Assembly: GCF_013404085.1 (NCBI RefSeq)
Contig: NZ_JABFHO010000001.1
Coordinates: 1,550,001-1,614,000, forward strand
Direction: 5' to 3'
DNA: 64,000 nucleotides
Source: Winogradskyella helgolandensis
GTDB taxonomy: Bacteria; Bacteroidota; Bacteroidia; Flavobacteriales; Flavobacteriaceae
Shown here: in pieces, positions 1 to 64,000 of the stretch
How the letters are laid out: the number at the start of each line of letters is the position of its first letter
How positions within the stretch are numbered: the stretch's first letter is position 1
Notes under the pieces: generated by a model
The model's input: the letters and a program-made list of their open reading frames with translations, nothing else
The model's database searches: none
Told to the model about the DNA's origin: nothing
Program-made: the position numbers and the translations under genes

Positions 1-147
1 AAGTATAACTTGAAAAGTGACCACTAAAAATGAGAGTGTTAGCGCCTTTTAAATCTTAAAACCTTTTGCTTTTGTTTAAATGGTACTTAATTCTTTATAT
101 TTTCACTTTCTAAATCGATGTTTTTTAGGTTTCTATGATGTTTAGAT

Positions 148-168
148 GTTATTTTTGTAAAAAATAAC
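148..168. promoter_or_regulatory. Promoter -7 box inside a perfect palindrome, upstream of the alginate lyase gene
   Basis: Positions 150-157 read TATTTTTG, a match to the Bacteroidota -7 consensus TAnnTTTG, 17 bases before the start codon at 174. The box lies inside a perfect inverted repeat with 9-base arms (148-156 and 160-168) around a 3-base centre. A repressor bound here would cover the box and the start point. The operator role is inference; no matching site was noticed elsewhere in the window. Confidence 0.5.
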
Positions 169-173
169 AAATT

Positions 174-1385
174 ATGAAAGTATTACACATTGTTTTTAAG
201 CTCATTATTTTCATATTTCTATTCAGTTGCAGTTCTAACGATTCCGATGAGCAAGACGACGTGGTTGCAGATAGTTTGGCAATATCTATGGTTTCAGTAT
301 TTTCTGCTAACGAAGAAACACAATCATTTACTGTAACATCCAATATAAACTGGAGTATAGTTGATGATTCTAGTTGGATTTCAACAACACCATCAATTGG
401 GACTAATAATGCCGTAATAGATATTTCTGTAGAGGCCAATCCAACATTTAATAATCGCTCTGGATTGGTAACTGTTGAGGCTGGTGATATTACGAGAGTT
501 TTAATAGTTACGCAAGTAGGATCAGAGGATACCTCAGGAAATTTAGACCCAAATAAGGCTCCTTCAGAAAATTTTGATTTATCTACTTGGAATTTAAGTA
601 TTCCTGAAAATCAAGGAAATGGTACTGCAAGAACGATTACTGTGAGTCAAATTAACAATGGTTATGAAAATAACGATTATTTTTATACAGCTGATGATGG
701 CGGAATGGTCTTTAAATGTCCGGTCGATGGTTTTAGAACTTCTGAAAACACAAGCTATACAAGAGTAGAGTTACGCGAAATGCTTAGAGGAACAGACACG
801 AGTATAAGTACACAAGGAGTTAATGAAAATAACTGGGTTTTTGGTACTGCTCCCGTTGCAGACATAAATGCTGCGGCAGGTTATGATGGAGAAATGAATG
901 CAACGCTTGCCGTAAACCACGTGACAACAACTGGTGATAATAGCCATTTAGGGAGATTTATTATCGGACAAATACATGCTAATGATGATGAACCGATCCG
1001 TTTATATTACAGAAAATTACCAAATAACACTTTAGGGTCTATTTATTTTGCCCATGAACCTACAGATGGAAATGGTGCGGAACAATGGCACGAAATGATA
1101 GGGTCTAGAGGTAACAGTGCATCTAATCCTGAAGACGGTATAGCGCTAAACGAAAAATTTAGTTACAGGATAAAAGTGGTTGGTGATGATTTAACGGTTA
1201 CGATAATTAGAGATGGTAAACCTGATGTTGTTCATACCGTAAATATGGTAAACAGTGGTTTTAATGTTGGAGGACAATACATGTATTTTAAAGCTGGCGT
1301 TTATCAAGCGAATAATTCTGGAGATGATGATGATTACGCACAGGCAACTTTTTATGCTTTAGAAAAATCACACACTACAAATTAG
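174..1385 (+). CDS. Lipoprotein alginate lyase, polysaccharide lyase family 7, with BACON domain
   Basis: This is probably a surface or periplasmic endo-acting alginate lyase (beta-elimination of mannuronate/guluronate linkages). The 403-residue product starts with a lipoprotein signal whose lipobox cysteine is at residue 19. Residues about 50-115 form a BACON-type beta-sandwich (NINWSI... SSWIS... pattern), often found on Bacteroidota carbohydrate enzymes. Residues about 130-400 carry the three PL7 hallmarks: RVELRE (197-202), GQIH (265-268) and YFKAGVY (371-377). No other alginate genes (PL6, PL17, SusCD) lie next to it here, so it is either a solitary gene or the end of a locus that begins to the left of the window. 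The exact polymer preference cannot be told from sequence. Confidence 0.9.
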   Translation: MKVLHIVFKLIIFIFLFSCSSNDSDEQDDVVADSLAISMVSVFSANEETQSFTVTSNINWSIVDDSSWISTTPSIGTNNAVIDISVEANPTFNNRSGLVTVEAGDITRVLIVTQVGSEDTSGNLDPNKAPSENFDLSTWNLSIPENQGNGTARTITVSQINNGYENNDYFYTADDGGMVFKCPVDGFRTSENTSYTRVELREMLRGTDTSISTQGVNENNWVFGTAPVADINAAAGYDGEMNATLAVNHVTTTGDNSHLGRFIIGQIHANDDEPIRLYYRKLPNNTLGSIYFAHEPTDGNGAEQWHEMIGSRGNSASNPEDGIALNEKFSYRIKVVGDDLTVTIIRDGKPDVVHTVNMVNSGFNVGGQYMYFKAGVYQANNSGDDDDYAQATFYALEKSHTTN

Positions 1386-1417
1386 TATATCCTTTTTTAA
1401 ATACTTATAATAGCACA

Positions 1418-1828
1418 ATGCTTTCAAAGAAAACAAAATACGGAATTAAAGCTTTGGTGTACCTGGCACGAGAGAAGGATAGAGTTCCTGTTCAAATTTC
1501 TACGATTTCTAAATCCGAGAATATTTCTCAAAAGTTTCTAGAAAGTATATTATTGACTTTAAGAAAAAATGGTCTGTTAGGTTCAAAAAAAGGCAAAGGA
1601 GGAGGCTATTATTTATTAAAGGATCCTAAAGAAATTCAAATGACAACCGTAATGCGATTATTAGAAGGTCCCATTGCTATGGTGCCGTGTGTGAGTTTAA
1701 ATTTCTACGAAAAATGTGCGGACTGTATAGATGAAGAGGCTTGTGCGGTCAATAAATTAATGCTCAAAGTCCGAGATAATACATTAGAGATATTCCGAAA
1801 TACCACATTAGCTGATTTGTGTAATTAG
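1418..1828 (+). CDS. Rrf2-family transcriptional regulator, probably of sulfur assimilation
   Basis: The 136-residue protein has the winged-helix N-terminus typical of Rrf2 proteins (YGIKALVYLA near the start, then the GKGGGYYL wing at about 58-67). C91, C100, C103 and C109 sit where IscR holds its Fe-S cluster, so it may sense Fe-S status or a thiol; which one is not visible. Known Rrf2 relatives include IscR and the cysteine regulator CymR. It lies directly upstream of cysH and the sulfite reductase genes, which share an identical 19-base site, so it is the natural candidate to bind that site. It is 32 bases downstream of the alginate lyase gene but functionally belongs with the sulfur block. 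Confidence 0.88.
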   Translation: MLSKKTKYGIKALVYLAREKDRVPVQISTISKSENISQKFLESILLTLRKNGLLGSKKGKGGGYYLLKDPKEIQMTTVMRLLEGPIAMVPCVSLNFYEKCADCIDEEACAVNKLMLKVRDNTLEIFRNTTLADLCN

Positions 1829-1892
1829 CAGATTTCCATTTTTTTTAAATATTTTTTTCGAAATAATTACCGCATTACTAGGAATAAATTTA

Positions 1893-1900
1893 TATGTTTG
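1893..1900 (+). promoter_or_regulatory. -7 promoter box upstream of cysH
   Basis: TATGTTTG matches TAnnTTTG exactly. No clear TTTG -33 element lies about 20 bases upstream. Transcription would start near 1907, so the repeated site at 1908-1926 would sit at or just after the start point, a good position for repression. Confidence 0.45.
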
Positions 1901-1907
1901 CATTACT

Positions 1908-1926
1908 CTAGTAAATCTATAGGGTT
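1908..1926 (+). promoter_or_regulatory. Candidate operator, copy 1 (before cysH)
   Basis: The 19 bases CTAGTAAATCTATAGGGTT occur here and identically at 2640-2658 before the sulfite reductase gene. The core has the partial dyad CTA-N9-TAG. Two identical copies before two genes of the same pathway next to an Rrf2 regulator suggest a shared regulator site. The assignment to the Rrf2 protein is inference. Confidence 0.6.
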
Positions 1927-1967
1927 TAAAGATTGGGTGATTAATAGCAAATTATGAATAGCATAAA

Positions 1968-2597
1968 ATGGGGAAGATGATAAATATTGATATAGATCTA
2001 TGGAATAAAAGATTAAAAGATAAGACTCCAATTGAAATTGCAGAATGGGCATTGGCACTGTCTGAGAATAGAATTGTAACAACGAGTTTTGGAATATATT
2101 CTTCGGTTTTATTAAGCACAATGTCTAAAATAGATAAAGACATTAGAGTCGTTTGGTGTGATACTTTATACAACCAACCAAGCACCTACGAGCATGCCTC
2201 TCGTCTCATTGATAAGTACAAGCTTAATATTTTGAAATATCAGAGTTTATATACCAAAGAAGAAATTGATTCCACCATTGGCTTACCAAATTTAGAAGAC
2301 GACAATCATGGGATTTTTTCGGAAGCTGTAAAACTAGAGCCTTTTAGACGTGCTTTAAATGAACAGAATCCAGATATATGGTTTACCAACATTAGAGTAA
2401 GACAAACTGAATATAGAGACAAGAAAGATATTCTAAGCTTTAGTAAAGACGGTATTCTAAAGGTGAGTCCATTTTACTATTGGAGCGACACTGATTTAGA
2501 TGCCTATATAGAAGAGCACCAACTAGAAAAAAATAGTGATTACTTCGATCCTATAAAAGCACTTCTCAATAGAGAGTGTGGTATACACTTACAGTAA
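1968..2597 (+). CDS. cysH: Phosphoadenosine phosphosulfate (or APS) reductase family protein
   Basis: The protein should reduce activated sulfate (PAPS/APS) to sulfite using thioredoxin or similar. In its 209 residues the nucleotide-binding TTSFG motif is at 38-42, a KLEPFRRAL stretch matches the E. coli CysH KVEPMNRAL region, and the catalytic-cysteine motif ECGIH is at 203-207. The Cys-Cys pairs of the [4Fe-4S] APS reductases are absent, which points to the PAPS type. It is about 35 residues shorter than E. coli CysH: the segment between the substrate-binding part and ECGIH (with the SVGD..HTT region) is mostly missing. No cysD, cysN or cysC is found beside it, although sulfate must be activated first. 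The start at 1968 fits; an ATG three codons later is possible. Confidence 0.85.
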   Translation: MGKMINIDIDLWNKRLKDKTPIEIAEWALALSENRIVTTSFGIYSSVLLSTMSKIDKDIRVVWCDTLYNQPSTYEHASRLIDKYKLNILKYQSLYTKEEIDSTIGLPNLEDDNHGIFSEAVKLEPFRRALNEQNPDIWFTNIRVRQTEYRDKKDILSFSKDGILKVSPFYYWSDTDLDAYIEEHQLEKNSDYFDPIKALLNRECGIHLQ

Positions 2598-2639
2598 AAA
2601 ATAAAGGTTATTAATACCTAAAAAACGCGTTTAATTATC

Positions 2640-2658
2640 CTAGTAAATCTATAGGGTT
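2640..2658 (+). promoter_or_regulatory. Candidate operator, copy 2 (before sulfite reductase)
   Basis: Identical over 19 bases to 1908-1926. With the preceding C the core becomes CCTA-N9-TAGG. It ends 15 bases before the start codon at 2674. Its presence implies that the reductase operon has its own controlled promoter and is not only read through from cysH. Confidence 0.6.
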
Positions 2659-2673
2659 AATATAATTAGTATT

Positions 2674-4761
2674 ATGCAAAGTTTTAGAACAGAATTAGAA
2701 AATCCAGTAGTACAAAAGGATATCCTAGATTTAGCCAATAAGATTGAACTTTTTCAAAATGGAAAAATTGACGAAGAAAAATTCAGAAGTCTACGTTTAG
2801 CTAGAGGTATATATGGTCAGCGCCAAGAAGGTGTACAAATGATTAGAATCAAGTTGCCTTATGGTAAAGTGTTGAGCCATCAATTACGTCGTATTTCTGA
2901 AGTTTCTGATGAATATTCTAGAAGTCGATTGCATATCACAACACGTCAAGATATTCAAATTCACTATGTAGATATAAATAGAACTCCAGAATTATGGGCA
3001 GAATTAGAACGTGATGATGTGACTATTAGAGAAGCTTGTGGCAACACTGTCAGAAACGTTACAGCAAGTGAAACGGCAGGCATTGATATTAACGAACCCT
3101 TTGATGTGTCTCCGTATGCCGATGGTATATTCAAATTCTTTTTAAGGAATTCTGTGTGTCAAGAAATGGGACGAAAATTTAAAGTGTCTTTTTCGGCATC
3201 GGATGAAGATACCGGTTTATCGTACATGCACGATTTAGGTTTTATCTCCAAAATTGAAAATGGAATTAAAGGCTTTAAAGTGATGCTTGGTGGTGGTTTA
3301 GGATCGCAACCTAGACATGCCGATTTATTTTACGAGTTTTTACCATCAGACAAAATTATTCCTTTAATGGAAGGTGTTTTAAGAGTTTTTGATCGTTATG
3401 GTGAACGTAAAAGTAGAGCCAAAGCACGACTGAAATTCTTAATAAAAGATATCGGTTTAGAGGCATTTAAGCAATTGGTAGAGGAGGAACAAAACGCTAT
3501 AGAATTCAAAACAGTTGCAATTGACACTGCTAATTATACGGTTTCAAAACCAGTTTCTATAACAGCACCAACAGTAGCGATTAAAAATACAGAAGCGTAT
3601 AACTTATGGAAATCTACGAATGTCATTCCTCAAAAGCAGGACGGTTTTGTTGCTATAGGTATTAAAGTTTTATTAGGAGATTTCTACACAGATAAAGCCC
3701 GTTTATTGGCCGATTTGGTTGAGCAATATGCAGCAGGTGAAGTTAGATTAAGCTTACGTCAGAACATATTAATCCCTTTTGTAAAAGAAGATTTATTACC
3801 ATTTTTTTATGTTGAATTAGAAAAGTTAGGCTTCGTTGAAGCAGGTTATAATAAAGCTGTAGATATCACAGCATGTCCTGGTACGGATACTTGCAACTTA
3901 GGGATTGCAAGTAGTACTGGGATAGCCGAAGAATTAGAACGTGTTATTAAAACTGAGTATCCTCAATATCTCGAAAATTCTGATTTAATTATTAAAATCA
4001 GTGGTTGTATGAATGCTTGTGGGCAACACAATATGGCAAATATTGGTTTTCAAGGGATGTCAATTCGGACAAAAGATAAATTAGTTGCGCCAGCACTGCA
4101 AGTGCTTTTAGGTGGTGGAAACTTAGGAAATGGTAACGCGTATTTCGCAGATAAAGTAGTTAAAATTCCTAGTAGAAGAGGACCAGAAGCTTTACGTAGA
4201 ATTCTTAACGATTTTGAAGCGAATGCAAAAGGCAAACAGTTTGTAGATTATTACAAAGAACAAGGTGAAAAATATTTCTATCACTTACTAACTGATTTAT
4301 CAGACATTGAAAATTTAACCCAAGAAGATTTCATTGATTGGGGTACGGAGGAGCAATATGTAAAAGCCATCGGAATTGGAGAATGTGCAGGAGTTGTTAT
4401 CGATTTAATTGCTACACTTTTCTTAGAAAGCGATGAGAAAATTGAAGAAGCCAATCAGGCTTTCACTAATAAAGTGTATTCAAGTGCTATTTATGAAGCG
4501 TATCGTTCTATGGTAAATTCTGCAAAAGCCATCTTACTTTCAGAGAATATTAGCACAAACACACAAGCTGGCATCATTTCACAATTTGATGAACTTTTTG
4601 TAGAAAGCAAGAAAATTGAATTAGGAACCTCCTTTTCAGATCTTATTTATCAGATAAAAGTATTCCCACCAACAGAAGATTTTGCAAATAATTATATAAA
4701 CGCAGCACAACAGTTTCTAAAAAGCGTTAGAGCTTTTAGAGAAGAGCAAATTGTTGCATAA
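2674..4761 (+). CDS. Siroheme/4Fe-4S sulfite (or nitrite) reductase with C-terminal extension
   Basis: This is the six-electron assimilatory reductase that makes sulfide from sulfite. The 695-residue protein has the two ferredoxin-like half-domains and the siroheme-[4Fe-4S] ligand pattern C401-x5-C407 and C445-x3-C449 (ACPGTDTCNLG and SGCMNACG). Residues 1-510 cover the usual catalytic length; 520-695 form an additional helical region (YSSAIYEAYRSMVNSAKAI) that resembles HEPN-like helical bundles and has no part in the classical enzyme. It heads a tightly spaced run with siroheme synthesis, a flavin reductase and a ferredoxin, so electrons probably come from NADPH through the reductase and ferredoxin. 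Context (cysH) favours sulfite over nitrite as substrate. Confidence 0.88.
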   Translation: MQSFRTELENPVVQKDILDLANKIELFQNGKIDEEKFRSLRLARGIYGQRQEGVQMIRIKLPYGKVLSHQLRRISEVSDEYSRSRLHITTRQDIQIHYVDINRTPELWAELERDDVTIREACGNTVRNVTASETAGIDINEPFDVSPYADGIFKFFLRNSVCQEMGRKFKVSFSASDEDTGLSYMHDLGFISKIENGIKGFKVMLGGGLGSQPRHADLFYEFLPSDKIIPLMEGVLRVFDRYGERKSRAKARLKFLIKDIGLEAFKQLVEEEQNAIEFKTVAIDTANYTVSKPVSITAPTVAIKNTEAYNLWKSTNVIPQKQDGFVAIGIKVLLGDFYTDKARLLADLVEQYAAGEVRLSLRQNILIPFVKEDLLPFFYVELEKLGFVEAGYNKAVDITACPGTDTCNLGIASSTGIAEELERVIKTEYPQYLENSDLIIKISGCMNACGQHNMANIGFQGMSIRTKDKLVAPALQVLLGGGNLGNGNAYFADKVVKIPSRRGPEALRRILNDFEANAKGKQFVDYYKEQGEKYFYHLLTDLSDIENLTQEDFIDWGTEEQYVKAIGIGECAGVVIDLIATLFLESDEKIEEANQAFTNKVYSSAIYEAYRSMVNSAKAILLSENISTNTQAGIISQFDELFVESKKIELGTSFSDLIYQIKVFPPTEDFANNYINAAQQFLKSVRAFREEQIVA

Positions 4762-4771
4762 AACGAATAGT

Positions 4772-5551
4772 ATGACACCAAGATTAACCATAGTAGGAGC
4801 AGGACCAGGAGATGCAGATTTAATTACTGTAAAGGCAATTAAAGCCATAAAATCTGCAAATGTCATAATGTATGATGCTCTTGTAAATGCAGAATTATTA
4901 GAATACGCAGCTCCAAATACAGAATTGATTTTTGTTGGTAAACGAAAAGGGTGTTATGCGTATCAACAAAATCAAATTAATGAATTAATTGTAGAACGTG
5001 CGTTAAGATTTGGTCATGTGGTGCGTTTAAAAGGTGGTGATCCATTTATTTTTGGTCGTGGAGCAGAAGAATTAGAGTATGCTAAGGAATACGCCATTGA
5101 AGTGGCTGTTGTACCTGGTATTTCGTCATCGGCTGCAGTGCCAGCATACCAAGGTATTCCATTGACAAAACGAAATGCTTCAGAAAGTTTTTGGGTGATT
5201 ACAGGAACGACAAAATCACATCAAATTTCTGGTGATATTGCATTAGCTGCAAAGTCTACAGCCACTGTAGTAATATTAATGGGAATGAGTAAACTTTCAG
5301 AAATTGTTCAAATTTTTTCTAAGGAAGGAAAGTCTGAAACAGCCATTGCCATCATTCAAAATGGAACCAGACCAAATGAAAATGTAGGTATTGGTAAAAT
5401 ATCTAATATAGAATCGATTGTTAAAGAAAAGCAACTTTCAAATCCAGCAATTATAATCATTGGTGAAGTTGTTAATCAGCGTGTAGATCTAACAGATATT
5501 TACACCAAAGCAGATTTGGCTCAGTATGACATTCAGAAAAAAATAGCTTAA
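4772..5551 (+). CDS. cobA: Uroporphyrinogen-III C-methyltransferase (SUMT)
   Basis: The enzyme methylates uroporphyrinogen III twice with S-adenosylmethionine to give precorrin-2, the first step toward siroheme. The 259-residue protein has the family signatures VGAGPGDADLITVKA at the N-terminus, LKGGDPFIFGRG and VVPGISS. The ATG at 4772 gives the standard N-terminus MTPRLTIVGAGP; a TTG seven codons earlier would overlap the sulfite reductase stop and is less likely. It supplies siroheme to the reductase encoded just upstream, together with the following gene. Confidence 0.93.
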   Translation: MTPRLTIVGAGPGDADLITVKAIKAIKSANVIMYDALVNAELLEYAAPNTELIFVGKRKGCYAYQQNQINELIVERALRFGHVVRLKGGDPFIFGRGAEELEYAKEYAIEVAVVPGISSSAAVPAYQGIPLTKRNASESFWVITGTTKSHQISGDIALAAKSTATVVILMGMSKLSEIVQIFSKEGKSETAIAIIQNGTRPNENVGIGKISNIESIVKEKQLSNPAIIIIGEVVNQRVDLTDIYTKADLAQYDIQKKIA

Positions 5552-5553
5552 TA

Positions 5554-6132
5554 ATGGAACGGAATAATCTATACCCAATCTTTCTAAAAGCTAAAAATCT
5601 AAATGTGTTAATTGTTGGTGGTGGTCATGTTGCAGAAGAAAAATTAACCTTTCTATTAAAGTCTAGTCCAGATGCAAACGTGACTATGGTAGCTCCAATG
5701 TATAGAGAAGGCACTATAGACATTGCGAATACTGGAAACGTAAATAGAATTACGGATAATTATAACGTCCATTACTTAAAAGGACATCATATTGTTATTG
5801 CAACAACAGATTGTCCTAAAATCAATGTAAAAATATACGAAGATTGCCGAGCACAAGACAAATTAGTTAACGTCGCTGATAATCCACCATATTGCGATTT
5901 TTATATGGGAGGCATCGTCACCAAAGGCAATGTAAAAGTGGCAATTTCTACCAACGGAAAATCGCCAACAACAGCAAAACGCTTACGTCAGTTTTTTGAA
6001 GATGTCATACCAGAAAATATAGATGATTTAGTAAAGAATCTCAATATATACAGAAAAACAATAAAAGGAGACTTTGAGCAGAAAGTCGAAAAGTTAAACG
6101 AATTCACTAAAGGTTTAGTCGAAAAAATATAG
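5554..6132 (+). CDS. Precorrin-2 dehydrogenase / sirohydrochlorin ferrochelatase (Met8p/CysG N-domain type)
   Basis: This completes siroheme synthesis by NAD-dependent oxidation of precorrin-2 and iron insertion. The 192-residue protein has the Rossmann motif VGGGHVAEEK and the VNVADNPPYCDFY and STNGKSPTTAKRLR segments typical of the CysG/Met8p dehydrogenase domain. It starts two bases after the cobA stop, so the pair equals a split CysG. The length matches stand-alone Met8p-like proteins. Confidence 0.9.
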   Translation: MERNNLYPIFLKAKNLNVLIVGGGHVAEEKLTFLLKSSPDANVTMVAPMYREGTIDIANTGNVNRITDNYNVHYLKGHHIVIATTDCPKINVKIYEDCRAQDKLVNVADNPPYCDFYMGGIVTKGNVKVAISTNGKSPTTAKRLRQFFEDVIPENIDDLVKNLNIYRKTIKGDFEQKVEKLNEFTKGLVEKI

Positions 6133-6135
6133 ATT

Positions 6136-7185
6136 ATGATTAAAACAGATATACTAATAATAGGAGCAGGACCAACGGGTTTATTTACAGTATTTGAAGC
6201 CGGTTTGTTAAAATTAAAGTGCCATTTAATTGACGCATTGCCACAACCTGGTGGTCAATGCTCCGAATTATATCCTAAAAAACCAATTTATGATATTCCT
6301 GGGTTTCCTGAGATTTTAGCAGGTGATTTAACTTCAAATTTATTAGAGCAAGGCAAACAATTTCAACCTGGTTTTACCTTAGGGGAACGTGCTGAAACAA
6401 TTGAGAAATTAGAAGATGGTAGTTTTATTGTGACCACAAATAAAGGCACACAACATCATGCTCCTATAATAGCTATAGCTGGTGGTTTAGGAAGTTTTGA
6501 ACCAAGAAAACCACAATTGGAAAATATCGATATGTATGAAGATAATGGTTTAGCTTACTTTATCAAAGATCCAGAAGTTTATCGCGATAAAAAAGTAGTC
6601 ATTTCAGGAGGAGGAGACTCTGCTTTAGATTGGAGTATTTACCTAGCAGATGTCGCATCTGAAGTTACTTTAATACACAGACGTAATGAATTTAGAGGAG
6701 CATTAGATTCCGTAGAACGCGTACAAGAATTAAAATTGATTAATAAAATAAACATCATAACTCCTGCAGAAATTACAGCCTTACATGGTGAGACTAAAAT
6801 AGAAGGAGTATCAGTCACCAAAGATGGTGAAACCAAAACCATAGAAGCAGATGCTTTTATTCCTCTTTTTGGTTTATCGCCAAAATTAGGACCTATTGGA
6901 GATTGGGGACTTGAGATAGAAAAAAATGCGATAAAAGTAGATACTGTAGATTATCAAACAAATATTCCTGGTATTTATGCCATTGGAGATGTGAATACCT
7001 ATGAAGGGAAATTAAAGTTGATTCTTTGCGGTTTTCATGAAGCAACCTTAATGTGTCAGTCTGCTTATAAAAGACTAAATCCTGGTAAGAAGTATGTTCT
7101 AAAATATACGACTGTAAGTGGTATTAATGGTTTTGATGGTTCACGTAAAGAATCACCAAAAGCTGTTGTAAAAGCTATAGTATAA
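6136..7185 (+). CDS. Thioredoxin reductase-like ferredoxin/flavodoxin-NADP+ reductase
   Basis: The 349-residue FAD- and NADPH-dependent oxidoreductase has an N-terminal GAGPTGLF FAD motif, PGGQCSELYP after it, a second Rossmann motif SGGGDSALDW for NADPH, and a C-terminal GDVNTYEGKLKLI. It lacks the CxxC of true thioredoxin reductases, as expected for the TrxR-like ferredoxin reductases. It overlaps the ferredoxin gene by one base, so the two very likely form an electron chain NADPH to ferredoxin to sulfite reductase. Confidence 0.88.
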   Translation: MIKTDILIIGAGPTGLFTVFEAGLLKLKCHLIDALPQPGGQCSELYPKKPIYDIPGFPEILAGDLTSNLLEQGKQFQPGFTLGERAETIEKLEDGSFIVTTNKGTQHHAPIIAIAGGLGSFEPRKPQLENIDMYEDNGLAYFIKDPEVYRDKKVVISGGGDSALDWSIYLADVASEVTLIHRRNEFRGALDSVERVQELKLINKINIITPAEITALHGETKIEGVSVTKDGETKTIEADAFIPLFGLSPKLGPIGDWGLEIEKNAIKVDTVDYQTNIPGIYAIGDVNTYEGKLKLILCGFHEATLMCQSAYKRLNPGKKYVLKYTTVSGINGFDGSRKESPKAVVKAIV

Positions 7186-7514
7186 TGCAAGATGTTACCA
7201 TACATATCACAGATAGAGATGGTGAAAAACACACCGTTTTAGCGCCAACAGACATGGCCATGAATTTAATGGAAATTATACGTTCTTACGAGTTAGCACC
7301 AGAGGGTACAATTGGAATTTGTGGTGGTATGGCGATGTGTGCCTCTTGTCAATGTTATGTAACCTCAAAGCATAGGATAAATACAATGGAAGACGAGGAA
7401 GAGGCAATGTTATCTGAAGCTTTTAATGTAAAGAATAATAGTCGGTTGAGTTGTCAAATTCCTATTTCAGATATCTTAAATGAGTTAGAAATAGAACTAG
7501 CGCCAGAATGTTAA
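7185..7514 (+). CDS. [2Fe-2S] ferredoxin
   Basis: The 109-residue protein is an adrenodoxin-type [2Fe-2S] ferredoxin: cluster ligands appear as CGGMAMCASCQC followed by SRLSCQIP near the C-terminus. Its ATG overlaps the stop of the reductase gene (TAATG), indicating translational coupling. It is the likely direct electron donor for the siroheme reductase. It is the last gene of the sulfur run. Confidence 0.9.
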   Translation: MQDVTIHITDRDGEKHTVLAPTDMAMNLMEIIRSYELAPEGTIGICGGMAMCASCQCYVTSKHRINTMEDEEEAMLSEAFNVKNNSRLSCQIPISDILNELEIELAPEC

Positions 7515-7609
7515 GATCACTACAAACAGTTAACTATTTCTTAGGTTTTAATTAACAAAAGACAGTTGTTTTAGTTAGATATTTGCACTTTATTATTAAG
7601 CCCTTAATC

Positions 7610-7705
7610 ATGAAATTAATAAATAAGTATAAATCAGATTTTAAATTTGCTCTGCAGCTTTTGGTGTTAACAGCCATATCATTAATCGCTACTTTGTTTG
7701 TGTAA
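7610..7705 (+). CDS. Possible small single-pass membrane protein (31 aa)
   Basis: A short reading frame reads MKLINKYKSDFKFALQLLVL and continues to a hydrophobic end (about residues 14-31), with a basic N-terminus that suits an Nin membrane peptide. It fills most of the gap between the ferredoxin and PagL-like genes. No function is recognised and chance cannot be excluded. Confidence 0.35.
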   Translation: MKLINKYKSDFKFALQLLVLTAISLIATLFV

Positions 7706-7720
7706 AAACCTGTAAGTTAG

Positions 7721-7754
7721 TTTGGTAGCTAATTGTAATTATTGACTATTTTTG
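7721..7754 (+). promoter_or_regulatory. Promoter of the PagL-like gene
   Basis: A TTTG at 7721-7724 and TATTTTTG at 7747-7754 lie 22 bases apart, which agrees with Bacteroidota -33/-7 promoters. The start codon at 7771 is 17 bases further on. Confidence 0.5.
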
Positions 7755-7770
7755 CAGCTCAATAATTGCC

Positions 7771-8862
7771 ATGCGAAATCTATTATGTTTAATTGTATCA
7801 CTACTATCTATAGGACTTTATGGACAAGAAGAAAAACATAGCGCATATTTTGACCTCAATTATTTTGGTGGCAATATAGCACTTCATAATAACAGTATTC
7901 TTCACTTAATAAAAGGTCATCCTGAAGGTTTTATTTTTAGTTGGAATAAAAAAACGTTTGGAAACGAAGCTTGGGAACAACGCTTTAATTATCCAGATTA
8001 TGGTGCTTCTTTAATGTATCAAGATTTAAAGAATAAAACCTTAGGGAATGCTGTTGGACTCTACGCACATTATAATTTCTATTTTTTAAAACGTAATGTC
8101 ATGTTACGCATCGGACAAGGTTTGGCTTTATCTACCAATCCTTATGATAAGCTTGAAAATGCTAAAAATGTAGCTTTTGGTTCTGATATTTTGAGTTCAA
8201 CGTATTTAATGATTAATTACAAAAAGGATCGACTCATTAATCGTTTCGGTTTGCAAACAGGTTTGTCATTAATTCATTATTCTAATGCTAATTTTAGAGC
8301 ACCAAATACAAGTGTAAATACAATTGCGATTAATTTGGGTGTAACATATCAGTTAGATTCGGAAGATCCGGAATTTATCGAAACTATAGAGGATGAAAAA
8401 TTCACTAAAACCGTAAAATATAACTTTGCGTTTAGGTCAGGAATTAATGAAAGTGATGTCATAGGAAGTGGACAATTTCCATTCTATGTATTGTCTGCTT
8501 ATGCCGATAAACGCTTAAGCCATGTAAGTGCCATTCAGTTTGGTGCCGATGTGTTTTTCTCAAACTTCTTAAAGGAATTAATCTATTACTCATCGGTTTC
8601 GCTACCAGAAGAAAATGTGAGTGGAGATGAAGATTATAAACGTGTTGGGCTTTTTGTAGGACATGAATTGTTTATTAATAGAATGTCCGTTGAAACGCAG
8701 TTAGGCTATTATGTATATTACCCTTTTGATTTTGAAGGCAGAACGTATATAAGAATAGGATTAAAACGCTATTTTGGAAAAAAACTATTTGGTGCCATAA
8801 CGTTGAAATCGCATGGAGCAAAAGCAGAAGCTGTAGAATTTGGAATAGGCGTAAGGTTATGA
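7771..8862 (+). CDS. Acyloxyacyl hydrolase / PagL-like lipid A deacylase (outer-membrane barrel)
   Basis: The 363-residue protein has a signal peptide ending near residue 18 and amphipathic strands of an outer-membrane barrel. Residues 169-172 (HYSN in LIHYSNANFRAPN) match the catalytic His-Ser region of PagL-type lipid A 3-O-deacylases. The protein is longer than PagL (about 150 residues): the PagL-like part lies at about 90-195 and a second barrel-like half follows, as in many Bacteroidota homologues. It overlaps the next gene by four bases. Substrate is inferred from the family. Confidence 0.75.
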   Translation: MRNLLCLIVSLLSIGLYGQEEKHSAYFDLNYFGGNIALHNNSILHLIKGHPEGFIFSWNKKTFGNEAWEQRFNYPDYGASLMYQDLKNKTLGNAVGLYAHYNFYFLKRNVMLRIGQGLALSTNPYDKLENAKNVAFGSDILSSTYLMINYKKDRLINRFGLQTGLSLIHYSNANFRAPNTSVNTIAINLGVTYQLDSEDPEFIETIEDEKFTKTVKYNFAFRSGINESDVIGSGQFPFYVLSAYADKRLSHVSAIQFGADVFFSNFLKELIYYSSVSLPEENVSGDEDYKRVGLFVGHELFINRMSVETQLGYYVYYPFDFEGRTYIRIGLKRYFGKKLFGAITLKSHGAKAEAVEFGIGVRL

Positions 8863-9602
8863 GAAAATTAATTTACATATTTAGTTTGTTCCTTTTAGCT
8901 TGTAATAGCGAGGATGCTAACGATTGTTTTCAAACATCAGGAAGTATTGTTCAACAAGAAGTTTCCGTGACTAGTTTTGATCGTATTCTTGTGCATAGAG
9001 ATATTGAATTAATTATTAAAGACGCCCCAGATTATAAAGTCACGATTGAAACTGGCGAAAATTTAATTAATGATGTAGAGGTGGAAGTTATAGATAATCG
9101 CTTGGTACTCACAGATCATAATTCTTGCAATTACGTAAGAGATTTTGGCCTCACTAAAATATATATTGAAACACCAACGCTTACTGAAATAAGAACCTCT
9201 ACGCAGTATGATATTTCTTCTGATGGCGTTTTAAATTATGATACGCTAAACTTGCTTTCTGAAGATTATAATGAAACAAACGAATTCACAGTTGGTGATT
9301 TTAGACTCAGTATTAATTCTAATAACCTTTCAATTTCATCTAATAATCTTTCATTTTATTACATAAATGGTACTGTAGATAATTTGTTCGTTGGTTTTTA
9401 TGCAGGAGCCGGTCGTTTTGAAGGTGAAAATTTAATAGCTGAAAATGTTGAAGTTTATCATCGTGGTAGTAATGATATGGTTGTAAATCCGCAACAATCT
9501 TTAACAGGTCAACTTTACGGTACTGGTGATTTGATTTCCGTTAATGAACCACCACTTGTAAATATAGAGCGTTTTTATATTGGTGAATTGCATTTTGATT
9601 AA
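8859..9602 (+). CDS. DUF2807 (head GIN domain) lipoprotein
   Basis: The 247-residue protein begins with a lipoprotein signal (LFLLACNS, cysteine about residue 15). The rest is a repetitive parallel beta-helix-like region with the DUF2807 pattern: FDRILVHRDIELIIKD, then ladders such as LSINSNNLSISSNNLSFYYI. Such proteins are common on the Bacteroidota surface and have no firmly known function. The ATGA overlap with the PagL-like gene suggests co-translation. Confidence 0.8.
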   Translation: MRKLIYIFSLFLLACNSEDANDCFQTSGSIVQQEVSVTSFDRILVHRDIELIIKDAPDYKVTIETGENLINDVEVEVIDNRLVLTDHNSCNYVRDFGLTKIYIETPTLTEIRTSTQYDISSDGVLNYDTLNLLSEDYNETNEFTVGDFRLSINSNNLSISSNNLSFYYINGTVDNLFVGFYAGAGRFEGENLIAENVEVYHRGSNDMVVNPQQSLTGQLYGTGDLISVNEPPLVNIERFYIGELHFD

Positions 9603-9666
9603 TTTAATCATTACAGTACCAGTTCCATTTAAGCATAGTTGAAGTAAGAAAAGCTAGGTTGGGGTT

Positions 9667-10563
9667 CTATTTACTCGTCAATTCTCTAAACAAACTCTCT
9701 AAACTCGCATTTTTCTGATTGAGTTGTAGAATTTTTAATTCATTATCGTGTGCAAAATCAAACACATGTGAGCGCATATCTTCTATGGTAGAAAACGTAA
9801 TCTCATAAACAAAGTCGTATGTGTTTTTTACCGCTTTTACTTTTGGTAATTTTAATAAAAAGGCATCTTCCACTCTAAAGTCAAATTCAACAATCACAAT
9901 TTGTTCTTGGCCGTCTCGTAAATCTTTTAAATATTTATCGGCAACCACTTCGCCTTTGTTAATGATTATAACACGGTCGCACATGGCCTCAACTTCTTGC
10001 ATGATATGTGTAGACAAAAACACTGTTTTTTCTTTACCAATATTTTTGATGAGGTTTCTAATATCTACTAATTGGTTAGGGTCTAAACCCGTTGTAGGTT
10101 CATCTAAAATTAATACATCAGGATTGTGCAACAACGCATTTGCCAAGCCAACACGTTGTCTGTACCCTTTAGAAAGCTGACTTATTTTTTTGTGAGCTTC
10201 TGGTTGTAATCCTGTTAATTCTATAACCTCGTCAATACGCGATTTAGGCGTGTCGTAAACATTCGCGTTAAAATTCAAATATTCTTTAACGTATAAGTCG
10301 GTATAAAGCGGATTGTGCTCTGGCAAATACCCAACACTACTTTGTACATTTTTCTTTTCTGTAGTAACATCAAATCCATTCACATTAGCAGAACCTTCAG
10401 AAGCTTCGATATACGTGGTTAGGATTTTCATCATTGTCGATTTTCCAGCACCATTAGGTCCTAAGAAACCAACGATTTCAGCATCATTTATCTTGAAAGA
10501 AACATTGTTAAGTGCTTTCTGATCTTTATAAAGTTTGGTTATATTTGAAACTTCGATGGCCAT
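9667..10563 (-). CDS. gldA: Gliding-motility ABC transporter ATP-binding protein GldA
   Basis: The 298-residue ATPase has Walker A GPNGAGKS, the signature LSKGYRQRVG, Walker B VLILDEPTTGLDP and the H-loop STHI. The N-terminus MAIEVSNITKLY and the length match GldA of Flavobacterium. In F. johnsoniae GldA works with the permease GldF and substrate-binding GldG; those genes are not in this window, as is usual because gldA is often unlinked. It stands alone, convergent with the DUF2807 gene. Confidence 0.88.
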   Translation of the reverse strand: MAIEVSNITKLYKDQKALNNVSFKINDAEIVGFLGPNGAGKSTMMKILTTYIEASEGSANVNGFDVTTEKKNVQSSVGYLPEHNPLYTDLYVKEYLNFNANVYDTPKSRIDEVIELTGLQPEAHKKISQLSKGYRQRVGLANALLHNPDVLILDEPTTGLDPNQLVDIRNLIKNIGKEKTVFLSTHIMQEVEAMCDRVIIINKGEVVADKYLKDLRDGQEQIVIVEFDFRVEDAFLLKLPKVKAVKNTYDFVYEITFSTIEDMRSHVFDFAHDNELKILQLNQKNASLESLFRELTSK

Positions 10564-10579
10564 ACAAATAGAATTTATT

Positions 10580-10587
10580 CAAAAATA
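10580..10587 (-). promoter_or_regulatory. -7 box of gldA
   Basis: On the minus strand this reads TATTTTTG, an exact TAnnTTTG match, 17 bases upstream of the gldA start codon. Confidence 0.45.
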
Positions 10588-10730
10588 GGTATTTCCGAAT
10601 ATTGTATTGCAATTATTAGTAATTCTTTAAATTTTTACAATTATTTTCAAAAAAACAATTCAACAATTTTGATTTGCGAAAATAATAATTACATTAGCGA
10701 TATAATTAAAGATTTCCACTAATGTGGAAA

Positions 10731-10787
10731 ATGAATATGAACATATCTAAAGCATATTATAACTGGTTTTATTTCTTTTTTAGCTAA
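10731..10787 (+). CDS. Aromatic amino acid leader peptide (attenuator)
   Basis: An 18-codon frame encodes MNMNISKAYYNWFYFFFS. Residues 9-17 hold eight aromatic residues (three Tyr, one Trp, four Phe) in nine. It ends 44 bases before an intrinsic terminator and 120 bases before pheA, the first gene of the Phe/Tyr/shikimate-pathway operon. This is the textbook layout of ribosome-mediated attenuation: charged aromatic tRNAs let the ribosome finish and the terminator form; shortage stalls it in the YYNWFYFFF run. The mixed Tyr/Trp/Phe content fits an operon that includes the common DAHP synthase. It fills the 343-base gene-free gap before pheA. Confidence 0.85.
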   Translation: MNMNISKAYYNWFYFFFS

Positions 10788-10792
10788 AGGAA

Positions 10793-10857
10793 CGAGACTG
10801 AGTATGTTTTATTTAAAATATAGTTTTAAAAGTCTCGATTTAATCGGGACTTTTTTT
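10793..10857 (+). terminator. Attenuator: antiterminator arm plus intrinsic terminator before pheA
   Basis: The terminator hairpin is 10831-10851 (AGTCTCGAT, loop TTA, ATCGGGACT: nine pairs with one G-T) followed by seven T. The sequence CGAGACT at 10793-10799, just after the leader peptide stop, is exactly complementary to AGTCTCG at 10831-10837, the 5' arm of the terminator. The two pairings exclude each other, so a ribosome stalled inside the leader would leave 10793-10799 free to form the antiterminator, while a ribosome at the stop codon (10785-10787) would cover it. The structure is seen directly; the mechanism is inferred. Confidence 0.85.
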
Positions 10858-10906
10858 ATGCCAACTTTTAACTGTTTTTAGAATCGATAACTAAGAAAAA
10901 TAAATT

Positions 10907-11734
10907 GTGAAAAAACCAATAGCAATACAAGGCATTAAGGGCTCATTTCATCATGAAGTTGTTCAGCATTATTTTAATGCTGAAACAGATGTCGTTGAAT
11001 GTATGACCTTTGATAGTGTTATTGACACCTTACTCGAAGGGCAAACGGATGAAATTGTAATGGCTTTAGAAAATTCTATTGCAGGTTCAATTATACCTAA
11101 TTATGCGTTAATTGATAGTCATAACTTAAGTATAGTTGGTGAATGGTATTTAGATATTCAGCATAGTTTAATGGCTCTAGCGGAGCAATCTATTGAAGAT
11201 ATTTTAGAGGTGCATTCACATCCCATGGCGTTATTACAATGTAAACTATTTTTTAGAGATTATCCGCATATAAAATTAGTAGAAGCTAAAGATACAGCCG
11301 ATGTGGCGAAACAAATTTCAGAACAGCATATAAAAGGCATTGCAGCCATAGCAAGTAAAAATGCAGCACAATTATATGGACTTAATGTTTTGGCAGAAAG
11401 TATTCAAACTATAAAACATAATGAAACGCGTTTTGTGATTGTACGACGTGAAAATAACCAAACGGATAACAGCCATATTAATAAGGCATCTTTAAAGTTT
11501 GAATTAGATCATAAACGTGGCAGTTTAGCAGCTTTGTTAAATGTGTTGAGTGATTGCAAACTTAACCTTACCAAAATACAATCATTACCAAAAATTGATA
11601 CACCATGGAAGTATGCGTTTTTTGTAGATGTTACTTTTGTAGATTATAAAGATTACGATAAAGCGAAGTCTATTATAAGTTTAATGGCTGAGAATTTTAA
11701 AATATTGGGAGAATATAAAAATGCAAGACTATGA
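10907..11734 (+). CDS. pheA: Prephenate dehydratase (GTG start)
   Basis: The enzyme converts prephenate to phenylpyruvate for phenylalanine synthesis. In 275 residues the catalytic domain covers about 1-180 (with the NETRFVIV motif) and an ACT regulatory domain about 190-275 (KRGSLAALLNVL). The ACT motif usually read as ESRP appears as QSLP here, so allosteric binding of Phe may differ; the upstream attenuator could carry more of the control. Translation appears to start at GTG, as no suitable ATG is near. Its stop overlaps the aminotransferase start by four bases. Confidence 0.9.
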   Translation: MKKPIAIQGIKGSFHHEVVQHYFNAETDVVECMTFDSVIDTLLEGQTDEIVMALENSIAGSIIPNYALIDSHNLSIVGEWYLDIQHSLMALAEQSIEDILEVHSHPMALLQCKLFFRDYPHIKLVEAKDTADVAKQISEQHIKGIAAIASKNAAQLYGLNVLAESIQTIKHNETRFVIVRRENNQTDNSHINKASLKFELDHKRGSLAALLNVLSDCKLNLTKIQSLPKIDTPWKYAFFVDVTFVDYKDYDKAKSIISLMAENFKILGEYKNARL

Positions 11735-12873
11735 TAGAAGTTGCAAAACGTTTACAAAATGTCGAAGAATACTACTTTTCTAAGAAATTGAGAGAAGTAG
11801 CACTTTTAAAATCGCAAGGCAAACCTATTATTAATTTAGGTATTGGTAGTCCAGATTTAGAGCCGCCTTTTAAGGCCTCTATGTTGCTTCAAGATAGTTT
11901 AATTGATGAAAAAGCACACCAATATCAAAGTTACCAAGGCTTGCCAGAACTGAGAGAAGGAATTGCCAACTTTTATAAAATGCATTATGATGTAAATTTA
12001 AGTTCGCAAACCGAAGTATTACCATTAATGGGAAGCAAGGAAGGTATTATGCACATTTCTATGGCTTTTTTAAATAAAGGTGATAAAGTGTTAATTCCAA
12101 ATCCTGGATATCCGACGTACGCTTCAGTAACTAAACTTTTAGAGGCAAAACCTGTGTTTTATGATTTAAAAGAAGACAATAATTGGGAACCAGACTTTAG
12201 TGCTTTAGAGCGTTTAGATTTAAAACGTGTAAAAATTATGTGGATTAATTATCCGCACATGCCAACAGGAGCAAATGCTACTAATAAATTTTATGATAAA
12301 ATAATTGCGTTTGGAAAACGACACGATATTTTAATCGTAAATGATAATCCGTATAGTTTTATTCTGAATGATAAACCAATAAGTATTTTAAGATATAAGA
12401 ATGCAAAGGACGTTTGTTTGGAGTTGAATTCATTAAGTAAAACCTTTAATATGGCTGGCTGGAGAGTTGGAATGTTAGTTGGTAATTACGATTTTTTAAG
12501 TGCTGTTTTACGCGTGAAAAGTAATATGGATTCTGGTATGTTTTATGGTATACAAAAAGGAGCAATTGAGGCTTTAAAATGTTCTGAAATGTGGTTTAAG
12601 AGTTTGAACAGTGTGTATCAAACCCGAAGAGAACTAGTATGGAAACTGGCTCAAGGACTCAATTGTACTTATGATGAAGATGCTTCCGGATTGTTTGTTT
12701 GGGCAAAGTTGCCACCACATATGAAATCAGAAGAATTTACAGATTTAGTACTAAAGGAGCATTCCATATTTATTACACCAGGTACTGTTTTTGGAAGTAA
12801 TGGAGAGGGATATGTGCGGTTTTCGTTATGTGCAGATGAAGACATTATTAAGGAAGCGATAGCCAGAGTATAA
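11731..12873 (+). CDS. Class I/II PLP aminotransferase, probably for aromatic amino acids
   Basis: This 380-residue fold-type I aminotransferase shows NLGIGSPDL near residues 35-43, PGYPTYASV, NYPHMPTGA and the PLP-lysine region LNSLSKTFNMAGWRVG. The position between pheA and tyrA argues for transamination of phenylpyruvate and 4-hydroxyphenylpyruvate (or prephenate). Relatives annotated as LL-diaminopimelate or aspartate aminotransferases look similar, so substrate comes from context only. ATGA overlap with pheA. Confidence 0.85.
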   Translation: MIEVAKRLQNVEEYYFSKKLREVALLKSQGKPIINLGIGSPDLEPPFKASMLLQDSLIDEKAHQYQSYQGLPELREGIANFYKMHYDVNLSSQTEVLPLMGSKEGIMHISMAFLNKGDKVLIPNPGYPTYASVTKLLEAKPVFYDLKEDNNWEPDFSALERLDLKRVKIMWINYPHMPTGANATNKFYDKIIAFGKRHDILIVNDNPYSFILNDKPISILRYKNAKDVCLELNSLSKTFNMAGWRVGMLVGNYDFLSAVLRVKSNMDSGMFYGIQKGAIEALKCSEMWFKSLNSVYQTRRELVWKLAQGLNCTYDEDASGLFVWAKLPPHMKSEEFTDLVLKEHSIFITPGTVFGSNGEGYVRFSLCADEDIIKEAIARV

Positions 12874-12908
12874 TCAGTGAACAATTACAGTTAAAGAAAT
12901 AAATTAAA

Positions 12909-13760
12909 GTGAATACTATATTTATCATAGGAGTTGGGTTAATTGGAGGAAGCTTCGCTTTGGATATAAAAAAATTACATCCAGAGTGTACCATTTTTGG
13001 TATTGATAATAATGAAGCGCATTTAGATGAGGCTATTCAACTAAAAGTTATAGATCAAAAAGCAAATTTTGAAGATTTAGAAAAAGCAGATGTCGTTATT
13101 GTAGCAATTCCTGTAGACGCAACTTTAAATGTTTTGCCTAAAGTTTTAGATGGTGTTTCAGATAATGCCATTGTTTTTGATGCAGGTTCTACCAAAGAAG
13201 ATATTTGCGACAAGGTTAGGAATCATCCAAAACGTAGAAATTATTTAGCAGTGCATCCTATTGCGGGTACGGAACATTCTGGTCCAAAAGCAGCAATTTA
13301 TAACCTGTATCAAAACAAGACCAATATTATATGTGAAGTGGAGGAAACGGCCTTCAAGCTTCAAGAAAAAGCGTTAAAGTTGTTTTCAGATTTAGGGATG
13401 CGTATTCGTTATATGAATCCTAAAGCACATGATAAACATATTGCTTATGTCTCACATTTATCGCATATAAGTGCATTTATGTTGGGGAAAACGGTTATTG
13501 ATAAAGAACGAAATGAACGCGATATTTTTGATATGGCAGGTAGTGGATTTGCGAGTACAGTGCGTTTAGCAAAAAGTTCACCAGCCATGTGGACACCTAT
13601 TTTTAAACAAAATAAAGCCAATGTTATAGAAACTTTAGAAGAATATATAGATAATCTAAAACACTTTAAGCAGTTGATGGAAGAAGATGATTTTGAGGCT
13701 GTGTATAACGAAATGGAACAAACAAATTATATAAAAGACATATTAAACGGAATACAATAG
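12909..13760 (+). CDS. tyrA: Prephenate dehydrogenase (GTG start)
   Basis: The enzyme oxidatively decarboxylates prephenate to 4-hydroxyphenylpyruvate for tyrosine. The 283-residue protein starts with the NAD-binding motif IIGVGLIGGSFAL, followed by DAGSTKEDI, HPIAGTEHSGP and SHLSHISAFML, all typical of TyrA. There is no C-terminal ACT domain. It starts with GTG, 35 bases after the aminotransferase. Together with pheA it branches prephenate to both aromatic amino acids. Confidence 0.92.
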   Translation: MNTIFIIGVGLIGGSFALDIKKLHPECTIFGIDNNEAHLDEAIQLKVIDQKANFEDLEKADVVIVAIPVDATLNVLPKVLDGVSDNAIVFDAGSTKEDICDKVRNHPKRRNYLAVHPIAGTEHSGPKAAIYNLYQNKTNIICEVEETAFKLQEKALKLFSDLGMRIRYMNPKAHDKHIAYVSHLSHISAFMLGKTVIDKERNERDIFDMAGSGFASTVRLAKSSPAMWTPIFKQNKANVIETLEEYIDNLKHFKQLMEEDDFEAVYNEMEQTNYIKDILNGIQ

Positions 13761-13781
13761 TAATTAAGAATAAAAGCAAAA

Positions 13782-14864
13782 ATGGAAAACAAGAAAGAAA
13801 TGAGAACTTGGTTGGATGATATGAATCTAGATCATCCATTAGTAATTGCAGGTCCTTGCAGTGCGGAAACAGAAGAACAAGTATTAAGAATAGCACACGA
13901 GCTAAAAGATACCGATGTTAATTACTATAGAGCAGGTATTTGGAAACCAAGAACACGTCCAGGTAATTTTGAAGGTGTTGGAGCATTAGGCTTAAAATGG
14001 TTACAAAAAGTAAAGGCAGAAACAGGAATGAAAACCTGTACAGAAGTTGCCAATGCAGCGCATGTAAAATTAGCCTTAGAGTATGATGTAGATTTATTAT
14101 GGATTGGTGCACGTTCTACTGTGAGTCCATTCATCATGCAAGAGATTGCTGATGCTTTACAAGGAACTGATAAAATTGTATTGGTTAAAAATCCAGTAAA
14201 TCCAGATTTATCGTTATGGTTAGGTGGTATTGAAAGATTATATTCTGCAGGAATTAAAAATTTAGGTGCTATACATAGAGGTTTTTCTACGTATGAAAAG
14301 TCTAAATATAGAAATATACCAGAATGGCAATTGGCAATTGAATTTCAAAATAGATTTCCAGATTTGCCTTTAATTAATGATCCTTCTCATATAACAGGAA
14401 ATAGAGAGATGATTTTTGAAGTGTCTCAAACGGCTTTAGATCTTAACTTTGATGGGTTAATGATAGAAACGCATTTCGATCCTGAGAATGCATGGAGTGA
14501 TGCGGCACAGCAGGTAACACCAAGTAGTCTTGTTCAAATTATGAAAGACTTAAAAATCAGAAAAGAATCAGATCCTGAAGCAGAGTATAATAAAGATCTT
14601 AATAATTTAAGAGCTCAGATAGATGTTGTAGATAATCAGATTATTGATTTATTAGGCAAACGTATGAAAGTTGCTGATGGCATTGGAACTCTTAAAAAAC
14701 AAAAGAACGTGGCTGTATTACAAAACAAACGTTGGAACGAGATTTTAGGCCATATGGTACTAGAAGGAGAAGAAAGAGGGTTAAGTGAAGAATTTATTTT
14801 AAAGATGTTTAAAGCAATTCATCAAGAATCAATTAATCATCAAGAAAAGATAATCAATAAATAA
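13782..14864 (+). CDS. Bifunctional DAHP synthase / chorismate mutase
   Basis: The 360-residue fusion has an N-terminal type I-beta DAHP synthase (about 1-260; VIAGPCSAETEEQ, KPRTRPGNFEG, INDPSHITGNR) and a C-terminal AroQ chorismate mutase (about 270-355; NLRAQIDVVDNQIIDLLGKR). It therefore catalyses the entry step to the shikimate pathway and the step from chorismate to prephenate that feeds pheA and tyrA. Because chorismate also leads to tryptophan, its presence explains the Trp codon in the leader peptide. It is the last gene of the operon, followed by a strong terminator. Confidence 0.92.
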   Translation: MENKKEMRTWLDDMNLDHPLVIAGPCSAETEEQVLRIAHELKDTDVNYYRAGIWKPRTRPGNFEGVGALGLKWLQKVKAETGMKTCTEVANAAHVKLALEYDVDLLWIGARSTVSPFIMQEIADALQGTDKIVLVKNPVNPDLSLWLGGIERLYSAGIKNLGAIHRGFSTYEKSKYRNIPEWQLAIEFQNRFPDLPLINDPSHITGNREMIFEVSQTALDLNFDGLMIETHFDPENAWSDAAQQVTPSSLVQIMKDLKIRKESDPEAEYNKDLNNLRAQIDVVDNQIIDLLGKRMKVADGIGTLKKQKNVAVLQNKRWNEILGHMVLEGEERGLSEEFILKMFKAIHQESINHQEKIINK

Positions 14865-14883
14865 ATTGAATAATAACTTTTAC

Positions 14884-14911
14884 AAAGGCTCGCAAATTGC
14901 GAGCCTTTTTT
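14884..14911. terminator. Intrinsic terminator after the aromatic operon
   Basis: AAAGGCTCGC, loop, GCGAGCC and six T form a GC-rich hairpin. A nearly identical hairpin (two mismatches in the loop) occurs at 15651-15680. Confidence 0.88.
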
Positions 14912-15013
14912 GTATGACATGTTTACTCACTCAAACGTAGAGTTTACGTAAGGGTTGTTTTTTTTAATTCAGTTTCGGAGTAGGTTTGAGGTATTAACCA
15001 AAACCAATAACTC

Positions 15014-15649
15014 ATGAAAAAAAGTACTTTAGTCCTCATCGCCTTAAGTTTAAGTTTTTTTGCCTCGGCACAAATTTCAATAACAGGAACTGTAGCTAAC
15101 GATTCTATTCCATTAGAATCGGCCAGTGTAATTATTAAAAACTCTACCAACGGAATTGCTACAAATGAAAAAGGAGAATTTAAACTTGAAGCAAAAAAAG
15201 GGGATACCTTAGTTGTTTCTTATTTAGGCTATGAAACTAAAGAGCTTGTTTTAAATAACACTGAGGAAATAGGAATTAATCTTGAAGAAGATAGTTTTGA
15301 TGAGGTTGTAATTGTTGGATATCAAAATGTTACTAAAACATGGTATAAAAGAGCTTGTGGTGGGTTCAGTGTAGAAAAATCTGAGCTGTACAATAAATCT
15401 GAGAAAAGAAATAAACTCTTCCCAAACCCATCTTCAAATGGCATTTTCCAATTAAAGTTGGTGGAAGATTATGATGAAGTTAAAATTTCAATAGCGAATA
15501 GTTCTGGTCAAATGCTTAAAAAGACGACACATCAAAAGTTTGGAGAGAATATAATTATTGATGTCTCGCAATTTGCGGCAGGATTATATATAGTAAGTAT
15601 CATAGCAGATGGAAAACAATTAGAATCTATCAAAGCGATAAAAAGTTAA
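15014..15649 (+). CDS. Secreted protein with CarboxypepD_reg-like domain and T9SS sorting domain
   Basis: The 211-residue protein has a signal peptide (to about residue 20), a carboxypeptidase regulatory-like beta-sandwich (about 22-85; ITGTVANDSIPLESASVIIK ... YLGYETKELVL) and a type A T9SS C-terminal sorting domain (about 135-211; LFPNPSSNGIFQL ... AAGLYIVSI). There is no enzymatic domain between them. The function is unknown; secretion to the surface is inferred from the sorting domain. It is flanked by two almost identical terminators. Confidence 0.8.
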   Translation: MKKSTLVLIALSLSFFASAQISITGTVANDSIPLESASVIIKNSTNGIATNEKGEFKLEAKKGDTLVVSYLGYETKELVLNNTEEIGINLEEDSFDEVVIVGYQNVTKTWYKRACGGFSVEKSELYNKSEKRNKLFPNPSSNGIFQLKLVEDYDEVKISIANSSGQMLKKTTHQKFGENIIIDVSQFAAGLYIVSIIADGKQLESIKAIKS

Positions 15650-15650
15650 G

Positions 15651-15680
15651 AAAAAGGCTCGCGATTTGCGAGCCTTTTTC
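15651..15680. terminator. Intrinsic terminator after 15014-15649
   Basis: AAAAAGGCTCGC, loop GATTT, GCGAGCC and five T. Same stem as the terminator at 14884-14911. Confidence 0.88.
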
Positions 15681-15818
15681 TATTTAAAATGCTCATTATT
15701 AGGGGTGAAACCTTTTTGTTTGCACTTTAATAATTCTTGTGCTAAGATTAAATGTTAAATTCATTAAGTATTTATGTAATAAAACACCTATAATTGTGAG
15801 CTCATCAACCAAATTAAA

Positions 15819-17471
15819 ATGATTTATAAAAAACCGCTATTACTTATTCTTACTTTATTAGTTTCTATAACCATGTATTCTCAAATACAAGTTGGGGATT
15901 TTACCTTTACACATGGAACTGAAATAGATGACAATTCTCAAAAAATTGTTCGCATCGCTGGCGAAGTAAATGGAAAAGTGTTTGTCCTTGCCAATAAGAA
16001 AAAAAATTATTTTATTAAAGTGTTTAAGTCGTCAGATATGTCGCTTATTTCAACCAGTGAAATAGATTTATCTAGTTATAAGGATAGGTCAATAGATTTT
16101 GAAGAGATAACTTTAATTGGGAGTAAGGTATATGTTTTTGGAAGCGTGTATGATAAAAAAGCTAAGATTTCAAATTTATTTGGAGTTGAAGTTTTAGAAA
16201 ATGGTCAGCTATCTAACGAACAAGTGAAATTGTTCTCTACTAAAGTCACCAAGAAAAGAGAACAGGGAGCATTTTATTTTAAAGATTCACCAACAGGTGA
16301 CCGTCTATTAATTATGCATGCTGCCCTTTTTGATAAAGAAGAAGTTATTCAATATGAGCTTAAGCTACTAGATGAAAATTTAGATACGGCTATGTCGCAC
16401 ATTGAAAAAGTGCCTTTTGAGGATAGAAAAGATCTTGAGTTTACAATATCAGATTACGACGTTAGCGTTAATGATGATGTCTTTTTGGTTATTAATGAAA
16501 GTTTTAGAGACCGAAAAACAAAAACAAATAATGAAAAATTTGAAGTACATGCTTTTAAAAGTGCTAACGGCTATGCTAAAGAGGTAATTGATATAAAATT
16601 TACAGATAAAGAAATTATAAACTGTGAAATGCTAGCTAATAAAGAAGGTAAGCTTCATTTGGTTGGTTTTTATTCTAGCGTAAGAAAGAATGGTAAGGCT
16701 AATAAAGAATTAAAAGGAATTTATGCTGCAGCCATATCAGTAGCTAATAATGAAGTTGAACGTCTTAATTTTAATGAATTTGACTACGAAACTAAAGCTA
16801 AATTAATTGGAGAGCGTCGTGCAAAAAAAGGAAAAGATGTTAAACCTTTATATGTAACGCATAGTTTAATTGAAAAAAATGATGGTGGTTTAATATTGTT
16901 ATCAGAATATCAATTAATAATAGAAGGTCAAACTTCTGGTATTGGACCGTTAGCATTTACTCCTGTTACTTTTATAAATAACGAAATTATTGTAACATCA
17001 TTAAATTCTGATGGCACTGTTGCTTGGTCCAATGTTATTCCTAAAAAACAAAAGGCAAGTTATACAACACTGTCTTTAGGTATTTTTGGGTTTTCAAATC
17101 AAGGGAATTTTACCGTAAGTGCGGGTATTATGGTGCCACTAACTGTTATGGGAAAAGGACCTGAATATTTAAGTGCAATGCCGATTTATCATAACGGTAA
17201 ACTAACTGTTATTTTTAACGATAATACTAAAAATTATGGTGTTACAGATATTGAAGACATCAAATGGTTAGGGAACTATAATAAAGCGGTACCAGCAGCC
17301 ATGACTTTTAATAATGATGGAAGTTTTACAAGATTAGATCAAGAAAATGTTGAAAAATATCAATTAGTCTTGCGTCCAAGAGTATACTATAGAACATCTC
17401 CATCGGAATATATTATTTATTCTTCAAGAAAAAGTAAAGACAAATTAGGAAGAATGAGCGTTAATCAATAA
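15819..17471 (+). CDS. Secreted protein of unknown function (550 aa)
   Basis: No family is recognised with confidence. A signal peptide (residues 1-21, ending ITMYSQ) is followed by about 530 residues of beta-rich sequence with repeated short blades (GEVNGKVFVLANKKKNYF, LIGSKVYVFGSVY, EGKLHLVGFYSS), which suggests a propeller-like fold. There is no T9SS sorting domain and no transmembrane helix beyond the signal. It has its own terminator and lies alone between two other transcription units. Confidence 0.7.
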   Translation: MIYKKPLLLILTLLVSITMYSQIQVGDFTFTHGTEIDDNSQKIVRIAGEVNGKVFVLANKKKNYFIKVFKSSDMSLISTSEIDLSSYKDRSIDFEEITLIGSKVYVFGSVYDKKAKISNLFGVEVLENGQLSNEQVKLFSTKVTKKREQGAFYFKDSPTGDRLLIMHAALFDKEEVIQYELKLLDENLDTAMSHIEKVPFEDRKDLEFTISDYDVSVNDDVFLVINESFRDRKTKTNNEKFEVHAFKSANGYAKEVIDIKFTDKEIINCEMLANKEGKLHLVGFYSSVRKNGKANKELKGIYAAAISVANNEVERLNFNEFDYETKAKLIGERRAKKGKDVKPLYVTHSLIEKNDGGLILLSEYQLIIEGQTSGIGPLAFTPVTFINNEIIVTSLNSDGTVAWSNVIPKKQKASYTTLSLGIFGFSNQGNFTVSAGIMVPLTVMGKGPEYLSAMPIYHNGKLTVIFNDNTKNYGVTDIEDIKWLGNYNKAVPAAMTFNNDGSFTRLDQENVEKYQLVLRPRVYYRTSPSEYIIYSSRKSKDKLGRMSVNQ

Positions 17472-17495
17472 TTAACATCCTAAATATTTCATATA

Positions 17496-17523
17496 AAGAC
17501 AGTCATAAGGCTGTCTTTTTTTG
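17496..17523 (+). terminator. Intrinsic terminator after 15819-17471
   Basis: AAAGACAG, loop TCATAAGG and CTGTCTT with a run of seven T. The T-run also supplies the TTTG -33 element of the next promoter. Confidence 0.8.
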
Positions 17524-17550
17524 TTCCATTAAACAATAATGACCATCTTT
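17519..17550 (+). promoter_or_regulatory. rsgA promoter, probably giving a leaderless mRNA
   Basis: TTTG at 17519-17522 and CATCTTTG at 17543-17550 (one mismatch to TAnnTTTG) are 20 bases apart. The ATG at 17557 is seven bases after the box, about where transcription would start. This makes the upstream ATG at 17539 unlikely. Confidence 0.5.
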
Positions 17551-17556
17551 GTTGTA

Positions 17557-18510
17557 ATGACAGGAACAGTATATAAATCTACAGGCAGTTGGTACACTGT
17601 AAAAACCTTAAATGGTAAATTCTATGAATGTAGAATTAAAGGCCGTTTTAGATTGGATGGTATTAAAAGTACCAACCCAATTGCTGTTGGTGATAAAGTA
17701 GAATTTGAACTTGAAACCAAAAATAATACCGAGACTGGTGTAATTCATCGCATTGAAGAACGTAAAAACTACATCGTTCGTAAATCGGTAAACCTTTCTA
17801 AGCAAACTCATATTATTGCGTCTAACATCGATCAGGTATTTTTGTTGGTGACCATAGATAATCCGCCAACGTTTACAACTTTTATAGATCGGTTTTTAGT
17901 TACTGCAGAAGCGTATTCTATTAAGACAGTTTTACTATTTAATAAGGTAGATACGTATAACGAAGAAACCTTACTCGAGGTAAAATATTTGGCTAGTGTT
18001 TATAGAGCCATAGGTTACGAATGTATTGGTATTTCTGCGACTACAGGAAAAAACATAGATAAGGTAAAAGCGTTGATGCAAGGTAAAGTAAGTATGTTTG
18101 CAGGCCATTCAGGTGTTGGTAAATCTACTTTAGTAAACGCTATAGAGCCATCATTAGATTTAAAAACAAAGGCCATTTCTACACAACACAGTCAAGGGCA
18201 ACATACCACAACTTTTGCAGAGATGTTTGATTTAAGTTTCGATGCGGTTATTATTGACACACCAGGAATTAAAGGTTTTGGAGTTGTTGATATGGAAAAA
18301 GAAGAAGTCGGTGATTACTTTCCTGAGTTTTTTGCACTAAAACAAGATTGTAAATTCAATAATTGTATTCACTTAAACGAACCAAAATGTGCGGTTAAAG
18401 ATGCTTTAGAAGCCAATGAGGTTTCCTACTCTAGGTATAAGAGTTATGTTCAGATTTTAGAAGGTGAAGATGAGCACTATAGAACGGATAATTGGGACGA
18501 GGTTCAGTAG
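17557..18510 (+). CDS. rsgA: Ribosome small subunit-dependent GTPase RsgA
   Basis: RsgA is a circularly permuted GTPase that acts in late 30S maturation. The 317-residue protein has an N-terminal OB fold (MTGTVYKSTGSWYTV), then G4 (LLFNKVD), G1 (GHSGVGKSTL), G3 (DTPGIKGFG) and a C-terminal zinc-binding region (CKFNNCIHLNEPKCAVK). The start at 17557 gives the usual flavobacterial N-terminus; a start six codons earlier would run through the promoter box. It is followed closely by dtd. Confidence 0.94.
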   Translation: MTGTVYKSTGSWYTVKTLNGKFYECRIKGRFRLDGIKSTNPIAVGDKVEFELETKNNTETGVIHRIEERKNYIVRKSVNLSKQTHIIASNIDQVFLLVTIDNPPTFTTFIDRFLVTAEAYSIKTVLLFNKVDTYNEETLLEVKYLASVYRAIGYECIGISATTGKNIDKVKALMQGKVSMFAGHSGVGKSTLVNAIEPSLDLKTKAISTQHSQGQHTTTFAEMFDLSFDAVIIDTPGIKGFGVVDMEKEEVGDYFPEFFALKQDCKFNNCIHLNEPKCAVKDALEANEVSYSRYKSYVQILEGEDEHYRTDNWDEVQ

Positions 18511-18543
18511 AGCATCTTCAGATGGTGCATAAACAGTTGAATT

Positions 18544-18996
18544 ATGAAAATAGTAATACAAAGAGTTTCTGAAGCTTCGGTTATTGTAAATAATTCTGAA
18601 GTTGCCAGTATTCAAAACGGACTTGTAATTTTATTGGGAATCGAAAATGAGGATAACCAAGAAGATATCAATTGGCTCTGTAATAAAATTATTAATCTCC
18701 GAATTTTTCCAGATGTGGATGGTGTGATGAATACGTCTTTAAAAGCTTCCGAAGGAGATGTGATTTTGGTGAGTCAATTCACACTTCACGCTAGTACAAA
18801 AAAAGGAAACCGGCCAAGCTATATTAAGGCAGCAAAACCAGAGGTTGCCATTCCATTGTACGAGAAATTTATTGAAACACTTCAAAATAATTTAGGCAAA
18901 ACTATACAAACTGGAGAGTTTGGTGCAGATATGAAAGTGCATTTAGTTAATGATGGTCCAGTCACTATAATTATTGATTCTAAGAATAAGGACTGA
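18544..18996 (+). CDS. dtd: D-aminoacyl-tRNA deacylase
   Basis: Dtd hydrolyses D-amino acids and glycine wrongly attached to tRNA. The 150-residue length is standard. The motifs MKIVIQRVSEASV at the start, LVSQFTLHA (SQFT catalytic loop) and the C-terminal NDGPVTIIID (GP motif) are all present. It lies 33 bases after rsgA and is probably cotranscribed. Confidence 0.95.
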   Translation: MKIVIQRVSEASVIVNNSEVASIQNGLVILLGIENEDNQEDINWLCNKIINLRIFPDVDGVMNTSLKASEGDVILVSQFTLHASTKKGNRPSYIKAAKPEVAIPLYEKFIETLQNNLGKTIQTGEFGADMKVHLVNDGPVTIIIDSKNKD

Positions 18997-19150
18997 TATT
19001 TATTCTAAAAAACAACCACAACATGCCATTATTTAGCATAGAGTAGTTCTTTTTGTAATAAAAAAAACAATAATACAATGCTCAAAAATTCAAATAAATC
19101 ATGTGATTCGTGAGTGCTTTTTAAGTGTGAAAAAAATGTTAAAGAATTGT

Positions 19151-19181
19151 TTTGGTAAGTAGATTTTACTTTTTATCTTTA
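19151..19181 (+). promoter_or_regulatory. Promoter of the first DUF3857 gene
   Basis: TTTG at 19151-19154 and TATCTTTA at 19174-19181 (one mismatch) are 19 bases apart. It decides the start of the following gene at 19209, because a longer N-terminus from 19152 would lie within the promoter. The 212-base gap from 18997 holds nothing else recognised. Confidence 0.45.
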
Positions 19182-19208
19182 AAAGCTAAACCTATTAAAA
19201 CTAAACTA

Positions 19209-21122
19209 ATGCCTACAATTCTCTCTAAAAAAATCAGGCTTTTTACGTGCTTATTTTTTATTTCAATCTTCAGCTTTTCTCAATCAGAAGATAGCTACAT
19301 TGCCTTACTTGCTCCTCAAGAATTAATGACTAAAGTTAATGCTATAGTCAGGTACGATAATCAAAAGGTTGAAATTAACGCCATTGATGATATGGTTGTA
19401 CACACCAAACGTATTGTAACTATTTATAACAAATACGGAGATAAGCATGCAAACTCTTTAGAGTTTTATAGTGATAACTCTAGTATTAAAACGATAGAAG
19501 CAAGAATTTACGATGGTTTTGGGGAGGAAATAAAAAAGATAAAGAAGAATGATTTCACAGATAATAGTGCCGTAAGTGGAGGAACATTATATTCTGATAG
19601 TCGTATTAAATATTATGATTATACACCCATAGATTATCCCTACACCATTGAGTTTATATCGGAAGTAAAACATAATACTACAGCATTTATTCCACAATGG
19701 CGACCAATAAATGGTTACTTTTTAGCCATTCAACATGCAGAATATAAGATTGAAAATAATTCTGGAATACCATTAAAACTAAAGAAGGAAAATATTGAAA
19801 ACAATAATGTTGTTGAAGTTTCAGAGCATCATTTTACAATAGAGAATTTACCAGGTGTTAATTACGAATCCTATAGTCCTTCGCTTGTAACATTTACTCC
19901 TAACATAAAACCAGCATTAACTAAATTTAATATGAATGGTGTTGAAGGAGTAAATACCAATTGGCAAGATTTTGGAAAATGGGTTTATGGTGAATTGCTA
20001 ACAGGTACAGATATTTTACCGCAATCTGCCATAGATGATGTAAAAGCGTTAACTGCAGGTGTAGATGATAAGATTGAGCGTGCAAAACTCGTTTATAAAT
20101 ACATGCAAGATAAAACACGCTATATCAGTGTTCAGATCGGGATTGGAGGTTGGAAGCCAATGTTGGCAGACGATGTAAATAAATTGGGTTACGGAGACTG
20201 TAAAGGATTAACGAATTATACTAAAGCGTTGTTAGAGGCTGTAGATGTGCCGTCCTATTATACGTTGGTATTTGGTGGTAGAACTATCTTAGACATTGAT
20301 GATGAATTTTCATCTGCTCAGGGTAACCATGCCATTTTGTGTGTTCCTAATGATGATGAAAATATTTTTTTAGAATGCACGAGTCAGACTAATCCATTCG
20401 GGTTTTCAGCCGGCTTTACTGATGATAGAGCAGTGCTGTTAGTAAAGCCAGAAGGTGGAGAAATAGTGCGAACAAAAATTTATGAAGCTGAAGAAAGCGT
20501 TCAAAAAACAAATGCCGAAGTAATTATGGACGCTGCTGGTGGTTTTACTGCAGATGTCAATATTGAAACTACAGGATTTCAGTATAGTCTTCATGAAGGT
20601 ATTGAAAACAACACAGAACGCGATCAACATAGTCATTACAAAGATTATTGGGATAATATCAATAACATCACTATTGAAAATATTACTGTTAAAAATGATA
20701 AAGAAAGCATTGTTTTAAACGAAAACGTAATATTATCAGCATCAAATTATGCGTCTAAAAGTGGTGATCGACTTATTTTTCAGCCTAACATGTTCAATAC
20801 TGTAACCACAATTCCTACACGATATATTGATCGAAAATTAGAATTTAAAGTCGACCGTTCTTTTAAAGATACAGATGAATTTATTATTCAATTACCAGAA
20901 GGTTTTATAGTGGAAGCCATGACAGATTCAAAAGAAATTAAAACTCAATTTGGATCTTATAATTTTAAGGTAGAACCTTTAGACGGTAATAAGTTGAAAT
21001 ATACAAGAACTTATATTTTACTCAAAGGAGACTATCCAAAGGAAGATTATAAAGCCTTTAGAGACTTTAGAAGACAAATTGTAAAGCACGATAAAAGTAA
21101 AATTGTATTAATTAAAGCTTAA
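19209..21122 (+). CDS. DUF3857 and transglutaminase-like domain protein (intact active site)
   Basis: The 637-residue exported protein has a signal peptide (about 9-26), an N-terminal DUF3857 beta domain (about 35-245), and a transglutaminase-like domain (about 290-420) with GDCKG (C331) and GNHAILC (H374), followed by a beta-rich C-terminal part. The Cys-His pair suggests a working cysteine peptidase or transferase; an acidic third residue is probably E389. Substrates of this family are not established. It pairs with the next gene, a homologue without these residues. Confidence 0.85.
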   Translation: MPTILSKKIRLFTCLFFISIFSFSQSEDSYIALLAPQELMTKVNAIVRYDNQKVEINAIDDMVVHTKRIVTIYNKYGDKHANSLEFYSDNSSIKTIEARIYDGFGEEIKKIKKNDFTDNSAVSGGTLYSDSRIKYYDYTPIDYPYTIEFISEVKHNTTAFIPQWRPINGYFLAIQHAEYKIENNSGIPLKLKKENIENNNVVEVSEHHFTIENLPGVNYESYSPSLVTFTPNIKPALTKFNMNGVEGVNTNWQDFGKWVYGELLTGTDILPQSAIDDVKALTAGVDDKIERAKLVYKYMQDKTRYISVQIGIGGWKPMLADDVNKLGYGDCKGLTNYTKALLEAVDVPSYYTLVFGGRTILDIDDEFSSAQGNHAILCVPNDDENIFLECTSQTNPFGFSAGFTDDRAVLLVKPEGGEIVRTKIYEAEESVQKTNAEVIMDAAGGFTADVNIETTGFQYSLHEGIENNTERDQHSHYKDYWDNINNITIENITVKNDKESIVLNENVILSASNYASKSGDRLIFQPNMFNTVTTIPTRYIDRKLEFKVDRSFKDTDEFIIQLPEGFIVEAMTDSKEIKTQFGSYNFKVEPLDGNKLKYTRTYILLKGDYPKEDYKAFRDFRRQIVKHDKSKIVLIKA

Positions 21123-21173
21123 TAATTTCTAATATAACAATCCAATCCAATCTAACAATCAATCTAATTAATC

Positions 21174-23126
21174 ATGAAAAATCTACTGCTTACACTCGCA
21201 ATAGTCTTAAGTTTTAACTTTTTAAGTGCACAGGATTATGGCTTCGGTAAAATTTCAAAAGCCGAACTTGAAGAAAAGTACCATCCAAAAGATTCCGCAT
21301 CTTCAGCTGCGATATTATACCGAAATGAAGATATAAGTTTCTTTTTCTCTTCAAATGAAGGTTTTATGCAACAACGAAAAGTGCATGAACGTATAAAAAT
21401 ATACAACAAAGATGGTTTTGATTGGGCAACGAAAAAAATCTATTTATATCAAGGCACTGGACAAAGAGAAACTGTTAATGGTTTAAAAGGGTTTTCATAT
21501 AACCTCGTAGATGGAAAAATTGAGAAGGACAAGCTAAAAAATGATGGTAAATTTGAAGAGGATTATAGTGAATTCACAAAAATTAATTCGTTTACACTGC
21601 CAAACGTTAAAGAAGGTACTGTAATTGAATATCAATACACTGTTGCCTCTCCTCGGATTAGTATAGACGATATCAATTTTCAATTTAGTGTGCCTGTTAA
21701 TAAATTAGATATTAGCATTGCAACACCTGAGTATTATGTTTATAAAAAGCAGACTAATTTTAGAGCGAAATTTACGCCTAAAATAAATGAAACTTATAAA
21801 AATACACGGACTCCGTTTGATTATAAAATTAATATCATTGATATTAACGAAGTAGATATTCCTGCAATACGATCTGAGGCCTATGCTGGTAGTATTAACA
21901 ACTACAGAAGTAAAATGGCAATGGAGTTGACAGCGACGTTAAATAATATGAAAATTATTAATAATACGTATTCCACAACTTGGGAGGCGGTTTCAAAAAC
22001 CATTTATGATAGTGAGGATTTTGGTGGGCAACTATCCCGATTCAGCATTTATAAAGACGATTTAGAAGCGGCATTAGTTGGCATTGAAGACGATTTTGAA
22101 AAAGCTGCAGCAGTAGAAAAGTTAGTTAAATCTAAAGTCAAATGGAACGGTAGATATGGTAAATATGCTCAAAACGGAATAAGATCGGCATATAAAGATG
22201 GTGAAGGTAATGATGCTGATATTAATTTAATGCTTGTTTCAATGTTACGTTCTCAAGGGGTTAATGCAAATCCGGTGTTAATTAGTACAAGAAATAATGG
22301 TATTCCACTTTTCCCAACTCGCGAAGGTTTTAACTATGTAATTTGTAGTGTTCAAAAAGGTGATGACTATTTATTAATTGATGCTACTGAAGAATATAGT
22401 ACGGATAATGTATTGCCACAACGTGTATTAAATTGGCAAGGTAGATTGATTGAAGATAATAAAGTATCGCGATGGATTTCTATTCAACCTAATAAAAAAT
22501 CATTAGAGTCTTCAATGCTTAATGTTTCGATCAATGACGATTTTTCAGTATCCGGAAAAGTAGCTCAACATCTTACGGATTACGTGGCTTATTTTCATAG
22601 AAACAAATATGCGGTCTTAACAACTGAAGATCATATTAAATCTCTAGAAAAAGACAAAGGGGATATTGAAATCAGCGAATTAACAATCGAAAACACAAAA
22701 GATATTACGCAACCAATAAAAGTGAGTTATGAATACGAATTAATGGATGGTATTGATGAGGTTGGTGATAAACTTTACTTTTCGCCTCTATTATTTTTAG
22801 CGACAAAAGAAAACCCTTTTAAATTGGAAGAACGTGAGTATCCAATTGACTTTATTATTCCGTTTACAGATAAATTTATGGTTAATATTATGATACCAGA
22901 TGGCTATGATGTAGAGTCATTACCAAAATCTGAAGGATTAGAATTTAAGGATTCTAATGTCGCATTTTCATACCTTATTCAACAAAATGGAAAATATCTG
23001 CAGCTAAAAGCACAATTAGATATTCTTAATCCATTAATTTTACCAGAAGATTATAAAGCATTTAAGGCTTTTTACAGTAAAATTGTAGAAAAACAAGCCG
23101 AACAAATTGTATTAACTAAAGTTTAA
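21174..23126 (+). CDS. DUF3857 and transglutaminase-fold protein lacking catalytic Cys/His
   Basis: The 650-residue protein has a signal peptide (1-19) and the same architecture as its upstream neighbour: DUF3857 region (about 40-250) and transglutaminase fold (about 310-420). At the catalytic positions it has GNDAD (D347 in place of Cys) and GFNYVIC (N387 in place of His), so it is probably a non-catalytic partner or binding protein. It lies 51 bases downstream of the first DUF3857 gene and both end with similar KAFRDF/KAFKAFY segments. Function unknown. Confidence 0.82.
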   Translation: MKNLLLTLAIVLSFNFLSAQDYGFGKISKAELEEKYHPKDSASSAAILYRNEDISFFFSSNEGFMQQRKVHERIKIYNKDGFDWATKKIYLYQGTGQRETVNGLKGFSYNLVDGKIEKDKLKNDGKFEEDYSEFTKINSFTLPNVKEGTVIEYQYTVASPRISIDDINFQFSVPVNKLDISIATPEYYVYKKQTNFRAKFTPKINETYKNTRTPFDYKINIIDINEVDIPAIRSEAYAGSINNYRSKMAMELTATLNNMKIINNTYSTTWEAVSKTIYDSEDFGGQLSRFSIYKDDLEAALVGIEDDFEKAAAVEKLVKSKVKWNGRYGKYAQNGIRSAYKDGEGNDADINLMLVSMLRSQGVNANPVLISTRNNGIPLFPTREGFNYVICSVQKGDDYLLIDATEEYSTDNVLPQRVLNWQGRLIEDNKVSRWISIQPNKKSLESSMLNVSINDDFSVSGKVAQHLTDYVAYFHRNKYAVLTTEDHIKSLEKDKGDIEISELTIENTKDITQPIKVSYEYELMDGIDEVGDKLYFSPLLFLATKENPFKLEEREYPIDFIIPFTDKFMVNIMIPDGYDVESLPKSEGLEFKDSNVAFSYLIQQNGKYLQLKAQLDILNPLILPEDYKAFKAFYSKIVEKQAEQIVLTKV

Positions 23127-23128
23127 AC

Positions 23129-23455
23129 ATGAATATTAAAAACGCACAAAAGGAAGTTGATGATTGGATAAATGAACATGGTGTAAGATACTTTAACGAG
23201 CTGACTAACATGGCGCAGCTCACCGAAGAGGTTGGTGAAGTGGCACGTATTATAGCGAGGCGTTATGGAGAACAAAGCGAAAAAGAAAGTGATAAAAATA
23301 AAGATTTAGGTGAAGAGTTATCTGATGTTATGTTTGTAGTTCTATGTTTAGCAAACCAAACAGGTATCGACTTACAGGCTGCTTTTGATGAAAAAATGGA
23401 TAAAAAAGCAAAACGAGATCATAACAGACATCACAATAATGATAAATTAAAGTAG
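23129..23455 (+). CDS. MazG-like nucleotide pyrophosphohydrolase
   Basis: The 108-residue all-alpha NTP pyrophosphohydrolase has the metal-binding pattern LTEEVGEVAR (about 31-40) and DLGEELSDVMFV (about 60-71). Such single-domain proteins hydrolyse (d)NTPs to monophosphates, often as house-cleaning enzymes. It starts two bases after the second DUF3857 gene and may share its transcript. Confidence 0.88.
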   Translation: MNIKNAQKEVDDWINEHGVRYFNELTNMAQLTEEVGEVARIIARRYGEQSEKESDKNKDLGEELSDVMFVVLCLANQTGIDLQAAFDEKMDKKAKRDHNRHHNNDKLK

Positions 23456-23460
23456 TTTTG
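23453..23460 (+). promoter_or_regulatory. -7 box of aroA overlapping the mazG-like stop codon
   Basis: TAGTTTTG is an exact TAnnTTTG match. Its first three bases are the stop codon of the preceding gene. The aroA start codon is 27 bases downstream. Confidence 0.45.
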
Positions 23461-23487
23461 TCATTCATTTTATTTTAGAGCTTTCTT

Positions 23488-24714
23488 ATGGACATTAGTA
23501 TCCAAAAATCAAAACTTGTTAATCACCAAAAGGTTCAAATTACGGGATCAAAAAGTGAATCTAATCGCTTGTTGTTACTTCAGGCCTTGTACCCTCAAAT
23601 TAGTATTACTAATGTATCTAATTCAGATGATTCTGTGTTGATGCAAAAAGCACTAACTTCGGATGAAAAGCTGATAGATATCCATCATGCTGGCACAGCT
23701 ATGCGATTTTTAACAGCTTATTTTTCAACTCTAAAGGATAGAGAAACTATAATTACAGGTTCACCTCGTATGAAAGAACGACCAATTAAAATATTGGTTG
23801 ATGCTTTAAAAATGTTAGGTGCAGAAATCACTTATTTAGAAAATGATGGTTTTCCACCTTTACGAATAATAGGTAAAGAATTAACGGAGCATAAGGTGAC
23901 TTTAGAAGCCAATGTAAGTAGTCAGTATATTTCGGCATTATTGCTAATTGCGTCTAAATTAGAAAATGGATTAGAACTTACTTTAAAAGGGAAAATCACC
24001 TCAGTACCCTATATTAATATGACCTTGAGCTTATTAAATAGTATTGGTATTGAAACTGATTTTGTAGATAATACCATTTCGGTACAGCCTAATACAATGC
24101 ATCTAAAACCTCAAACACTAACGGTTGAATCTGATTGGTCATCGGCATCGTATTTTTATAGCTTAATAGCGTTAAGTGCTGTGGGTACAGAAATTACGAT
24201 TGCAGCCTATAAAAATAAAAGCTTACAAGGAGATTCCGTATTAGCAGTTATATATGAGAAATTTGGGGTTACCACTACTTTTGAAAATGAATCCATAACA
24301 CTTCATAAATCAGCAACTATTGATAACACCTCTAAAATCGAATTAGATTTAAAAAACGCTCCAGATATTGCACAAACCATAGCTGTAACAGCATTTGGTT
24401 TAGGACTAGAATGTTATATGGTTGGCTTACATACTTTAAAAATAAAAGAAACAGATCGTTTAGTTGCGCTTAAAACCGAATTAGAAAAGTTAGGAGCCGA
24501 AGTACTTATTACAGACCTTTCTTTATACTTAAAATCGTCAAATAAAATTAATAGTGATATCGCAATAGCAACATACAATGATCATAGGATGGCTATGGCT
24601 TTTGCTCCTTTAGGATTAAAAGTGCCAATTGTTATTGAAAACGCTGATGTGGTGAGTAAATCATACCCTCAATTTTGGGAAGATTTTACAGCGATTGGGT
24701 TCAATTTAAAATAA
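23488..24714 (+). CDS. aroA: 3-phosphoshikimate 1-carboxyvinyltransferase (EPSP synthase)
   Basis: The enzyme adds the enolpyruvyl group of PEP to shikimate-3-phosphate, the penultimate step to chorismate. The 408-residue protein is slightly shorter than the E. coli enzyme (427). It keeps [12 protein letters not shown] near the N-terminus, [31 protein letters not shown] and [11 protein letters not shown]. It is separate from the aromatic operon at 10.9-14.9 kb and not preceded by a visible leader peptide. Confidence 0.93.
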
Positions 24715-24726
24715 ACCCTCATTTAC

Positions 24727-24758
24727 TTGACAAGGCCTATGTTGAGATTGTATCTTTG
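24727..24758 (+). promoter_or_regulatory. Promoter of queA
   Basis: TTG at 24727-24729 and TATCTTTG at 24751-24758 (exact TAnnTTTG) are 21 bases apart. This places transcription start near 24765 and fixes the queA start at 24783, not at an upstream in-frame ATG inside aroA. Confidence 0.6.
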
Positions 24759-24782
24759 CAATTCGAAAAAAATATAATATAC

Positions 24783-25832
24783 ATGAAATTATCACATTTC
24801 CATTTTGACCTTCCAGACGAATTATTAGCCGAGCATCCTGCAGAACACAGAGATGAATCAAGACTAATGGTTCTAAATAGAGCAGAACAAACTATTGAAC
24901 ACAAACAATTCAAAGATCTTATCGATTATTTTGATGAAGGTGATGTGATGATTATGAATGATACTAAAGTGTTTCCTGCACGTTTATTTGGTAACAAAGA
25001 AAAAACAGGAGCACGTATCGAAGTGTTTTTACTTCGTGAGTTAAACCAAGATCAACGTCTTTGGGATGTATTAGTAGATCCAGCTCGCAAAATAAGAATT
25101 GGTAATAAATTATATTTTGGTGACGATGAGACTTTAGTTGCTGAGGTTATAGACAATACAACGTCTAGAGGAAGAACGTTACGTTTTTTATATGACGGAT
25201 CATATTCAGATTTCAGAACAAAATTAACGCAACTTGGAGAAACACCATTGCCTAAATATATTAACAGAGAGGTAGAGCCAGAAGATGAAGAGCGTTACCA
25301 AACTATCTATGCAAAAAACGAAGGAGCTGTAGCAGCACCAACAGCAGGTTTGCACTTTTCTAAGCATTTATTAAAACGTTTAGAAATTAAAGGAATTAAG
25401 ACAGCAGAAGTAACGTTGCATGTTGGTTTAGGTACATTTAACCCAGTTGAGGTTGAAGATTTATCTAAGCACAAAATGGATAGTGAAGAGATTATAATAA
25501 AACAAAGTGCAGCTGATATTGTAAACGACGCTATCGAAAAGAAAAAGCGTGTGTGTGCAGTAGGTACTACATCAATGCGTACTATTGAGAGTTCAGTATC
25601 ATCAAATGGAAGATTAAATGAATTTGAAGGTTGGACCAATAAATTTATATTCCCTCCGTATGATTTTAGTATCGCTAACTGTATGATTACAAATTTTCAT
25701 ACCCCTAAATCGACCTTGTTAATGATGACATCAGCTTTTGCAGGTCATGATTTTATGAAGAAAGCATACGAAGAAGCTGTTAAAGAAAAATATAAATTCT
25801 ATTCTTATGGTGATGCGATGTTAATCATCTAA
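24783..25832 (+). CDS. queA: S-adenosylmethionine:tRNA ribosyltransferase-isomerase
   Basis: QueA transfers the ribosyl part of SAM to preQ1 in tRNA, making epoxyqueuosine. The 349-residue protein begins [20 protein letters not shown], the standard family start, and contains [30 protein letters not shown] and the C-terminal [18 protein letters not shown]. Length is normal. It is a single-gene unit between its own promoter and a terminator. Confidence 0.95.
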
Positions 25833-25853
25833 GCATACAAATTTTAAAATATT

Positions 25854-25881
25854 AAAAAAGTCTCTTTATTGAGGCTTTTTT
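25854..25881. terminator. Intrinsic terminator after queA
   Basis: AAAAAAGTCTC, loop TTTATT, GAGGCTTTTTT: an 11-pair stem with one T-G pair, usable in both directions. Confidence 0.8.
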
Positions 25882-25910
25882 ATTTTAAGAGTAATCCAAA
25901 TTCATTTAAG

Positions 25911-25918
25911 TACTTTTG
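25911..25918 (+). promoter_or_regulatory. -7 box of rlmN, probably giving a leaderless mRNA
   Basis: TACTTTTG is an exact TAnnTTTG match ending seven bases before the ATG at 25925, so the transcript should begin at or next to the start codon. Confidence 0.5.
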
Positions 25919-25924
25919 CATACG

Positions 25925-26965
25925 ATGGAAGTAAAAAAGAAAGACATAAGAGCCTTAACGAAAGACCAATTAAGAGATTTTTTTGAAAAGCAAGGAGACA
26001 AAGCTTTTAGAGGGAATCAGGTTTACGAATGGCTATGGCAAAAGTCAGCCTATAGTTTTGAAGATATGACTAACGTATCCTTAGAAACGCGGCAAATGCT
26101 AGAAGATAACTTTGTAATTAACCACATTAAAGTAGATCAGATGCAACGTAGCTCTGATGGTACTATTAAGAACGCTGTGAGACTTCACGATGATTTAATT
26201 GTAGAATCTGTACTTATTCCAACAGCGACCAGAACGACAGCTTGTGTGTCGTCTCAAGTAGGTTGTAGTTTAGATTGCAGGTTTTGTGCAACGTCTCGTT
26301 TAAAACGTATGCGAAATCTTAATCCAGATGAAATATACGATCAGGTTGTAGCTATCGATAACGAAAGTAGATTATACCACGGTAGACCCTTGAGTAATAT
26401 TGTGTTCATGGGAATGGGAGAACCTTTAATGAACTATAATAACGTTCTTAAAGCCATCGATAAAATTACATCACCCGAAGGTTTAGGAATGTCGCCAAAA
26501 CGCATTGTGGTGTCAACGTCTGGAGTGCCAAAAATGATTAAGAAGATGGCAGATGATAATGTAAAATTTAAGTTGGCCGTTTCTCTGCATTCTGCAATAG
26601 ATGAAATACGTACGTCTATTATGCCATTTAACGCTACATTTCCATTAAGTGACTTAAGAGAGTCTCTTCAATATTGGTATGCAGCCACAAAAAACAGAAT
26701 TACTTATGAGTATGTGGTTTGGGATGGTATTAATGATAAGCGTAAAGATGCAGAAGCTTTAGTGGATTTTTGCAAATTTGCTCCTAGTAAAGTTAATCTT
26801 ATAGAGTATAACCCAATTGATGATGGTGAGTTTCAACAAGCCGATTCTAAAGCGATAGACATGTATGTTAGTGTTTTAGAAGCTAATAATATTACGGTAA
26901 CTGTAAGGAGAAGTAGAGGGAAAGATATTGATGCGGCTTGTGGCCAGTTGGCTAATAAAAGTTAA
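25925..26965 (+). CDS. rlmN: 23S rRNA (and tRNA) adenine-C2 methyltransferase
   Basis: RlmN is a radical SAM enzyme that methylates A2503 of 23S rRNA and A37 of some tRNAs. The 346-residue protein has the cluster motif CSLDCRFCATS, the SAM-binding region NIVFMGMGEPLMN and the conserved C-terminal cysteine (AACGQL). The start at 25925 is chosen because a TTG start three codons earlier would overlap the promoter box. A perfect bidirectional terminator follows. Confidence 0.94.
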   Translation: MEVKKKDIRALTKDQLRDFFEKQGDKAFRGNQVYEWLWQKSAYSFEDMTNVSLETRQMLEDNFVINHIKVDQMQRSSDGTIKNAVRLHDDLIVESVLIPTATRTTACVSSQVGCSLDCRFCATSRLKRMRNLNPDEIYDQVVAIDNESRLYHGRPLSNIVFMGMGEPLMNYNNVLKAIDKITSPEGLGMSPKRIVVSTSGVPKMIKKMADDNVKFKLAVSLHSAIDEIRTSIMPFNATFPLSDLRESLQYWYAATKNRITYEYVVWDGINDKRKDAEALVDFCKFAPSKVNLIEYNPIDDGEFQQADSKAIDMYVSVLEANNITVTVRRSRGKDIDAACGQLANKS

Positions 26966-26997
26966 AGTAAATCAAAAAATATTTAGATTTTAGACAT

Positions 26998-27026
26998 AAA
27001 AAAAAGCGGCAATTGCCGCTTTTTTC
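26998..27026. terminator. Bidirectional terminator between rlmN and 27042-28499
   Basis: AAAAAAGCGGC-AATT-GCCGCTTTTTT, a perfect inverted repeat between two convergent genes. Confidence 0.9.
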
Positions 27027-27041
27027 TGTTTGAATATAATA

Positions 27042-28499
27042 TTATTCTTTAGTAACTCTTATCGTCTGAGTTTTATCTCCAGAAGTAATCTTTACTAAGT
27101 AAAGTCCGTTAGATAATTCAGATAAGTTAACTGAAGAATCAATGATAGAACTTTTAGTAAAACTTGCTACATTTTGACCAAGTAAATTAAATACTGCAAC
27201 AGTATCAATATCTTGATTAGATTTAATATTTAAAATACCAGATGTTGGATTAGGGTATACACTCAATGGTGCTTCTAATTCATTATCTTCAATAGATAAT
27301 ACATCTCCTGTAGTAAAACTCCATACAGTACCTTCAGTTATTCCAAAGCAGTTAACAACATCTACACTCCAATAGTAAGTTGTACTTACTGATAAGCCTG
27401 TAAGCATGTCACCATTTTCCCAATCGAAAGATTGTGTTGGTGGATTTGCAGTACCTATATTTAAAGTGTACACATCATCAGGACTACCTTCAGTCCAACT
27501 AAAGGATAAACCACCTTCAGGTGTTTCTGATAAATCTACAGAAGGTGCACCATCAGCAGGTACAGGTGTGCTAGCAGCTACAGGAGCTGCTGTTGCAGTA
27601 CAAGCTGCAGTTGTGAAACTCCAAATAGGGCCAGAAGTACTACCACCACAATTTGAACTTTCGATACTCCAATAATAAGTTGTATTTGGTTCCCAATCAT
27701 ATAATACAGAGTTTCCATTTCCTAATTCAAGAACAGTACCAATATTAGAAGCTGCTGGATCTGTACCAAAGTTCATTGAGTAGCTAGTTGCTACGTCACC
27801 CGTTGCAGCTGGTGTCCATTCAAAAGGACCTACTAAATTATCGTCTATTTCATAAATAATTTCAACGTCTGTCGCGGTATCTATAGGAGATATTACTGCT
27901 GCTACAGCATCAGGTGCACTAGCTATACATTGAAAAACAGATACGTTATCAAAAGACCATCCCCAAGAATAGTCACCAGTCCATCTAAAACGAACTTGTG
28001 CTGTTGTAGAACCAGCAAGCTGTGTTGATACATCGATAGCTTCATATCCAAATGAACTTTCTGATGCGTCAGCTCCAGTGAAAGTGGCTACTTGTGCCCA
28101 TGCAAATCCATTAGTTGTGACTTCTACATAACCTTGACCTCCATAACCAGCGGTAAAAAAATGATTAAAGCTTAGCGTAATTGTAGTTAAACCAGTAGTG
28201 TCAAATATTGGACTAGTAAGTGCTGCATTTTCGGCAATATCTCCACCGTAACCATCACTATCAAATGTAGCAAAGTTGCCAGCCATGCCTGCAATACCAT
28301 AATTGTATCCGAAATCATTATAACCTATAGCATTTGCACCAGATCCGATAGCCCAAACTTCGCCACCACCTGCAATATCATTATTAGTCCAAGTTGCAGG
28401 TATCGTTGTTCCTGCTTCAAAATCTTCTGACAAAACAACTTGTCCAAACATTAGGGACGTTGTTAAGAAAAGAGTAAGTAATAAAGTAATTTTTTTCAT
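27042..28499 (-). CDS. Secreted multi-domain protein with T9SS type A sorting domain
   Basis: The 485-residue protein has a signal peptide (1-19), a choice-of-anchor J-like beta-sandwich (about 20-190; EDFEAGTTIPATWTNND, YGGQGYVEVTTNG, WSFDNVSVFQC), two similar fibronectin-type repeats (about 195-300 and 305-400, each with a TTYYWS.. strand and ending WSFTT), and a C-terminal T9SS sorting domain (about 410-485; PLSVYPNPTSGILNIKS). It is probably a surface adhesin or binding protein; the ligand is unknown. Cysteines C193, C249-like and others may form disulfides. Confidence 0.82.
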   Translation of the reverse strand: MKKITLLLTLFLTTSLMFGQVVLSEDFEAGTTIPATWTNNDIAGGGEVWAIGSGANAIGYNDFGYNYGIAGMAGNFATFDSDGYGGDIAENAALTSPIFDTTGLTTITLSFNHFFTAGYGGQGYVEVTTNGFAWAQVATFTGADASESSFGYEAIDVSTQLAGSTTAQVRFRWTGDYSWGWSFDNVSVFQCIASAPDAVAAVISPIDTATDVEIIYEIDDNLVGPFEWTPAATGDVATSYSMNFGTDPAASNIGTVLELGNGNSVLYDWEPNTTYYWSIESSNCGGSTSGPIWSFTTAACTATAAPVAASTPVPADGAPSVDLSETPEGGLSFSWTEGSPDDVYTLNIGTANPPTQSFDWENGDMLTGLSVSTTYYWSVDVVNCFGITEGTVWSFTTGDVLSIEDNELEAPLSVYPNPTSGILNIKSNQDIDTVAVFNLLGQNVASFTKSSIIDSSVNLSELSNGLYLVKITSGDKTQTIRVTKE

Positions 28500-28632
28500 G
28501 TGTTTTTGATTTTTTAATTAGTAGGGATAAAGTTACAAATTAATCCGAGTAGTAAAAGTTAAAATTCTATAATTCCCATTTTAGGAATAAATACTAATAG
28601 AATTTGTAATTTCGCAATGTTTTAAATTAAAA

Positions 28633-29610
28633 ATGAAGATAACCGAACAAATAAAACTACCTATTGCCTACGAGATGGATCTTTTTGAACAAAAGTTTCA
28701 ACTCTCTATGGCGAGTAAGGTGGCGCTGCTTAATCGGATTACACATTATATCGTAAACCGAAAGGGGAAACAAATGCGACCAATGTTTGTGTTTTTAGTG
28801 GCTAAAATGATGAATAATGGTGAAGTTAGCGAACGGACTTATAGAGGTGCTTCGGTAATAGAGCTTATTCATACAGCAACTTTGGTTCACGATGATGTGG
28901 TAGATGATAGTAACCGAAGACGTGGTTTCTTTTCTATTAACGCCCTCTGGAAAAATAAAATCGCTGTTCTTATAGGTGACTTTCTACTATCTAAAGGGTT
29001 ATTACTTTCAATTGATAATAATGATTTCGATTTACTAAAAATTATCTCTGTCGCAGTGCGCGAAATGAGCGAAGGAGAATTACTTCAAATAGAAAAAGCG
29101 AGACAACTCGATATCACCGAAGCTATTTATTACGAAATTATCCGACAAAAAACAGCCACCTTAATAGCGGCTTGTTGTAGTTTGGGAGCTGCTTCCGTAA
29201 AACCGAATTCTCCAGATGTAGAATCAATGCGAAAGTTTGGTGAGTTAATCGGTATGGCATTTCAGATTAAAGATGATTTGTTCGATTATGGAAAAGAAGC
29301 TATCGGCAAACCTACAGGTATAGATATTAAAGAGCAAAAAATGACCTTACCTTTAATATATGTTTTAAATAATTGTACCAAGAAAGAGAAAAAATGGTTA
29401 ATTAATTCTGTTAAAAATCATAATAAAGATAAGAAACGCGTCAATGCGGTTATTGCTTTTGTAAAAGCTAATGGAGGTTTGGATTATGCTGTAGCTAAGA
29501 TGAAAGCATTTCAAGAAGAAGCCTTAAATATATTAGCAAATTACCCAGAGTCACCATACAAAGCATCTCTTAAGCTTATGGTAGATTATGTAATTGATCG
29601 AAAAAAATAA
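28633..29610 (+). CDS. Polyprenyl diphosphate synthase (long-chain, all-trans)
   Basis: This 325-residue prenyltransferase adds isopentenyl units to make the long isoprenoid side chain of menaquinone. The two aspartate-rich motifs are HDDVVDDSNRRRG (FARM) and QIKDDLFDY (SARM), with GKQMRPMFV near the N-terminus for IPP binding. Chain length cannot be read safely. It is related to IspB/octaprenyl synthases. The preceding 133-base gap includes TAATTTCG as a weak -7 candidate. Confidence 0.9.
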   Translation: MKITEQIKLPIAYEMDLFEQKFQLSMASKVALLNRITHYIVNRKGKQMRPMFVFLVAKMMNNGEVSERTYRGASVIELIHTATLVHDDVVDDSNRRRGFFSINALWKNKIAVLIGDFLLSKGLLLSIDNNDFDLLKIISVAVREMSEGELLQIEKARQLDITEAIYYEIIRQKTATLIAACCSLGAASVKPNSPDVESMRKFGELIGMAFQIKDDLFDYGKEAIGKPTGIDIKEQKMTLPLIYVLNNCTKKEKKWLINSVKNHNKDKKRVNAVIAFVKANGGLDYAVAKMKAFQEEALNILANYPESPYKASLKLMVDYVIDRKK

Positions 29611-29744
29611 ATACCAAACGTCTTAAAATCAGATAATTAAAAATTATTTTAATTATTTTTCACTTCCCAAGCAACCCTTGGCTACAAAATTGCGTCTTTA
29701 TAAATAGAAAGGCATCTGAACGTATTCAGAATTTAAACCCAACC

Positions 29745-30308
29745 ATGAAAGTTATACAGCTTCATAAAAACGAAACAAAACTCATAGAACGCGCTGCGAA
29801 TAAAAATCGCGAAGCACAGCATATAATGTACGAGTTACATGCTCCAAAAATGTTAAGTGTGTGTAGATACTATATTAAGGATGTACACCAAGCTGAAGAG
29901 GTAATGTTGAATGGTTTTTTTAAAGTGTTTAAATATTTGAAGACTTATAAACATGAAGGCAGCTTTGAAGGTTGGATAAGGCGAATAATGGTAAGAGAGT
30001 CCATATCTTATTTAAGGCAAAAAAAGAAAATTGAATTCGCTGTTGAAGATGATTATTTAGATGAAGGCTCGTCAAATAACATTAACACCAATATCGAAGT
30101 TGCAGAAATACAACAGCTTATAGATAGTTTGCCAGAAGGTTACCGAATGGTCTTTGTTATGTATGCGATAGAAGGGTATAAACACAATGAAATTGCAGAA
30201 TTATTAAAAATTTCTGAAGGAACTTCTAAATCACAACTATTTAAAGCTAGACAGATGCTTCAGAAGAAATTAAAAGAATTAAATAACAGCAGTTATGGCA
30301 CCAATTAA
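29745..30308 (+). CDS. RNA polymerase sigma-70 family (ECF-type) sigma factor
   Basis: The 187-residue protein has region 2 (about 28-95; KMLSVCRYYIKDVHQAEEV, GSFEGWIRRIMVRE) and region 4 (about 125-175; LPEGYRMVFVMYAIEGYKHNEIAELL with SEGTSKSQL). It overlaps the next gene by 14 bases. That gene encodes a soluble N-terminus followed by one transmembrane helix, so this looks like a sigma/regulator pair controlling itself and the barrel gene further downstream. Target promoters are unknown. Confidence 0.88.
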   Translation: MKVIQLHKNETKLIERAANKNREAQHIMYELHAPKMLSVCRYYIKDVHQAEEVMLNGFFKVFKYLKTYKHEGSFEGWIRRIMVRESISYLRQKKKIEFAVEDDYLDEGSSNNINTNIEVAEIQQLIDSLPEGYRMVFVMYAIEGYKHNEIAELLKISEGTSKSQLFKARQMLQKKLKELNNSSYGTN

Positions 30309-31080
30309 GTTTGAAGAAAATATAAAAGAGAAGCTAGAACAGCGCACGTTGTCACCATCATCAGAGAGTTGGTCTAAACTATCTGAGCGTCTAGATGCGG
30401 AAGAGAATAAATCAAAAAAGCCAATTTTCTGGTGGTTGAGTATAGCCGCAGGATTATTAATTATGATAGCGATATCAACACAGTTTTTTAGTGCTAATGA
30501 ATCGGAAACCGTGTTGCCTCAAGTCGTTAAAGAGGACGTTATTAATGAGCAGTTAAATAATAAACAACTAGAACCTATTCAAAAAGAAGCGATAGAAATC
30601 GTCAATGAAGACGACAGTATTGAAGCGATAATAGAGACATTGCCAACGGTTAAAGATTCAAAAGTTAAAGATCATAAAAAAGTGATTCAGAAAAAGGCAG
30701 AGCCAAAAACTCAACTTGCCAATCAAAGTCAACCAGTTGAAGAACCTGTTAATTTAAATCAGCAAGAGCAGTTACATAATGAAGCACACCGTCTTTTAGA
30801 AGATGCAAAACTAAAAATAGCGGTTGCAGAAGCTGTGGAGACAATTAATTCTGATGAAATAGCGGTTTCGGATAAAGAAATTGATTCTTTATTAAAACTG
30901 GCAAGCAAAGAACTTTTTAAGGACAACTTAAAAAATGAAACTTTAATAGCGGTAGATGCAAATGCTTTATTAATGAGCGTTGAAGACGAAATGGGACAAT
31001 CTTTTAGAAGCCGAGTTTTTGAAGCTTTAAAAGAGAGTTACAAAACGGTAAAAACAGCAGTTGCAGATCGCAATAACTAA
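30295..31080 (+). CDS. Putative membrane-bound partner (anti-sigma-like) of the sigma factor
   Basis: No family is firmly recognised. The 261-residue protein has a short cytoplasmic N-terminus (1-43), one transmembrane helix (about 45-62; FWWLSIAAGLLIMIAI) and a charged, low-complexity periplasmic region with helix-forming segments (about 150-250). Overlap with the sigma factor gene and this topology suggest an anti-sigma or accessory role. A zinc-binding HxxxCxxC of classical ZAS anti-sigma factors is absent. Confidence 0.65.
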   Translation: MAPIKFEENIKEKLEQRTLSPSSESWSKLSERLDAEENKSKKPIFWWLSIAAGLLIMIAISTQFFSANESETVLPQVVKEDVINEQLNNKQLEPIQKEAIEIVNEDDSIEAIIETLPTVKDSKVKDHKKVIQKKAEPKTQLANQSQPVEEPVNLNQQEQLHNEAHRLLEDAKLKIAVAEAVETINSDEIAVSDKEIDSLLKLASKELFKDNLKNETLIAVDANALLMSVEDEMGQSFRSRVFEALKESYKTVKTAVADRNN

Positions 31081-31169
31081 GTCTCCTTAAAAAAGGGGGC
31101 TCATTAAGAGGCTTTAGAACAAGAATCAAATTAAACATCAATAATCAATAAATCAAAAAACGAACAATT

Positions 31170-32267
31170 ATGAATACAATTACAAGAGTAGTAGTATGCT
31201 TAGTGATAGCACTAGCATTTACAACAGCACAAGCTCAAGACACGAAGATTGATAGCACGCAAACGTCATCAAATCAATTGAAAATTGATACACTTAAACA
31301 ACTCAAAACAAATATTGAGAATGAAGAACGCGAATTTTTAAAATCTGAAATAGCAGCGATTAATCAACGTATAGATGATGGTAAAATAACAGCGTCTGAA
31401 GCAGAAACCCTTAAGAAAGAAGCAGCAAAAAATAGAGCTTTAAATATTGAAAACCGTTTAGCTATCATAGATAATAAAATTGCATTATTAGAGCGTAACG
31501 ATGATGGTTATAATACTGAGGATGTAGACGGAGACGGATTTGTGCTTAGAATAGGTAGTGGAGAAGAGGATAAAGAAAGCTTTGTCTACTTTGGTGAAAA
31601 ATCTAATGATAAGCCGAGAAAATACGACAGACGCACTACAACAAATGTAGTTTTCGCATTAGGTTTTAACAATGCTATAATTGAAGGGCAGAGTTTAAAC
31701 GATTCTCCATACAAAATAGGAAGTTCTGGTTTCTTTGAGTTAGGTTATGCGTGGAAAACAAGACTTTTTGAAAACACTAATTTCTGGAGATTAAAATATG
31801 GTTTTTCTTTTCAGTGGAATAAATTTGAAATGGAGGACAATAATTATTTAGTGAATACTGACGGTGAAATTTCACTTCAAGAATTTCCTTCAGATCTAAA
31901 TAAGGCAAAGTTTAGAACTACAAATTTAGTATTTCCAATGCACATAGAATTTGGGCCTTCTAAGAAGATTGAAAAAGACGATTACTTTAGATATTCAACG
32001 TACAAAAAATTAAAAGTTGGGTTAGGTGGTTATGCTGGTCTTAATATTGGTAGCATGCAAAAACTAAAGTACAAGGAAGATGGAGATAGAATAAAAAATA
32101 AGCAACGTGGTGGTTTTGAGGTTAGTGAATTTGTATATGGATTAAGTGGATATGTAGCTTTGGGAGATATTGCTCTGTATGTAAAGTATGATCTTAGCCC
32201 AGTGTTCAAAGATCAACTAATAGATCAGAATAATATTTCTGTAGGATTACGTTTCGATATGGATTAA
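31170..32267 (+). CDS. Outer-membrane beta-barrel protein with N-terminal coiled coil
   Basis: The 365-residue protein has a signal peptide (1-22, ending AQAQD), a strongly charged helical/coiled-coil stretch (about 35-112; EEREFLKSEIAAINQRIDDG), a short acidic linker with DVDGDGF, and a C-terminal barrel (about 160-365) ending in NISVGLRFDMD, an outer-membrane type terminal strand. It follows the sigma factor and its putative partner and may be their target. Function unknown. Confidence 0.72.
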   Translation: MNTITRVVVCLVIALAFTTAQAQDTKIDSTQTSSNQLKIDTLKQLKTNIENEEREFLKSEIAAINQRIDDGKITASEAETLKKEAAKNRALNIENRLAIIDNKIALLERNDDGYNTEDVDGDGFVLRIGSGEEDKESFVYFGEKSNDKPRKYDRRTTTNVVFALGFNNAIIEGQSLNDSPYKIGSSGFFELGYAWKTRLFENTNFWRLKYGFSFQWNKFEMEDNNYLVNTDGEISLQEFPSDLNKAKFRTTNLVFPMHIEFGPSKKIEKDDYFRYSTYKKLKVGLGGYAGLNIGSMQKLKYKEDGDRIKNKQRGGFEVSEFVYGLSGYVALGDIALYVKYDLSPVFKDQLIDQNNISVGLRFDMD

Positions 32268-32270
32268 TTC

Positions 32271-32304
<34 letters not shown>

Positions 32305-32318
32305 TTTTGAGTGTTAAA

Positions 32319-32351
32319 GGGCCTTAGTCTATTATAGATTAGGGCTTTTTT
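32319..32351. terminator. Terminator after the barrel gene
   Basis: GGCCTTAGTCT, loop, AGATTAGGGCTTTTTT: about ten pairs with some G-T pairs and a T-run. It may also serve the SMR gene coming from the other side. Confidence 0.75.
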
Positions 32352-32354
32352 ATT

Positions 32355-32681
32355 TTAATGAGACACAACTTTCAATCCAACAATCGAAATGATTAATGTC
32401 GAAATGAAAAACAAGCGCCAAAACGTGGCAGGTTCTTTAAACACAAAAACACCAACAAGTACCGTTCCTACAGCTCCAATTCCTGTCCAGACAGCATAGG
32501 CGGTTCCTATAGGTAATTCTTGCGTGGCTCTAACCAATAAAATCATGCTAATGCTTAAGCAAACTAAGAATCCGATATACCAGTAAGTGGTTTCTATTCC
32601 TGTGGATTCTTTGGCTTTTCCAAGGCATGCAGCAAAGGCAACTTCAAACAATCCGGCGATGATTAATAAAATCCAATTCAT
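32355..32681 (-). CDS. Small multidrug resistance (SMR) family exporter, Gdx/SugE-like
   Basis: The 108-residue protein has four transmembrane helices and E13 in the first helix (LLIIAGLFEVAFA), the proton/substrate site of SMR transporters. The motif GTAYAVWTGIGAVGTVLVG is closer to the SugE/Gdx branch (guanidinium or quaternary ammonium export) than to EmrE. No guanidine riboswitch is seen in the short upstream gap. It is single-copy, although many Gdx-like proteins are encoded as pairs. Confidence 0.87.
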   Translation of the reverse strand: MNWILLIIAGLFEVAFAACLGKAKESTGIETTYWYIGFLVCLSISMILLVRATQELPIGTAYAVWTGIGAVGTVLVGVFVFKEPATFWRLFFISTLIISIVGLKVVSH

Positions 32682-32775
32682 TTAATTTTGAAATTTCAAT
32701 GATGATACGAAAACTAGTTTGATATATAAAATCGAAGTTCATTCATTTAAATGAGAAATTCAAATTTTGAATCTG

Positions 32776-32815
32776 AAAAAGCCTTAATCTATGTTTTAGA
32801 TTAAGGCTTCTTTTT
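32776..32815. terminator. Terminator between aceA and the SMR gene
   Basis: GAAAAAGCCTTAATCT, loop ATGTTTT, AGATTAAGGCTTCTTTTT: a 12-pair perfect stem with A and T runs on either side; serves aceA on the minus strand. Confidence 0.85.
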
Positions 32816-32838
32816 GTTCTCAATAATAATTAAAACGG

Positions 32839-34470
32839 TTATGCCGGGACTTTTCTAGTTTGTTTTACTCTAGCATTTGCAGTGTGCGATTCAAACTGGT
32901 TAGACGTGTTTTTCTCGCCTCCGGCTTTCAAAGCTTTTTCACCTGCGAAAAATGTTTTATGGTCATCACCAAGATCGGAACCTGCCATTCTTTGATGTTT
33001 TACACAAGACACTCCTTTACGGATTTCTTGTCGTTGTACTCCTCTAACATAAGCTAGCATGCCTTCTTCTCCGAAATAACCCTCGGTTAAATCATTCATG
33101 TGAAGCGCTGTAGTGTGATACGTTGGTAAGGTAATTAAATGGTGAAAAATACCAGCTTCTCTTGCACTGTCCATTTGAAAGGATTTAATCTTCTGATCAG
33201 CACGATGACATAATTCTGAAGCATCATATTCTGCAGCCATTAAATTATTTTGATCATAAGCCGTCATATTTTCACCTTCTAAAAGCATGTCTTCATAGAC
33301 TTGCTTTCTAAAGCTAAGCGTCCAATTGAAAGATGGTGAGTTGTTATAAACCAATTTAGCATTAGGAACAACAGCTCTAACTCTATTTACCATATGTGCA
33401 ATTTGCTTCACATTGGGTGTTGGTGTTTCTATCCATAACAAATCGGCTCCGTTTTGAAGACTCGTGATACAGTCTAATACTACACGGTCTATATTAGAAC
33501 CGTCTTTAAATTTATACAAGCCATTAGCTAGTCTTACAGGACGCACTAATTTCCCATCTCTTTTTAAAAGGACATCGTCTTCCTTGGCATCTGAAATAGC
33601 AATCTCCTCAGCTTCAACAAAAGCTAAATATTGAGACGCTAGATCACCTGGTTCTTGACTTACAGGCAGTTTTTGAGTTAATCCGGCTCCTTCGGAATCT
33701 GTTCTAGCAACGATAATGCCATCATCTACGCCTAATTCTAGAAATGCATAACGAACCGCGTTTAATTTGGCAATAAAATCTTCATGAGGCACCGTTACTT
33801 TTCCATCTTGATGTCCACATTGCTTGGCGTCTGACACCTGATTTTCAATTTGAATTGCACAGGCACCAGCTTCAATCATTTTCTTTGCTAATAAATAAGT
33901 GGCTTCTTCATTTCCAAAACCAGCATCAATATCTGCTATAATAGGAACGATGTGTGTCTCAAAATTATCGATGTCATCTTGTACATTTTCACCGTTTTCT
34001 TTTCTACGGAATAAATCATTCAAGGCTACTGAATCTGCCTGGCGTAAAAATTCATAAATCTCTTTTATCAATGCAGGTACAACCGTTTTTTCATGCATTG
34101 ATTGATCTGGTAATGGTCCAAATTCTGAACGCAAAGCAGCAACCATCCAACCAGAGAGATATAAGTACTTTTTATCAGTCGTTTTATGATGTTTTTTAAT
34201 GGCTATCATTTTTTGTTGCGCAATAAAACCATGCCAGCAACCTAGAGATTGCGTGTAATTAGATGAATCAGCGTCGTAATCTGCCATGTCTTTTCTCATG
34301 ATGGCTGCCGTGTATTTAGCAATATCTAAACCAGAAGTAAAGCGATTTTGAGCTACCATTCTAGCGGCATTTTCTGAGTTTATAGCATCCCAAGTGGCTC
34401 CATATTTAGCTTTAAGGTTTCTAACCGTGTCTAATGCTGAACTGTAATTTGTTTTTGATGAATTTTTCAT
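32839..34470 (-). CDS. aceA: Isocitrate lyase (long form)
   Basis: The enzyme splits isocitrate into succinate and glyoxylate in the glyoxylate bypass. The 543-residue protein is about 100 residues longer than E. coli AceA (434), as in the long bacterial isoform. The catalytic motif reads KQCGH (216-220) where the short form has KKCGH. Other marks are IADIDAGFGNEEATY, LLWIETPTPN and NNSPSFNW. It follows aceB on the same strand with a 74-base gap and ends at a strong terminator. Confidence 0.94.
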   Translation of the reverse strand: MKNSSKTNYSSALDTVRNLKAKYGATWDAINSENAARMVAQNRFTSGLDIAKYTAAIMRKDMADYDADSSNYTQSLGCWHGFIAQQKMIAIKKHHKTTDKKYLYLSGWMVAALRSEFGPLPDQSMHEKTVVPALIKEIYEFLRQADSVALNDLFRRKENGENVQDDIDNFETHIVPIIADIDAGFGNEEATYLLAKKMIEAGACAIQIENQVSDAKQCGHQDGKVTVPHEDFIAKLNAVRYAFLELGVDDGIIVARTDSEGAGLTQKLPVSQEPGDLASQYLAFVEAEEIAISDAKEDDVLLKRDGKLVRPVRLANGLYKFKDGSNIDRVVLDCITSLQNGADLLWIETPTPNVKQIAHMVNRVRAVVPNAKLVYNNSPSFNWTLSFRKQVYEDMLLEGENMTAYDQNNLMAAEYDASELCHRADQKIKSFQMDSAREAGIFHHLITLPTYHTTALHMNDLTEGYFGEEGMLAYVRGVQRQEIRKGVSCVKHQRMAGSDLGDDHKTFFAGEKALKAGGEKNTSNQFESHTANARVKQTRKVPA

Positions 34471-34544
34471 AATTTTGTAATACGTTATTTATTATTAATA
34501 ATTAGATCCTGTTGATTGTGTCCGCAATCGCAGGATTGTTTTTT

Positions 34545-36143
34545 TTAAAGATATTGATATGCAGGAAGGGTTAGAAATTCTTCAAATTCTTCTGATACGA
34601 CCAATTTGTCAAATAAGTTAATCGCAAGCTCAAATTTGGTGCTATCGATAGTGTCTTCTCCTACTTCTTTTAGAATCTTTTCAATTTCCTCATTAAAGAT
34701 ATCGTTGTACATTTCCATATTAAATTGCCGACCATCTTCTATGATGACTTCATTTTTTAACCATTGCCAAACTTGTGTTCTAGAGATTTCTGCTGTTGCC
34801 GCATCTTCCATTAAATTATAAAGGGCGACGGCTCCATAACCTCGTAGCCAAGCTTCGGTATATAAAATTCCAACATTGATGTTTTTTCTAATTCCTGCTT
34901 CCGTTACAGTACCTTTTGGTAGTTCTACCAAATCTTGCTCCGTAATATGTACATCGTCTCGAGTGACATGTAATTGGTTTGGAGTGGGCATGTGTTTGTT
35001 GAATTCTGCCATTGCCACGTCAACTAACGCAGGATGTGCAACCCAAGTGCCATCGTGTCCGTTCTTCACTTCACGTTCTTTGTCCTTTCTTACTTTCTCT
35101 AAAGCTGCGGCATTGGCTTTTTCATCATTTTTAATCGGGATTTGTGCAGCCATACCTCCAATAGCCAAAATGCCTCTTTTGTGACAGCGCTGAATTACGA
35201 GTTTAGAATACGCGTCCATAAATGGAGTGGTCATGGTAACCTGATCACGATTGGGAACTACAAAATTCTTGTGATTTCTAAATTTTTTGATATACGAGAA
35301 AATATAATCCCAACGTCCACAGTTTAAACCAACAATATGATCTTTCAATTCGTATATAATTTCATCGAGTTGAAAACTAGCTGTAATAGTTTCAACTAAA
35401 ACCGTTGCTTTGAATGTGCCTTTTGATACTTTAAGATAGTCTTCTGCAAAAGTGAAAACGTCATTCCACCAACGTGCTTCTAAATAATGTTCCAATTTTG
35501 GTAGGTAAAAATAAGGTGCAGTATTATGCGCCAATAAGGTTTTCGTATTGTGGAATACATACAAACCAAAATCTACTAAACTACCAGACGCTTCTTCATT
35601 ATTAATGATAAGGTGTCTTTCGTTTAAGTGCAATCCTCTTGGTCTTACTAATAAAACCGCTGTCTCAGAATTTAAATGATAAGACTTTCCACGTTTTGAG
35701 TCTACTAATGAAATGGTTTTTGTATTCGCGTCAATTAAATTTTGCTGTCCTTCTATAGTGTTTTTCCAAGTGGGAGCATTGCTGTCTTCTAAGTCGGCCA
35801 TAAACGTTTTGGCTCCAGAATTTAAAGCATTAATCACCATTTTTCTATCTACAGGACCTGTGATTTCTACGCGTCTGTCTTGTAGATCGTGTGGAATAGT
35901 GCCAGCTGTCCATTCGCTACGTCTAATATTCTCTGTTTCCTTTGGGAATTCAGGAAACTTACCTTCGTCAAATATGGCTTGTTGTTTTAAGCGCCTATTT
36001 AATAATTCTAATCGCTCTGAATTAAATTTTTCATGAAGTGCCGATATAAAGTTAAGTGCTTCATCAGTTAAAATTTCTGGGTAGTAATTACTAACATCAT
36101 TAGCGAAAGTAATGTTCTGTGATTTTAGAAGTGTGTGTGCCAT
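34545..36143 (-). CDS. aceB: Malate synthase A
   Basis: The enzyme condenses glyoxylate with acetyl-CoA to malate. The 532-residue protein is close to the normal length for isoform A and contains DLEDSNAPTW, LLVRPRGLHLNE, VLVETITASFQLDEI, GLNCGRWDYIFS and a C-terminal YQYL. The ATG at 36143 is preferred: an earlier in-frame ATG at 36233 would include the promoter and operator region. It is divergent from the regulator gene that starts at 36262. Confidence 0.94.
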   Translation of the reverse strand: MAHTLLKSQNITFANDVSNYYPEILTDEALNFISALHEKFNSERLELLNRRLKQQAIFDEGKFPEFPKETENIRRSEWTAGTIPHDLQDRRVEITGPVDRKMVINALNSGAKTFMADLEDSNAPTWKNTIEGQQNLIDANTKTISLVDSKRGKSYHLNSETAVLLVRPRGLHLNERHLIINNEEASGSLVDFGLYVFHNTKTLLAHNTAPYFYLPKLEHYLEARWWNDVFTFAEDYLKVSKGTFKATVLVETITASFQLDEIIYELKDHIVGLNCGRWDYIFSYIKKFRNHKNFVVPNRDQVTMTTPFMDAYSKLVIQRCHKRGILAIGGMAAQIPIKNDEKANAAALEKVRKDKEREVKNGHDGTWVAHPALVDVAMAEFNKHMPTPNQLHVTRDDVHITEQDLVELPKGTVTEAGIRKNINVGILYTEAWLRGYGAVALYNLMEDAATAEISRTQVWQWLKNEVIIEDGRQFNMEMYNDIFNEEIEKILKEVGEDTIDSTKFELAINLFDKLVVSEEFEEFLTLPAYQYL

Positions 36144-36192
36144 AGTATTTAATTTTATAGGACAATAGTATAACAAAGTTTTATAAAAAACA

Positions 36193-36240
36193 AGCGAACG
36201 TTCGCTAAATGTTATTTTTCGCAGAAAATACAAGTTCGCA
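36193..36240. promoter_or_regulatory. Operator-like array between aceB and its regulator
   Basis: AGCGAACGTTCGCT at 36193-36206 is a perfect 14-base palindrome. TTCGC half-sites occur at 36201, 36218 and 36235, exactly 17 bases apart; the last sits in AAGTTCGCAAA, which resembles the RamB-box core AACTTTGCAAA of actinobacteria. The array covers the upstream regions of both divergent genes. Binding by the adjacent regulator is inferred. Confidence 0.65.
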
Positions 36241-36248
36241 AAAATGAT

Positions 36249-36256
36249 TATATTTG
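36249..36256 (+). promoter_or_regulatory. -7 box of the regulator gene, probably leaderless
   Basis: TATATTTG is an exact TAnnTTTG match six bases before the ATG at 36262. An in-frame ATG at 36244 would place the box within the coding region, so the later ATG is chosen. Confidence 0.5.
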
Positions 36257-36261
36257 CTATT

Positions 36262-37740
36262 ATGGAAGAAGATTATATTAAACTTATTTTTGGGCTAAAG
36301 CTAAAGCAGATAAGGACTGATAAGAATTTGTCGTTGTTTGGCTTATCAAAACTCTCCGGATTATCTAAGTCGTATTTAAATGAAATAGAAAACGGAAAAA
36401 AATATCCTAAGCCTGATAAGATTGTGGCGCTTTCTGAAAAATTAGATGTGCCTTATGATCAAATGGTGTCTCTTAAATTAGATAAAAACTTGGCTCCAAT
36501 AGGTGATTTATTGCAGTCCAAAATCTTAAAAGAAATTCCCTTGGAGCTTTTTGGTATTAAGGAAAGTAACCTGATAGATATTGTTGCAAATGCACCAGCA
36601 AAAGTCAATGCCTTTATTAGTACAATAATTAAAATTGCACAACATTATAGTTTTAGTAAAGAGAGTTTTTATTTGGCTTCAGTGCGTTCTTATCAAGAAG
36701 CTAATAATAATTACTTTGAAGATTTGGAACAAAGTGTTTTGAAATTTGCAAAGGCTTATCATGTGGACTTAAACAATATAATTACATCGAGTGATTTAGC
36801 GGAAATATTAGTGGAAGAATACGGTTATAGAATTCAGACTAGTGAATTAAGTAAGTATGAAGCATTAGGTAATTTACGATCTTTATTTGTGCCTAAAACT
36901 AAAACGTTGTTGCTTACTAGCGAGATTGATGAGGCGCAGCGCACTTTTATTTTTGCAAAAGAGTTAGCGTATAATTTTTTAGAAATAAAGGAACGATTAT
37001 ATACATTTCCTTGGATTAAATTTGACACGTTCGACCAGGTGTTGAATAATTTTTATGCGTCCTATTTTGCTGGAGCATTGATTATTCCACGAGAAAAAAT
37101 TAGCAAGCAATTAAATGAAATCTTTGCAAATGACACTTTTGATGAATCATTATTTTTAGAAGCGATTGAAGCCTATAATGCGTCTCCCGAGTCCTTTTAT
37201 CAGCGTTTAACTAATATTTTGCCTAAGGCATTCAATATTCAGAATTTATTCTTTTTAAGATTTACACATAAGGCTAAAAGTGATACGTTTTATCTTAAAA
37301 AGGAATTGCATTTATCGCATCAGCATTCACCACATGGCAATGAAACTGATGAGCATTACTGCAGACGCTGGGTGTCTTTAAAAGTTTTAAAAGATATTAG
37401 TAAAAGCAAGAAGAAGCATGAATTTGATTTGCAGATATCCAACTATGAAAATGATGGCATGCAGTATTTGGTCTTGTCTTCTGCAACTAAAGATCCATTT
37501 AAAGAAAAGCAGTATCGTAGTATTAGTATAGGCTTATTAATCAATAAGCAGTTACAGCGAAAGCTTAATTTTTTAGATGACCCTAAGATTGATACTCAAA
37601 ATGTAAGTGTTACCTGCGAACGTTGTGCAATTACTAATTGTAAGCTTAGGAAAGTGCCTCCAATTGTTTTAGAAAAAAATGCTAAGAATAAAAAAATAGA
37701 ATCTATTGTTGAAGAATTAAATGAGAAGTTTAGTTCATAG
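36262..37740 (+). CDS. RamB/ScfR-type XRE regulator of acetate/glyoxylate metabolism
   Basis: The 492-residue protein has an N-terminal XRE helix-turn-helix (about 8-65; IRTDKNLSLFGLSKLSGLSKSYLNEIENG), an IrrE/ImmA-like region (about 150-290) and a C-terminal DUF2083-like segment with cysteines (CERCAITNCKLR near 450-465). This is the architecture of short-chain fatty acyl regulators such as RamB, MccR and PrpC regulators. It is transcribed away from aceB and aceA and shares the operator-like region with them, so it most likely controls the glyoxylate bypass and perhaps itself. Whether it senses an acyl-CoA is not visible. Confidence 0.85.
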   Translation: MEEDYIKLIFGLKLKQIRTDKNLSLFGLSKLSGLSKSYLNEIENGKKYPKPDKIVALSEKLDVPYDQMVSLKLDKNLAPIGDLLQSKILKEIPLELFGIKESNLIDIVANAPAKVNAFISTIIKIAQHYSFSKESFYLASVRSYQEANNNYFEDLEQSVLKFAKAYHVDLNNIITSSDLAEILVEEYGYRIQTSELSKYEALGNLRSLFVPKTKTLLLTSEIDEAQRTFIFAKELAYNFLEIKERLYTFPWIKFDTFDQVLNNFYASYFAGALIIPREKISKQLNEIFANDTFDESLFLEAIEAYNASPESFYQRLTNILPKAFNIQNLFFLRFTHKAKSDTFYLKKELHLSHQHSPHGNETDEHYCRRWVSLKVLKDISKSKKKHEFDLQISNYENDGMQYLVLSSATKDPFKEKQYRSISIGLLINKQLQRKLNFLDDPKIDTQNVSVTCERCAITNCKLRKVPPIVLEKNAKNKKIESIVEELNEKFSS

Positions 37741-37878
37741 ATCTCAATCTCATTGTTATAAAACAAATTAGTATTCAGACTGAAATCAATTCAAATTTTA
37801 AAGTCAAGTTAATTTGTCGTTTAAATTTTTAAAACAATTTCTTTGTCTTAAATTTACCAACTTGCTAAATTCCAAAAA

Positions 37879-39870
37879 TTGATTTCACAAAATTCCATAG
37901 CACAAGTATTTGAAACCGCTCGCGTAGAAGAGGTGATTGGTGATTTTGTACAGTTAAAAAAAGCTGGTACAAATTACAAAGGCTTAAGTCCTTTTAGTGA
38001 AGAGCGTTCTCCAAGTTTTGTCGTATCTCCTGTAAAGCAAATTTGGAAAGATTTTTCAAGTGGAAAAGGAGGCAATGCAGTTACCTTTTTAATGGAACAC
38101 GAGCATTTCACCTATCCTGAAGCTATTAAGTATTTGGCTAAAAAATACAATATTGAAATAGAGGAAACCGAGCGCACAGACGAGGAAAAAGCACAAGCCG
38201 ATACGAGAGAAAGCTTGTATTTGGTAAGTGAATATGCAAGTAGCTATTTTCAGAATGTGTTGCATAAAACCAATCAAGGAAAAGCCATAGGGTTAAGTTA
38301 TTTTAAAGAGCGTGGCTTTACAGATGAGACGATTAAGAAATTTGATCTTGGCTATTCGTTAGATGAGTGGCAAGGTTTTACAGATGATGCCTTGGGTAAA
38401 GGCTATCAGCTTAATTTTTTAGAACAAACGGGTTTAACCATAGTAAAAGGAGAGAAAAGGTTTGACCGATTTAAAGGCCGAGTAATGTTTCCTATTCATA
38501 GTATGAGTGGGCGTGTTCTTGGTTTTGGTGGACGTATTTTAACCAATGATAAAAAAGCAGCTAAATATTTAAACTCACCTGAAAGCGAAATCTATCATAA
38601 AAGTAAGATTTTGTACGGTTTATATCATGCCAAACAAAGTATAGCGAAGGAGGATAATTGTTATTTGGTTGAAGGTTATACCGATGTCATTCAATTTCAT
38701 CAAACAGGAATTACTAATGTGGTATCTTCTTCCGGTACGGCATTGTCTCCTGATCAAATTCGATTAATTAATAGATTAACGAATAATATTACGGTCCTTT
38801 TTGATGGTGATGCGGCAGGAATTAGAGCTTCTATTCGTGGTATCGATTTAATATTAGAACAAGGAGTTAATGTTAAAATATGTACGTTTCCAGATGGTGA
38901 AGATCCTGATAGTTTTTCAAAATCAAATACACTAGAAGAGCTTACAGAATACCTTAACAATAATGCTAAAGATTTTATTCAATTTAAAGCGTCACTTTTA
39001 GTAAAGGAAGCTAACAATGATCCGATTAAAAAGGCAGAAACCATTCGAGAAATCGTAAATAGTATTGCCTTAATTCCAGATCAAATAAAACGTGAAATTT
39101 ACATTCAAGAATGTGCGCGTATTATGGATATAAGCGAGAATGTTCTATTTACAACTTTAGCACAAATTAATAATAAACAGGCTCAGGATAATAATAAACC
39201 CAAGTCTTATATGTCATCTAGTTCTTCTGATCCAAATGAACCTCCATTTGAAGTTTTTAGGAATGAAGAGCCAAGTCGTAAGCCAAAAGTTAATGTTCAA
39301 TATGAATTAGAAAAGAAAATTATTGAAATCTTAATGCTCTATGGTGATCGAACAGAACAATTTGAAGATTTAATTTTACAAGAAGATGAAAGTTCAGGTG
39401 AGTTAGTTTTAGAGCCAACAAAACATGAAACGCGTGTATTTGAAAAAATCTATCTAGATCTTCAGGAAGATGAGATGCAATTCTCAAATCCACAGTTTAA
39501 AATACTTTATTATTCAATTATTGATAAATTAAACCAGGAAGAAGGGTTTTCTACCAAAAACTTCATTAACCAATTAGACCAAGATTCGGCAGGTTTAGTA
39601 ACCAGTATTTTAATGGAGGATGAACGTTATAATCTTCATGATTGGGAACGAAATCTAATTATACCAAAAGAAAAGAAAGATTCAGTTTCGCAATTGGTGA
39701 GTCAAACCATTTTAAGCCTACGCTGTCACTTAATCGATCAAAAAGTAGCCGAATATAAGAATGAAACCTTAAACGAAAATGCAGATACACGCTCTATTAT
39801 TGAGGATGTAAAAGACTACGTTGGTTTAAAAATGTTATTGTCTCGTAAGCTAGGTAAAGTGGTTGGTTAG
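37879..39870 (+). CDS. dnaG: DNA primase DnaG with degenerate zinc finger; TTG start
   Basis: DnaG makes RNA primers for replication. The 663-residue protein has the zinc-binding-type N-domain (1-100), the RNA polymerase/TOPRIM core (about 120-435; VEGYTDVIQF, SSGTALS, VLFDGDAAGIRA) and a C-terminal helicase-binding part. All four CHC2 zinc ligands are replaced: GLSPFS (S37, S40) for GLCPFH and WKDFSSG (D58, S61) for xxCFGCG. The start is TTG, since MISQNSIAQVFETARVEE matches the family N-terminus and no ATG is near. Loss of the ligands may be shared by the lineage. Confidence 0.93.
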   Translation: MISQNSIAQVFETARVEEVIGDFVQLKKAGTNYKGLSPFSEERSPSFVVSPVKQIWKDFSSGKGGNAVTFLMEHEHFTYPEAIKYLAKKYNIEIEETERTDEEKAQADTRESLYLVSEYASSYFQNVLHKTNQGKAIGLSYFKERGFTDETIKKFDLGYSLDEWQGFTDDALGKGYQLNFLEQTGLTIVKGEKRFDRFKGRVMFPIHSMSGRVLGFGGRILTNDKKAAKYLNSPESEIYHKSKILYGLYHAKQSIAKEDNCYLVEGYTDVIQFHQTGITNVVSSSGTALSPDQIRLINRLTNNITVLFDGDAAGIRASIRGIDLILEQGVNVKICTFPDGEDPDSFSKSNTLEELTEYLNNNAKDFIQFKASLLVKEANNDPIKKAETIREIVNSIALIPDQIKREIYIQECARIMDISENVLFTTLAQINNKQAQDNNKPKSYMSSSSSDPNEPPFEVFRNEEPSRKPKVNVQYELEKKIIEILMLYGDRTEQFEDLILQEDESSGELVLEPTKHETRVFEKIYLDLQEDEMQFSNPQFKILYYSIIDKLNQEEGFSTKNFINQLDQDSAGLVTSILMEDERYNLHDWERNLIIPKEKKDSVSQLVSQTILSLRCHLIDQKVAEYKNETLNENADTRSIIEDVKDYVGLKMLLSRKLGKVVG

Positions 39871-39873
39871 TTG

Positions 39874-40503
39874 TTACGTTAAATTGTGATGCTTCGCTTG
39901 GTGAATTAAATCTACAATATTTGTGACATTTAATTTCTTAAACAGTCGCGCTTTATACGTACTTACTGTTTTTTCGTTAATATCTAATTCTTGAGCTATT
40001 TCTTTATTTTTACGGCCAATAGAAAGTAGTTTTAAAACTTCAATTTCTCTAGTGGAAAGCTTCTTAAACATACGGCTTCTGCTTTTGCGCGTATCTTCAT
40101 AGCGATAATGTTTATCCATTTTTTCACTAAGTGACGTTTCTCCAGCACTAATTTTTCGTATTGCGGTTTCAATGGCGCCAACACTAGCTCCTTTGTTTAA
40201 GTAGCCAGATGCACCTGCTTTAATGGTGCTAATGGCATAAATTTCTTCGGGTTGGTGGCTAAACATTAAAACTTGAACGGATTTGTTCTCTTTTTTTATA
40301 GCTCTCAGTGCAGTGATTCCATTAAGTTCTGGTAAATCGATTTCAGATATTATAACGTCAACTTTATGACGTCTTACAAATTCAAATATCTCAATTCCAC
40401 TTCCTAAACTACCGATGACTTTAAAATCTGCCTTACTGTTTAAGAATAGTTCTAATCCCGTTCTCACAATAGGATGACTATCTACAATCAGAATATGTAT
40501 CAT
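39874..40503 (-). CDS. Atypical NarL/LuxR-type response regulator (phosphoacceptor Asp replaced by Glu)
   Basis: The 209-residue protein has a receiver domain (1-120) and a LuxR helix-turn-helix (about 145-205; LSTREIEVLKLLSIGRKNKEIAQELD). The phosphorylation site region reads IISEIDLPELNG with E54 at the position of the conserved Asp, and the acidic pair is only VDSHP (D8, S9). The switch Ser and Lys (GYLNKG) remain. The protein may therefore be fixed in an active-like state or controlled without phosphorylation. No histidine kinase lies nearby. It is convergent with dnaG, three bases apart. Confidence 0.88.
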   Translation of the reverse strand: MIHILIVDSHPIVRTGLELFLNSKADFKVIGSLGSGIEIFEFVRRHKVDVIISEIDLPELNGITALRAIKKENKSVQVLMFSHQPEEIYAISTIKAGASGYLNKGASVGAIETAIRKISAGETSLSEKMDKHYRYEDTRKSRSRMFKKLSTREIEVLKLLSIGRKNKEIAQELDINEKTVSTYKARLFKKLNVTNIVDLIHQAKHHNLT

Positions 40504-40639
40504 GATAATATTTTGGTTTTTGGTTAGGGTTAATAATTACGTTAATAAATGCTATTATCAAAAACTATGTGGAGATCTGTTGAGTAAAAATAGTTAAAAA
40601 TTAAATAAATTAACTATTTAATTTTGTGAAATGTAATAT

Positions 40640-41428
40640 TTATTTAAAAATATTAGGAATTTCGCAAACCGGTATTGGGTTCATTTTGTGTTTGTTGGAA
40701 GAATTATAACGAGAATAAATCTCAATTACCTCGCGTTTTCGCCCTTCAAAATCAGTTGCCGTTTTTCCTTCTTCTGTTACCTGCATAGCCCATTCCAATT
40801 CTGGATAAGAGGCGCCAATTTGATCTTCATCACTTCGCGCATCTCCAAATAAACCATCACTTGGTGCTGCTTTAATTATGGATTCAGATACTTTTAAATA
40901 CGTTCCGATAGCGTAGACTTCTGACTTCATTAAATCCGCAATAGGACTTAAATCAACACCTCCATCACCATATTTTGTGTAAAAACCAACGCCAAAATCT
41001 TCAACCTTATTACCCGTTCCTGCGACTAAAAGCCCTAATAGACCAGCATGATAATACAAGGTTGTCATTCGCAAACGTGCTCTTGTATTGGCTAAAGCCA
41101 TATCTACGGTAGTTTGTTGGCCTTCTAGGCTGACTTCGGTTTTAAACTCTTCAAACACTGGAGTTAAATCTATAACCGTGTCTTTCACATTTGGAAACTG
41201 ACGTTTTAAAAATGAAATATGTTCTTGTGCTCTTGTCACATGACTTGGCGCTTGGTGAATTGGCATTTCTATGCATAAAACGTCTAAACCTGTTTTGGCG
41301 CAAAGCGTTGAGGTGACTGCAGAATCAATTCCGCCAGAAATTCCCACAACAAAACCGTTAACTTTCGCTTTTGTGGCATAGTCTTTTAGCCAATTTACAA
41401 TGTGATTTACTACGTTTTCGGTTTGCAT
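40640..41428 (-). CDS. nadE: NAD+ synthase (ammonia-dependent type)
   Basis: The enzyme amidates nicotinic acid adenine dinucleotide to NAD+. The 262-residue length and absence of a nitrilase domain fit the NH3-dependent form. The P-loop-like ATP site is GISGGIDSAVTSTL (about 29-42), followed by GTGNKVEDFGVGFYTKYGDG, LADLMKSEVY and PSDGL. A single gene on the minus strand, divergent from gldB. Confidence 0.93.
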   Translation of the reverse strand: MQTENVVNHIVNWLKDYATKAKVNGFVVGISGGIDSAVTSTLCAKTGLDVLCIEMPIHQAPSHVTRAQEHISFLKRQFPNVKDTVIDLTPVFEEFKTEVSLEGQQTTVDMALANTRARLRMTTLYYHAGLLGLLVAGTGNKVEDFGVGFYTKYGDGGVDLSPIADLMKSEVYAIGTYLKVSESIIKAAPSDGLFGDARSDEDQIGASYPELEWAMQVTEEGKTATDFEGRKREVIEIYSRYNSSNKHKMNPIPVCEIPNIFK

Positions 41429-41534
41429 AATATTTCTAATTTTAAATTAAATTCGTTTATACTTTTTCAATTGAACGATATGCATCTAATTTTTGCTAAA
41501 ACCTAAAAAATAGAAACGAGTTCATAAAGAAGTG

Positions 41535-41542
41535 TACCTTTG
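41535..41542 (+). promoter_or_regulatory. -7 box of gldBC
   Basis: TACCTTTG is an exact TAnnTTTG match; the gldB start codon at 41591 is 48 bases downstream. Confidence 0.5.
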
Positions 41543-41590
41543 CACAACAAAAATAACGCAATCGAGTTAGGATTAAAAATATTTTACCAA

Positions 41591-42559
41591 ATGCAGATAA
41601 GAATTTACTTTATTTTATTATTAGGGTTTGCAATACTGTCTTGTGATGAAGATTCTAAAGTTGAAAAAGAAATCGCTAAAGTTGAAGTAGATTTTACAAT
41701 AGAACGTTTTGATAAAGCATTTTATGAAGCGACACCAAAAGATCTTCCAAACTTAAAAAGTGCTTATCCTTTTTTCTTTTCTAAGCATGAACCAGATTCT
41801 ATTGTGATCCATAGAATGAATGACAGCTTACAGCACGAGATTTTACAAGAGGTTAATGCGGCTTTCAAGGATTTTGACAATACTAGAGAAGATTTGGTGT
41901 CAATGTTTCAGCATCTAAAATATTATGATAAAGTATTCTCTACGCCAAGAATTATTACCTTAACTAATAATGTTCAGTATAGAGATAAAGTTATTATAAC
42001 AGATAGTATTGTGCTAGTAGCATTGGATAATTATTTAGGTGAAGATCATCGGTTCTATGTCGATGGTAATATTCCAGCGTATCTCGCTAAAAACTTTAAA
42101 AAAGAACAAATCGTAGTAGATTTGGCTGATGGTTATGCAAAGAAATACGCTTTTCAATCAACCAGAAAAGCATTGTTAGAAGAGATGATTTATTTTGGGA
42201 AGTTACTCTATTTTAAAGATGTAATGATTCCGTTTAAAACAGATGCTGAAAAAATTGGCTATACTGAAAATCAAATACAATGGGCTGAAGCCAATGAGAG
42301 TCAGATTTGGAGTTATTTTATTGAAAAAGAATTATTATACAGTACAGATCCTAGGTTACCCAACCGATTTATTGCGGATGCTCCGTTTACCAAGTTTTAT
42401 TTGGAGTTAGATAATGAGTCTCCAGGACGTTTAGGTCAGTATATTGGCTGGCAAATAGTAAAAGCTTATGCAGAAAATTCGGGTGATGGTATAATGAAAA
42501 TTATGCAAACTGAACCTGAAGAAATATTTAGAAAATCAAAATTTAAACCAAAAAAGTAA
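41591..42559 (+). CDS. gldB: Gliding-motility lipoprotein GldB
   Basis: GldB is one of the core gliding-motility lipoproteins of Flavobacterium. The 322-residue protein begins with a lipoprotein signal (LLLGFAILSCDED, Cys about residue 18) and matches GldB over its length, including EVDFTIERFDKAFYEA, SPGRLGQYIGWQIV and the C-terminal PEEIFRKSKFKPKK. It overlaps gldC by one base. The start at 41591 gives the signal peptide; an earlier TTG in the frame overlaps the promoter box. Confidence 0.9.
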   Translation: MQIRIYFILLLGFAILSCDEDSKVEKEIAKVEVDFTIERFDKAFYEATPKDLPNLKSAYPFFFSKHEPDSIVIHRMNDSLQHEILQEVNAAFKDFDNTREDLVSMFQHLKYYDKVFSTPRIITLTNNVQYRDKVIITDSIVLVALDNYLGEDHRFYVDGNIPAYLAKNFKKEQIVVDLADGYAKKYAFQSTRKALLEEMIYFGKLLYFKDVMIPFKTDAEKIGYTENQIQWAEANESQIWSYFIEKELLYSTDPRLPNRFIADAPFTKFYLELDNESPGRLGQYIGWQIVKAYAENSGDGIMKIMQTEPEEIFRKSKFKPKK

Positions 42560-42894
42560 TGTCTAAAGTTATAAAATCTAAAATAGTACTAAACGTTGAA
42601 CTCGATGAAAACAGAGTGCCAGAAAAACTAAATTGGTCAGCACAAGATGGTGGTGTTAATAACGAAGAGGCTAAGGCAATTATGTTATCTGTTTGGGATA
42701 GTAATGCACAAGAAACTTTAAAAATAGACTTGTGGACTAAAGATATGCCTGTAGATGAAATGAAGCTTTTCTTTCATCAAACTTTAGTAACCATGAGCGA
42801 TTCTTTTCTAAGAGCAACTCAAGACGAGAAAATGACAGCAACCATGAAAGATTTTTGTGATTATTTCGCAGAAAAACTAGAGCTTAAAAAGTAA
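42559..42894 (+). CDS. gldC: Gliding-motility protein GldC
   Basis: The 111-residue soluble protein matches GldC (KSKIVLNVELDENRVPEKL near the start, LWTKDMPVDEMKLFFHQTLV in the middle). In F. johnsoniae loss of GldC reduces gliding, and gldB and gldC are adjacent, as here. The ATG overlaps the gldB stop (TAATG). Its molecular role is not known. Confidence 0.92.
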   Translation: MSKVIKSKIVLNVELDENRVPEKLNWSAQDGGVNNEEAKAIMLSVWDSNAQETLKIDLWTKDMPVDEMKLFFHQTLVTMSDSFLRATQDEKMTATMKDFCDYFAEKLELKK

Positions 42895-42901
42895 GGTCGT
42901 T

Positions 42902-43882
42902 TTATAATTTGTCAGAATCCTGAGTTACTTTAAAATAAGGAACGAGATTAAAACTATCTGAATCAATGTTCATGTAGTTTTTCTTGTTTCTTCTTTTATG
43001 CTGTACAAAGTTTGTTGTATTATAGATTTGCCAAACGGTAAGTTCATTTAATCGACCAGATGAGGTTTTCATGTCAATTTCAATCTTACGAATCATACGA
43101 TCAACAGTTTCTTGGTCTGCTATTTTTAGTACCTTTTCAGAAGTAGAGCCATTGTCCATTTTGTAAATAACCCAATATCTTGCAAGAGCATTATATGTTT
43201 TTGCACGTGCTATTCTACCTCTTGGCTGTTCGGGTTTGGCGGATTTTACGTCTTCCCTGGTATACAACGCAAGTCTATTGTTAATGCGTGTCCTTGTTGG
43301 AGCATTGATTTCTTCTTTGACCGTTTTAGGACTAGGTGTGGTTGTTTTACCAGATAATCTCAATTCGGTTTTACCTTTATTATTTTCAGACCCAAAAGGT
43401 GTGTTTTTCGCTAAAGAATCAAGTTTTTCTAGTGGTTTCACATATTTTATTAACTTTTTAGGTGCATTCTCAATAATAGCAACGCTTGTATTTAAGTCTA
43501 CTATTGTTTCGTCATTAAGATCTGTCCTTTTATGTGCTATAGGTGTAAGTTCTTCTAAACCAAAAGATTCGTTTCTTAATAATGTAATTATAATTAACTT
43601 ATCTCGTAGTACGGCTTCAACAGCATAGCGCCCAACTGGGATATCGGAAATTTGAATTTTTGCTACAGTATCCTTAACTTTTATGACGCGTTCAAAATCA
43701 TCATTAAAAATCATGAGTTCGTATATAGTACGGTCGCATTTAAAGATTATACTGTCTTCAGTTTTATTAAGTTGGTGCTTAAGCTCTTTGGCTCTTGTAT
43801 TTGTGTTTTGAAGTAAAACGGATTTTTGGCCATACACTAAGGTTGACAAAAATAATAATACAATAAAGTATAGTAGTTTCAT
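42902..43882 (-). CDS. Secreted protein of unknown function, paralogue 1
   Basis: The 326-residue protein has a signal peptide (1-18; LLFLSTLVYGQ). The N-terminal part (about 20-110) is beta-rich and begins SVLLQNTNTRAKELKHQLNK; the middle (about 130-230) is low-complexity and basic; the C-terminal part (about 240-326) contains LNELTVWQIYNTTNFVQ. The first and last parts match the neighbouring gene 44177-44935, so the two are paralogues. No known domain is recognised. The start was set at the Met before the signal peptide. Confidence 0.65.
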   Translation of the reverse strand: MKLLYFIVLLFLSTLVYGQKSVLLQNTNTRAKELKHQLNKTEDSIIFKCDRTIYELMIFNDDFERVIKVKDTVAKIQISDIPVGRYAVEAVLRDKLIIITLLRNESFGLEELTPIAHKRTDLNDETIVDLNTSVAIIENAPKKLIKYVKPLEKLDSLAKNTPFGSENNKGKTELRLSGKTTTPSPKTVKEEINAPTRTRINNRLALYTREDVKSAKPEQPRGRIARAKTYNALARYWVIYKMDNGSTSEKVLKIADQETVDRMIRKIEIDMKTSSGRLNELTVWQIYNTTNFVQHKRRNKKNYMNIDSDSFNLVPYFKVTQDSDKL

Positions 43883-44176
43883 AATAAGTAGGTTTTTTTG
43901 TTTTGGGGAAACAATTTTTATACCAATCAATTCAATTAGAACGTCTTAATGATAGGAGCAAAGTTATTGGCTTTTTTATGTGCCACCTTAATTAATAGGT
44001 GCGTGGTAAGTTTTTTAGTTAATGTGCTATAACTCTCGATATAACACAAATAATATCGAGTAAGGTGTTACGTTAATATTCTAATATGATTTGATTTCGT
44101 TGATAATGATGAGAAAATCCATACTAAACATTGAATTTCTAGCTATTAGAAAAAGATAAATCAAACAAGATTACTA

Positions 44177-44935
44177 TTATAGACTTTGTATATTATTAGA
44201 AGTAGAATAATAAGGATTGGGATTAAATAAATCCGTTGCTAATGTATTTACAAATTCAGGGTTTGAAACTTGGTTCTCCATAAATTCACTCTTGTTATAA
44301 ACCTCCCAAACAGTCAGTTTATTTAATTTTCCAGAATCGCTGTTGATCTCCAATTTATGTCTAAGAATCATAGTTTCTGCAGACTTCTGATCTACTAATC
44401 TCATTGTTTTACTAGAGCCACTGTCATTATTAATCTGTGCTACAGTCCAAAAGTATTTTTCATTCTTATTATCATGATTTTTGGTGCTTCCACGAGTCAG
44501 TAGAAAGGCTACACTTTTATTTGGAGAACTCTTAATAACGTTCAACTCTTCATCTAACATCATCCCTTTTCCTTCTATTGTTTGCTCCATATTCGAATCA
44601 AAGGTGTTATAAGGATCGTTATGTTTTGTTAAATCCATAACTATAATCTTTTCGGCTAATTTAGTCTCTACAACGAAATTACCTACCGGTATATTAAGTA
44701 ACGAAATTTGTGTTTTGTTAGCTTCGACTATAACTGTTTGTTCATAATCTCTATTGAAAATTTCAACTTTTTGAATTTTAGAGTCACATTCCAATACTAA
44801 GCTATCCGTAGTGATGTTTAAACGATGTCTTAGCTCTTTAGCTTTTGGGTTGGTGTTTTGCAATAATGTAATATTTTGACCGTAGCTAATTGTAGTCAAA
44901 AGTAGGACGAGTAATGTGCTTATGTTTTTAATCAT
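44177..44935 (-). CDS. Secreted protein of unknown function, paralogue 2
   Basis: The 252-residue protein has a signal peptide (about 1-19) and NITLLQNTNPKAKELRHRLN right after it, nearly the same as the neighbour; the C-terminus has LNKLTVWEVYNKSEFMENQ. It lacks most of the neighbour's basic middle region. An ATG three codons further upstream (44944) is possible. The 294-base gap to paralogue 1 holds only a short imperfect inverted repeat (CTCGATAT/ATATCGAG near 44035-44060); the 230-base gap upstream shows nothing clear. Confidence 0.65.
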   Translation of the reverse strand: MIKNISTLLVLLLTTISYGQNITLLQNTNPKAKELRHRLNITTDSLVLECDSKIQKVEIFNRDYEQTVIVEANKTQISLLNIPVGNFVVETKLAEKIIVMDLTKHNDPYNTFDSNMEQTIEGKGMMLDEELNVIKSSPNKSVAFLLTRGSTKNHDNKNEKYFWTVAQINNDSGSSKTMRLVDQKSAETMILRHKLEINSDSGKLNKLTVWEVYNKSEFMENQVSNPEFVNTLATDLFNPNPYYSTSNNIQSL

Positions 44936-45165
44936 AATAATCACTGTTTTTAGGTTAATGGGCTTACAATTAGTCTGTTTTTGGGTAACAGTACTTATTG
45001 TGTTTAGGGTCTAATTTACAGCCTAAATACTTAGCTTGCATTTATATAGGATATGTTGCGTTTTTCATAGATAATAAACATTCACTAACGACGTAAAGCA
45101 AAAAAACAAGATTTAATTATGCGTAATTTTGGGTGTGTTCAGTTGTAATTTGTTTAAATTAGCTT

Positions 45166-45789
45166 ATGCGAAAAATTTTATTTGGTGTCATAATTACCTT
45201 GGTTGTTTTATTCACTTTTAAATATTGTGAAGACAAAAAGGAAGACAAAATTGTTATTGAAGAACATAGTGCGTTAATTCAAGAACAAATTAAAAATGTT
45301 GGAAAATTAGTGGTTACCGAAGGTCATTTTTCAGAAGTCTTTAGCTATAAGAATTCTAAAGCCATTTTTGGTGATTTAATGTCTGCTGAAAAGAAAGCAC
45401 TTGTTGTGGTGAATGCAGATGTAACCGTGGCTTATGATTTAGGTAAAATTGAATACAAGATTGATGAGGCTACTAAGACGCTTCAAATTATAAGTATTCC
45501 TAAAGAAGAAATTAAAATCAATCCAGATTTTGAATATTATGATGTTCAAGCCGATTACCTAAATCAGTTCGAAGCGAAAGACTACAATAATATAAAGGAC
45601 ACAGTAAAGAAATCACTAATGAAAAAAATTGAAGCGTCCGATTTAAAATCTAACGCGCAGAATCGATTAATAAGTGAACTTTCTAAATTCTTTATCCTAA
45701 CAAAATCTTTAGGTTGGACATTACAATACAATGAAAGCCCTGTTGAGGATTTAATTCAGTTACAAAATTTAGAAGGCATCTTGGATTAA
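45166..45789 (+). CDS. DUF4230 domain-containing membrane-anchored protein
   Basis: The 207-residue protein has one N-terminal transmembrane helix (about 4-18) and a DUF4230 domain (about 35-180) with LVVTEGHFSEVFSY and the long C-terminal helical part EAKDYNNIKDTVKKSLMKKI. DUF4230 proteins are widespread and lack an assigned function; many are envelope-located. It is a single gene. Confidence 0.82.
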   Translation: MRKILFGVIITLVVLFTFKYCEDKKEDKIVIEEHSALIQEQIKNVGKLVVTEGHFSEVFSYKNSKAIFGDLMSAEKKALVVVNADVTVAYDLGKIEYKIDEATKTLQIISIPKEEIKINPDFEYYDVQADYLNQFEAKDYNNIKDTVKKSLMKKIEASDLKSNAQNRLISELSKFFILTKSLGWTLQYNESPVEDLIQLQNLEGILD

Positions 45790-45891
45790 GTTTAGTACAA
45801 GCGAAATTATATCTCTACATTCTTAAAATTAATCCAATTATAAAATTCTTAACAGATAATCAGTCTTGATTTTCTAATATTGGTTTGCAAA

Positions 45892-46776
45892 ATGAAATCA
45901 ATACTATTTATGAAATTTTTCATAGCATCTATATGCTTACAAATAAGTTTATTCTCCTACTCGCAAGAAACCCTATCAGGAAAGATTCAGAATTACAATA
46001 ACGGTGAGCCTCTTGCATATGTTAACATCGGAATTAAAAATAAATCTGTTGGAACAGTCTCAAATAAGGATGGAATATTCAAGTTGATTTTAAATGATAA
46101 TATAACTACAAAAGATACTGTTGTTTTCTCGTTTGTTGGTTTCAAAATCGAAAAATTTTTAATTTCAGAATTGAAAAAAATAAAGGAGCCTATTTTACTT
46201 CAAGCTCAAGATTTGGAATTAGACGAAGTCGTTGTAAACTCAAATAAGGTAAAGTTAAAGTCTAAAAAGATTGGAAGAACCTCAAAAGGGCTCGGGTTAA
46301 TGCACGCTAATTTTTATACGTATTATGAAAAAGATGTGGATGACAGGTTAAGTAAAGAAAGAGGAATGAAATTTAAGATGAGACGGAATTGCCATATCGA
46401 GGATTTGAATTTCAATATCACTTCAAATGATTTTAAATCTTTAAAATTTAGAGTTAATTTTTATAAAATTGAAGATGGACTTCCAACGGATTTAATAGTC
46501 CACGAGAATATTATATTCGAGATAACAAATAATTCATTAGGTTGGTTTAAAGTCGATTTAGAGCCTTACGATATTTTTTTTAATGAAGAAGTAGAAGAAA
46601 TTGCTGTTACCATTCAATGGATAGAAAGTGTAAAAACAAACAAAGACAGTAAATATTTTTCAATCTCTACAGCAAGTTCACCATTGCATACGTCCTTTTT
46701 TAGAGAAAAAGCAATGGATAATTGGGCTAAAGATGGGCAAAATCTTAGCTTTTATCTAAATGCAATGTGCGAATAG
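45892..46776 (+). CDS. Secreted protein with CarboxypepD_reg-like N-domain
   Basis: The 294-residue protein has a signal peptide (about 1-24), a carboxypeptidase regulatory-like domain (about 28-110; LSGKIQNYNNGEPLAYVNIG, SNKDGIFKL, DELDEVVV region) and a C-terminal beta-domain (about 140-294) without recognised family. This layout is common in Bacteroidota envelope proteins. Met residues at 45892 and 45910 are both possible starts; TTGGTTTG at 45880-45887 is a weak -7 box just upstream. Confidence 0.72.
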   Translation: MKSILFMKFFIASICLQISLFSYSQETLSGKIQNYNNGEPLAYVNIGIKNKSVGTVSNKDGIFKLILNDNITTKDTVVFSFVGFKIEKFLISELKKIKEPILLQAQDLELDEVVVNSNKVKLKSKKIGRTSKGLGLMHANFYTYYEKDVDDRLSKERGMKFKMRRNCHIEDLNFNITSNDFKSLKFRVNFYKIEDGLPTDLIVHENIIFEITNNSLGWFKVDLEPYDIFFNEEVEEIAVTIQWIESVKTNKDSKYFSISTASSPLHTSFFREKAMDNWAKDGQNLSFYLNAMCE

Positions 46777-46830
46777 TAACAACCTTTAATACAGAGATTA
46801 TTCGTGAGGAGTATTAATGCTTTTAGGAAA

Positions 46831-47139
46831 TTAACCCAACTTTCGTTGCAAACTACTTATGCCGCCACCATTTATAGCATCAACACCATTAGACTTCAAC
46901 ATGCTTGAAGCACTTCCAGAACGCATACCACTTGCACAATAAGCGATAACAGGTTTGTTTAATTTTTTAATCTCATTAATTCTATTTCCCAATTCTTGAA
47001 GCGGAATATGTTTCGCATTCTTGATATGTCCACCTTGATATTCGCTTTTAGTTCTAACATCTAAAATAATAGCTCCTTTTTCAATATATTCAGCAACGTT
47101 ATTAGTCGATTTTCCAAATAAAGCATTAAATAATCCCAT
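46831..47139 (-). CDS. Rhodanese-like domain protein
   Basis: The 102-residue single rhodanese domain has the active-site loop CASGMRSGS (Cys about 70) and DVRTKSEYQGGHIKNAKHIPL. Such proteins transfer sulfane sulfur, in sulfur trafficking or detoxification. It is not close to the sulfur operon and its partner is unknown. Confidence 0.88.
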   Translation of the reverse strand: MGLFNALFGKSTNNVAEYIEKGAIILDVRTKSEYQGGHIKNAKHIPLQELGNRINEIKKLNKPVIAYCASGMRSGSASSMLKSNGVDAINGGGISSLQRKLG

Positions 47140-47253
47140 AGTATATATTTTTTTGTCAAAATTCCGAAAAGCATTAGGAACAAAACGTAACCAAAGTTAC
47201 ATTAATTTGATTTCAACCCAAAAATCTTCTTATTTTAGTACGCTACAATAGCT

Positions 47254-47826
47254 ATGAAACCAGAAACACGTCAACAAGAAATCATAAGAGTAGCAGCCAA
47301 ACTTTTCAAAGAAAAGGGCTATAGCGCTGTAACTATGCGGGATCTTGCAAAAGCTATGGGTATTAAAGCGGCAAGTCTTTATAACCATATCAATTCTAAG
47401 AAAGACATTTTAAATGCCATCATTATTTCTTTAGCAGAAGCGTTTACAAATGGTATGAAAGAAATTAGCATGTCTAACGATTCATGTATTGAGAAACTAA
47501 AAAAAATCATAGAATTACACGTTAATATATCAAGTAAAAACAGCTACGGAATGGCATCCCTAAATAATGATTGGATGCATTTAGAAAAACAATTAATCTA
47601 CTATAAGAAACTGCGTAGCGATTACGAAACTGATTTTAAAACCATTTTAAAAGATGGTATAAATTCAGGTGAAATCATCAATGTAAAACCAGACGTTATG
47701 ATGTTTTCAATACTCACCACTTTGCGTTCCCTTTACATCTGGATTCCAAAAAAAGAAGATATCAATCTTGAAGAATTAACAGATAGCTTAAGCAATATAC
47801 TTATAAATGGTATTGCTAAAGACTAA
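47254..47826 (+). CDS. TetR-family regulator of the paa cluster (PaaR-like)
   Basis: The 190-residue protein has a TetR helix-turn-helix (about 10-55; AAKLFKEKGYSAVTMRDLAKAMGIKAASLYNHINSK-type pattern) and an alpha-helical ligand domain. It lies directly upstream of the paa genes in the same direction, and a perfect palindrome (47916-47935) lies between it and paaE. In other bacteria TetR-type PaaR proteins repress paa genes and are released by phenylacetyl-CoA; the same is inferred here. Confidence 0.85.
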   Translation: MKPETRQQEIIRVAAKLFKEKGYSAVTMRDLAKAMGIKAASLYNHINSKKDILNAIIISLAEAFTNGMKEISMSNDSCIEKLKKIIELHVNISSKNSYGMASLNNDWMHLEKQLIYYKKLRSDYETDFKTILKDGINSGEIINVKPDVMMFSILTTLRSLYIWIPKKEDINLEELTDSLSNILINGIAKD

Positions 47827-47901
47827 TTAAAAAACGCAATGCTTTCACCAGTGATTCAAAAGCATAATATCAAGTTAACAAAATCTTTAGAATAAATTTT
47901 A

Positions 47902-47909
47902 TAACTTTG
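47902..47909 (+). promoter_or_regulatory. -7 box of the paa operon
   Basis: TAACTTTG matches TAnnTTTG exactly and lies just before the palindrome at 47916. Transcription would start at about 47916, about 100 bases before paaE. Confidence 0.5.
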
Positions 47910-47915
47910 TCAAGT

Positions 47916-47935
47916 AAACTAACAAGTGTTAGTTT
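47916..47935. promoter_or_regulatory. Perfect palindromic operator, likely bound by the TetR regulator
   Basis: AAACTAACA-AG-TGTTAGTTT has nine-base arms with a two-base centre, the size and symmetry of TetR-family operators. It overlaps the expected transcription start of the paa operon. No second copy was noticed in the window. Confidence 0.75.
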
Positions 47936-48019
47936 GAGTTATTTTCTAAGGTTTATAAAACCTAATAGGTGTAACATATTGGTAAACTAAAAGATACCAC
48001 GCTCAACGTGTGGCACGAG

Positions 48020-49093
48020 ATGGCAGAATTTTACAAATTAAAAGTTTTAGACCTATATAAGGAAACCGAAGACACTTCGTTAATCACCTTTGACGTTCCT
48101 TTAGAATTACACGATGCTTTCAAGTTTCGTCAAGGTCAGCATTTAACATTAAAAGCAGATTTAAATGGTGAAGACGTTCGTCGTTCCTATTCGTTATGTT
48201 CAAGTCCAAATGATAAGCAATGGAAAGTTGCTGTAAAGTTAATTCCAGGAGGAAAATTTTCCACCTTTATAAATGAAGAATTAAAAGCTGGAGACCAATT
48301 AGAAGTGATGTCTCCGAGCGGAACGTTTGGTGTAGAGGTCAATGCAGAAAAACCTAAAAACTATTTGTTTTTCGCTGCAGGAAGCGGAATAACACCTGTT
48401 CTGTCTATGGTTAAAGCACATTTGCAAGCCGAGCCAAATTCAACCTGTAAATTATTTTATGTCAATAAAACCGCAAAATCTATTATCTTTAAAGAAGAAC
48501 TAGAGCAATTGCGAAACAAATATTTTGGACGGTTAGAAATTTATTATTTCTTAACCAAAGAACGTAGAGATATTGAGTTGTTTAATGGACGTTTCGATGA
48601 TGAAAAAATGAAAGTTTTAACCAAGACCTTCATCGATATTCCAGATACAAGTGAAGTATTTCTCTGTGGCCCAGAGAAAATGGTCAATTATGTCAGTGAA
48701 TATTTAATTAATGCAGGATTGCCGAAAGAATTGATACATTTTGAATTGTTTGTAAAAGGACTTTCAGACGAAGATATCAAACGTGCAGAACGCTTAGCGC
48801 AACAAAATGTAGAAGGGACTGAAGTCGTTATTGTAGATGGAGGGAAAGAATTCGCTTTTACCATGACTAAAGAATACGATAATATCCTCGATGCAGCCTT
48901 AGGCGCAGGTGCTGATTTGCCTTTCGCGTGTAAAGGAGGAGTTTGTAGCACTTGTAAATGTAAAGTTATAGATGGTGCTGTTGAAATGAAAATAAATTAC
49001 GCATTAAGCGATAAAGAAGTCTCACAAAACCTAGTCTTAAGCTGCCAAGCAGTACCAACAACAGAAAAAGTAATTGTAGATTTCGATGTTTAA
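48020..49093 (+). CDS. paaE: 1,2-phenylacetyl-CoA epoxidase reductase subunit PaaE
   Basis: PaaE passes electrons from NADPH to the PaaAC oxygenase. The 357-residue protein has an FAD-binding domain (about 1-105; RRSYSLCSSP), an NAD-binding domain (about 110-235; AAGSGITPVLSM, LCGPEKMV) and a C-terminal plant-type [2Fe-2S] domain (CKGGVCSTCKCKV, SCQA). The ATG at 48020 was chosen over a GTG four codons earlier. It is the first gene of the operon, preceding paaA, a different order from the paaABCDE of E. coli. Confidence 0.93.
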   Translation: MAEFYKLKVLDLYKETEDTSLITFDVPLELHDAFKFRQGQHLTLKADLNGEDVRRSYSLCSSPNDKQWKVAVKLIPGGKFSTFINEELKAGDQLEVMSPSGTFGVEVNAEKPKNYLFFAAGSGITPVLSMVKAHLQAEPNSTCKLFYVNKTAKSIIFKEELEQLRNKYFGRLEIYYFLTKERRDIELFNGRFDDEKMKVLTKTFIDIPDTSEVFLCGPEKMVNYVSEYLINAGLPKELIHFELFVKGLSDEDIKRAERLAQQNVEGTEVVIVDGGKEFAFTMTKEYDNILDAALGAGADLPFACKGGVCSTCKCKVIDGAVEMKINYALSDKEVSQNLVLSCQAVPTTEKVIVDFDV

Positions 49094-49094
49094 T

Positions 49095-49118
49095 AAAACC
49101 CTTTGCAAAAAGGGATTT
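49095..49118 (+). terminator. Weak hairpin after paaE
   Basis: CCCTTT-gcaa-AAAGGG just after the paaE stop. It is short and lacks a long T-run; at most it is a partial terminator or an mRNA 3'-end stabiliser. Confidence 0.35.
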
Positions 49119-49130
49119 CTATAATTTGAC

Positions 49131-49183
49131 ATTCCTGCGTAGGCAGATAAACCTATGGGTTCAGCGAAGCTAATCCACTATAA
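49131..49183 (+). repeat. Intergenic repeat, long ATTCCTGCG variant, copy 1
   Basis: ATTCCTGCGTAGGCAG followed by a tail with CAGCGAAGCTAATC. A second copy of the whole about 53-base unit with few changes lies at 51455-51508. Its head is shared with the 33-base palindromic family at 52108, 52938, 53960, 56639 and 58081. Confidence 0.75.
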
Positions 49184-49212
49184 ACTAATAACTATTCACT
49201 AATAACTAAATC

Positions 49213-50169
49213 ATGAGTGAAGAACAAATAAAAAATCTAGAAGCACAGTTCGAGGCTCGTATCGCAAGAGACGAAAAAATCGAACCCAAAGACTGGATGC
49301 CAGAAAAATATCGTAAAACGCATATTAGGCAAATGTCACAACATGCACATTCCGAAATTGTAGGTATGCTTCCCGAAGGTAATTGGATAACGCGTGCACC
49401 TTCATTACGAAGAAAAGTAGCACTTTTAGCAAAAGTACAAGATGAAGCAGGTCACGGATTATATTTATATTCTGCCTGCGAAACCTTAGGAATTTCACGA
49501 GATGAATTATACGAGCAATTACACTCAGGTAAAGCAAAATATTCATCCATTTTTAACTACCCAACAGTGACTTGGGCAGATATGGGAGCTATTGGTTGGT
49601 TAGTAGATGGAGCAGCAATTATCAATCAAGTGCCATTGTGTAATACCTCTTTCGGACCTTATGCAAGAGCCATGGTTCGCGTGTGTAAGGAAGAAAGTTT
49701 CCATCAACGTCAAGGGTATGAAATCATGATAAAATTGGCAAACGGAACACCTGAGCAAAAGGACATGGCCCAAGATGCTTTAAATCGTTGGTGGTGGCCA
49801 AGCTTAATGATGTTAGGTCCAACTGATGCAGAATCTATTCACACAGAACAATCCATGAAATGGAAATTAAAACGTAAGTCTAACGATGATTTGCGTCAGC
49901 AATTTATAGATCAAACGGTACCTCAAGCCGACTTAATCGGACTCACCATTCCTGATCCGGATTTAAAATGGAACGAAGAAAAAGGAAGTTACGATTTCGG
50001 AGAAATCGATTGGGACGAATTTTGGCAAGTCGTTAAAGGTCATGGACCAATGAATAAAGAACGTATGAAAGCTAGAGTTGGTGCATGGGAAGAAGGAGAA
50101 TGGGTTCGTGATGCTGCAATGGCTTATGCTGAAAAGAAACAAGCAAGAAAACAAAAACAAGCAATTTAA
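49213..50169 (+). CDS. paaA: 1,2-phenylacetyl-CoA epoxidase catalytic subunit PaaA
   Basis: PaaA holds the di-iron site that epoxidises phenylacetyl-CoA with O2. The 318-residue protein contains the four-helix di-iron pattern: E and H residues in [17 protein letters not shown] and [16 protein letters not shown], with the [21 protein letters not shown] segment upstream. Length is normal (E. coli 309). It forms the oxygenase core with PaaC and needs PaaB and PaaE. Confidence 0.95.
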
Positions 50170-50173
50170 TTAT

Positions 50174-50200
50174 CCTGTCAGGTTTTAAATACCTGACAGG
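50174..50200 (+). repeat. Hairpin after paaA
   Basis: CCTGTCAGGT-tttaaat-ACCTGACAGG: perfect ten-base arms. It is not followed by a T-run, so it is more likely an mRNA processing or stabilising element, or a REP-like insertion, than a terminator. Confidence 0.7.
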
Positions 50201-50231
50201 TATAAATAACTAAAGTTTAATTAATAAGATA

Positions 50232-50245
50232 CCTGCTTTCGCAGG
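50232..50245 (+). repeat. Hairpin just upstream of paaB start
   Basis: CCTGCTTTCGCAGG preceded by AAGATA, 11 bases before the paaB ATG. Equivalent hairpins with another stem sequence precede paaC (50670-50687) and paaD (51579-51596). Confidence 0.7.
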
Positions 50246-50256
50246 CATTAAGAATT

Positions 50257-50547
50257 ATGTCTGATAAAAAAAACTGGCCACTTTGGGAAGTCTTCGTAAG
50301 AAGTAAAAACGGATTAGAACATCGTCACTGCGGAAGTTTACATGCAGCAGATGAAGAAATGGCATTAGAAAATGCACGTGATGTATACACTCGAAGAAGT
50401 GAAGGTGTAAGCATTTGGGTCGTAGAATCTAAAAATATTACAGCATCAAATCCAGAGCATAATGGCGAAATGTTTGAGCCTGCTCAAGATAAAGTCTATC
50501 GTCATCCAACATTTTACGATTTACCGGACGAGGTAAAACATATGTAA
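50257..50547 (+). CDS. paaB: 1,2-phenylacetyl-CoA epoxidase subunit PaaB
   Basis: The small structural subunit links the epoxidase oligomer with the reductase PaaE. The 96-residue length and motifs (WPLWEVFVRSKNGLEHRHCG, SLHAADEEMALENARDVYTRR, SIWVV) are typical. It is placed between paaA and paaC with repeat-filled gaps on both sides. Confidence 0.95.
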   Translation: MSDKKNWPLWEVFVRSKNGLEHRHCGSLHAADEEMALENARDVYTRRSEGVSIWVVESKNITASNPEHNGEMFEPAQDKVYRHPTFYDLPDEVKHM

Positions 50548-50569
50548 TTTGAGCAAAGCTCAAATTACA
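50543..50569 (+). repeat. Perfect hairpin overlapping the paaB stop
   Basis: TGTAATTTGAGC-aaa-GCTCAAATTACA has perfect 12-base arms and includes the paaB stop codon. Confidence 0.75.
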
Positions 50570-50570
50570 A

Positions 50571-50588
50571 TTCCCACGAAAGTGGGAA
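50571..50588 (+). repeat. TTCCCAC hairpin in the paaB-paaC gap
   Basis: TTCCCACGAAAGTGGGAA forms a seven-pair hairpin with a GAAA loop, a stable tetraloop. A related but distinct TTCCCA hairpin lies at 50670-50687. Between them, 50612-50644 holds ATTCTGAGCAAAGCGAAGAAT, found inverted near 61868. Confidence 0.7.
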
Positions 50589-50669
50589 ATTCATCAATTG
50601 AACCTAAATGTTATTCTGAGCAAAGCGAAGAATTTCAATAAAGAAATAATAAATGTTTAATTAAAAAGA

Positions 50670-50687
50670 TTCCCATTTCCGTGGGAA
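50670..50687 (+). repeat. Hairpin just upstream of paaC start
   Basis: TTCCCATTTCCGTGGGAA (imperfect centre) preceded by AAAGA and ending six bases before the paaC ATG at 50694. Confidence 0.7.
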
Positions 50688-50693
50688 GTAAAC

Positions 50694-51449
50694 ATGAAAA
50701 ACGAAAACCTATACAATTATATCTTAGGCATCGCAGACAATAGTTTAATTCTCGGTCAAAGACTAGGAGAATTAACAGGTCATGGTCCAAGTTTAGAAAC
50801 AGATATTGCTTGTACTAATATCTCATTAGATTTATTTGGGCAAGTAAGAAGCTATTTTCAGTATGCGGCAAAAATTGCTGGTGACGATAGAACAGAAGAC
50901 GATATCGCCATGCTACGTAAAGAGCGCGAATATAAAAACGTATTGTTGGTAGAACAGCCAAATACAAATTTTGCCTACGCTATAGCGCGTCAATTTTTAT
51001 TCGATGTGTACCATTTAGCATTTCTTGCGGAACTTCAAAAAAGTAAAGACTTAACACTATCTGCAATTGCCAATAAATGTATTAAAGAAGTGAGTTATCA
51101 CGAACGTTTTTCTTCAGATTGGGTAAAGCGATTAGGTGATGGTACAGAAGAAAGTAAAGCGAAAATGCAAGATGCTATTGATGGTTTATGGACCTATACT
51201 GATGAGTTATTTCATCAAACCGAAGCAGATAAAGCAATGGTTGCAGAAGGAATTGGTGTTGATGTAACAAAACTTAAAGAGACCTATTATAAAAAGGTAA
51301 ATGAAATTTTAGAAGAAGCAACACTCGAAATCCCGGAATCAAAATGGTTTCAAAAAGGTGGAAAAGAAGGCATTCACACCGAACATTTAGGGTATTTATT
51401 AGCAGAGCTTCAATATATGCAACGTGCGTATCCTAATATGGAATGGTAA
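50694..51449 (+). CDS. paaC: 1,2-phenylacetyl-CoA epoxidase subunit PaaC
   Basis: PaaC is the structural partner of PaaA in the epoxidase core. The 251-residue ferritin-like protein shows LGQRLGELTGHGPSLETDI near the start and the CIKEVSYHERFSSDWVKRLGDGT region. It lacks the full di-iron ligand set, as known for PaaC. Length matches E. coli (248). Confidence 0.94.
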   Translation: MKNENLYNYILGIADNSLILGQRLGELTGHGPSLETDIACTNISLDLFGQVRSYFQYAAKIAGDDRTEDDIAMLRKEREYKNVLLVEQPNTNFAYAIARQFLFDVYHLAFLAELQKSKDLTLSAIANKCIKEVSYHERFSSDWVKRLGDGTEESKAKMQDAIDGLWTYTDELFHQTEADKAMVAEGIGVDVTKLKETYYKKVNEILEEATLEIPESKWFQKGGKEGIHTEHLGYLLAELQYMQRAYPNMEW

Positions 51450-51454
51450 CACAA

Positions 51455-51508
51455 ATTCCTGCGAAGGCAGATGAACCTTTAGGTTTAACGAAGCTAATCT
51501 CATAAATT
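51455..51508 (+). repeat. Intergenic repeat, long ATTCCTGCG variant, copy 2
   Basis: ATTCCTGCGAAGGCAG followed by AACGAAGCTAATC; matches 49131-49183 over its length with scattered changes. Confidence 0.75.
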
Positions 51509-51518
51509 AAAACAAAAT

Positions 51519-51566
51519 GTCACTTCGAGTGATTCCGATTTTTTTATCGGAATTGTATCGAGAAGC
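51519..51566 (+). repeat. 48-base repeat, inverted copy at 55250-55296
   Basis: The unit starts GTCACTTCGAGTGATTCCGA and ends ATCGAGAAGC. Its reverse complement is found at 55250-55296, identical except for the A-rich centre. The centre can itself fold (ATTCCGA..TCGGAAT). Confidence 0.8.
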
Positions 51567-51578
51567 AATAAAATAAGA

Positions 51579-51596
51579 TTCCCGTTTTCACGGGAA
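51579..51596 (+). repeat. Hairpin directly abutting the paaD start
   Basis: TTCCCGTTTTCACGGGAA, preceded by AAGA. The ATG of paaD at 51597 follows without any spacer; a second in-frame ATG is at 51603. Confidence 0.7.
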
Positions 51597-52103
51597 ATGA
51601 ATATGACAACAACAGAACAAAATATAGACGAAGTCTTAATTCCAATTCTGGAAAAAGTTTCCGATCCTGAAATCCCAGTATTATCAATCATGGATATGGG
51701 AGTGATACGTTCTGCTGTTATAGAAAATAAAATCGTTAAAGTCGAAATCACACCAACCTATAGTGGTTGTCCAGCAATGGATGTGATTGGAGATGATATA
51801 AAATCAGCATTAAAAGCCGCAGGATACGAGTCTAAAATAGAGTTGATATTACATCCTGCTTGGACCACCGATTGGATTACACCAAGAGGAAGAAAAGCAT
51901 TAGAAGATTACGGAATCGCAGCACCTTTAAGCGCAGAAGCAGATAAAGAGGTTTTACTAAACGGAAAACGATTAGTAAAATGTACCAATTGCGGTTCACA
52001 AAACACAAGATTAGTAAGTCAGTTTGGTTCCACAGCATGCAAAGCACAGTTTCAATGTGATAATTGCCTAGAGCCATTTGATTATTTTAAATGTTTAAAA
52101 TAA
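51597..52103 (+). CDS. paaD: Phenylacetate epoxidase assembly protein PaaD
   Basis: PaaD is thought to mature Fe-S or di-iron centres of the epoxidase. The 168-residue protein has an N-terminal DUF59/MIP18-like domain (about 10-110; KVSDPEIPVLSIMDMGV, YSGCPAMDVI) and a C-terminal zinc-binding part with CTNCGS and CDNC pairs (about 128-160; final C near 166). Start may be at 51597 or 51603. Confidence 0.94.
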   Translation: MNMTTTEQNIDEVLIPILEKVSDPEIPVLSIMDMGVIRSAVIENKIVKVEITPTYSGCPAMDVIGDDIKSALKAAGYESKIELILHPAWTTDWITPRGRKALEDYGIAAPLSAEADKEVLLNGKRLVKCTNCGSQNTRLVSQFGSTACKAQFQCDNCLEPFDYFKCLK

Positions 52104-52107
52104 TTTG

Positions 52108-52140
52108 TCATTCCTGCGAAGGCAGGAATCCACAATAAAA
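52108..52140 (+). repeat. 33-base palindromic repeat, copy 1 (paaD-paaG gap)
   Basis: GTCATTCCTGCGAAGGCAGGAATCC-type unit, with tail CACAATAAA. The palindrome ATTCCTGC-GAAG-GCAGGAAT has perfect eight-base arms. It ends eight bases before the paaG start codon. Confidence 0.85.
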
Positions 52141-52147
52141 GAAAAAT

Positions 52148-52930
52148 ATGAGCAAAAGCATCCAACTAACAATAGAAAACAAAATAGCAACCATCACGCT
52201 AAATAGACCTGAAGTTTTTAATAGTTTTAATCGTGAAATGGCTTTAAGTTTACAAAGTATTTTAGATGATTGTGAAACCAATTCTGAAGTTAGAGCCATT
52301 GTTTTAACAGGAAACGGAAAAGCATTCTGTGCAGGTCAAGATTTAAAAGAAGTTACAGATCCGGATTTAAACCCAGGATTCAAAAAAATATTAGAAGAGC
52401 ATTATAACCCAATCATCACTAGAATACGTTCCATTAAAAAACCAATAATTGGAGCCATAAATGGAGTGGCTGCAGGAGCTGGAGCAAACATAGCCTTAGC
52501 TTGTGATATTGTGGTCGCTCATGAAAAAGTGAGTTTTATTCAAGCCTTTAGTTTAATAGGTTTGGTGCCAGACAGCGCAGGAACGTTCTTTTTACCAAGA
52601 TTAATAGGTTTTCAAAAAGCATTAGCATTAGCGATGCTAGGCGATAAAATTGGAGCTGAGGAAGCTGAAAAAATGGGCATGATTTATAAATGTGTTCCAA
52701 CAGAAGAATTTGAAGAAACGATTGATAAACTAGCTTTGAAACTAGCAAACATGCCTACAAAAGCATTGGGTATGATTAAAGAATTGTTCAATAAATCGAT
52801 GACGAATGATTTAGAATCGCAATTAGCTTTAGAATCTAAATTACAAATTGAAGCGGCACAAAGCGAAGATTACAAAGAAGGAGTGGCTGCATTTATAGAA
52901 AAACGTCAACCAAATTTTAAAGGAAACTAA
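52148..52930 (+). CDS. paaG: Enoyl-CoA hydratase/isomerase, probably PaaG
   Basis: PaaG isomerises ring-1,2-epoxyphenylacetyl-CoA to the oxepin-CoA. The 260-residue crotonase-fold protein has GKAFCAGQDLKEV, NGVAAGAGANIALACD and SLIGLVPDSAGTFFLPRLIG; the D in VPDSAG fits PaaG-type isomerases, which lack the second catalytic Glu of hydratases. Position after paaD supports the assignment. paaF at 61069 is the other crotonase in the cluster. Confidence 0.87.
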   Translation: MSKSIQLTIENKIATITLNRPEVFNSFNREMALSLQSILDDCETNSEVRAIVLTGNGKAFCAGQDLKEVTDPDLNPGFKKILEEHYNPIITRIRSIKKPIIGAINGVAAGAGANIALACDIVVAHEKVSFIQAFSLIGLVPDSAGTFFLPRLIGFQKALALAMLGDKIGAEEAEKMGMIYKCVPTEEFEETIDKLALKLANMPTKALGMIKELFNKSMTNDLESQLALESKLQIEAAQSEDYKEGVAAFIEKRQPNFKGN

Positions 52931-52937
52931 AGTTTTA

Positions 52938-52960
52938 TCATTCCTGCGAAGGCAGGAATC
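52938..52960 (+). repeat. Palindromic repeat, copy 2 (paaG-dehydratase gap)
   Basis: TCATTCCTGCGAAGGCAGGA continues to AATC; same core as copy 1 but the tail reads TATTATA instead of CACAATAAA. Confidence 0.8.
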
Positions 52961-52969
52961 TATTATAGG

Positions 52970-53908
52970 ATGAATAAACAAACTCTCATAGAAGCGCACA
53001 ACCGGATAAAACCATTTATTCACAAAACACCAATGCTAACCTCAGAATTGCTAAATAAAGAAGCAGGCTGTAACCTGTTTTTCAAATGTGAGAACTTTCA
53101 AAAAATGGGAGCCTTTAAGATGCGAGGAGCTGCAAATGCCATCCTTTCACTTTCCAAAAAAGAAAGAGAACGCGGAGTGGTGACACATTCGTCTGGTAAT
53201 TTTGCCCAAGCCGTTTCGTTGGCAGCTAAAAAATTAGGAGTTAAGGCTTATATTGTAATGCCAGAAAATGCACCTCAAGTAAAAAAAGATGGTGTTAAAA
53301 CGTATGATGGAGAAATTATAGAATGTGAATCGACACCTCAAGCAAGAGAAGCAACAGCTAATAAGATAAAAGAAGAAAAAGGTGCAACTTTTTTACATCC
53401 ATCAAATCAAGATGAGGTGATTTACGGAAATAGTACAGCAGCAATTGAGTTTTTAGAAGAACAGCCAGATTTGGATGTTATTTTAACACCAGTCGGTGGA
53501 GGAGGTCTTATTGCAGGCACAGCTTTGGCAGCATATTATTTTTCAACTAACTGTAAAGTGATTGGTGGAGAACCCTTGGAGGCAGATGACGCATATCGTT
53601 CATTAATTTCTGGTAAAATAGAAACGAATGAGAGTTTTGATACAGTAGCAGATGGGTTAAGAACACATTTAGGGGATCGTAATTTCCCTATTATTCAAAA
53701 GTATGTAGATAAGATTATTCGTGTTGAAGAAGGTGAAATTATAAATGCCATGCAATTAATTTGGGAACGAATGAAGATTATAGTAGAACCATCAAGTGCA
53801 GTAGCTTTTGCAGCTGTATTAAAAAATAAAGAAGAATTTGCAAATAAAAACATCGGGATTATTATTTCTGGTGGTAATGTAGATGTAAAAAATCTACCGT
53901 TTGGTTGA
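52970..53908 (+). CDS. PLP-dependent serine/threonine dehydratase-like protein
   Basis: This fold-type II PLP enzyme of 312 residues resembles serine/threonine dehydratases and serine racemases: the PLP-lysine motif is FKMRGAANAI (K about 51), substrate loop SSGNFAQA, and the phosphate-binding loop VGGGGLIAG. It lacks the ACT domain of biosynthetic IlvA. It has no known step in phenylacetate breakdown, and is flanked by copies of the palindromic repeat at 52938 and 53960. Confidence 0.85.
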   Translation: MNKQTLIEAHNRIKPFIHKTPMLTSELLNKEAGCNLFFKCENFQKMGAFKMRGAANAILSLSKKERERGVVTHSSGNFAQAVSLAAKKLGVKAYIVMPENAPQVKKDGVKTYDGEIIECESTPQAREATANKIKEEKGATFLHPSNQDEVIYGNSTAAIEFLEEQPDLDVILTPVGGGGLIAGTALAAYYFSTNCKVIGGEPLEADDAYRSLISGKIETNESFDTVADGLRTHLGDRNFPIIQKYVDKIIRVEEGEIINAMQLIWERMKIIVEPSSAVAFAAVLKNKEEFANKNIGIIISGGNVDVKNLPFG

Positions 53909-53959
53909 TTTGTTAACCTGAACTGGTTTCAGTATCTCATAAAAAAAAGAAACAGTTTT

Positions 53960-53993
53960 GTCATTCCTGCGTAGGCAGGAATCCACAATAAAA
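53960..53993 (+). repeat. Palindromic repeat, copy 3 (before paaH)
   Basis: Same unit as 52108-52140 with GCGTAGGC in the centre and the tail CCACAATAAAA; ends nine bases before the paaH start. Confidence 0.85.
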
Positions 53994-54002
53994 GTAAAAA
54001 AA

Positions 54003-55190
54003 ATGAAAATAGGAATTATAGGTTCAGGAACCATGGGAAGCGGCATCGCACAAGTAGCAGCAACTTCTGGTTGTCAAGTAAAATTGTACGACACCAATCA
54101 AGGAGCTTTAGATAAAGCAAAAGCTTCATTAGAAAAAATATTAGCACGTTTAATTGAAAAAGGAAGAATTGATTCGGATGAAAAAAACAGAATTCAATCC
54201 AACATTTCTTATGTAAATACAATAAAAGATTTAGCAGATTCTAATCTAACTATCGAAGCGATTATCGAAAATCTGGATATCAAGAAAAAAGTATTTTCAG
54301 AATTAGAAAATTATGTTTCAGACGATTGTATTATCGCATCAAACACTTCTAGTTTGTCAATAGCATCTATTGCGGCTTCATTACAAAAACCAGAGCGTTG
54401 TGTAGGTATTCATTTTTTCAATCCAGCACCTTTAATGAAATTGGTTGAGGTTATTCCTGCTATTCAAACATCAAATGAGGTTCTAGAAAAAGCCATACAA
54501 ACCATTAAAGATTGGAAGAAAGTAGTCGCAGTCGCTAAAGACACACCAGGTTTTATAGTCAATAGAGTCGCAAGACCTTTTTACGGAGAAGCTTTACGTA
54601 TTTATGAAGAAGGATTAGCAGACTTTGCGACGATCGATCATAGTTTAAAATCTTTAGGTGATTTCAGAATGGGGCCATTTGAATTAATGGATTTCATAGG
54701 AAACGATGTCAATTACACAGTAACCGAAACCGTTTTTACAGCATTCTATTTCGATCCAAGATATAAGCCATCATTAACCCAAAAACGATTTTCAGAAGCA
54801 GGTTATTTAGGACGAAAATCAGGAAAAGGTTATTATAATTACGATCAAAATGGAAAAATTATTAACACTAATCATACAAATGCAAGGACTTTTGAAACCT
54901 ATGAAGAGGAAGAGACTTTAAAAAATCAAATTTTTGATCGTGTCTTAGTCATGCTCATCAACGAAGCCGTAGATGCCTTGTTTTTAAATATCGCATCAGC
55001 TGAAGACATCGATAATGCCATGACCAAAGGGGTTAATTATCCAAATGGATTATTGGCTTGGGCAGACGAAAAAGGAATCGATTGGTGCGTGCAAAAAATG
55101 GATGAATTATATAACGAATATCACGAAGATAGATACCGTTGTAGTCCGTTATTACGCAACATGAATAAAGAAAATAAAACGTTTTTTTAA
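54003..55190 (+). CDS. paaH: 3-hydroxyacyl-CoA dehydrogenase, probably PaaH
   Basis: The enzyme oxidises 3-hydroxyadipyl-CoA to 3-oxoadipyl-CoA with NAD+. The 395-residue protein has the Rossmann motif IGSGTMGSGIAQVAA (6-20), IASNTSSLSI, GIHFFNPAPLMKLVEV and a second 3HCDH C-terminal domain. It is shorter than E. coli PaaH (475). The ATG at 54003 is preferred because an earlier start (53958) would translate the palindromic repeat. Confidence 0.9.
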   Translation: MKIGIIGSGTMGSGIAQVAATSGCQVKLYDTNQGALDKAKASLEKILARLIEKGRIDSDEKNRIQSNISYVNTIKDLADSNLTIEAIIENLDIKKKVFSELENYVSDDCIIASNTSSLSIASIAASLQKPERCVGIHFFNPAPLMKLVEVIPAIQTSNEVLEKAIQTIKDWKKVVAVAKDTPGFIVNRVARPFYGEALRIYEEGLADFATIDHSLKSLGDFRMGPFELMDFIGNDVNYTVTETVFTAFYFDPRYKPSLTQKRFSEAGYLGRKSGKGYYNYDQNGKIINTNHTNARTFETYEEEETLKNQIFDRVLVMLINEAVDALFLNIASAEDIDNAMTKGVNYPNGLLAWADEKGIDWCVQKMDELYNEYHEDRYRCSPLLRNMNKENKTFF

Positions 55191-55196
55191 TATAAC

Positions 55197-55296
55197 GTCA
55201 GTTCGAGTGAAATTGTTTTTTCTGCAATTTTATATCGAGAACAAGTGAGGCTTCTCGATACAATTCCGAGGAAAAATCGGAATCACTCGAAGTGAC
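55197..55296 (+). repeat. About 100-base composite inverted repeat (paaH-paaI gap)
   Basis: Two units in opposite orientation: 55197-55242 (GTCAGTTCGAGTGA ... TATCGAGAAC) and 55250-55296 (GCTTCTCGATA ... TCACTCGAAGTGAC). Together they can fold into one long stem-loop. The second unit is the reverse complement of 51519-51566. Confidence 0.8.
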
Positions 55297-55308
55297 GAAA
55301 GAATAAAT

Positions 55309-55713
55309 ATGAAACCAGAGCAAATTCCACATAAAATGCTATCCCAAGACGCCTACAGCACGTGGCTAGGAATAGAAATTCTAGAATGTGAAATCGGACG
55401 ATGCAAAGTAGCGTTGACCATTAGAAAGGAAATGCTAAACAGCATGAACAAAGCACATGGTGGTATCAGTTATTCATTAGCAGATACAGCTTTCGGTTTT
55501 GCTGCAAATACACATGGTAAATATGCCGTTTCTATCGAAACAAGCATTAATCATATTGAAGCCTTAAACGAAGGTGATTATATTGTCGCAGAATCTGTAA
55601 TAGAATCTGTAAAAAACAGATTAGGATTTAATATTATTGAAGTAAAACGAGGAGAAGAATTAGTAGCACTTTTTAAAGGTGTCGTTTATAGAACTCAAAA
55701 AGATTGGGAATAA
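55309..55713 (+). CDS. paaI: Acyl-CoA thioesterase PaaI
   Basis: PaaI is a hotdog-fold thioesterase that is thought to rescue CoA from dead-end phenylacetyl-CoA derivatives. The 134-residue protein has the active-site pattern MNKAHGGISYSLADTAFGFA (HGG plus D). Length agrees with the family (about 140). It is followed within 20 bases by the metallopeptidase gene. Confidence 0.92.
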   Translation: MKPEQIPHKMLSQDAYSTWLGIEILECEIGRCKVALTIRKEMLNSMNKAHGGISYSLADTAFGFAANTHGKYAVSIETSINHIEALNEGDYIVAESVIESVKNRLGFNIIEVKRGEELVALFKGVVYRTQKDWE

Positions 55714-55733
55714 AATAGTAAAAATATAAAATT

Positions 55734-56594
55734 ATGAAATGGAAAGGTAGACGACAAAGCGGGAATCTTGAAGACCAACGCGGCATGGGAACTAAAGGTA
55801 AAGTTGCAGCTGGTGGTGGAGTTATTGCCGTAGTTGTAATTTTATTGCAACTTTTTGGAGGTGAAACTGGTCAGCAAATAGCACCAATCATAGAGCAGGT
55901 AGCTAATAGTCAAACCACTCAGCAAGTAGAACAAAGAGATTTAACCAGCGAAGAGCTTGAAATGGGCGATTTTATGGCAACTGTTTTGGCCGACACCGAA
56001 GATGTGTGGAACCAAATATTTAGAGACTACAATCTAGGGGATTATAAAGAACCAAAAATGGTATTATTCACAGATGCGGTTTCTACAGCTTGCGGTAGTG
56101 CAACTTCAGCTTCTGGACCTTTTTACTGTCCTGGCGATCAAAAATTATATATGGATTTAGCTTTTTTTGACGAACTAAAAACACGTTTTGGAGCAAAAGG
56201 TGGCGATTTTGCAATAGCTTACGTCACAGCACACGAGGTTGGTCATCATATCCAAACACTTTTAGGAACTTCAAACAAAGTAAGACAATTACAAAGTCAA
56301 ACAAATCAAGTAGGAGCAAATAAATTGTCTGTTGCACAAGAATTACAAGCCGATTTTTACGCAGGAGTTTGGGCACATCACAATAAAAAATATTTACAAG
56401 CAGGAGATATTGAGGAAGCCATAAGCGCTGCCAATGCTGTTGGTGACGATGCTATACAAAAACGATCTAGAGGAAGTGTAAACTCTGATAGTTTTACCCA
56501 CGGCACATCGCAACAACGTATGGAGTGGTTTATGAAAGGCTACAACACAGGCGATATTAGAAATGGAGATACATTTTCTGCACTTTTAGATTAA
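55734..56594 (+). CDS. Neutral zinc metallopeptidase (YpfJ/zinicin-like)
   Basis: The 286-residue protein has a charged N-terminus, one transmembrane segment (about 23-42; VAAGGGVIAVVVILLQLF) and a peptidase domain with the zinc motif HEVGHHIQ (about 161-168) and downstream LQADFYAGVWAHH, SFTHGTSQQRMEWF. It is likely membrane-anchored. There is no known link to phenylacetate metabolism, so it looks like a passenger gene in the cluster. Confidence 0.9.
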   Translation: MKWKGRRQSGNLEDQRGMGTKGKVAAGGGVIAVVVILLQLFGGETGQQIAPIIEQVANSQTTQQVEQRDLTSEELEMGDFMATVLADTEDVWNQIFRDYNLGDYKEPKMVLFTDAVSTACGSATSASGPFYCPGDQKLYMDLAFFDELKTRFGAKGGDFAIAYVTAHEVGHHIQTLLGTSNKVRQLQSQTNQVGANKLSVAQELQADFYAGVWAHHNKKYLQAGDIEEAISAANAVGDDAIQKRSRGSVNSDSFTHGTSQQRMEWFMKGYNTGDIRNGDTFSALLD

Positions 56595-56638
56595 CCAATT
56601 CCTGCTAAAACAAGACAATCTATTGTTTATAACAATTT

Positions 56639-56672
56639 GTCATTCCTGCGAAGGCGGGAATCCACAATAAAT
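56639..56672 (+). repeat. Palindromic repeat, copy 4 (before the thiolase gene)
   Basis: GTCATTCCTGCGAAGGCGGG with tail AATCCACAATAAA; one base change in the right arm (CGGG) compared with copy 1. Confidence 0.82.
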
Positions 56673-56735
56673 AAAAATATTAATTAGAAATAGAAGTTTC
56701 AATTTTCGACTTCAATTTCAATTTCAAATTCAAGA

Positions 56736-57947
56736 ATGGAAGCATACATAATAGACGGAATTAGAACACCAATAGGAAACTATAAAGGGACTTTATCTGC
56801 TGTTCGTACAGACGATTTAGCAGCTTTAGTAATTTCAGAAATCGTAAAACGTAATCCAAACATCCCAAAAGAAGCATACGACGATGTTATTATGGGTTGT
56901 GCCAACCAAGCAGGAGAAGACAATCGTAATGTTGCACGTATGGCTTCGCTTTTAGCAGGATTACCATATACTGTTCCTGGAGAAACTGTAAACCGATTAT
57001 GTAGTTCTGGTCTATCCGCAATCATTCACGCTAATCGTGCCATAAAAACAGGTGATGGAGACGTGTTTATTTCTGGTGGAGTCGAGAACATGACACGTGG
57101 ACCCTACGTCATGGCAAAACCATCATCCGCATTTGGAGGCGATTCTAAACTATACGATTCTACTTTCGGATGGAGATTTGTAAACCCGAAAATGCACGAA
57201 ATGTATGGCACAGATGGCATGGGAATGACGGCAGAAAACTTAGTAGAAAAATATAATATATCTCGCGAAGACCAAGATACCTTCGCACTTTGGAGTCAGC
57301 AGAAAGCAACCAAAGCACAAGAAAACGGACGCTTAGCAAAAGAAATCGTAACGGTAGAAATTCCGCAACGTAAAAAAGATCCTATTCAATTTTCAAAAGA
57401 TGAATTTGTAAAACCAACAACCTCTTTAGCAATTTTAGGAAAATTAAGACCAGCCTTTAAAAAAGAAGGTGGAAGCGTAACTGCTGGAAACTCTTCTGGA
57501 TTAAACGATGGAGCAGCAGCAACCATTATTGCGAGTGAAGATGCAGTAAAAAAGTACAATCTCAAACCAATAGCACGAATAGTAAGTTCGGCAGTTGTTG
57601 GTGTAGAGCCAAGAATTATGGGAATTGGTCCAGTTCAAGCCTCAAATAAAGCATTGGCAAAAGCAGGTTTAACAATGGAAGATATGGATATCATCGAGCT
57701 TAATGAAGCATTCGCAGCACAAGCCTTGGCTTGTACTCGTGCTTGGGGATTAGCAGATGATGATCCAAGACTAAACCCAAATGGAGGCGCTATTGCTATA
57801 GGTCATCCGCTTGGCGTTACAGGAGCAAGAGTTGCGTATTCTGCGGCACTTGAATTAAATGAAACCAACAAACGTTACGCTTTGGTGACAATGTGTATAG
57901 GAGTTGGTCAAGGGTATGCAGCAATAATTGAAAATGTGAATGTGTAA
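56736..57947 (+). CDS. paaJ: Acetyl-CoA acyltransferase / 3-oxoadipyl-CoA thiolase
   Basis: The thiolase cleaves 3-oxoadipyl-CoA to succinyl-CoA and acetyl-CoA, the last paa step. The 403-residue protein has the nucleophile region [10 protein letters not shown] (Cys about 90), [11 protein letters not shown] (His) and [10 protein letters not shown] (second Cys). Length is that of PaaJ/PcaF. The product could also serve general fatty-acid breakdown. Confidence 0.9.
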
Positions 57948-57955
57948 TATAGTTT

Positions 57956-58047
57956 GGGCGTTACCACAAGGGTCGCGCTTTCACTACTCGCTCTTTTTGA
58001 GAAAAACAAAAAGGAGCTCAAACAAACCGTTCAATCGCTAACGCACC
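57956..58047. repeat. About 92-base imperfect inverted repeat (MITE-like)
   Basis: Outer arms GGGCGTTA (57956-57963) and TAACGCACC (58039-58047) are near complements, and an inner hairpin pairs GCTCTTTTTG (57990-57999) with CAAAAAGGAGC (58007-58017). From memory it resembles a dispersed repeat of flavobacterial genomes; this cannot be tested here. It has no coding capacity. Confidence 0.65.
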
Positions 58048-58080
58048 TATCAGTGAAGATTAGTGATTAATTAAAGTTTT

Positions 58081-58114
58081 GTCATTCCTGCGGAGTCAGG
58101 AATCCACTATAAAG
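58081..58114 (+). repeat. Palindromic repeat, copy 5 (before paaZ)
   Basis: GTCATTCCTGCGGAGTCAGG with tail AATCCACTATAAA; the centre has diverged (GCGGAGTC) but the outer arms are kept. Ends six bases before the paaZ start. Confidence 0.8.
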
Positions 58115-58119
58115 TAAAA

Positions 58120-60624
58120 ATGATGAATAAAATACAGCATTACGTTCAAGGACAATGGACAACAGGTAAAGAAGAAGGAACACCAATCTTAGACGCTGTA
58201 ACTGGCGAAGCCTTTACAAGCATTGCTATCGAAGGTTTAGATGTTCCTGAAATTCTTAACTACGGTAGAACAAAAGGAGGAGAGGTTCTTCGAAAAATGA
58301 CATTCCAAGAACGTGGAAACATGCTTAAAAGTTTAGCTTTATATCTTACCAAAAGAAAAAATGCATTTTACGAATTAAGTTACAGAACAGGAGCAACCAA
58401 AGTAGATAGTTGGATCGACATCGAAGGTGGTTTCGGAAACCTATTCGCCAATGCTTCTCTAAGAAAACTTTTTCCAAATCAGCCATATCACGTAGAAGGA
58501 GATGCTATCGATTTATCTCGTGGCGGACGCTTTATGGCACATCATATTATGGTGCCCAAAAAAGGAGTTGCAGTGCATATTAATGCATTCAATTTCCCTG
58601 TTTGGGGAATGTTAGAAAAGTGCGCAGTAAACTGGATGGCTGGAGTGCCAGCAGTAGTTTTACCAGCACCTTCATCTTCTTATTTAGCTGAAGCTGTAGC
58701 AAAAGAAATAATAGCATCCGGTATTTTACCAGAAGGCGCACTACAAATTATAAACGGAACCGTAAAAACTATTTTAGATACGGTAGAATCTCAAGATGTA
58801 GTAACCTTTACAGGTTCAGCAAAAGTAGGACGCTTATTAAAAGCGCATCCACAATTAATACAAGAATCTGTACCATTTACAATGGAAGCCGATTCTTTAA
58901 ACGCATCCATCTTAGGAGAAGATGCCGTTCCAGGAACACCAGAATTCGACTTGTTTATCAAAGAAGTTAGAAAGGAAATGACGGTTAAAGCAGGACAAAA
59001 ATGTACTGCAATACGTAGAATTATTGTTCCGCAAAATTTAGTGGAAGATGTGCAATCTGCCTTGTCAAAAGCATTAGATAAAGTAACTATTGGAGATCCA
59101 AGACTTAAAGAAGTTCGAATGGGATCTTTAGTAAGTCATCAACAAGTGCAAGCAGTCAGAGATTCTGTAAATGATTTATCCAAAGAAGCACAAATTGTTT
59201 ATGGCAGTTTAGATGAAATAAACACCACTGGAGCAGATGCTAAAAAAGGCGCTTTTATTAGTCCAATTTTATTACGTTCTGATCATCCTTTTGAAAATAC
59301 AATCATTCACGAACGTGAAGCATTTGGTCCAGTAAGTACCATAATGCCTTATAAAAATTTAGATGAAGCCATTACTTTGGCACAAATGGGTAAAGGATCT
59401 TTGGTGTCTTCAATTGCCACAAATGACGATAAGATAGCAAAAGAGTATGTGATAAATGCAGCATCTCATCATGGTCGTATAATGGTGGTTAATCGTGATA
59501 TGGCTAAAGAAAGTACTGGTCATGGTTCACCATTACCATATTTAGTTCATGGTGGTCCAGGACGTGCTGGAGGAGGAGAAGAAATGGGAGGCATGCGTGG
59601 TATAAAACATTATTTGCAACGTACTGCCATTCAAGGTTCGCCAACCACTATTACTGAGATTACGGGTATTTACCAGCAAAACGCGAAATATAAGGAAGCA
59701 GAACAACATCCATTTAAATACCATTGGGAAGACATCCAACCAGGAATGTCTATGAAAACCCATAACAGAACATTTACAGATACAGACATCATAAATTTTT
59801 CAAATCTAACTTGGGATCATTTCTATGCGCATACAGATATTACATCTTTAGACGGAAGTATTTTTGAACAAAGAACTGCACATGGTTATTTTATTATTTC
59901 AGCTGCAGCAGGATTATTTGTATATCCAAATAAAGGACCAGTTTCAGCAAATTACGGATTAGAAGAATGTAGATTTTTACGTCCATTATATCACAACGAT
60001 ACGATTTATGTAAGACTTACATGTAAGCAAAAAGTAGATAGAGATGTCGCTTCAGCGGAACATCCAAGCGGAATTGTAAAATGGTATGCCGAAATTTTTG
60101 ATGCTAATACCGATGAGAAAGTAGCATTCGCAACAGTTTTAACGATGGTTCAGAAAAAGCAAGAAGTTTTAACTGAAATGACCGAGGATAAAATTAACGA
60201 ATGTCTTTATGCATTAAAAGATGATGCAAAACCTAAATGGGGAATTATGACACCTCAGCATATGATTGAGCATTTAGAATACACTTATAAAATTGCTTCT
60301 GGAGAAATTCAAGATTTTGAAATAGCAACACCAGAAAAAATTCTAGAGAAAGTACATAATAGTTTATGGAATTATGATAAATTCCCAAAGAACTCTCAAT
60401 TTCCTCAGTTAGAAAAAGACACTTTAGATACATTAAAGCATTCCGATTTAGCTACAGCTATTGAAAAGTTTAAAGCACAAAGAGAAAAGTATTTAGCGTA
60501 TTTTAAAGAAAATCCTGAGGCTAAATTAAAGAATTTAGTATTCGGAGAATTGAATAAATACGAATCGTATTTGTTAGAAAGAAAACATTTAAATCATCAT
60601 TTTGAACAATTTGGATTACTATAA
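58120..60624 (+). CDS. paaZ: PaaZ (oxepin-CoA hydrolase/aldehyde dehydrogenase) with extra C-terminal DUF1569/DinB-like domain
   Basis: PaaZ opens the oxepin-CoA ring and oxidises the aldehyde. The N-terminal aldehyde dehydrogenase domain (about 1-520) has FNFPVWGMLEK, TFTGSAKVG and GQKCTAIRRI (catalytic Cys); the MaoC-type hydratase domain (about 535-680) has FSNLTWDHFYAHTD and HGYFIISAAAG. E. coli PaaZ ends at 681. Here about 145 residues follow (690-834; PKWGIMTPQHMIEHLEYTY ... HLNHHFEQFGLL), with the His pattern of DUF1569/DinB-like helical bundles. Its role is unknown. Two adjacent ATGs (58120, 58123) are possible starts. Confidence 0.92.
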   Translation: MMNKIQHYVQGQWTTGKEEGTPILDAVTGEAFTSIAIEGLDVPEILNYGRTKGGEVLRKMTFQERGNMLKSLALYLTKRKNAFYELSYRTGATKVDSWIDIEGGFGNLFANASLRKLFPNQPYHVEGDAIDLSRGGRFMAHHIMVPKKGVAVHINAFNFPVWGMLEKCAVNWMAGVPAVVLPAPSSSYLAEAVAKEIIASGILPEGALQIINGTVKTILDTVESQDVVTFTGSAKVGRLLKAHPQLIQESVPFTMEADSLNASILGEDAVPGTPEFDLFIKEVRKEMTVKAGQKCTAIRRIIVPQNLVEDVQSALSKALDKVTIGDPRLKEVRMGSLVSHQQVQAVRDSVNDLSKEAQIVYGSLDEINTTGADAKKGAFISPILLRSDHPFENTIIHEREAFGPVSTIMPYKNLDEAITLAQMGKGSLVSSIATNDDKIAKEYVINAASHHGRIMVVNRDMAKESTGHGSPLPYLVHGGPGRAGGGEEMGGMRGIKHYLQRTAIQGSPTTITEITGIYQQNAKYKEAEQHPFKYHWEDIQPGMSMKTHNRTFTDTDIINFSNLTWDHFYAHTDITSLDGSIFEQRTAHGYFIISAAAGLFVYPNKGPVSANYGLEECRFLRPLYHNDTIYVRLTCKQKVDRDVASAEHPSGIVKWYAEIFDANTDEKVAFATVLTMVQKKQEVLTEMTEDKINECLYALKDDAKPKWGIMTPQHMIEHLEYTYKIASGEIQDFEIATPEKILEKVHNSLWNYDKFPKNSQFPQLEKDTLDTLKHSDLATAIEKFKAQREKYLAYFKENPEAKLKNLVFGELNKYESYLLERKHLNHHFEQFGLL

Positions 60625-60637
60625 TTATTAATAGAAA

Positions 60638-60663
60638 GTCACTGCGCACGTGTTGCGCAGTCG
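60638..60663 (+). repeat. Left 26-base inverted repeat flanking the GIY-YIG gene
   Basis: GTCACTGCGCACGTGTTGCG with the rest CAGTCG; the hairpin is CTGCGCA-cgtgt-TGCGCAG (60642-60660). Its reverse complement, with three changes, is at 61032-61057; two of the changes compensate each other in the stem. Confidence 0.8.
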
Positions 60664-60712
60664 CATTAATGTTAACGGAAAACTTTAATGCATTCGCTTA
60701 AATTGAAACGTA

Positions 60713-61024
60713 ATGTCTAAAAAGTATTATACATACATTCTAACACATGAAAGAAATCACATCTTTTATGTTGGTGTAACAAATAATATGGAACGAAGAA
60801 TGAGTGAACATAAGGCAGCAACTTTTGGAACTCATGTTGGACATTATAATATTAAAAAATTAGTTTATTTTGAAGAGCATTCTGATATCAGAATTGCAAT
60901 TCGAAGAGAAAAGACCATTAAGAAATGGAAAAAAGAATGGAAGAAGAATCAAATAACGGAAATGAATCCTGAGTGGATTGATTTGAGTTTAGGCTGGGAT
61001 CTTTCCAAATATATTAAGAACTAA
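60713..61024 (+). CDS. GIY-YIG nuclease-domain protein, possible mobile unit
   Basis: The 103-residue single-domain protein has the GIY-YIG pattern: YYTYILT (5-11), FYVGVTNNMERRMSEHK, and the metal-binding Glu in AIRREKTIKKWKKEW. Small YhbQ-like GIY-YIG proteins are numerous in Bacteroidota and mostly unstudied. It sits between paaZ and paaF, has no role in phenylacetate breakdown, and is bounded by inverted copies of one hairpin (60638-60663 and 61032-61057), which suggests a gene-plus-repeat unit of about 420 bases. Confidence 0.88.
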   Translation: MSKKYYTYILTHERNHIFYVGVTNNMERRMSEHKAATFGTHVGHYNIKKLVYFEEHSDIRIAIRREKTIKKWKKEWKKNQITEMNPEWIDLSLGWDLSKYIKN

Positions 61025-61031
61025 AATAATA

Positions 61032-61057
61032 CGAATGCGCAACAAGTGCGCATTGAC
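61032..61057 (-). repeat. Right 26-base inverted repeat flanking the GIY-YIG gene
   Basis: On the plus strand it reads CGAATGCGCAACAAGTGCGC and ATTGAC; hairpin ATGCGCA-acaag-TGCGCAT (61035-61053). Reverse-complemented it matches 60638-60663 at 23 of 26 positions. Confidence 0.8.
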
Positions 61058-61068
61058 ATACTAAGAAA

Positions 61069-61821
61069 ATGAACACACCATACGTAAAACTAGAAATCAA
61101 AAATGAAGTAGGCTACATAGAATTCTTTCATCCTGCTCACAATTCTCTTCCGGGAGATGTATTAGCAAAATTAGCAAACACAATTACTGAAGCAGGCGAA
61201 AATGATGCTATAAAGGTAATCGTCCTTAAAAGTGGAGGAGACCGAACATTTTGTGCTGGAGCAAGTTTTACTGAGCTAATAAATATCAATGATGCAGCAA
61301 CTGGAAAAGTGTTTTTCTCAGGTTTCGTAAACGTAATCAACGCGATGCGTAAATGCCCAAAGTTCATTATTGGACGTATTCAAGGAAAAACTGTTGGAGG
61401 TGGAGTAGGACTTGCAGCAGCAACAGATTATTGTATGGCAACAAAATTTGCTTCTATTAAGTTAAGCGAGCTAAATATTGGTATTGGACCATTTGTTGTC
61501 GGGCCAGCAATAGAACGTAAAATGGGATTAAGCGCTATGTCGCAAATCGCAATTGACGCAAATACATTTTATCCTGCAGAATGGGTAAAACAAAAAGGTT
61601 TATTCACGCAAGTGTATGAAAGTACCGAAGAACTAGATGAGGCAGTAAAAACAACAGCAGAGCATTTATGTACCTATAATACAGAAGCGATGCTAGAAAT
61701 GAAAAAAGTATTCTGGCAAGGCACAGACCATTGGGATACTTTATTAGCAGAACGTGCAGCAACAAGTGGAAAACTAGTTTTGAGTGAGTTCACTAAAGAA
61801 AAATTAAAAGGATTTAAATAA
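61069..61821 (+). CDS. paaF: Enoyl-CoA hydratase/isomerase, probably PaaF
   Basis: In the paa pathway PaaF hydrates 2,3-dehydroadipyl-CoA to 3-hydroxyadipyl-CoA. The 250-residue crotonase-fold protein has DRTFCAGASF, IQGKTVGGGVGLAAATDYCMA and LSELNIGIGPFVVGPAIERK. The second oxyanion/catalytic region differs from common hydratases (no PGxGGTQ), so the assignment relies on context. Confidence 0.82.
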   Translation: MNTPYVKLEIKNEVGYIEFFHPAHNSLPGDVLAKLANTITEAGENDAIKVIVLKSGGDRTFCAGASFTELININDAATGKVFFSGFVNVINAMRKCPKFIIGRIQGKTVGGGVGLAAATDYCMATKFASIKLSELNIGIGPFVVGPAIERKMGLSAMSQIAIDANTFYPAEWVKQKGLFTQVYESTEELDEAVKTTAEHLCTYNTEAMLEMKKVFWQGTDHWDTLLAERAATSGKLVLSEFTKEKLKGFK

Positions 61822-61826
61822 AAATT

Positions 61827-61890
61827 TCATTGCGAGGACGAAAAACGTGGTAATCTCTTGATGAGATTCTTCGCTTCGCTCTGAATGATA
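61827..61890 (+). repeat. Intergenic repeat sequence (paaF-paaY gap)
   Basis: Contains CATTGCGAGGACG, a small hairpin AATCTCTTGATGAGATT, and ATTCTTCGCTTCGCTCTGAAT, which is the near reverse complement of ATTCTGAGCAAAGCGAAGAAT in the paaB-paaC gap (about 50614-50634). Confidence 0.65.
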
Positions 61891-61904
61891 AACTCGAGAA
61901 AAAA

Positions 61905-62504
61905 ATGGCAATATATTCATTCAAAGGTTACACACCAGTAGTACATAAATCAAGTTTCGTACATCCGCTTGCGGCAGTAACAGGAAATGTCATTATTGGT
62001 AAAAACTGTTATATTGGTCCGGGAGCAGCCATTCGTGGAGATTGGGGACAAATTATTTTAGAAGATGGAGTAAATATTCAAGAGAATTGTACAGTGCATA
62101 TGTTTCCAGGTAAGTCCATCACACTAAAAGAAAGTGCACATGTGGGACATGGAGCGATAATTCATGGTGCAAATTTGGGTAGAAATTGCCTAATTGGTAT
62201 GAATACTGTTATTATGGACGATTCCGAAATTGGTGACGAATGTATTATAGGAGCTATGTCGTTTGTAAAAGCAGAAACAAAAATCCCGTATCGAAGTTTA
62301 GTGGTTGGAAATCCTGCAAAAATAATTCGTGGTGTTACTGACGAAATGATAGACTGGAAAACAAAAGGCACACAGTTGTACCAACAATTACCAGCAGATT
62401 GTCACGAGAGTTTACGAGAAGTTGAACCATTAAGAGAAGTGCCGGAAAACATGAAAATTCAAGATGATGTTTATAAAACACTTCGAGAAACGTTTAAGAA
62501 GTAA
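61905..62504 (+). CDS. paaY: PaaY, gamma-carbonic-anhydrase-like hexapeptide protein
   Basis: The 199-residue left-handed beta-helix protein shows hexapeptide repeats (VIIGKNCYIGPGAAIRGDWG, GHGAIIHGANLGRNCLIGMN) with the three His typical of the gamma-CA/PaaY group (H about 64, 86, 91). In E. coli PaaY acts as a thioesterase that helps remove dead-end CoA esters. It is the last gene of the cluster in this direction. Confidence 0.9.
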   Translation: MAIYSFKGYTPVVHKSSFVHPLAAVTGNVIIGKNCYIGPGAAIRGDWGQIILEDGVNIQENCTVHMFPGKSITLKESAHVGHGAIIHGANLGRNCLIGMNTVIMDDSEIGDECIIGAMSFVKAETKIPYRSLVVGNPAKIIRGVTDEMIDWKTKGTQLYQQLPADCHESLREVEPLREVPENMKIQDDVYKTLRETFKK

Positions 62505-62517
62505 CATTGTAAAGATT

Positions 62518-62533
62518 GTCCCCTTGAGGGGAC
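62518..62533 (+). repeat. Hairpin after paaY
   Basis: GTCCCC-TTGA-GGGGAC, perfect six-base arms, followed by TTTAGGGGTGTTTT. A weak terminator or another intergenic repeat. Confidence 0.6.
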
Positions 62534-62602
62534 TTTAGGGGTGTTTTCGAAAAACAAACGAGATTTAAAAACACATGGACTCTTAGTCTCAAATGAGCTA
62601 TT

Positions 62603-63079
62603 CTACAAAACCCTGCTCAAATCAATCTCATTAGTTTCTTTACTCGTAGACAAAGCAATCAAGCTTTGTACATTCCCTAAATATGGAAGAAGCGTTAATT
62701 TTGAAATGATAAACGTTTCATAAGCTTCAATATCCTCTACAACTAGTTTTAATAAATAGTCAAAATTTCCACTGACGCGATGGCATTCTACAACTTCAGG
62801 AAAGTTGTTGATTTCCTTTACAAACTTTTCTAAATAACTTCGCGTATGACCTTGCAAAGTGATTCCTATAAAAACAGTCAGCTTTAAACCTATTTTCTTA
62901 TTGTTTAAAACAGCGACATATTTTTCAATATACCCTTCCTTTTCTAATTTTTTTATACGTTCAAATATTGGTGAAGTGCTCATGCCGAGTTCCTCAGCAA
63001 TACTTTTTGTTGTTCGATTGCTATTCTTTTGTAGTATAACTAACAGTTGTGTGTCTATTTTATCGAGTGTATGTGGCAT
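62603..63079 (-). CDS. Lrp/AsnC-family transcriptional regulator
   Basis: The 158-residue protein has an N-terminal winged helix-turn-helix (about 1-60; DTQLLVILQKNSNRTTKSIAEELGMSTSPIFERIKKLEK) and a C-terminal RAM/ACT-like domain (about 68-145). It is divergent from the E2 gene and next to the paa cluster, so it could link amino acid status to 2-oxoacid dehydrogenase expression. The ligand is unknown. Confidence 0.9.
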   Translation of the reverse strand: MPHTLDKIDTQLLVILQKNSNRTTKSIAEELGMSTSPIFERIKKLEKEGYIEKYVAVLNNKKIGLKLTVFIGITLQGHTRSYLEKFVKEINNFPEVVECHRVSGNFDYLLKLVVEDIEAYETFIISKLTLLPYLGNVQSLIALSTSKETNEIDLSRVL

Positions 63080-63250
63080 GAGAAAATTAGTTGCTTTAAA
63101 GCGGTAAATTTAATGATTAAAAGTCTAATAATCTGTAATGGTGTTTATTTTAAGAATAATATCCTTTTCAATGGTAAATTAAAAGATTTTAACAATTGTA
63201 TAATTCAATATGCATTATCTTTAATTCTTATATTTCTAAACTACGATAAC

Positions 63251-64000
63251 TTGAAGAATTTCGAATTAAAGATGCCTAAAATGGGCGAAAGTATAACCGA
63301 AGGCACCATTATCAATTGGTTAATTTCTGAAGGAGACTCTTTCGAAGAAGGAGATATTATACTTGAAGTCGCTACAGATAAAGTAGATAACGAAGTGCCA
63401 GCACCAGCAGCAGGAACTTTAATTAAAACCATGTTTCAAGCAAAAGATGTCGTTCCAGTAGGAGAAGTTCTTGCGATTTTAGAAGTTTCAGAAGTGAAGA
63501 AATCGAAATTACAAAATGAACTTAAAGCTGCAAGTTCGAGCGCTGCTGAGAATAAGGTAAAGTCTAAAAGACCAAAGCCAGTACAGCAGGCTTCCAACTC
63601 GAGTTCTACTTCATTTTCAACATCAAACGCAAACACCTTCTTTTCGCCATTAATCATCAAAATAGCAAAAGAGCATCACATCAGTTTTGAAGAATTAGCA
63701 CGAATTCCTGCAACAGGAAATGAAGGCAGACTTCGTAAAAGCGATGTGTTTCAATATATAGATGAAGGACGACCATATAAATTCGCACAACCAGTAGCCG
63801 AAAAAGATCCAACAGCCTATAGAATTCCACAATTACAGTTCGATAAAGGCAAAGGGAAAGTCATCGAAATGGACAGAATGCGTCAAATGATTGCGGACCA
63901 TATGGTGTATTCAAAACATACATCACCACATGTTACTGCTTACGTTGAAGCCGATTTAACAAACATGGTCAACTGGCGAAATGCTAACAAAGCAGCTTTT
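63251..64000 (+). CDS. Dihydrolipoamide acyltransferase (E2) of a 2-oxoacid dehydrogenase, cut by window end
   Basis: The frame is open to the window edge (250 codons). It has a lipoyl domain (about 8-85; lipoyl Lys in EVATDKVDNEVPAP), a linker, a peripheral subunit-binding domain (about 135-175; SPLIIKIAKEHHISFEELA, GNEGRLRKSDV) and the start of the acyltransferase core (MDRMRQMIADHMVYSKHTSPHV). This fits branched-chain or related 2-oxoacid dehydrogenases. The TTG at 63251 gives the usual E2 start (KNFELKMPKMGES); ATG at 63272 is the alternative. No regulatory site was recognised in the 171-base gap before it. Confidence 0.87.
   Translation, partial: MKNFELKMPKMGESITEGTIINWLISEGDSFEEGDIILEVATDKVDNEVPAPAAGTLIKTMFQAKDVVPVGEVLAILEVSEVKKSKLQNELKAASSSAAENKVKSKRPKPVQQASNSSSTSFSTSNANTFFSPLIIKIAKEHHISFEELARIPATGNEGRLRKSDVFQYIDEGRPYKFAQPVAEKDPTAYRIPQLQFDKGKGKVIEMDRMRQMIADHMVYSKHTSPHVTAYVEADLTNMVNWRNANKAAF

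Follow-up and report, generated by a model that had tools for sequence, protein, structure and literature searches.

A predicted ribosome-mediated attenuator with mixed aromatic codons upstream of the pheA operon in Winogradskyella helgolandensis and its relatives

The region upstream of pheA in Winogradskyella helgolandensis very probably (probability about 0.92) carries a ribosome-mediated transcription attenuator of an operon that encodes prephenate dehydratase, an aminotransferase, prephenate dehydrogenase, and a DAHP synthase/chorismate mutase fusion. A conserved leader, a near-fixed geometry, covariation, a stall model, and the content of the operon together point to ribosome-mediated attenuation. 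Conservation, covariation, and the near-fixed ribosome geometry strongly support a leader-peptide attenuator with a terminator and an antiterminator, and on the same sequence-based grounds the attenuation mechanism put forward in the initial annotation appears to stand. Attenuators of this kind are known, and the present element is a widespread member with mixed aromatic codons. For the cell, we infer the transcription start, termination, stalling, and the amino acid response.

The DNA analyzed, referred to as the window, is a stretch of 64,000 nucleotides (assembly GCF_013404085.1, contig NZ_JABFHO010000001.1, positions 1,550,001-1,614,000, forward strand), and all coordinates below are window positions. 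The relevant features are as follows:

10668..10697, plus strand: promoter-like TTTG-N18-TACATTAG, by consensus match, with a predicted transcription start a few bases past 10697
10737..10787, plus strand: leader ORF MNISKAYYNWFYFFFS, ending in TAA at 10785-10787, from the sequence and the conserved start at 10737
10755..10781, plus strand: control block with codons YYNWFYFFF, the 3' part of which doubles as region 1
10765..10799, plus strand: possible protector hairpin 1:2, pairing block codons with region 2, -8.4 kcal/mol, seen in folding only
10793..10799, plus strand: region 2, CGAGACT, the predicted 5' arm of the antiterminator
10793..10837, plus strand: predicted antiterminator hairpin 2:3 with an inner A+U stem, -13.9 kcal/mol, from folding and covariation
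10828..10857, plus strand: candidate terminator hairpin 3:4, -12.5 kcal/mol, with a T run at 10851-10857, from sequence and folding
10907..11734, plus strand: pheA, prephenate dehydratase, with a GTG start; NCBIfam NF008865 at 197.9 bits, the best of four families, yet below its cut-off of 219
11731..12873, plus strand: aminotransferase, probably with an aromatic substrate; it matches aminotransferase families, none of the best 25 of 70 matches reaching the cut-off
12909..13760, plus strand: tyrA, prephenate dehydrogenase; NF006307 at 397.9 bits, above its cut-off of 295
13782..14864, plus strand: DAHP synthase/chorismate mutase fusion; NF009239 at 187.4 bits, below its cut-off of 279, and chorismate mutase domain matches

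According to the proposed mechanism, transcription would begin just before the leader ORF and a ribosome would translate the leader. When charged Phe- or Tyr-tRNA is short (and here probably also Trp-tRNA), the ribosome would stall in YYNWFYFFF with its leading edge halted just short of CGAGACT. This segment would then pair with the 5' arm of the terminator, and the resulting antiterminator would allow the polymerase to continue into pheA. When aromatic amino acids are ample, the ribosome would reach the stop codon and cover CGAGACT, the terminator would form, and transcription would end near 10857.

The leader frame holds three in-frame ATGs, at 10722, 10731, and 10737. From the ATG at 10731, it reads MNMNISKAYYNWFYFFFS up to the TAA at 10785-10787, and the frame of 18 codons that was initially described, with eight aromatic residues in codons 9-17, is present in the sequence. 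The length needs correction: the leader probably has 16 rather than 18 codons, since in four loci of the same genus (L004, L005, L006, and L008), whose leaders begin with MNIS or MSIS, the sole ATG of the open frame is the counterpart of 10737. A block of this composition is rare. The window contains one stop-free stretch of nine codons with at least eight aromatic residues, against a simulated mean of 0.2 (20 sequences of 64 kb), and across the 4.6 Mb genome of the species a search with the block pattern hits a single place, while the reversed control hits none. By this pattern, no second copy of the attenuator element was found in the genome.

Conservation among the sequences compared is the decisive evidence that the observation exceeds chance. 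pheA was found in 15 of 21 near genomes and in 228 of 249 genomes of the same family. The 116 oriented pheA loci comprise 15 near-genome loci, 100 fetched loci, and the window; they cover 102 of the 228 pheA-positive family genomes (100 fetched, the window, and that of L008), and the 126 others, which include all lower-ranked matches beyond those listed, lie outside this set. One locus (L016) occupies the same place as another (L013), and among the 115 distinct loci an aromatic-codon leader precedes pheA in 114, in agreement with the conserved mini-ORF that had been predicted for Flavobacteriaceae. The exception, L015, is a distant pheA without a leader, and the counts below refer to the remaining 114. 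The leader peptides are diverse, with 108 distinct sequences, and the final three block codons are aromatic in all 114 loci (the very last one by definition), which suggests that the block ends about where a ribosome would start to cover region 2. In one scan of a genome-contig collection, DNA coding for YYNWFYFFF or YFNWFYFFF occurred in 92 stretches. As many as 82 of them stand 78-195 nt before pheA, and named records among these belong to Winogradskyella, Psychroserpens, Mangrovimonas, and Meridianimaribacter; of the other ten, five lie in leader-like frames that are cut off before pheA would be visible and five lie elsewhere.

The promoter-like site is one that we take to be the -33/-7 promoter type of Bacteroidota. 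In 80 of 114 loci, the 110 nt that precede the leader contain the consensus TTTG-N17..21-TAnnTTnG; the mean for first-order Markov controls is 0.9. A transcription start downstream of 10731, which would speak against attenuation by this leader, is not what the sequence suggests; the predicted promoter lies upstream, at 10668-10697. On the other side of the leader, the GTG of pheA at 10907 begins 49 bases past the T run and the operon ends with the DAHP synthase/chorismate mutase fusion, both as first annotated. The gene order is kept in all 100 loci long enough to show it. Divergently from the operon and with a common intergenic region, the minus strand carries gldA (9667-10563), which encodes a gliding motility ABC transporter ATPase (TIGR03522, above the cut-off). 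Directly after the operon, 15014-15649 encodes a small protein whose N-terminal stretch resembles SusC/RagA and whose C-terminal tail is of the type IX secretion sorting kind (TIGR04183, above the cut-off).

Between the leader ORF and pheA there is a hairpin followed by a T run that resembles an intrinsic terminator and is a candidate for that function. Its stem reaches 12 bp (10828-10839 with 10843-10854). The hairpin had first been delimited as 10831-10851 followed by seven T; hairpin and T run are both present, although the first T is the last base of the stem. CGAGACT at 10793-10799 is the exact complement of AGTCTCG at 10831-10837 in the terminator 5' arm, as had been pointed out, and a mutually exclusive antiterminator that uses this arm, a feature of the attenuator class, can be drawn. 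Hairpins 2:3 and 3:4 are closely balanced by folding in the window, and the 1:2 protector is weaker than either; in 40 of the 114 loci across the set, 3:4 is more stable than 2:3. The leader RNA is more stable than 200 shuffled versions (z = -2.84). The best hairpin before a T run scores at least 17.4 in all 114 leader loci, compared with 4.9 in the leaderless L015.

The spacing between block and region 2 is nearly fixed. With the terminator anchored on the T run and the first base of the last aromatic codon as the origin of distances, region 3 finds a six-base complement at +14 nt in 63 of 114 loci and at +13 in 28 (91 together), while every other offset from 3 to 39 gives all six pairs in no locus or one. 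Five or six pairs at +13 or +14 are found in 106 of 114 loci; in seven, the best complement lies at another offset (11, 15, 16, or 17). This spacing would place the start of region 2 about where a stalled ribosome ends. The pairing segments, taken as triplets, also shift together across clades, for example CGAGAC/GTCTCG/CGGGAC, CGGGAC/GTCCCG/CGGGAC, CGGAAC/GTTCCG/CGGAAC, and CAGGGC/GTCCTG/CAGGGC. For 30 distinct triplets from 107 rows (offset chosen as the best among 11-18, the seven loci of 114 with offsets other than 13 or 14 dropped), pairing of 2:3 was present in 93.3% of cells versus 70.9% in shuffles, and double changes numbered 37 versus 10.0; neither statistic was reached in any of 2000 shuffles. 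The covarying stems anticipated in the initial annotation are thereby borne out for 2:3. These shuffles ignore relatedness, and the offset scan, which keeps it, agrees. The terminator arms were picked by a hairpin search, so that the corresponding 4:3 figure is tilted towards pairing.

In the stall model, the A site was placed on each codon in turn and 12 nt beyond the first base of that codon were masked; the calculation is an equilibrium one on a truncated RNA, namely that made before region 4 exists. For the window, the predicted probability of 2:3 lies at 0.99-1.00 throughout YYNWFYFFF, drops to 0.67 one codon later, and is 0.00 on the stop codon. Stalls on the earlier non-aromatic codons also give 0.97-0.99, so that the model speaks for the geometry but does not reveal the amino acid that is sensed. 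Averaged over the 114 loci, the probability is about 0.95 inside the block and 0 for positions from 6 nt ahead of region 2 onward, with about 0.95 for stalls on Y, W, or F codons and 0.00 at the stop codon. When the footprint is varied from 9 to 15 nt, the value falls from 0.94 to 0.50 on the last aromatic codon and from 0.93 to 0.00 on the following one, and stays at or below 0.05 at the stop codon throughout. As modelled, a stall thus frees the antiterminator arm and a ribosome at the stop position masks it. Without a ribosome, the probability of 2:3 is 0.87 in the window and 0.63 on average; an untranslated leader may therefore antiterminate or terminate poorly, which differs from textbook trp attenuation. 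In 101 of 114 loci, the stop codon of the leader begins past the start of region 2; in the other 13, among them the window, it begins ahead of region 2, where ribosome release could raise basal read-through. If the element works as modelled, transcription-translation coupling over the leader would be required in Bacteroidota.

Two readings that dispense with stalling at codons for scarce amino acids can be weighed against these data. The leader could be an arrest peptide, similar to TnaC, whose nascent aromatic-rich chain stalls the ribosome upon binding of a free amino acid; the peptide is indeed very unusual and its aromatic character is conserved, but the order and identity of the aromatic residues vary (YYNWFYFFF, YFWNGFYFYFFF, FFFNGFYFYFFF, YFNYYYFF) and only the aromatic class near the block end is fixed. 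The residues after the block coincide with region 2, and the constraint on the RNA can explain them, which further argues against an arrest peptide and leaves it very improbable. It is also conceivable that the hairpins work without translation, as a protein- or metabolite-bound terminator of the riboswitch or T-box type to which the ORF is incidental. The close balance of 2:3 and 3:4 by folding would suit such a device. Against it stand the nearly constant distance between the last aromatic codon and region 2, the 101 loci in which the frame runs into region 2, and the lack of any Rfam match at gathering level in the window; we regard a translation-free switch as extremely unlikely. Membership in a known Rfam family was likewise rejected, none being found at the gathering threshold within the window. 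At the site itself, RF01859 (Phe_leader) reached 25 bits (E 0.044), below its cut-off of 55, and RF01692 (Bacteroid-trp) was absent at gathering level in the window; the six Rfam matches with E values of up to 10 at the site include neither RF01692 nor a T-box.

Ribosome-mediated attenuation leaves the question of which amino acids are sensed. The initial annotation proposed one leader for Phe, Tyr, and Trp together. This proposal is supported in part. Codons for Phe and Tyr occur in all 114 leaders; the Trp codon, present in the window, occurs in 76 and is absent in 38, so that control codons for all three aromatic amino acids are not conserved across relatives. Mapped on a tree built from the DAHP synthases of 100 loci, the Trp codon is gained or lost 23 times, at least seven of these changes falling on starred branches; with shuffled labels the mean is 29.6 (2 of 500 as low), which indicates weak clustering. 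The share of W among aromatic residues is 0.073 in the leader blocks and 0.073 in 12 ORFs of the window. In leaders that lack W, its place is often taken by Y or F, as in YFWNGFYFYFFF versus YFYNGFFFYFFF or NWFYFFF versus NFFYFFF.

Several causes for the presence of the Trp codon were considered in 80 of the 100 fetched genomes; all 20 left out carry the codon. A second DAHP synthase was rejected, as each of the 80 has one strong match. The other listed matches are 29-33% identical, as expected for KDO8P synthase. In the genome of W. helgolandensis, the fusion at 13782-14864 is likewise the only DAHP synthase found, the other PF00793 match being a KDO8P synthase. One family member (G166), unlike the 80, has two strong DAHP synthase/chorismate mutase matches on different contigs. 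Trp prototrophy was also rejected; Anth_synt_I_N (TrpE/PabB type) is found in 80 of 80 genomes, with a strong match in 79, and the one without (G148) still carries the Trp codon (L080). Loss of the codon where a trp leader takes over was not supported: RF01692 is present in 41 of the 44 genomes that have the codon and in 28 of the 36 that lack it, a difference in the opposite direction (Fisher p 0.057 over the 80 genomes, relatedness ignored).

The genome of W. helgolandensis contains such a leader outside the window (G000:C1:4227753-4227874, L145; RF01692, 68.6 bits). It encodes the peptide MKINTNHTWWWNFSNLRS, has a terminator-like hairpin, and is the only RF01692 match found in the genome, which by sequence thus holds two separate aromatic leaders. 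Among the relatives, 61 of the 69 with RF01692 exceed the cut-off (stricter filters), and WWW occurs in a short frame in 28 of 30 fetched matches.

With Trp variable, a W share equal to that of the window ORFs, no explanation for W among the causes considered, and a separate trp leader, the conserved core function is likely the sensing of Phe and Tyr, as judged from the sequences. Trp sensing would be a variable addition, possible in the window species but secondary. The rather doubtful alternative that Phe, Tyr, and Trp are sensed about equally, so that limitation of any of them would open the only DAHP synthase, can point to the single Trp codon of the window inside the effective part of the block, to a modelled 2:3 probability of about 0.94 for Trp-codon stalls in the 76 leaders that have one, and to the single strong DAHP synthase match in the window genome and the 80 relatives. 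However, 38 of 114 leaders lack the codon, the 36 genomes among the 80 whose leaders are without it also have a single strong DAHP synthase match and an anthranilate-synthase-type match, the W share equals that of the window ORFs, 69 of 80 relatives have a separate trp leader, and one Trp codon stands against several codons for Phe and Tyr. In the part cited here, a theoretical study explains the greater sensitivity of the his attenuator by its more numerous control codons and their larger fraction (PMC1183508); this, too, speaks against a strong response to Trp through a single codon.

A more speculative proposal, which we consider unlikely as it stands, is that the leader gauges total aromatic supply: an aromatic codon would be kept at each block position while its identity is nearly free, and the mix of W, F, and Y would drift to a proteome-like composition. 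If this were true, one old attenuator of Bacteroidia would respond to any aromatic shortage roughly in proportion to demand; the element would set flux into the sole DAHP synthase and fine control by Trp would fall to the separate trp leader. Independently of this proposal, the natural variation in Trp codons and stop positions provides ready comparisons for determining which codons a mixed leader senses.

Attenuation of ilvGMEDA and thr in enterobacteria also depends on leaders with control codons for several amino acids; theirs are branched-chain or Thr/Ile, not aromatic. Bacteroid-trp RNA (RF01692) occurs in the same genomes and, as the present element probably does, attenuates an aromatic operon through a leader; it differs in the WWW run of that leader and in standing before the trp operon. 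The E. coli pheA leader (pheL, RF01859) shares a control-codon-rich ORF, competition between terminator and antiterminator, and the position before pheA. According to the section cited, it responds to Phe-charged tRNA (PMC11802643), whereas the present leader mixes Phe codons with codons for Tyr and often Trp; the present operon also adds tyrA and DAHP synthase. The aroR leader of Corynebacterium glutamicum (Phe-Tyr-Phe), located before aroF, is similar in its mixed Phe/Tyr codons and in controlling an operon with DAHP synthase, but has a shorter control run and belongs to another phylum. As summarized there, it responds to Phe and not to Tyr (Neshat et al. 2014, via PMC11802643), so that codons alone are not proof of sensing. 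Phe is listed among amino acids with attenuators and Tyr among those with T-boxes in the portion cited of PMC1262725.

A structured 5' element upstream of pheA has been reported in Flavobacterium psychrophilum and other Flavobacteriaceae; it is conserved in other genera, has no Rfam hit, and is presented with clues to leader-peptide attenuation before amino acid operons (PMC9723704, in the section cited). It concerns the same gene and probably the same bacterial family, the match being by description rather than by sequence. In that section, pheA is not assigned a peptide, codons, an antiterminator, or a mechanism. Our analysis offers a proposed mechanism that specifies codons and both hairpins for the kind of pheA element reported there without one, and it may place the entry to aromatic synthesis and both the Phe and Tyr branches under one mixed-codon leader in a large environmental family. 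Among the matches listed from the open-licence literature, no described Phe/Tyr/Trp leader in Bacteroidota was found besides this report.

The element may reach beyond the family. Other families of the order are represented by four pheA loci: L011, L012, and L014 have the leader, hairpin, and complement, and L015 is without them. The pheA of L015 is 31% identical and its upstream frame appears thioesterase-like by eye. Out of 40 regions around DAHP synthase genes (39 labelled same class and one same order), 12 have a recognizable pheA, and in nine of these an aromatic window (at least five of nine), a strong hairpin, and a T run precede it; the thresholds were set by eye after seeing the rows, so that this reach is indicative. 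Seven of the nine have a complement to the 5' arm and two contain W. One of the 28 regions without pheA (L210) has a leader and hairpin: its aromatic mini-ORF MNWHKAYFFYYSPSRD, strong hairpin, and T run stand about 170 nt before DAHP synthase instead of pheA.
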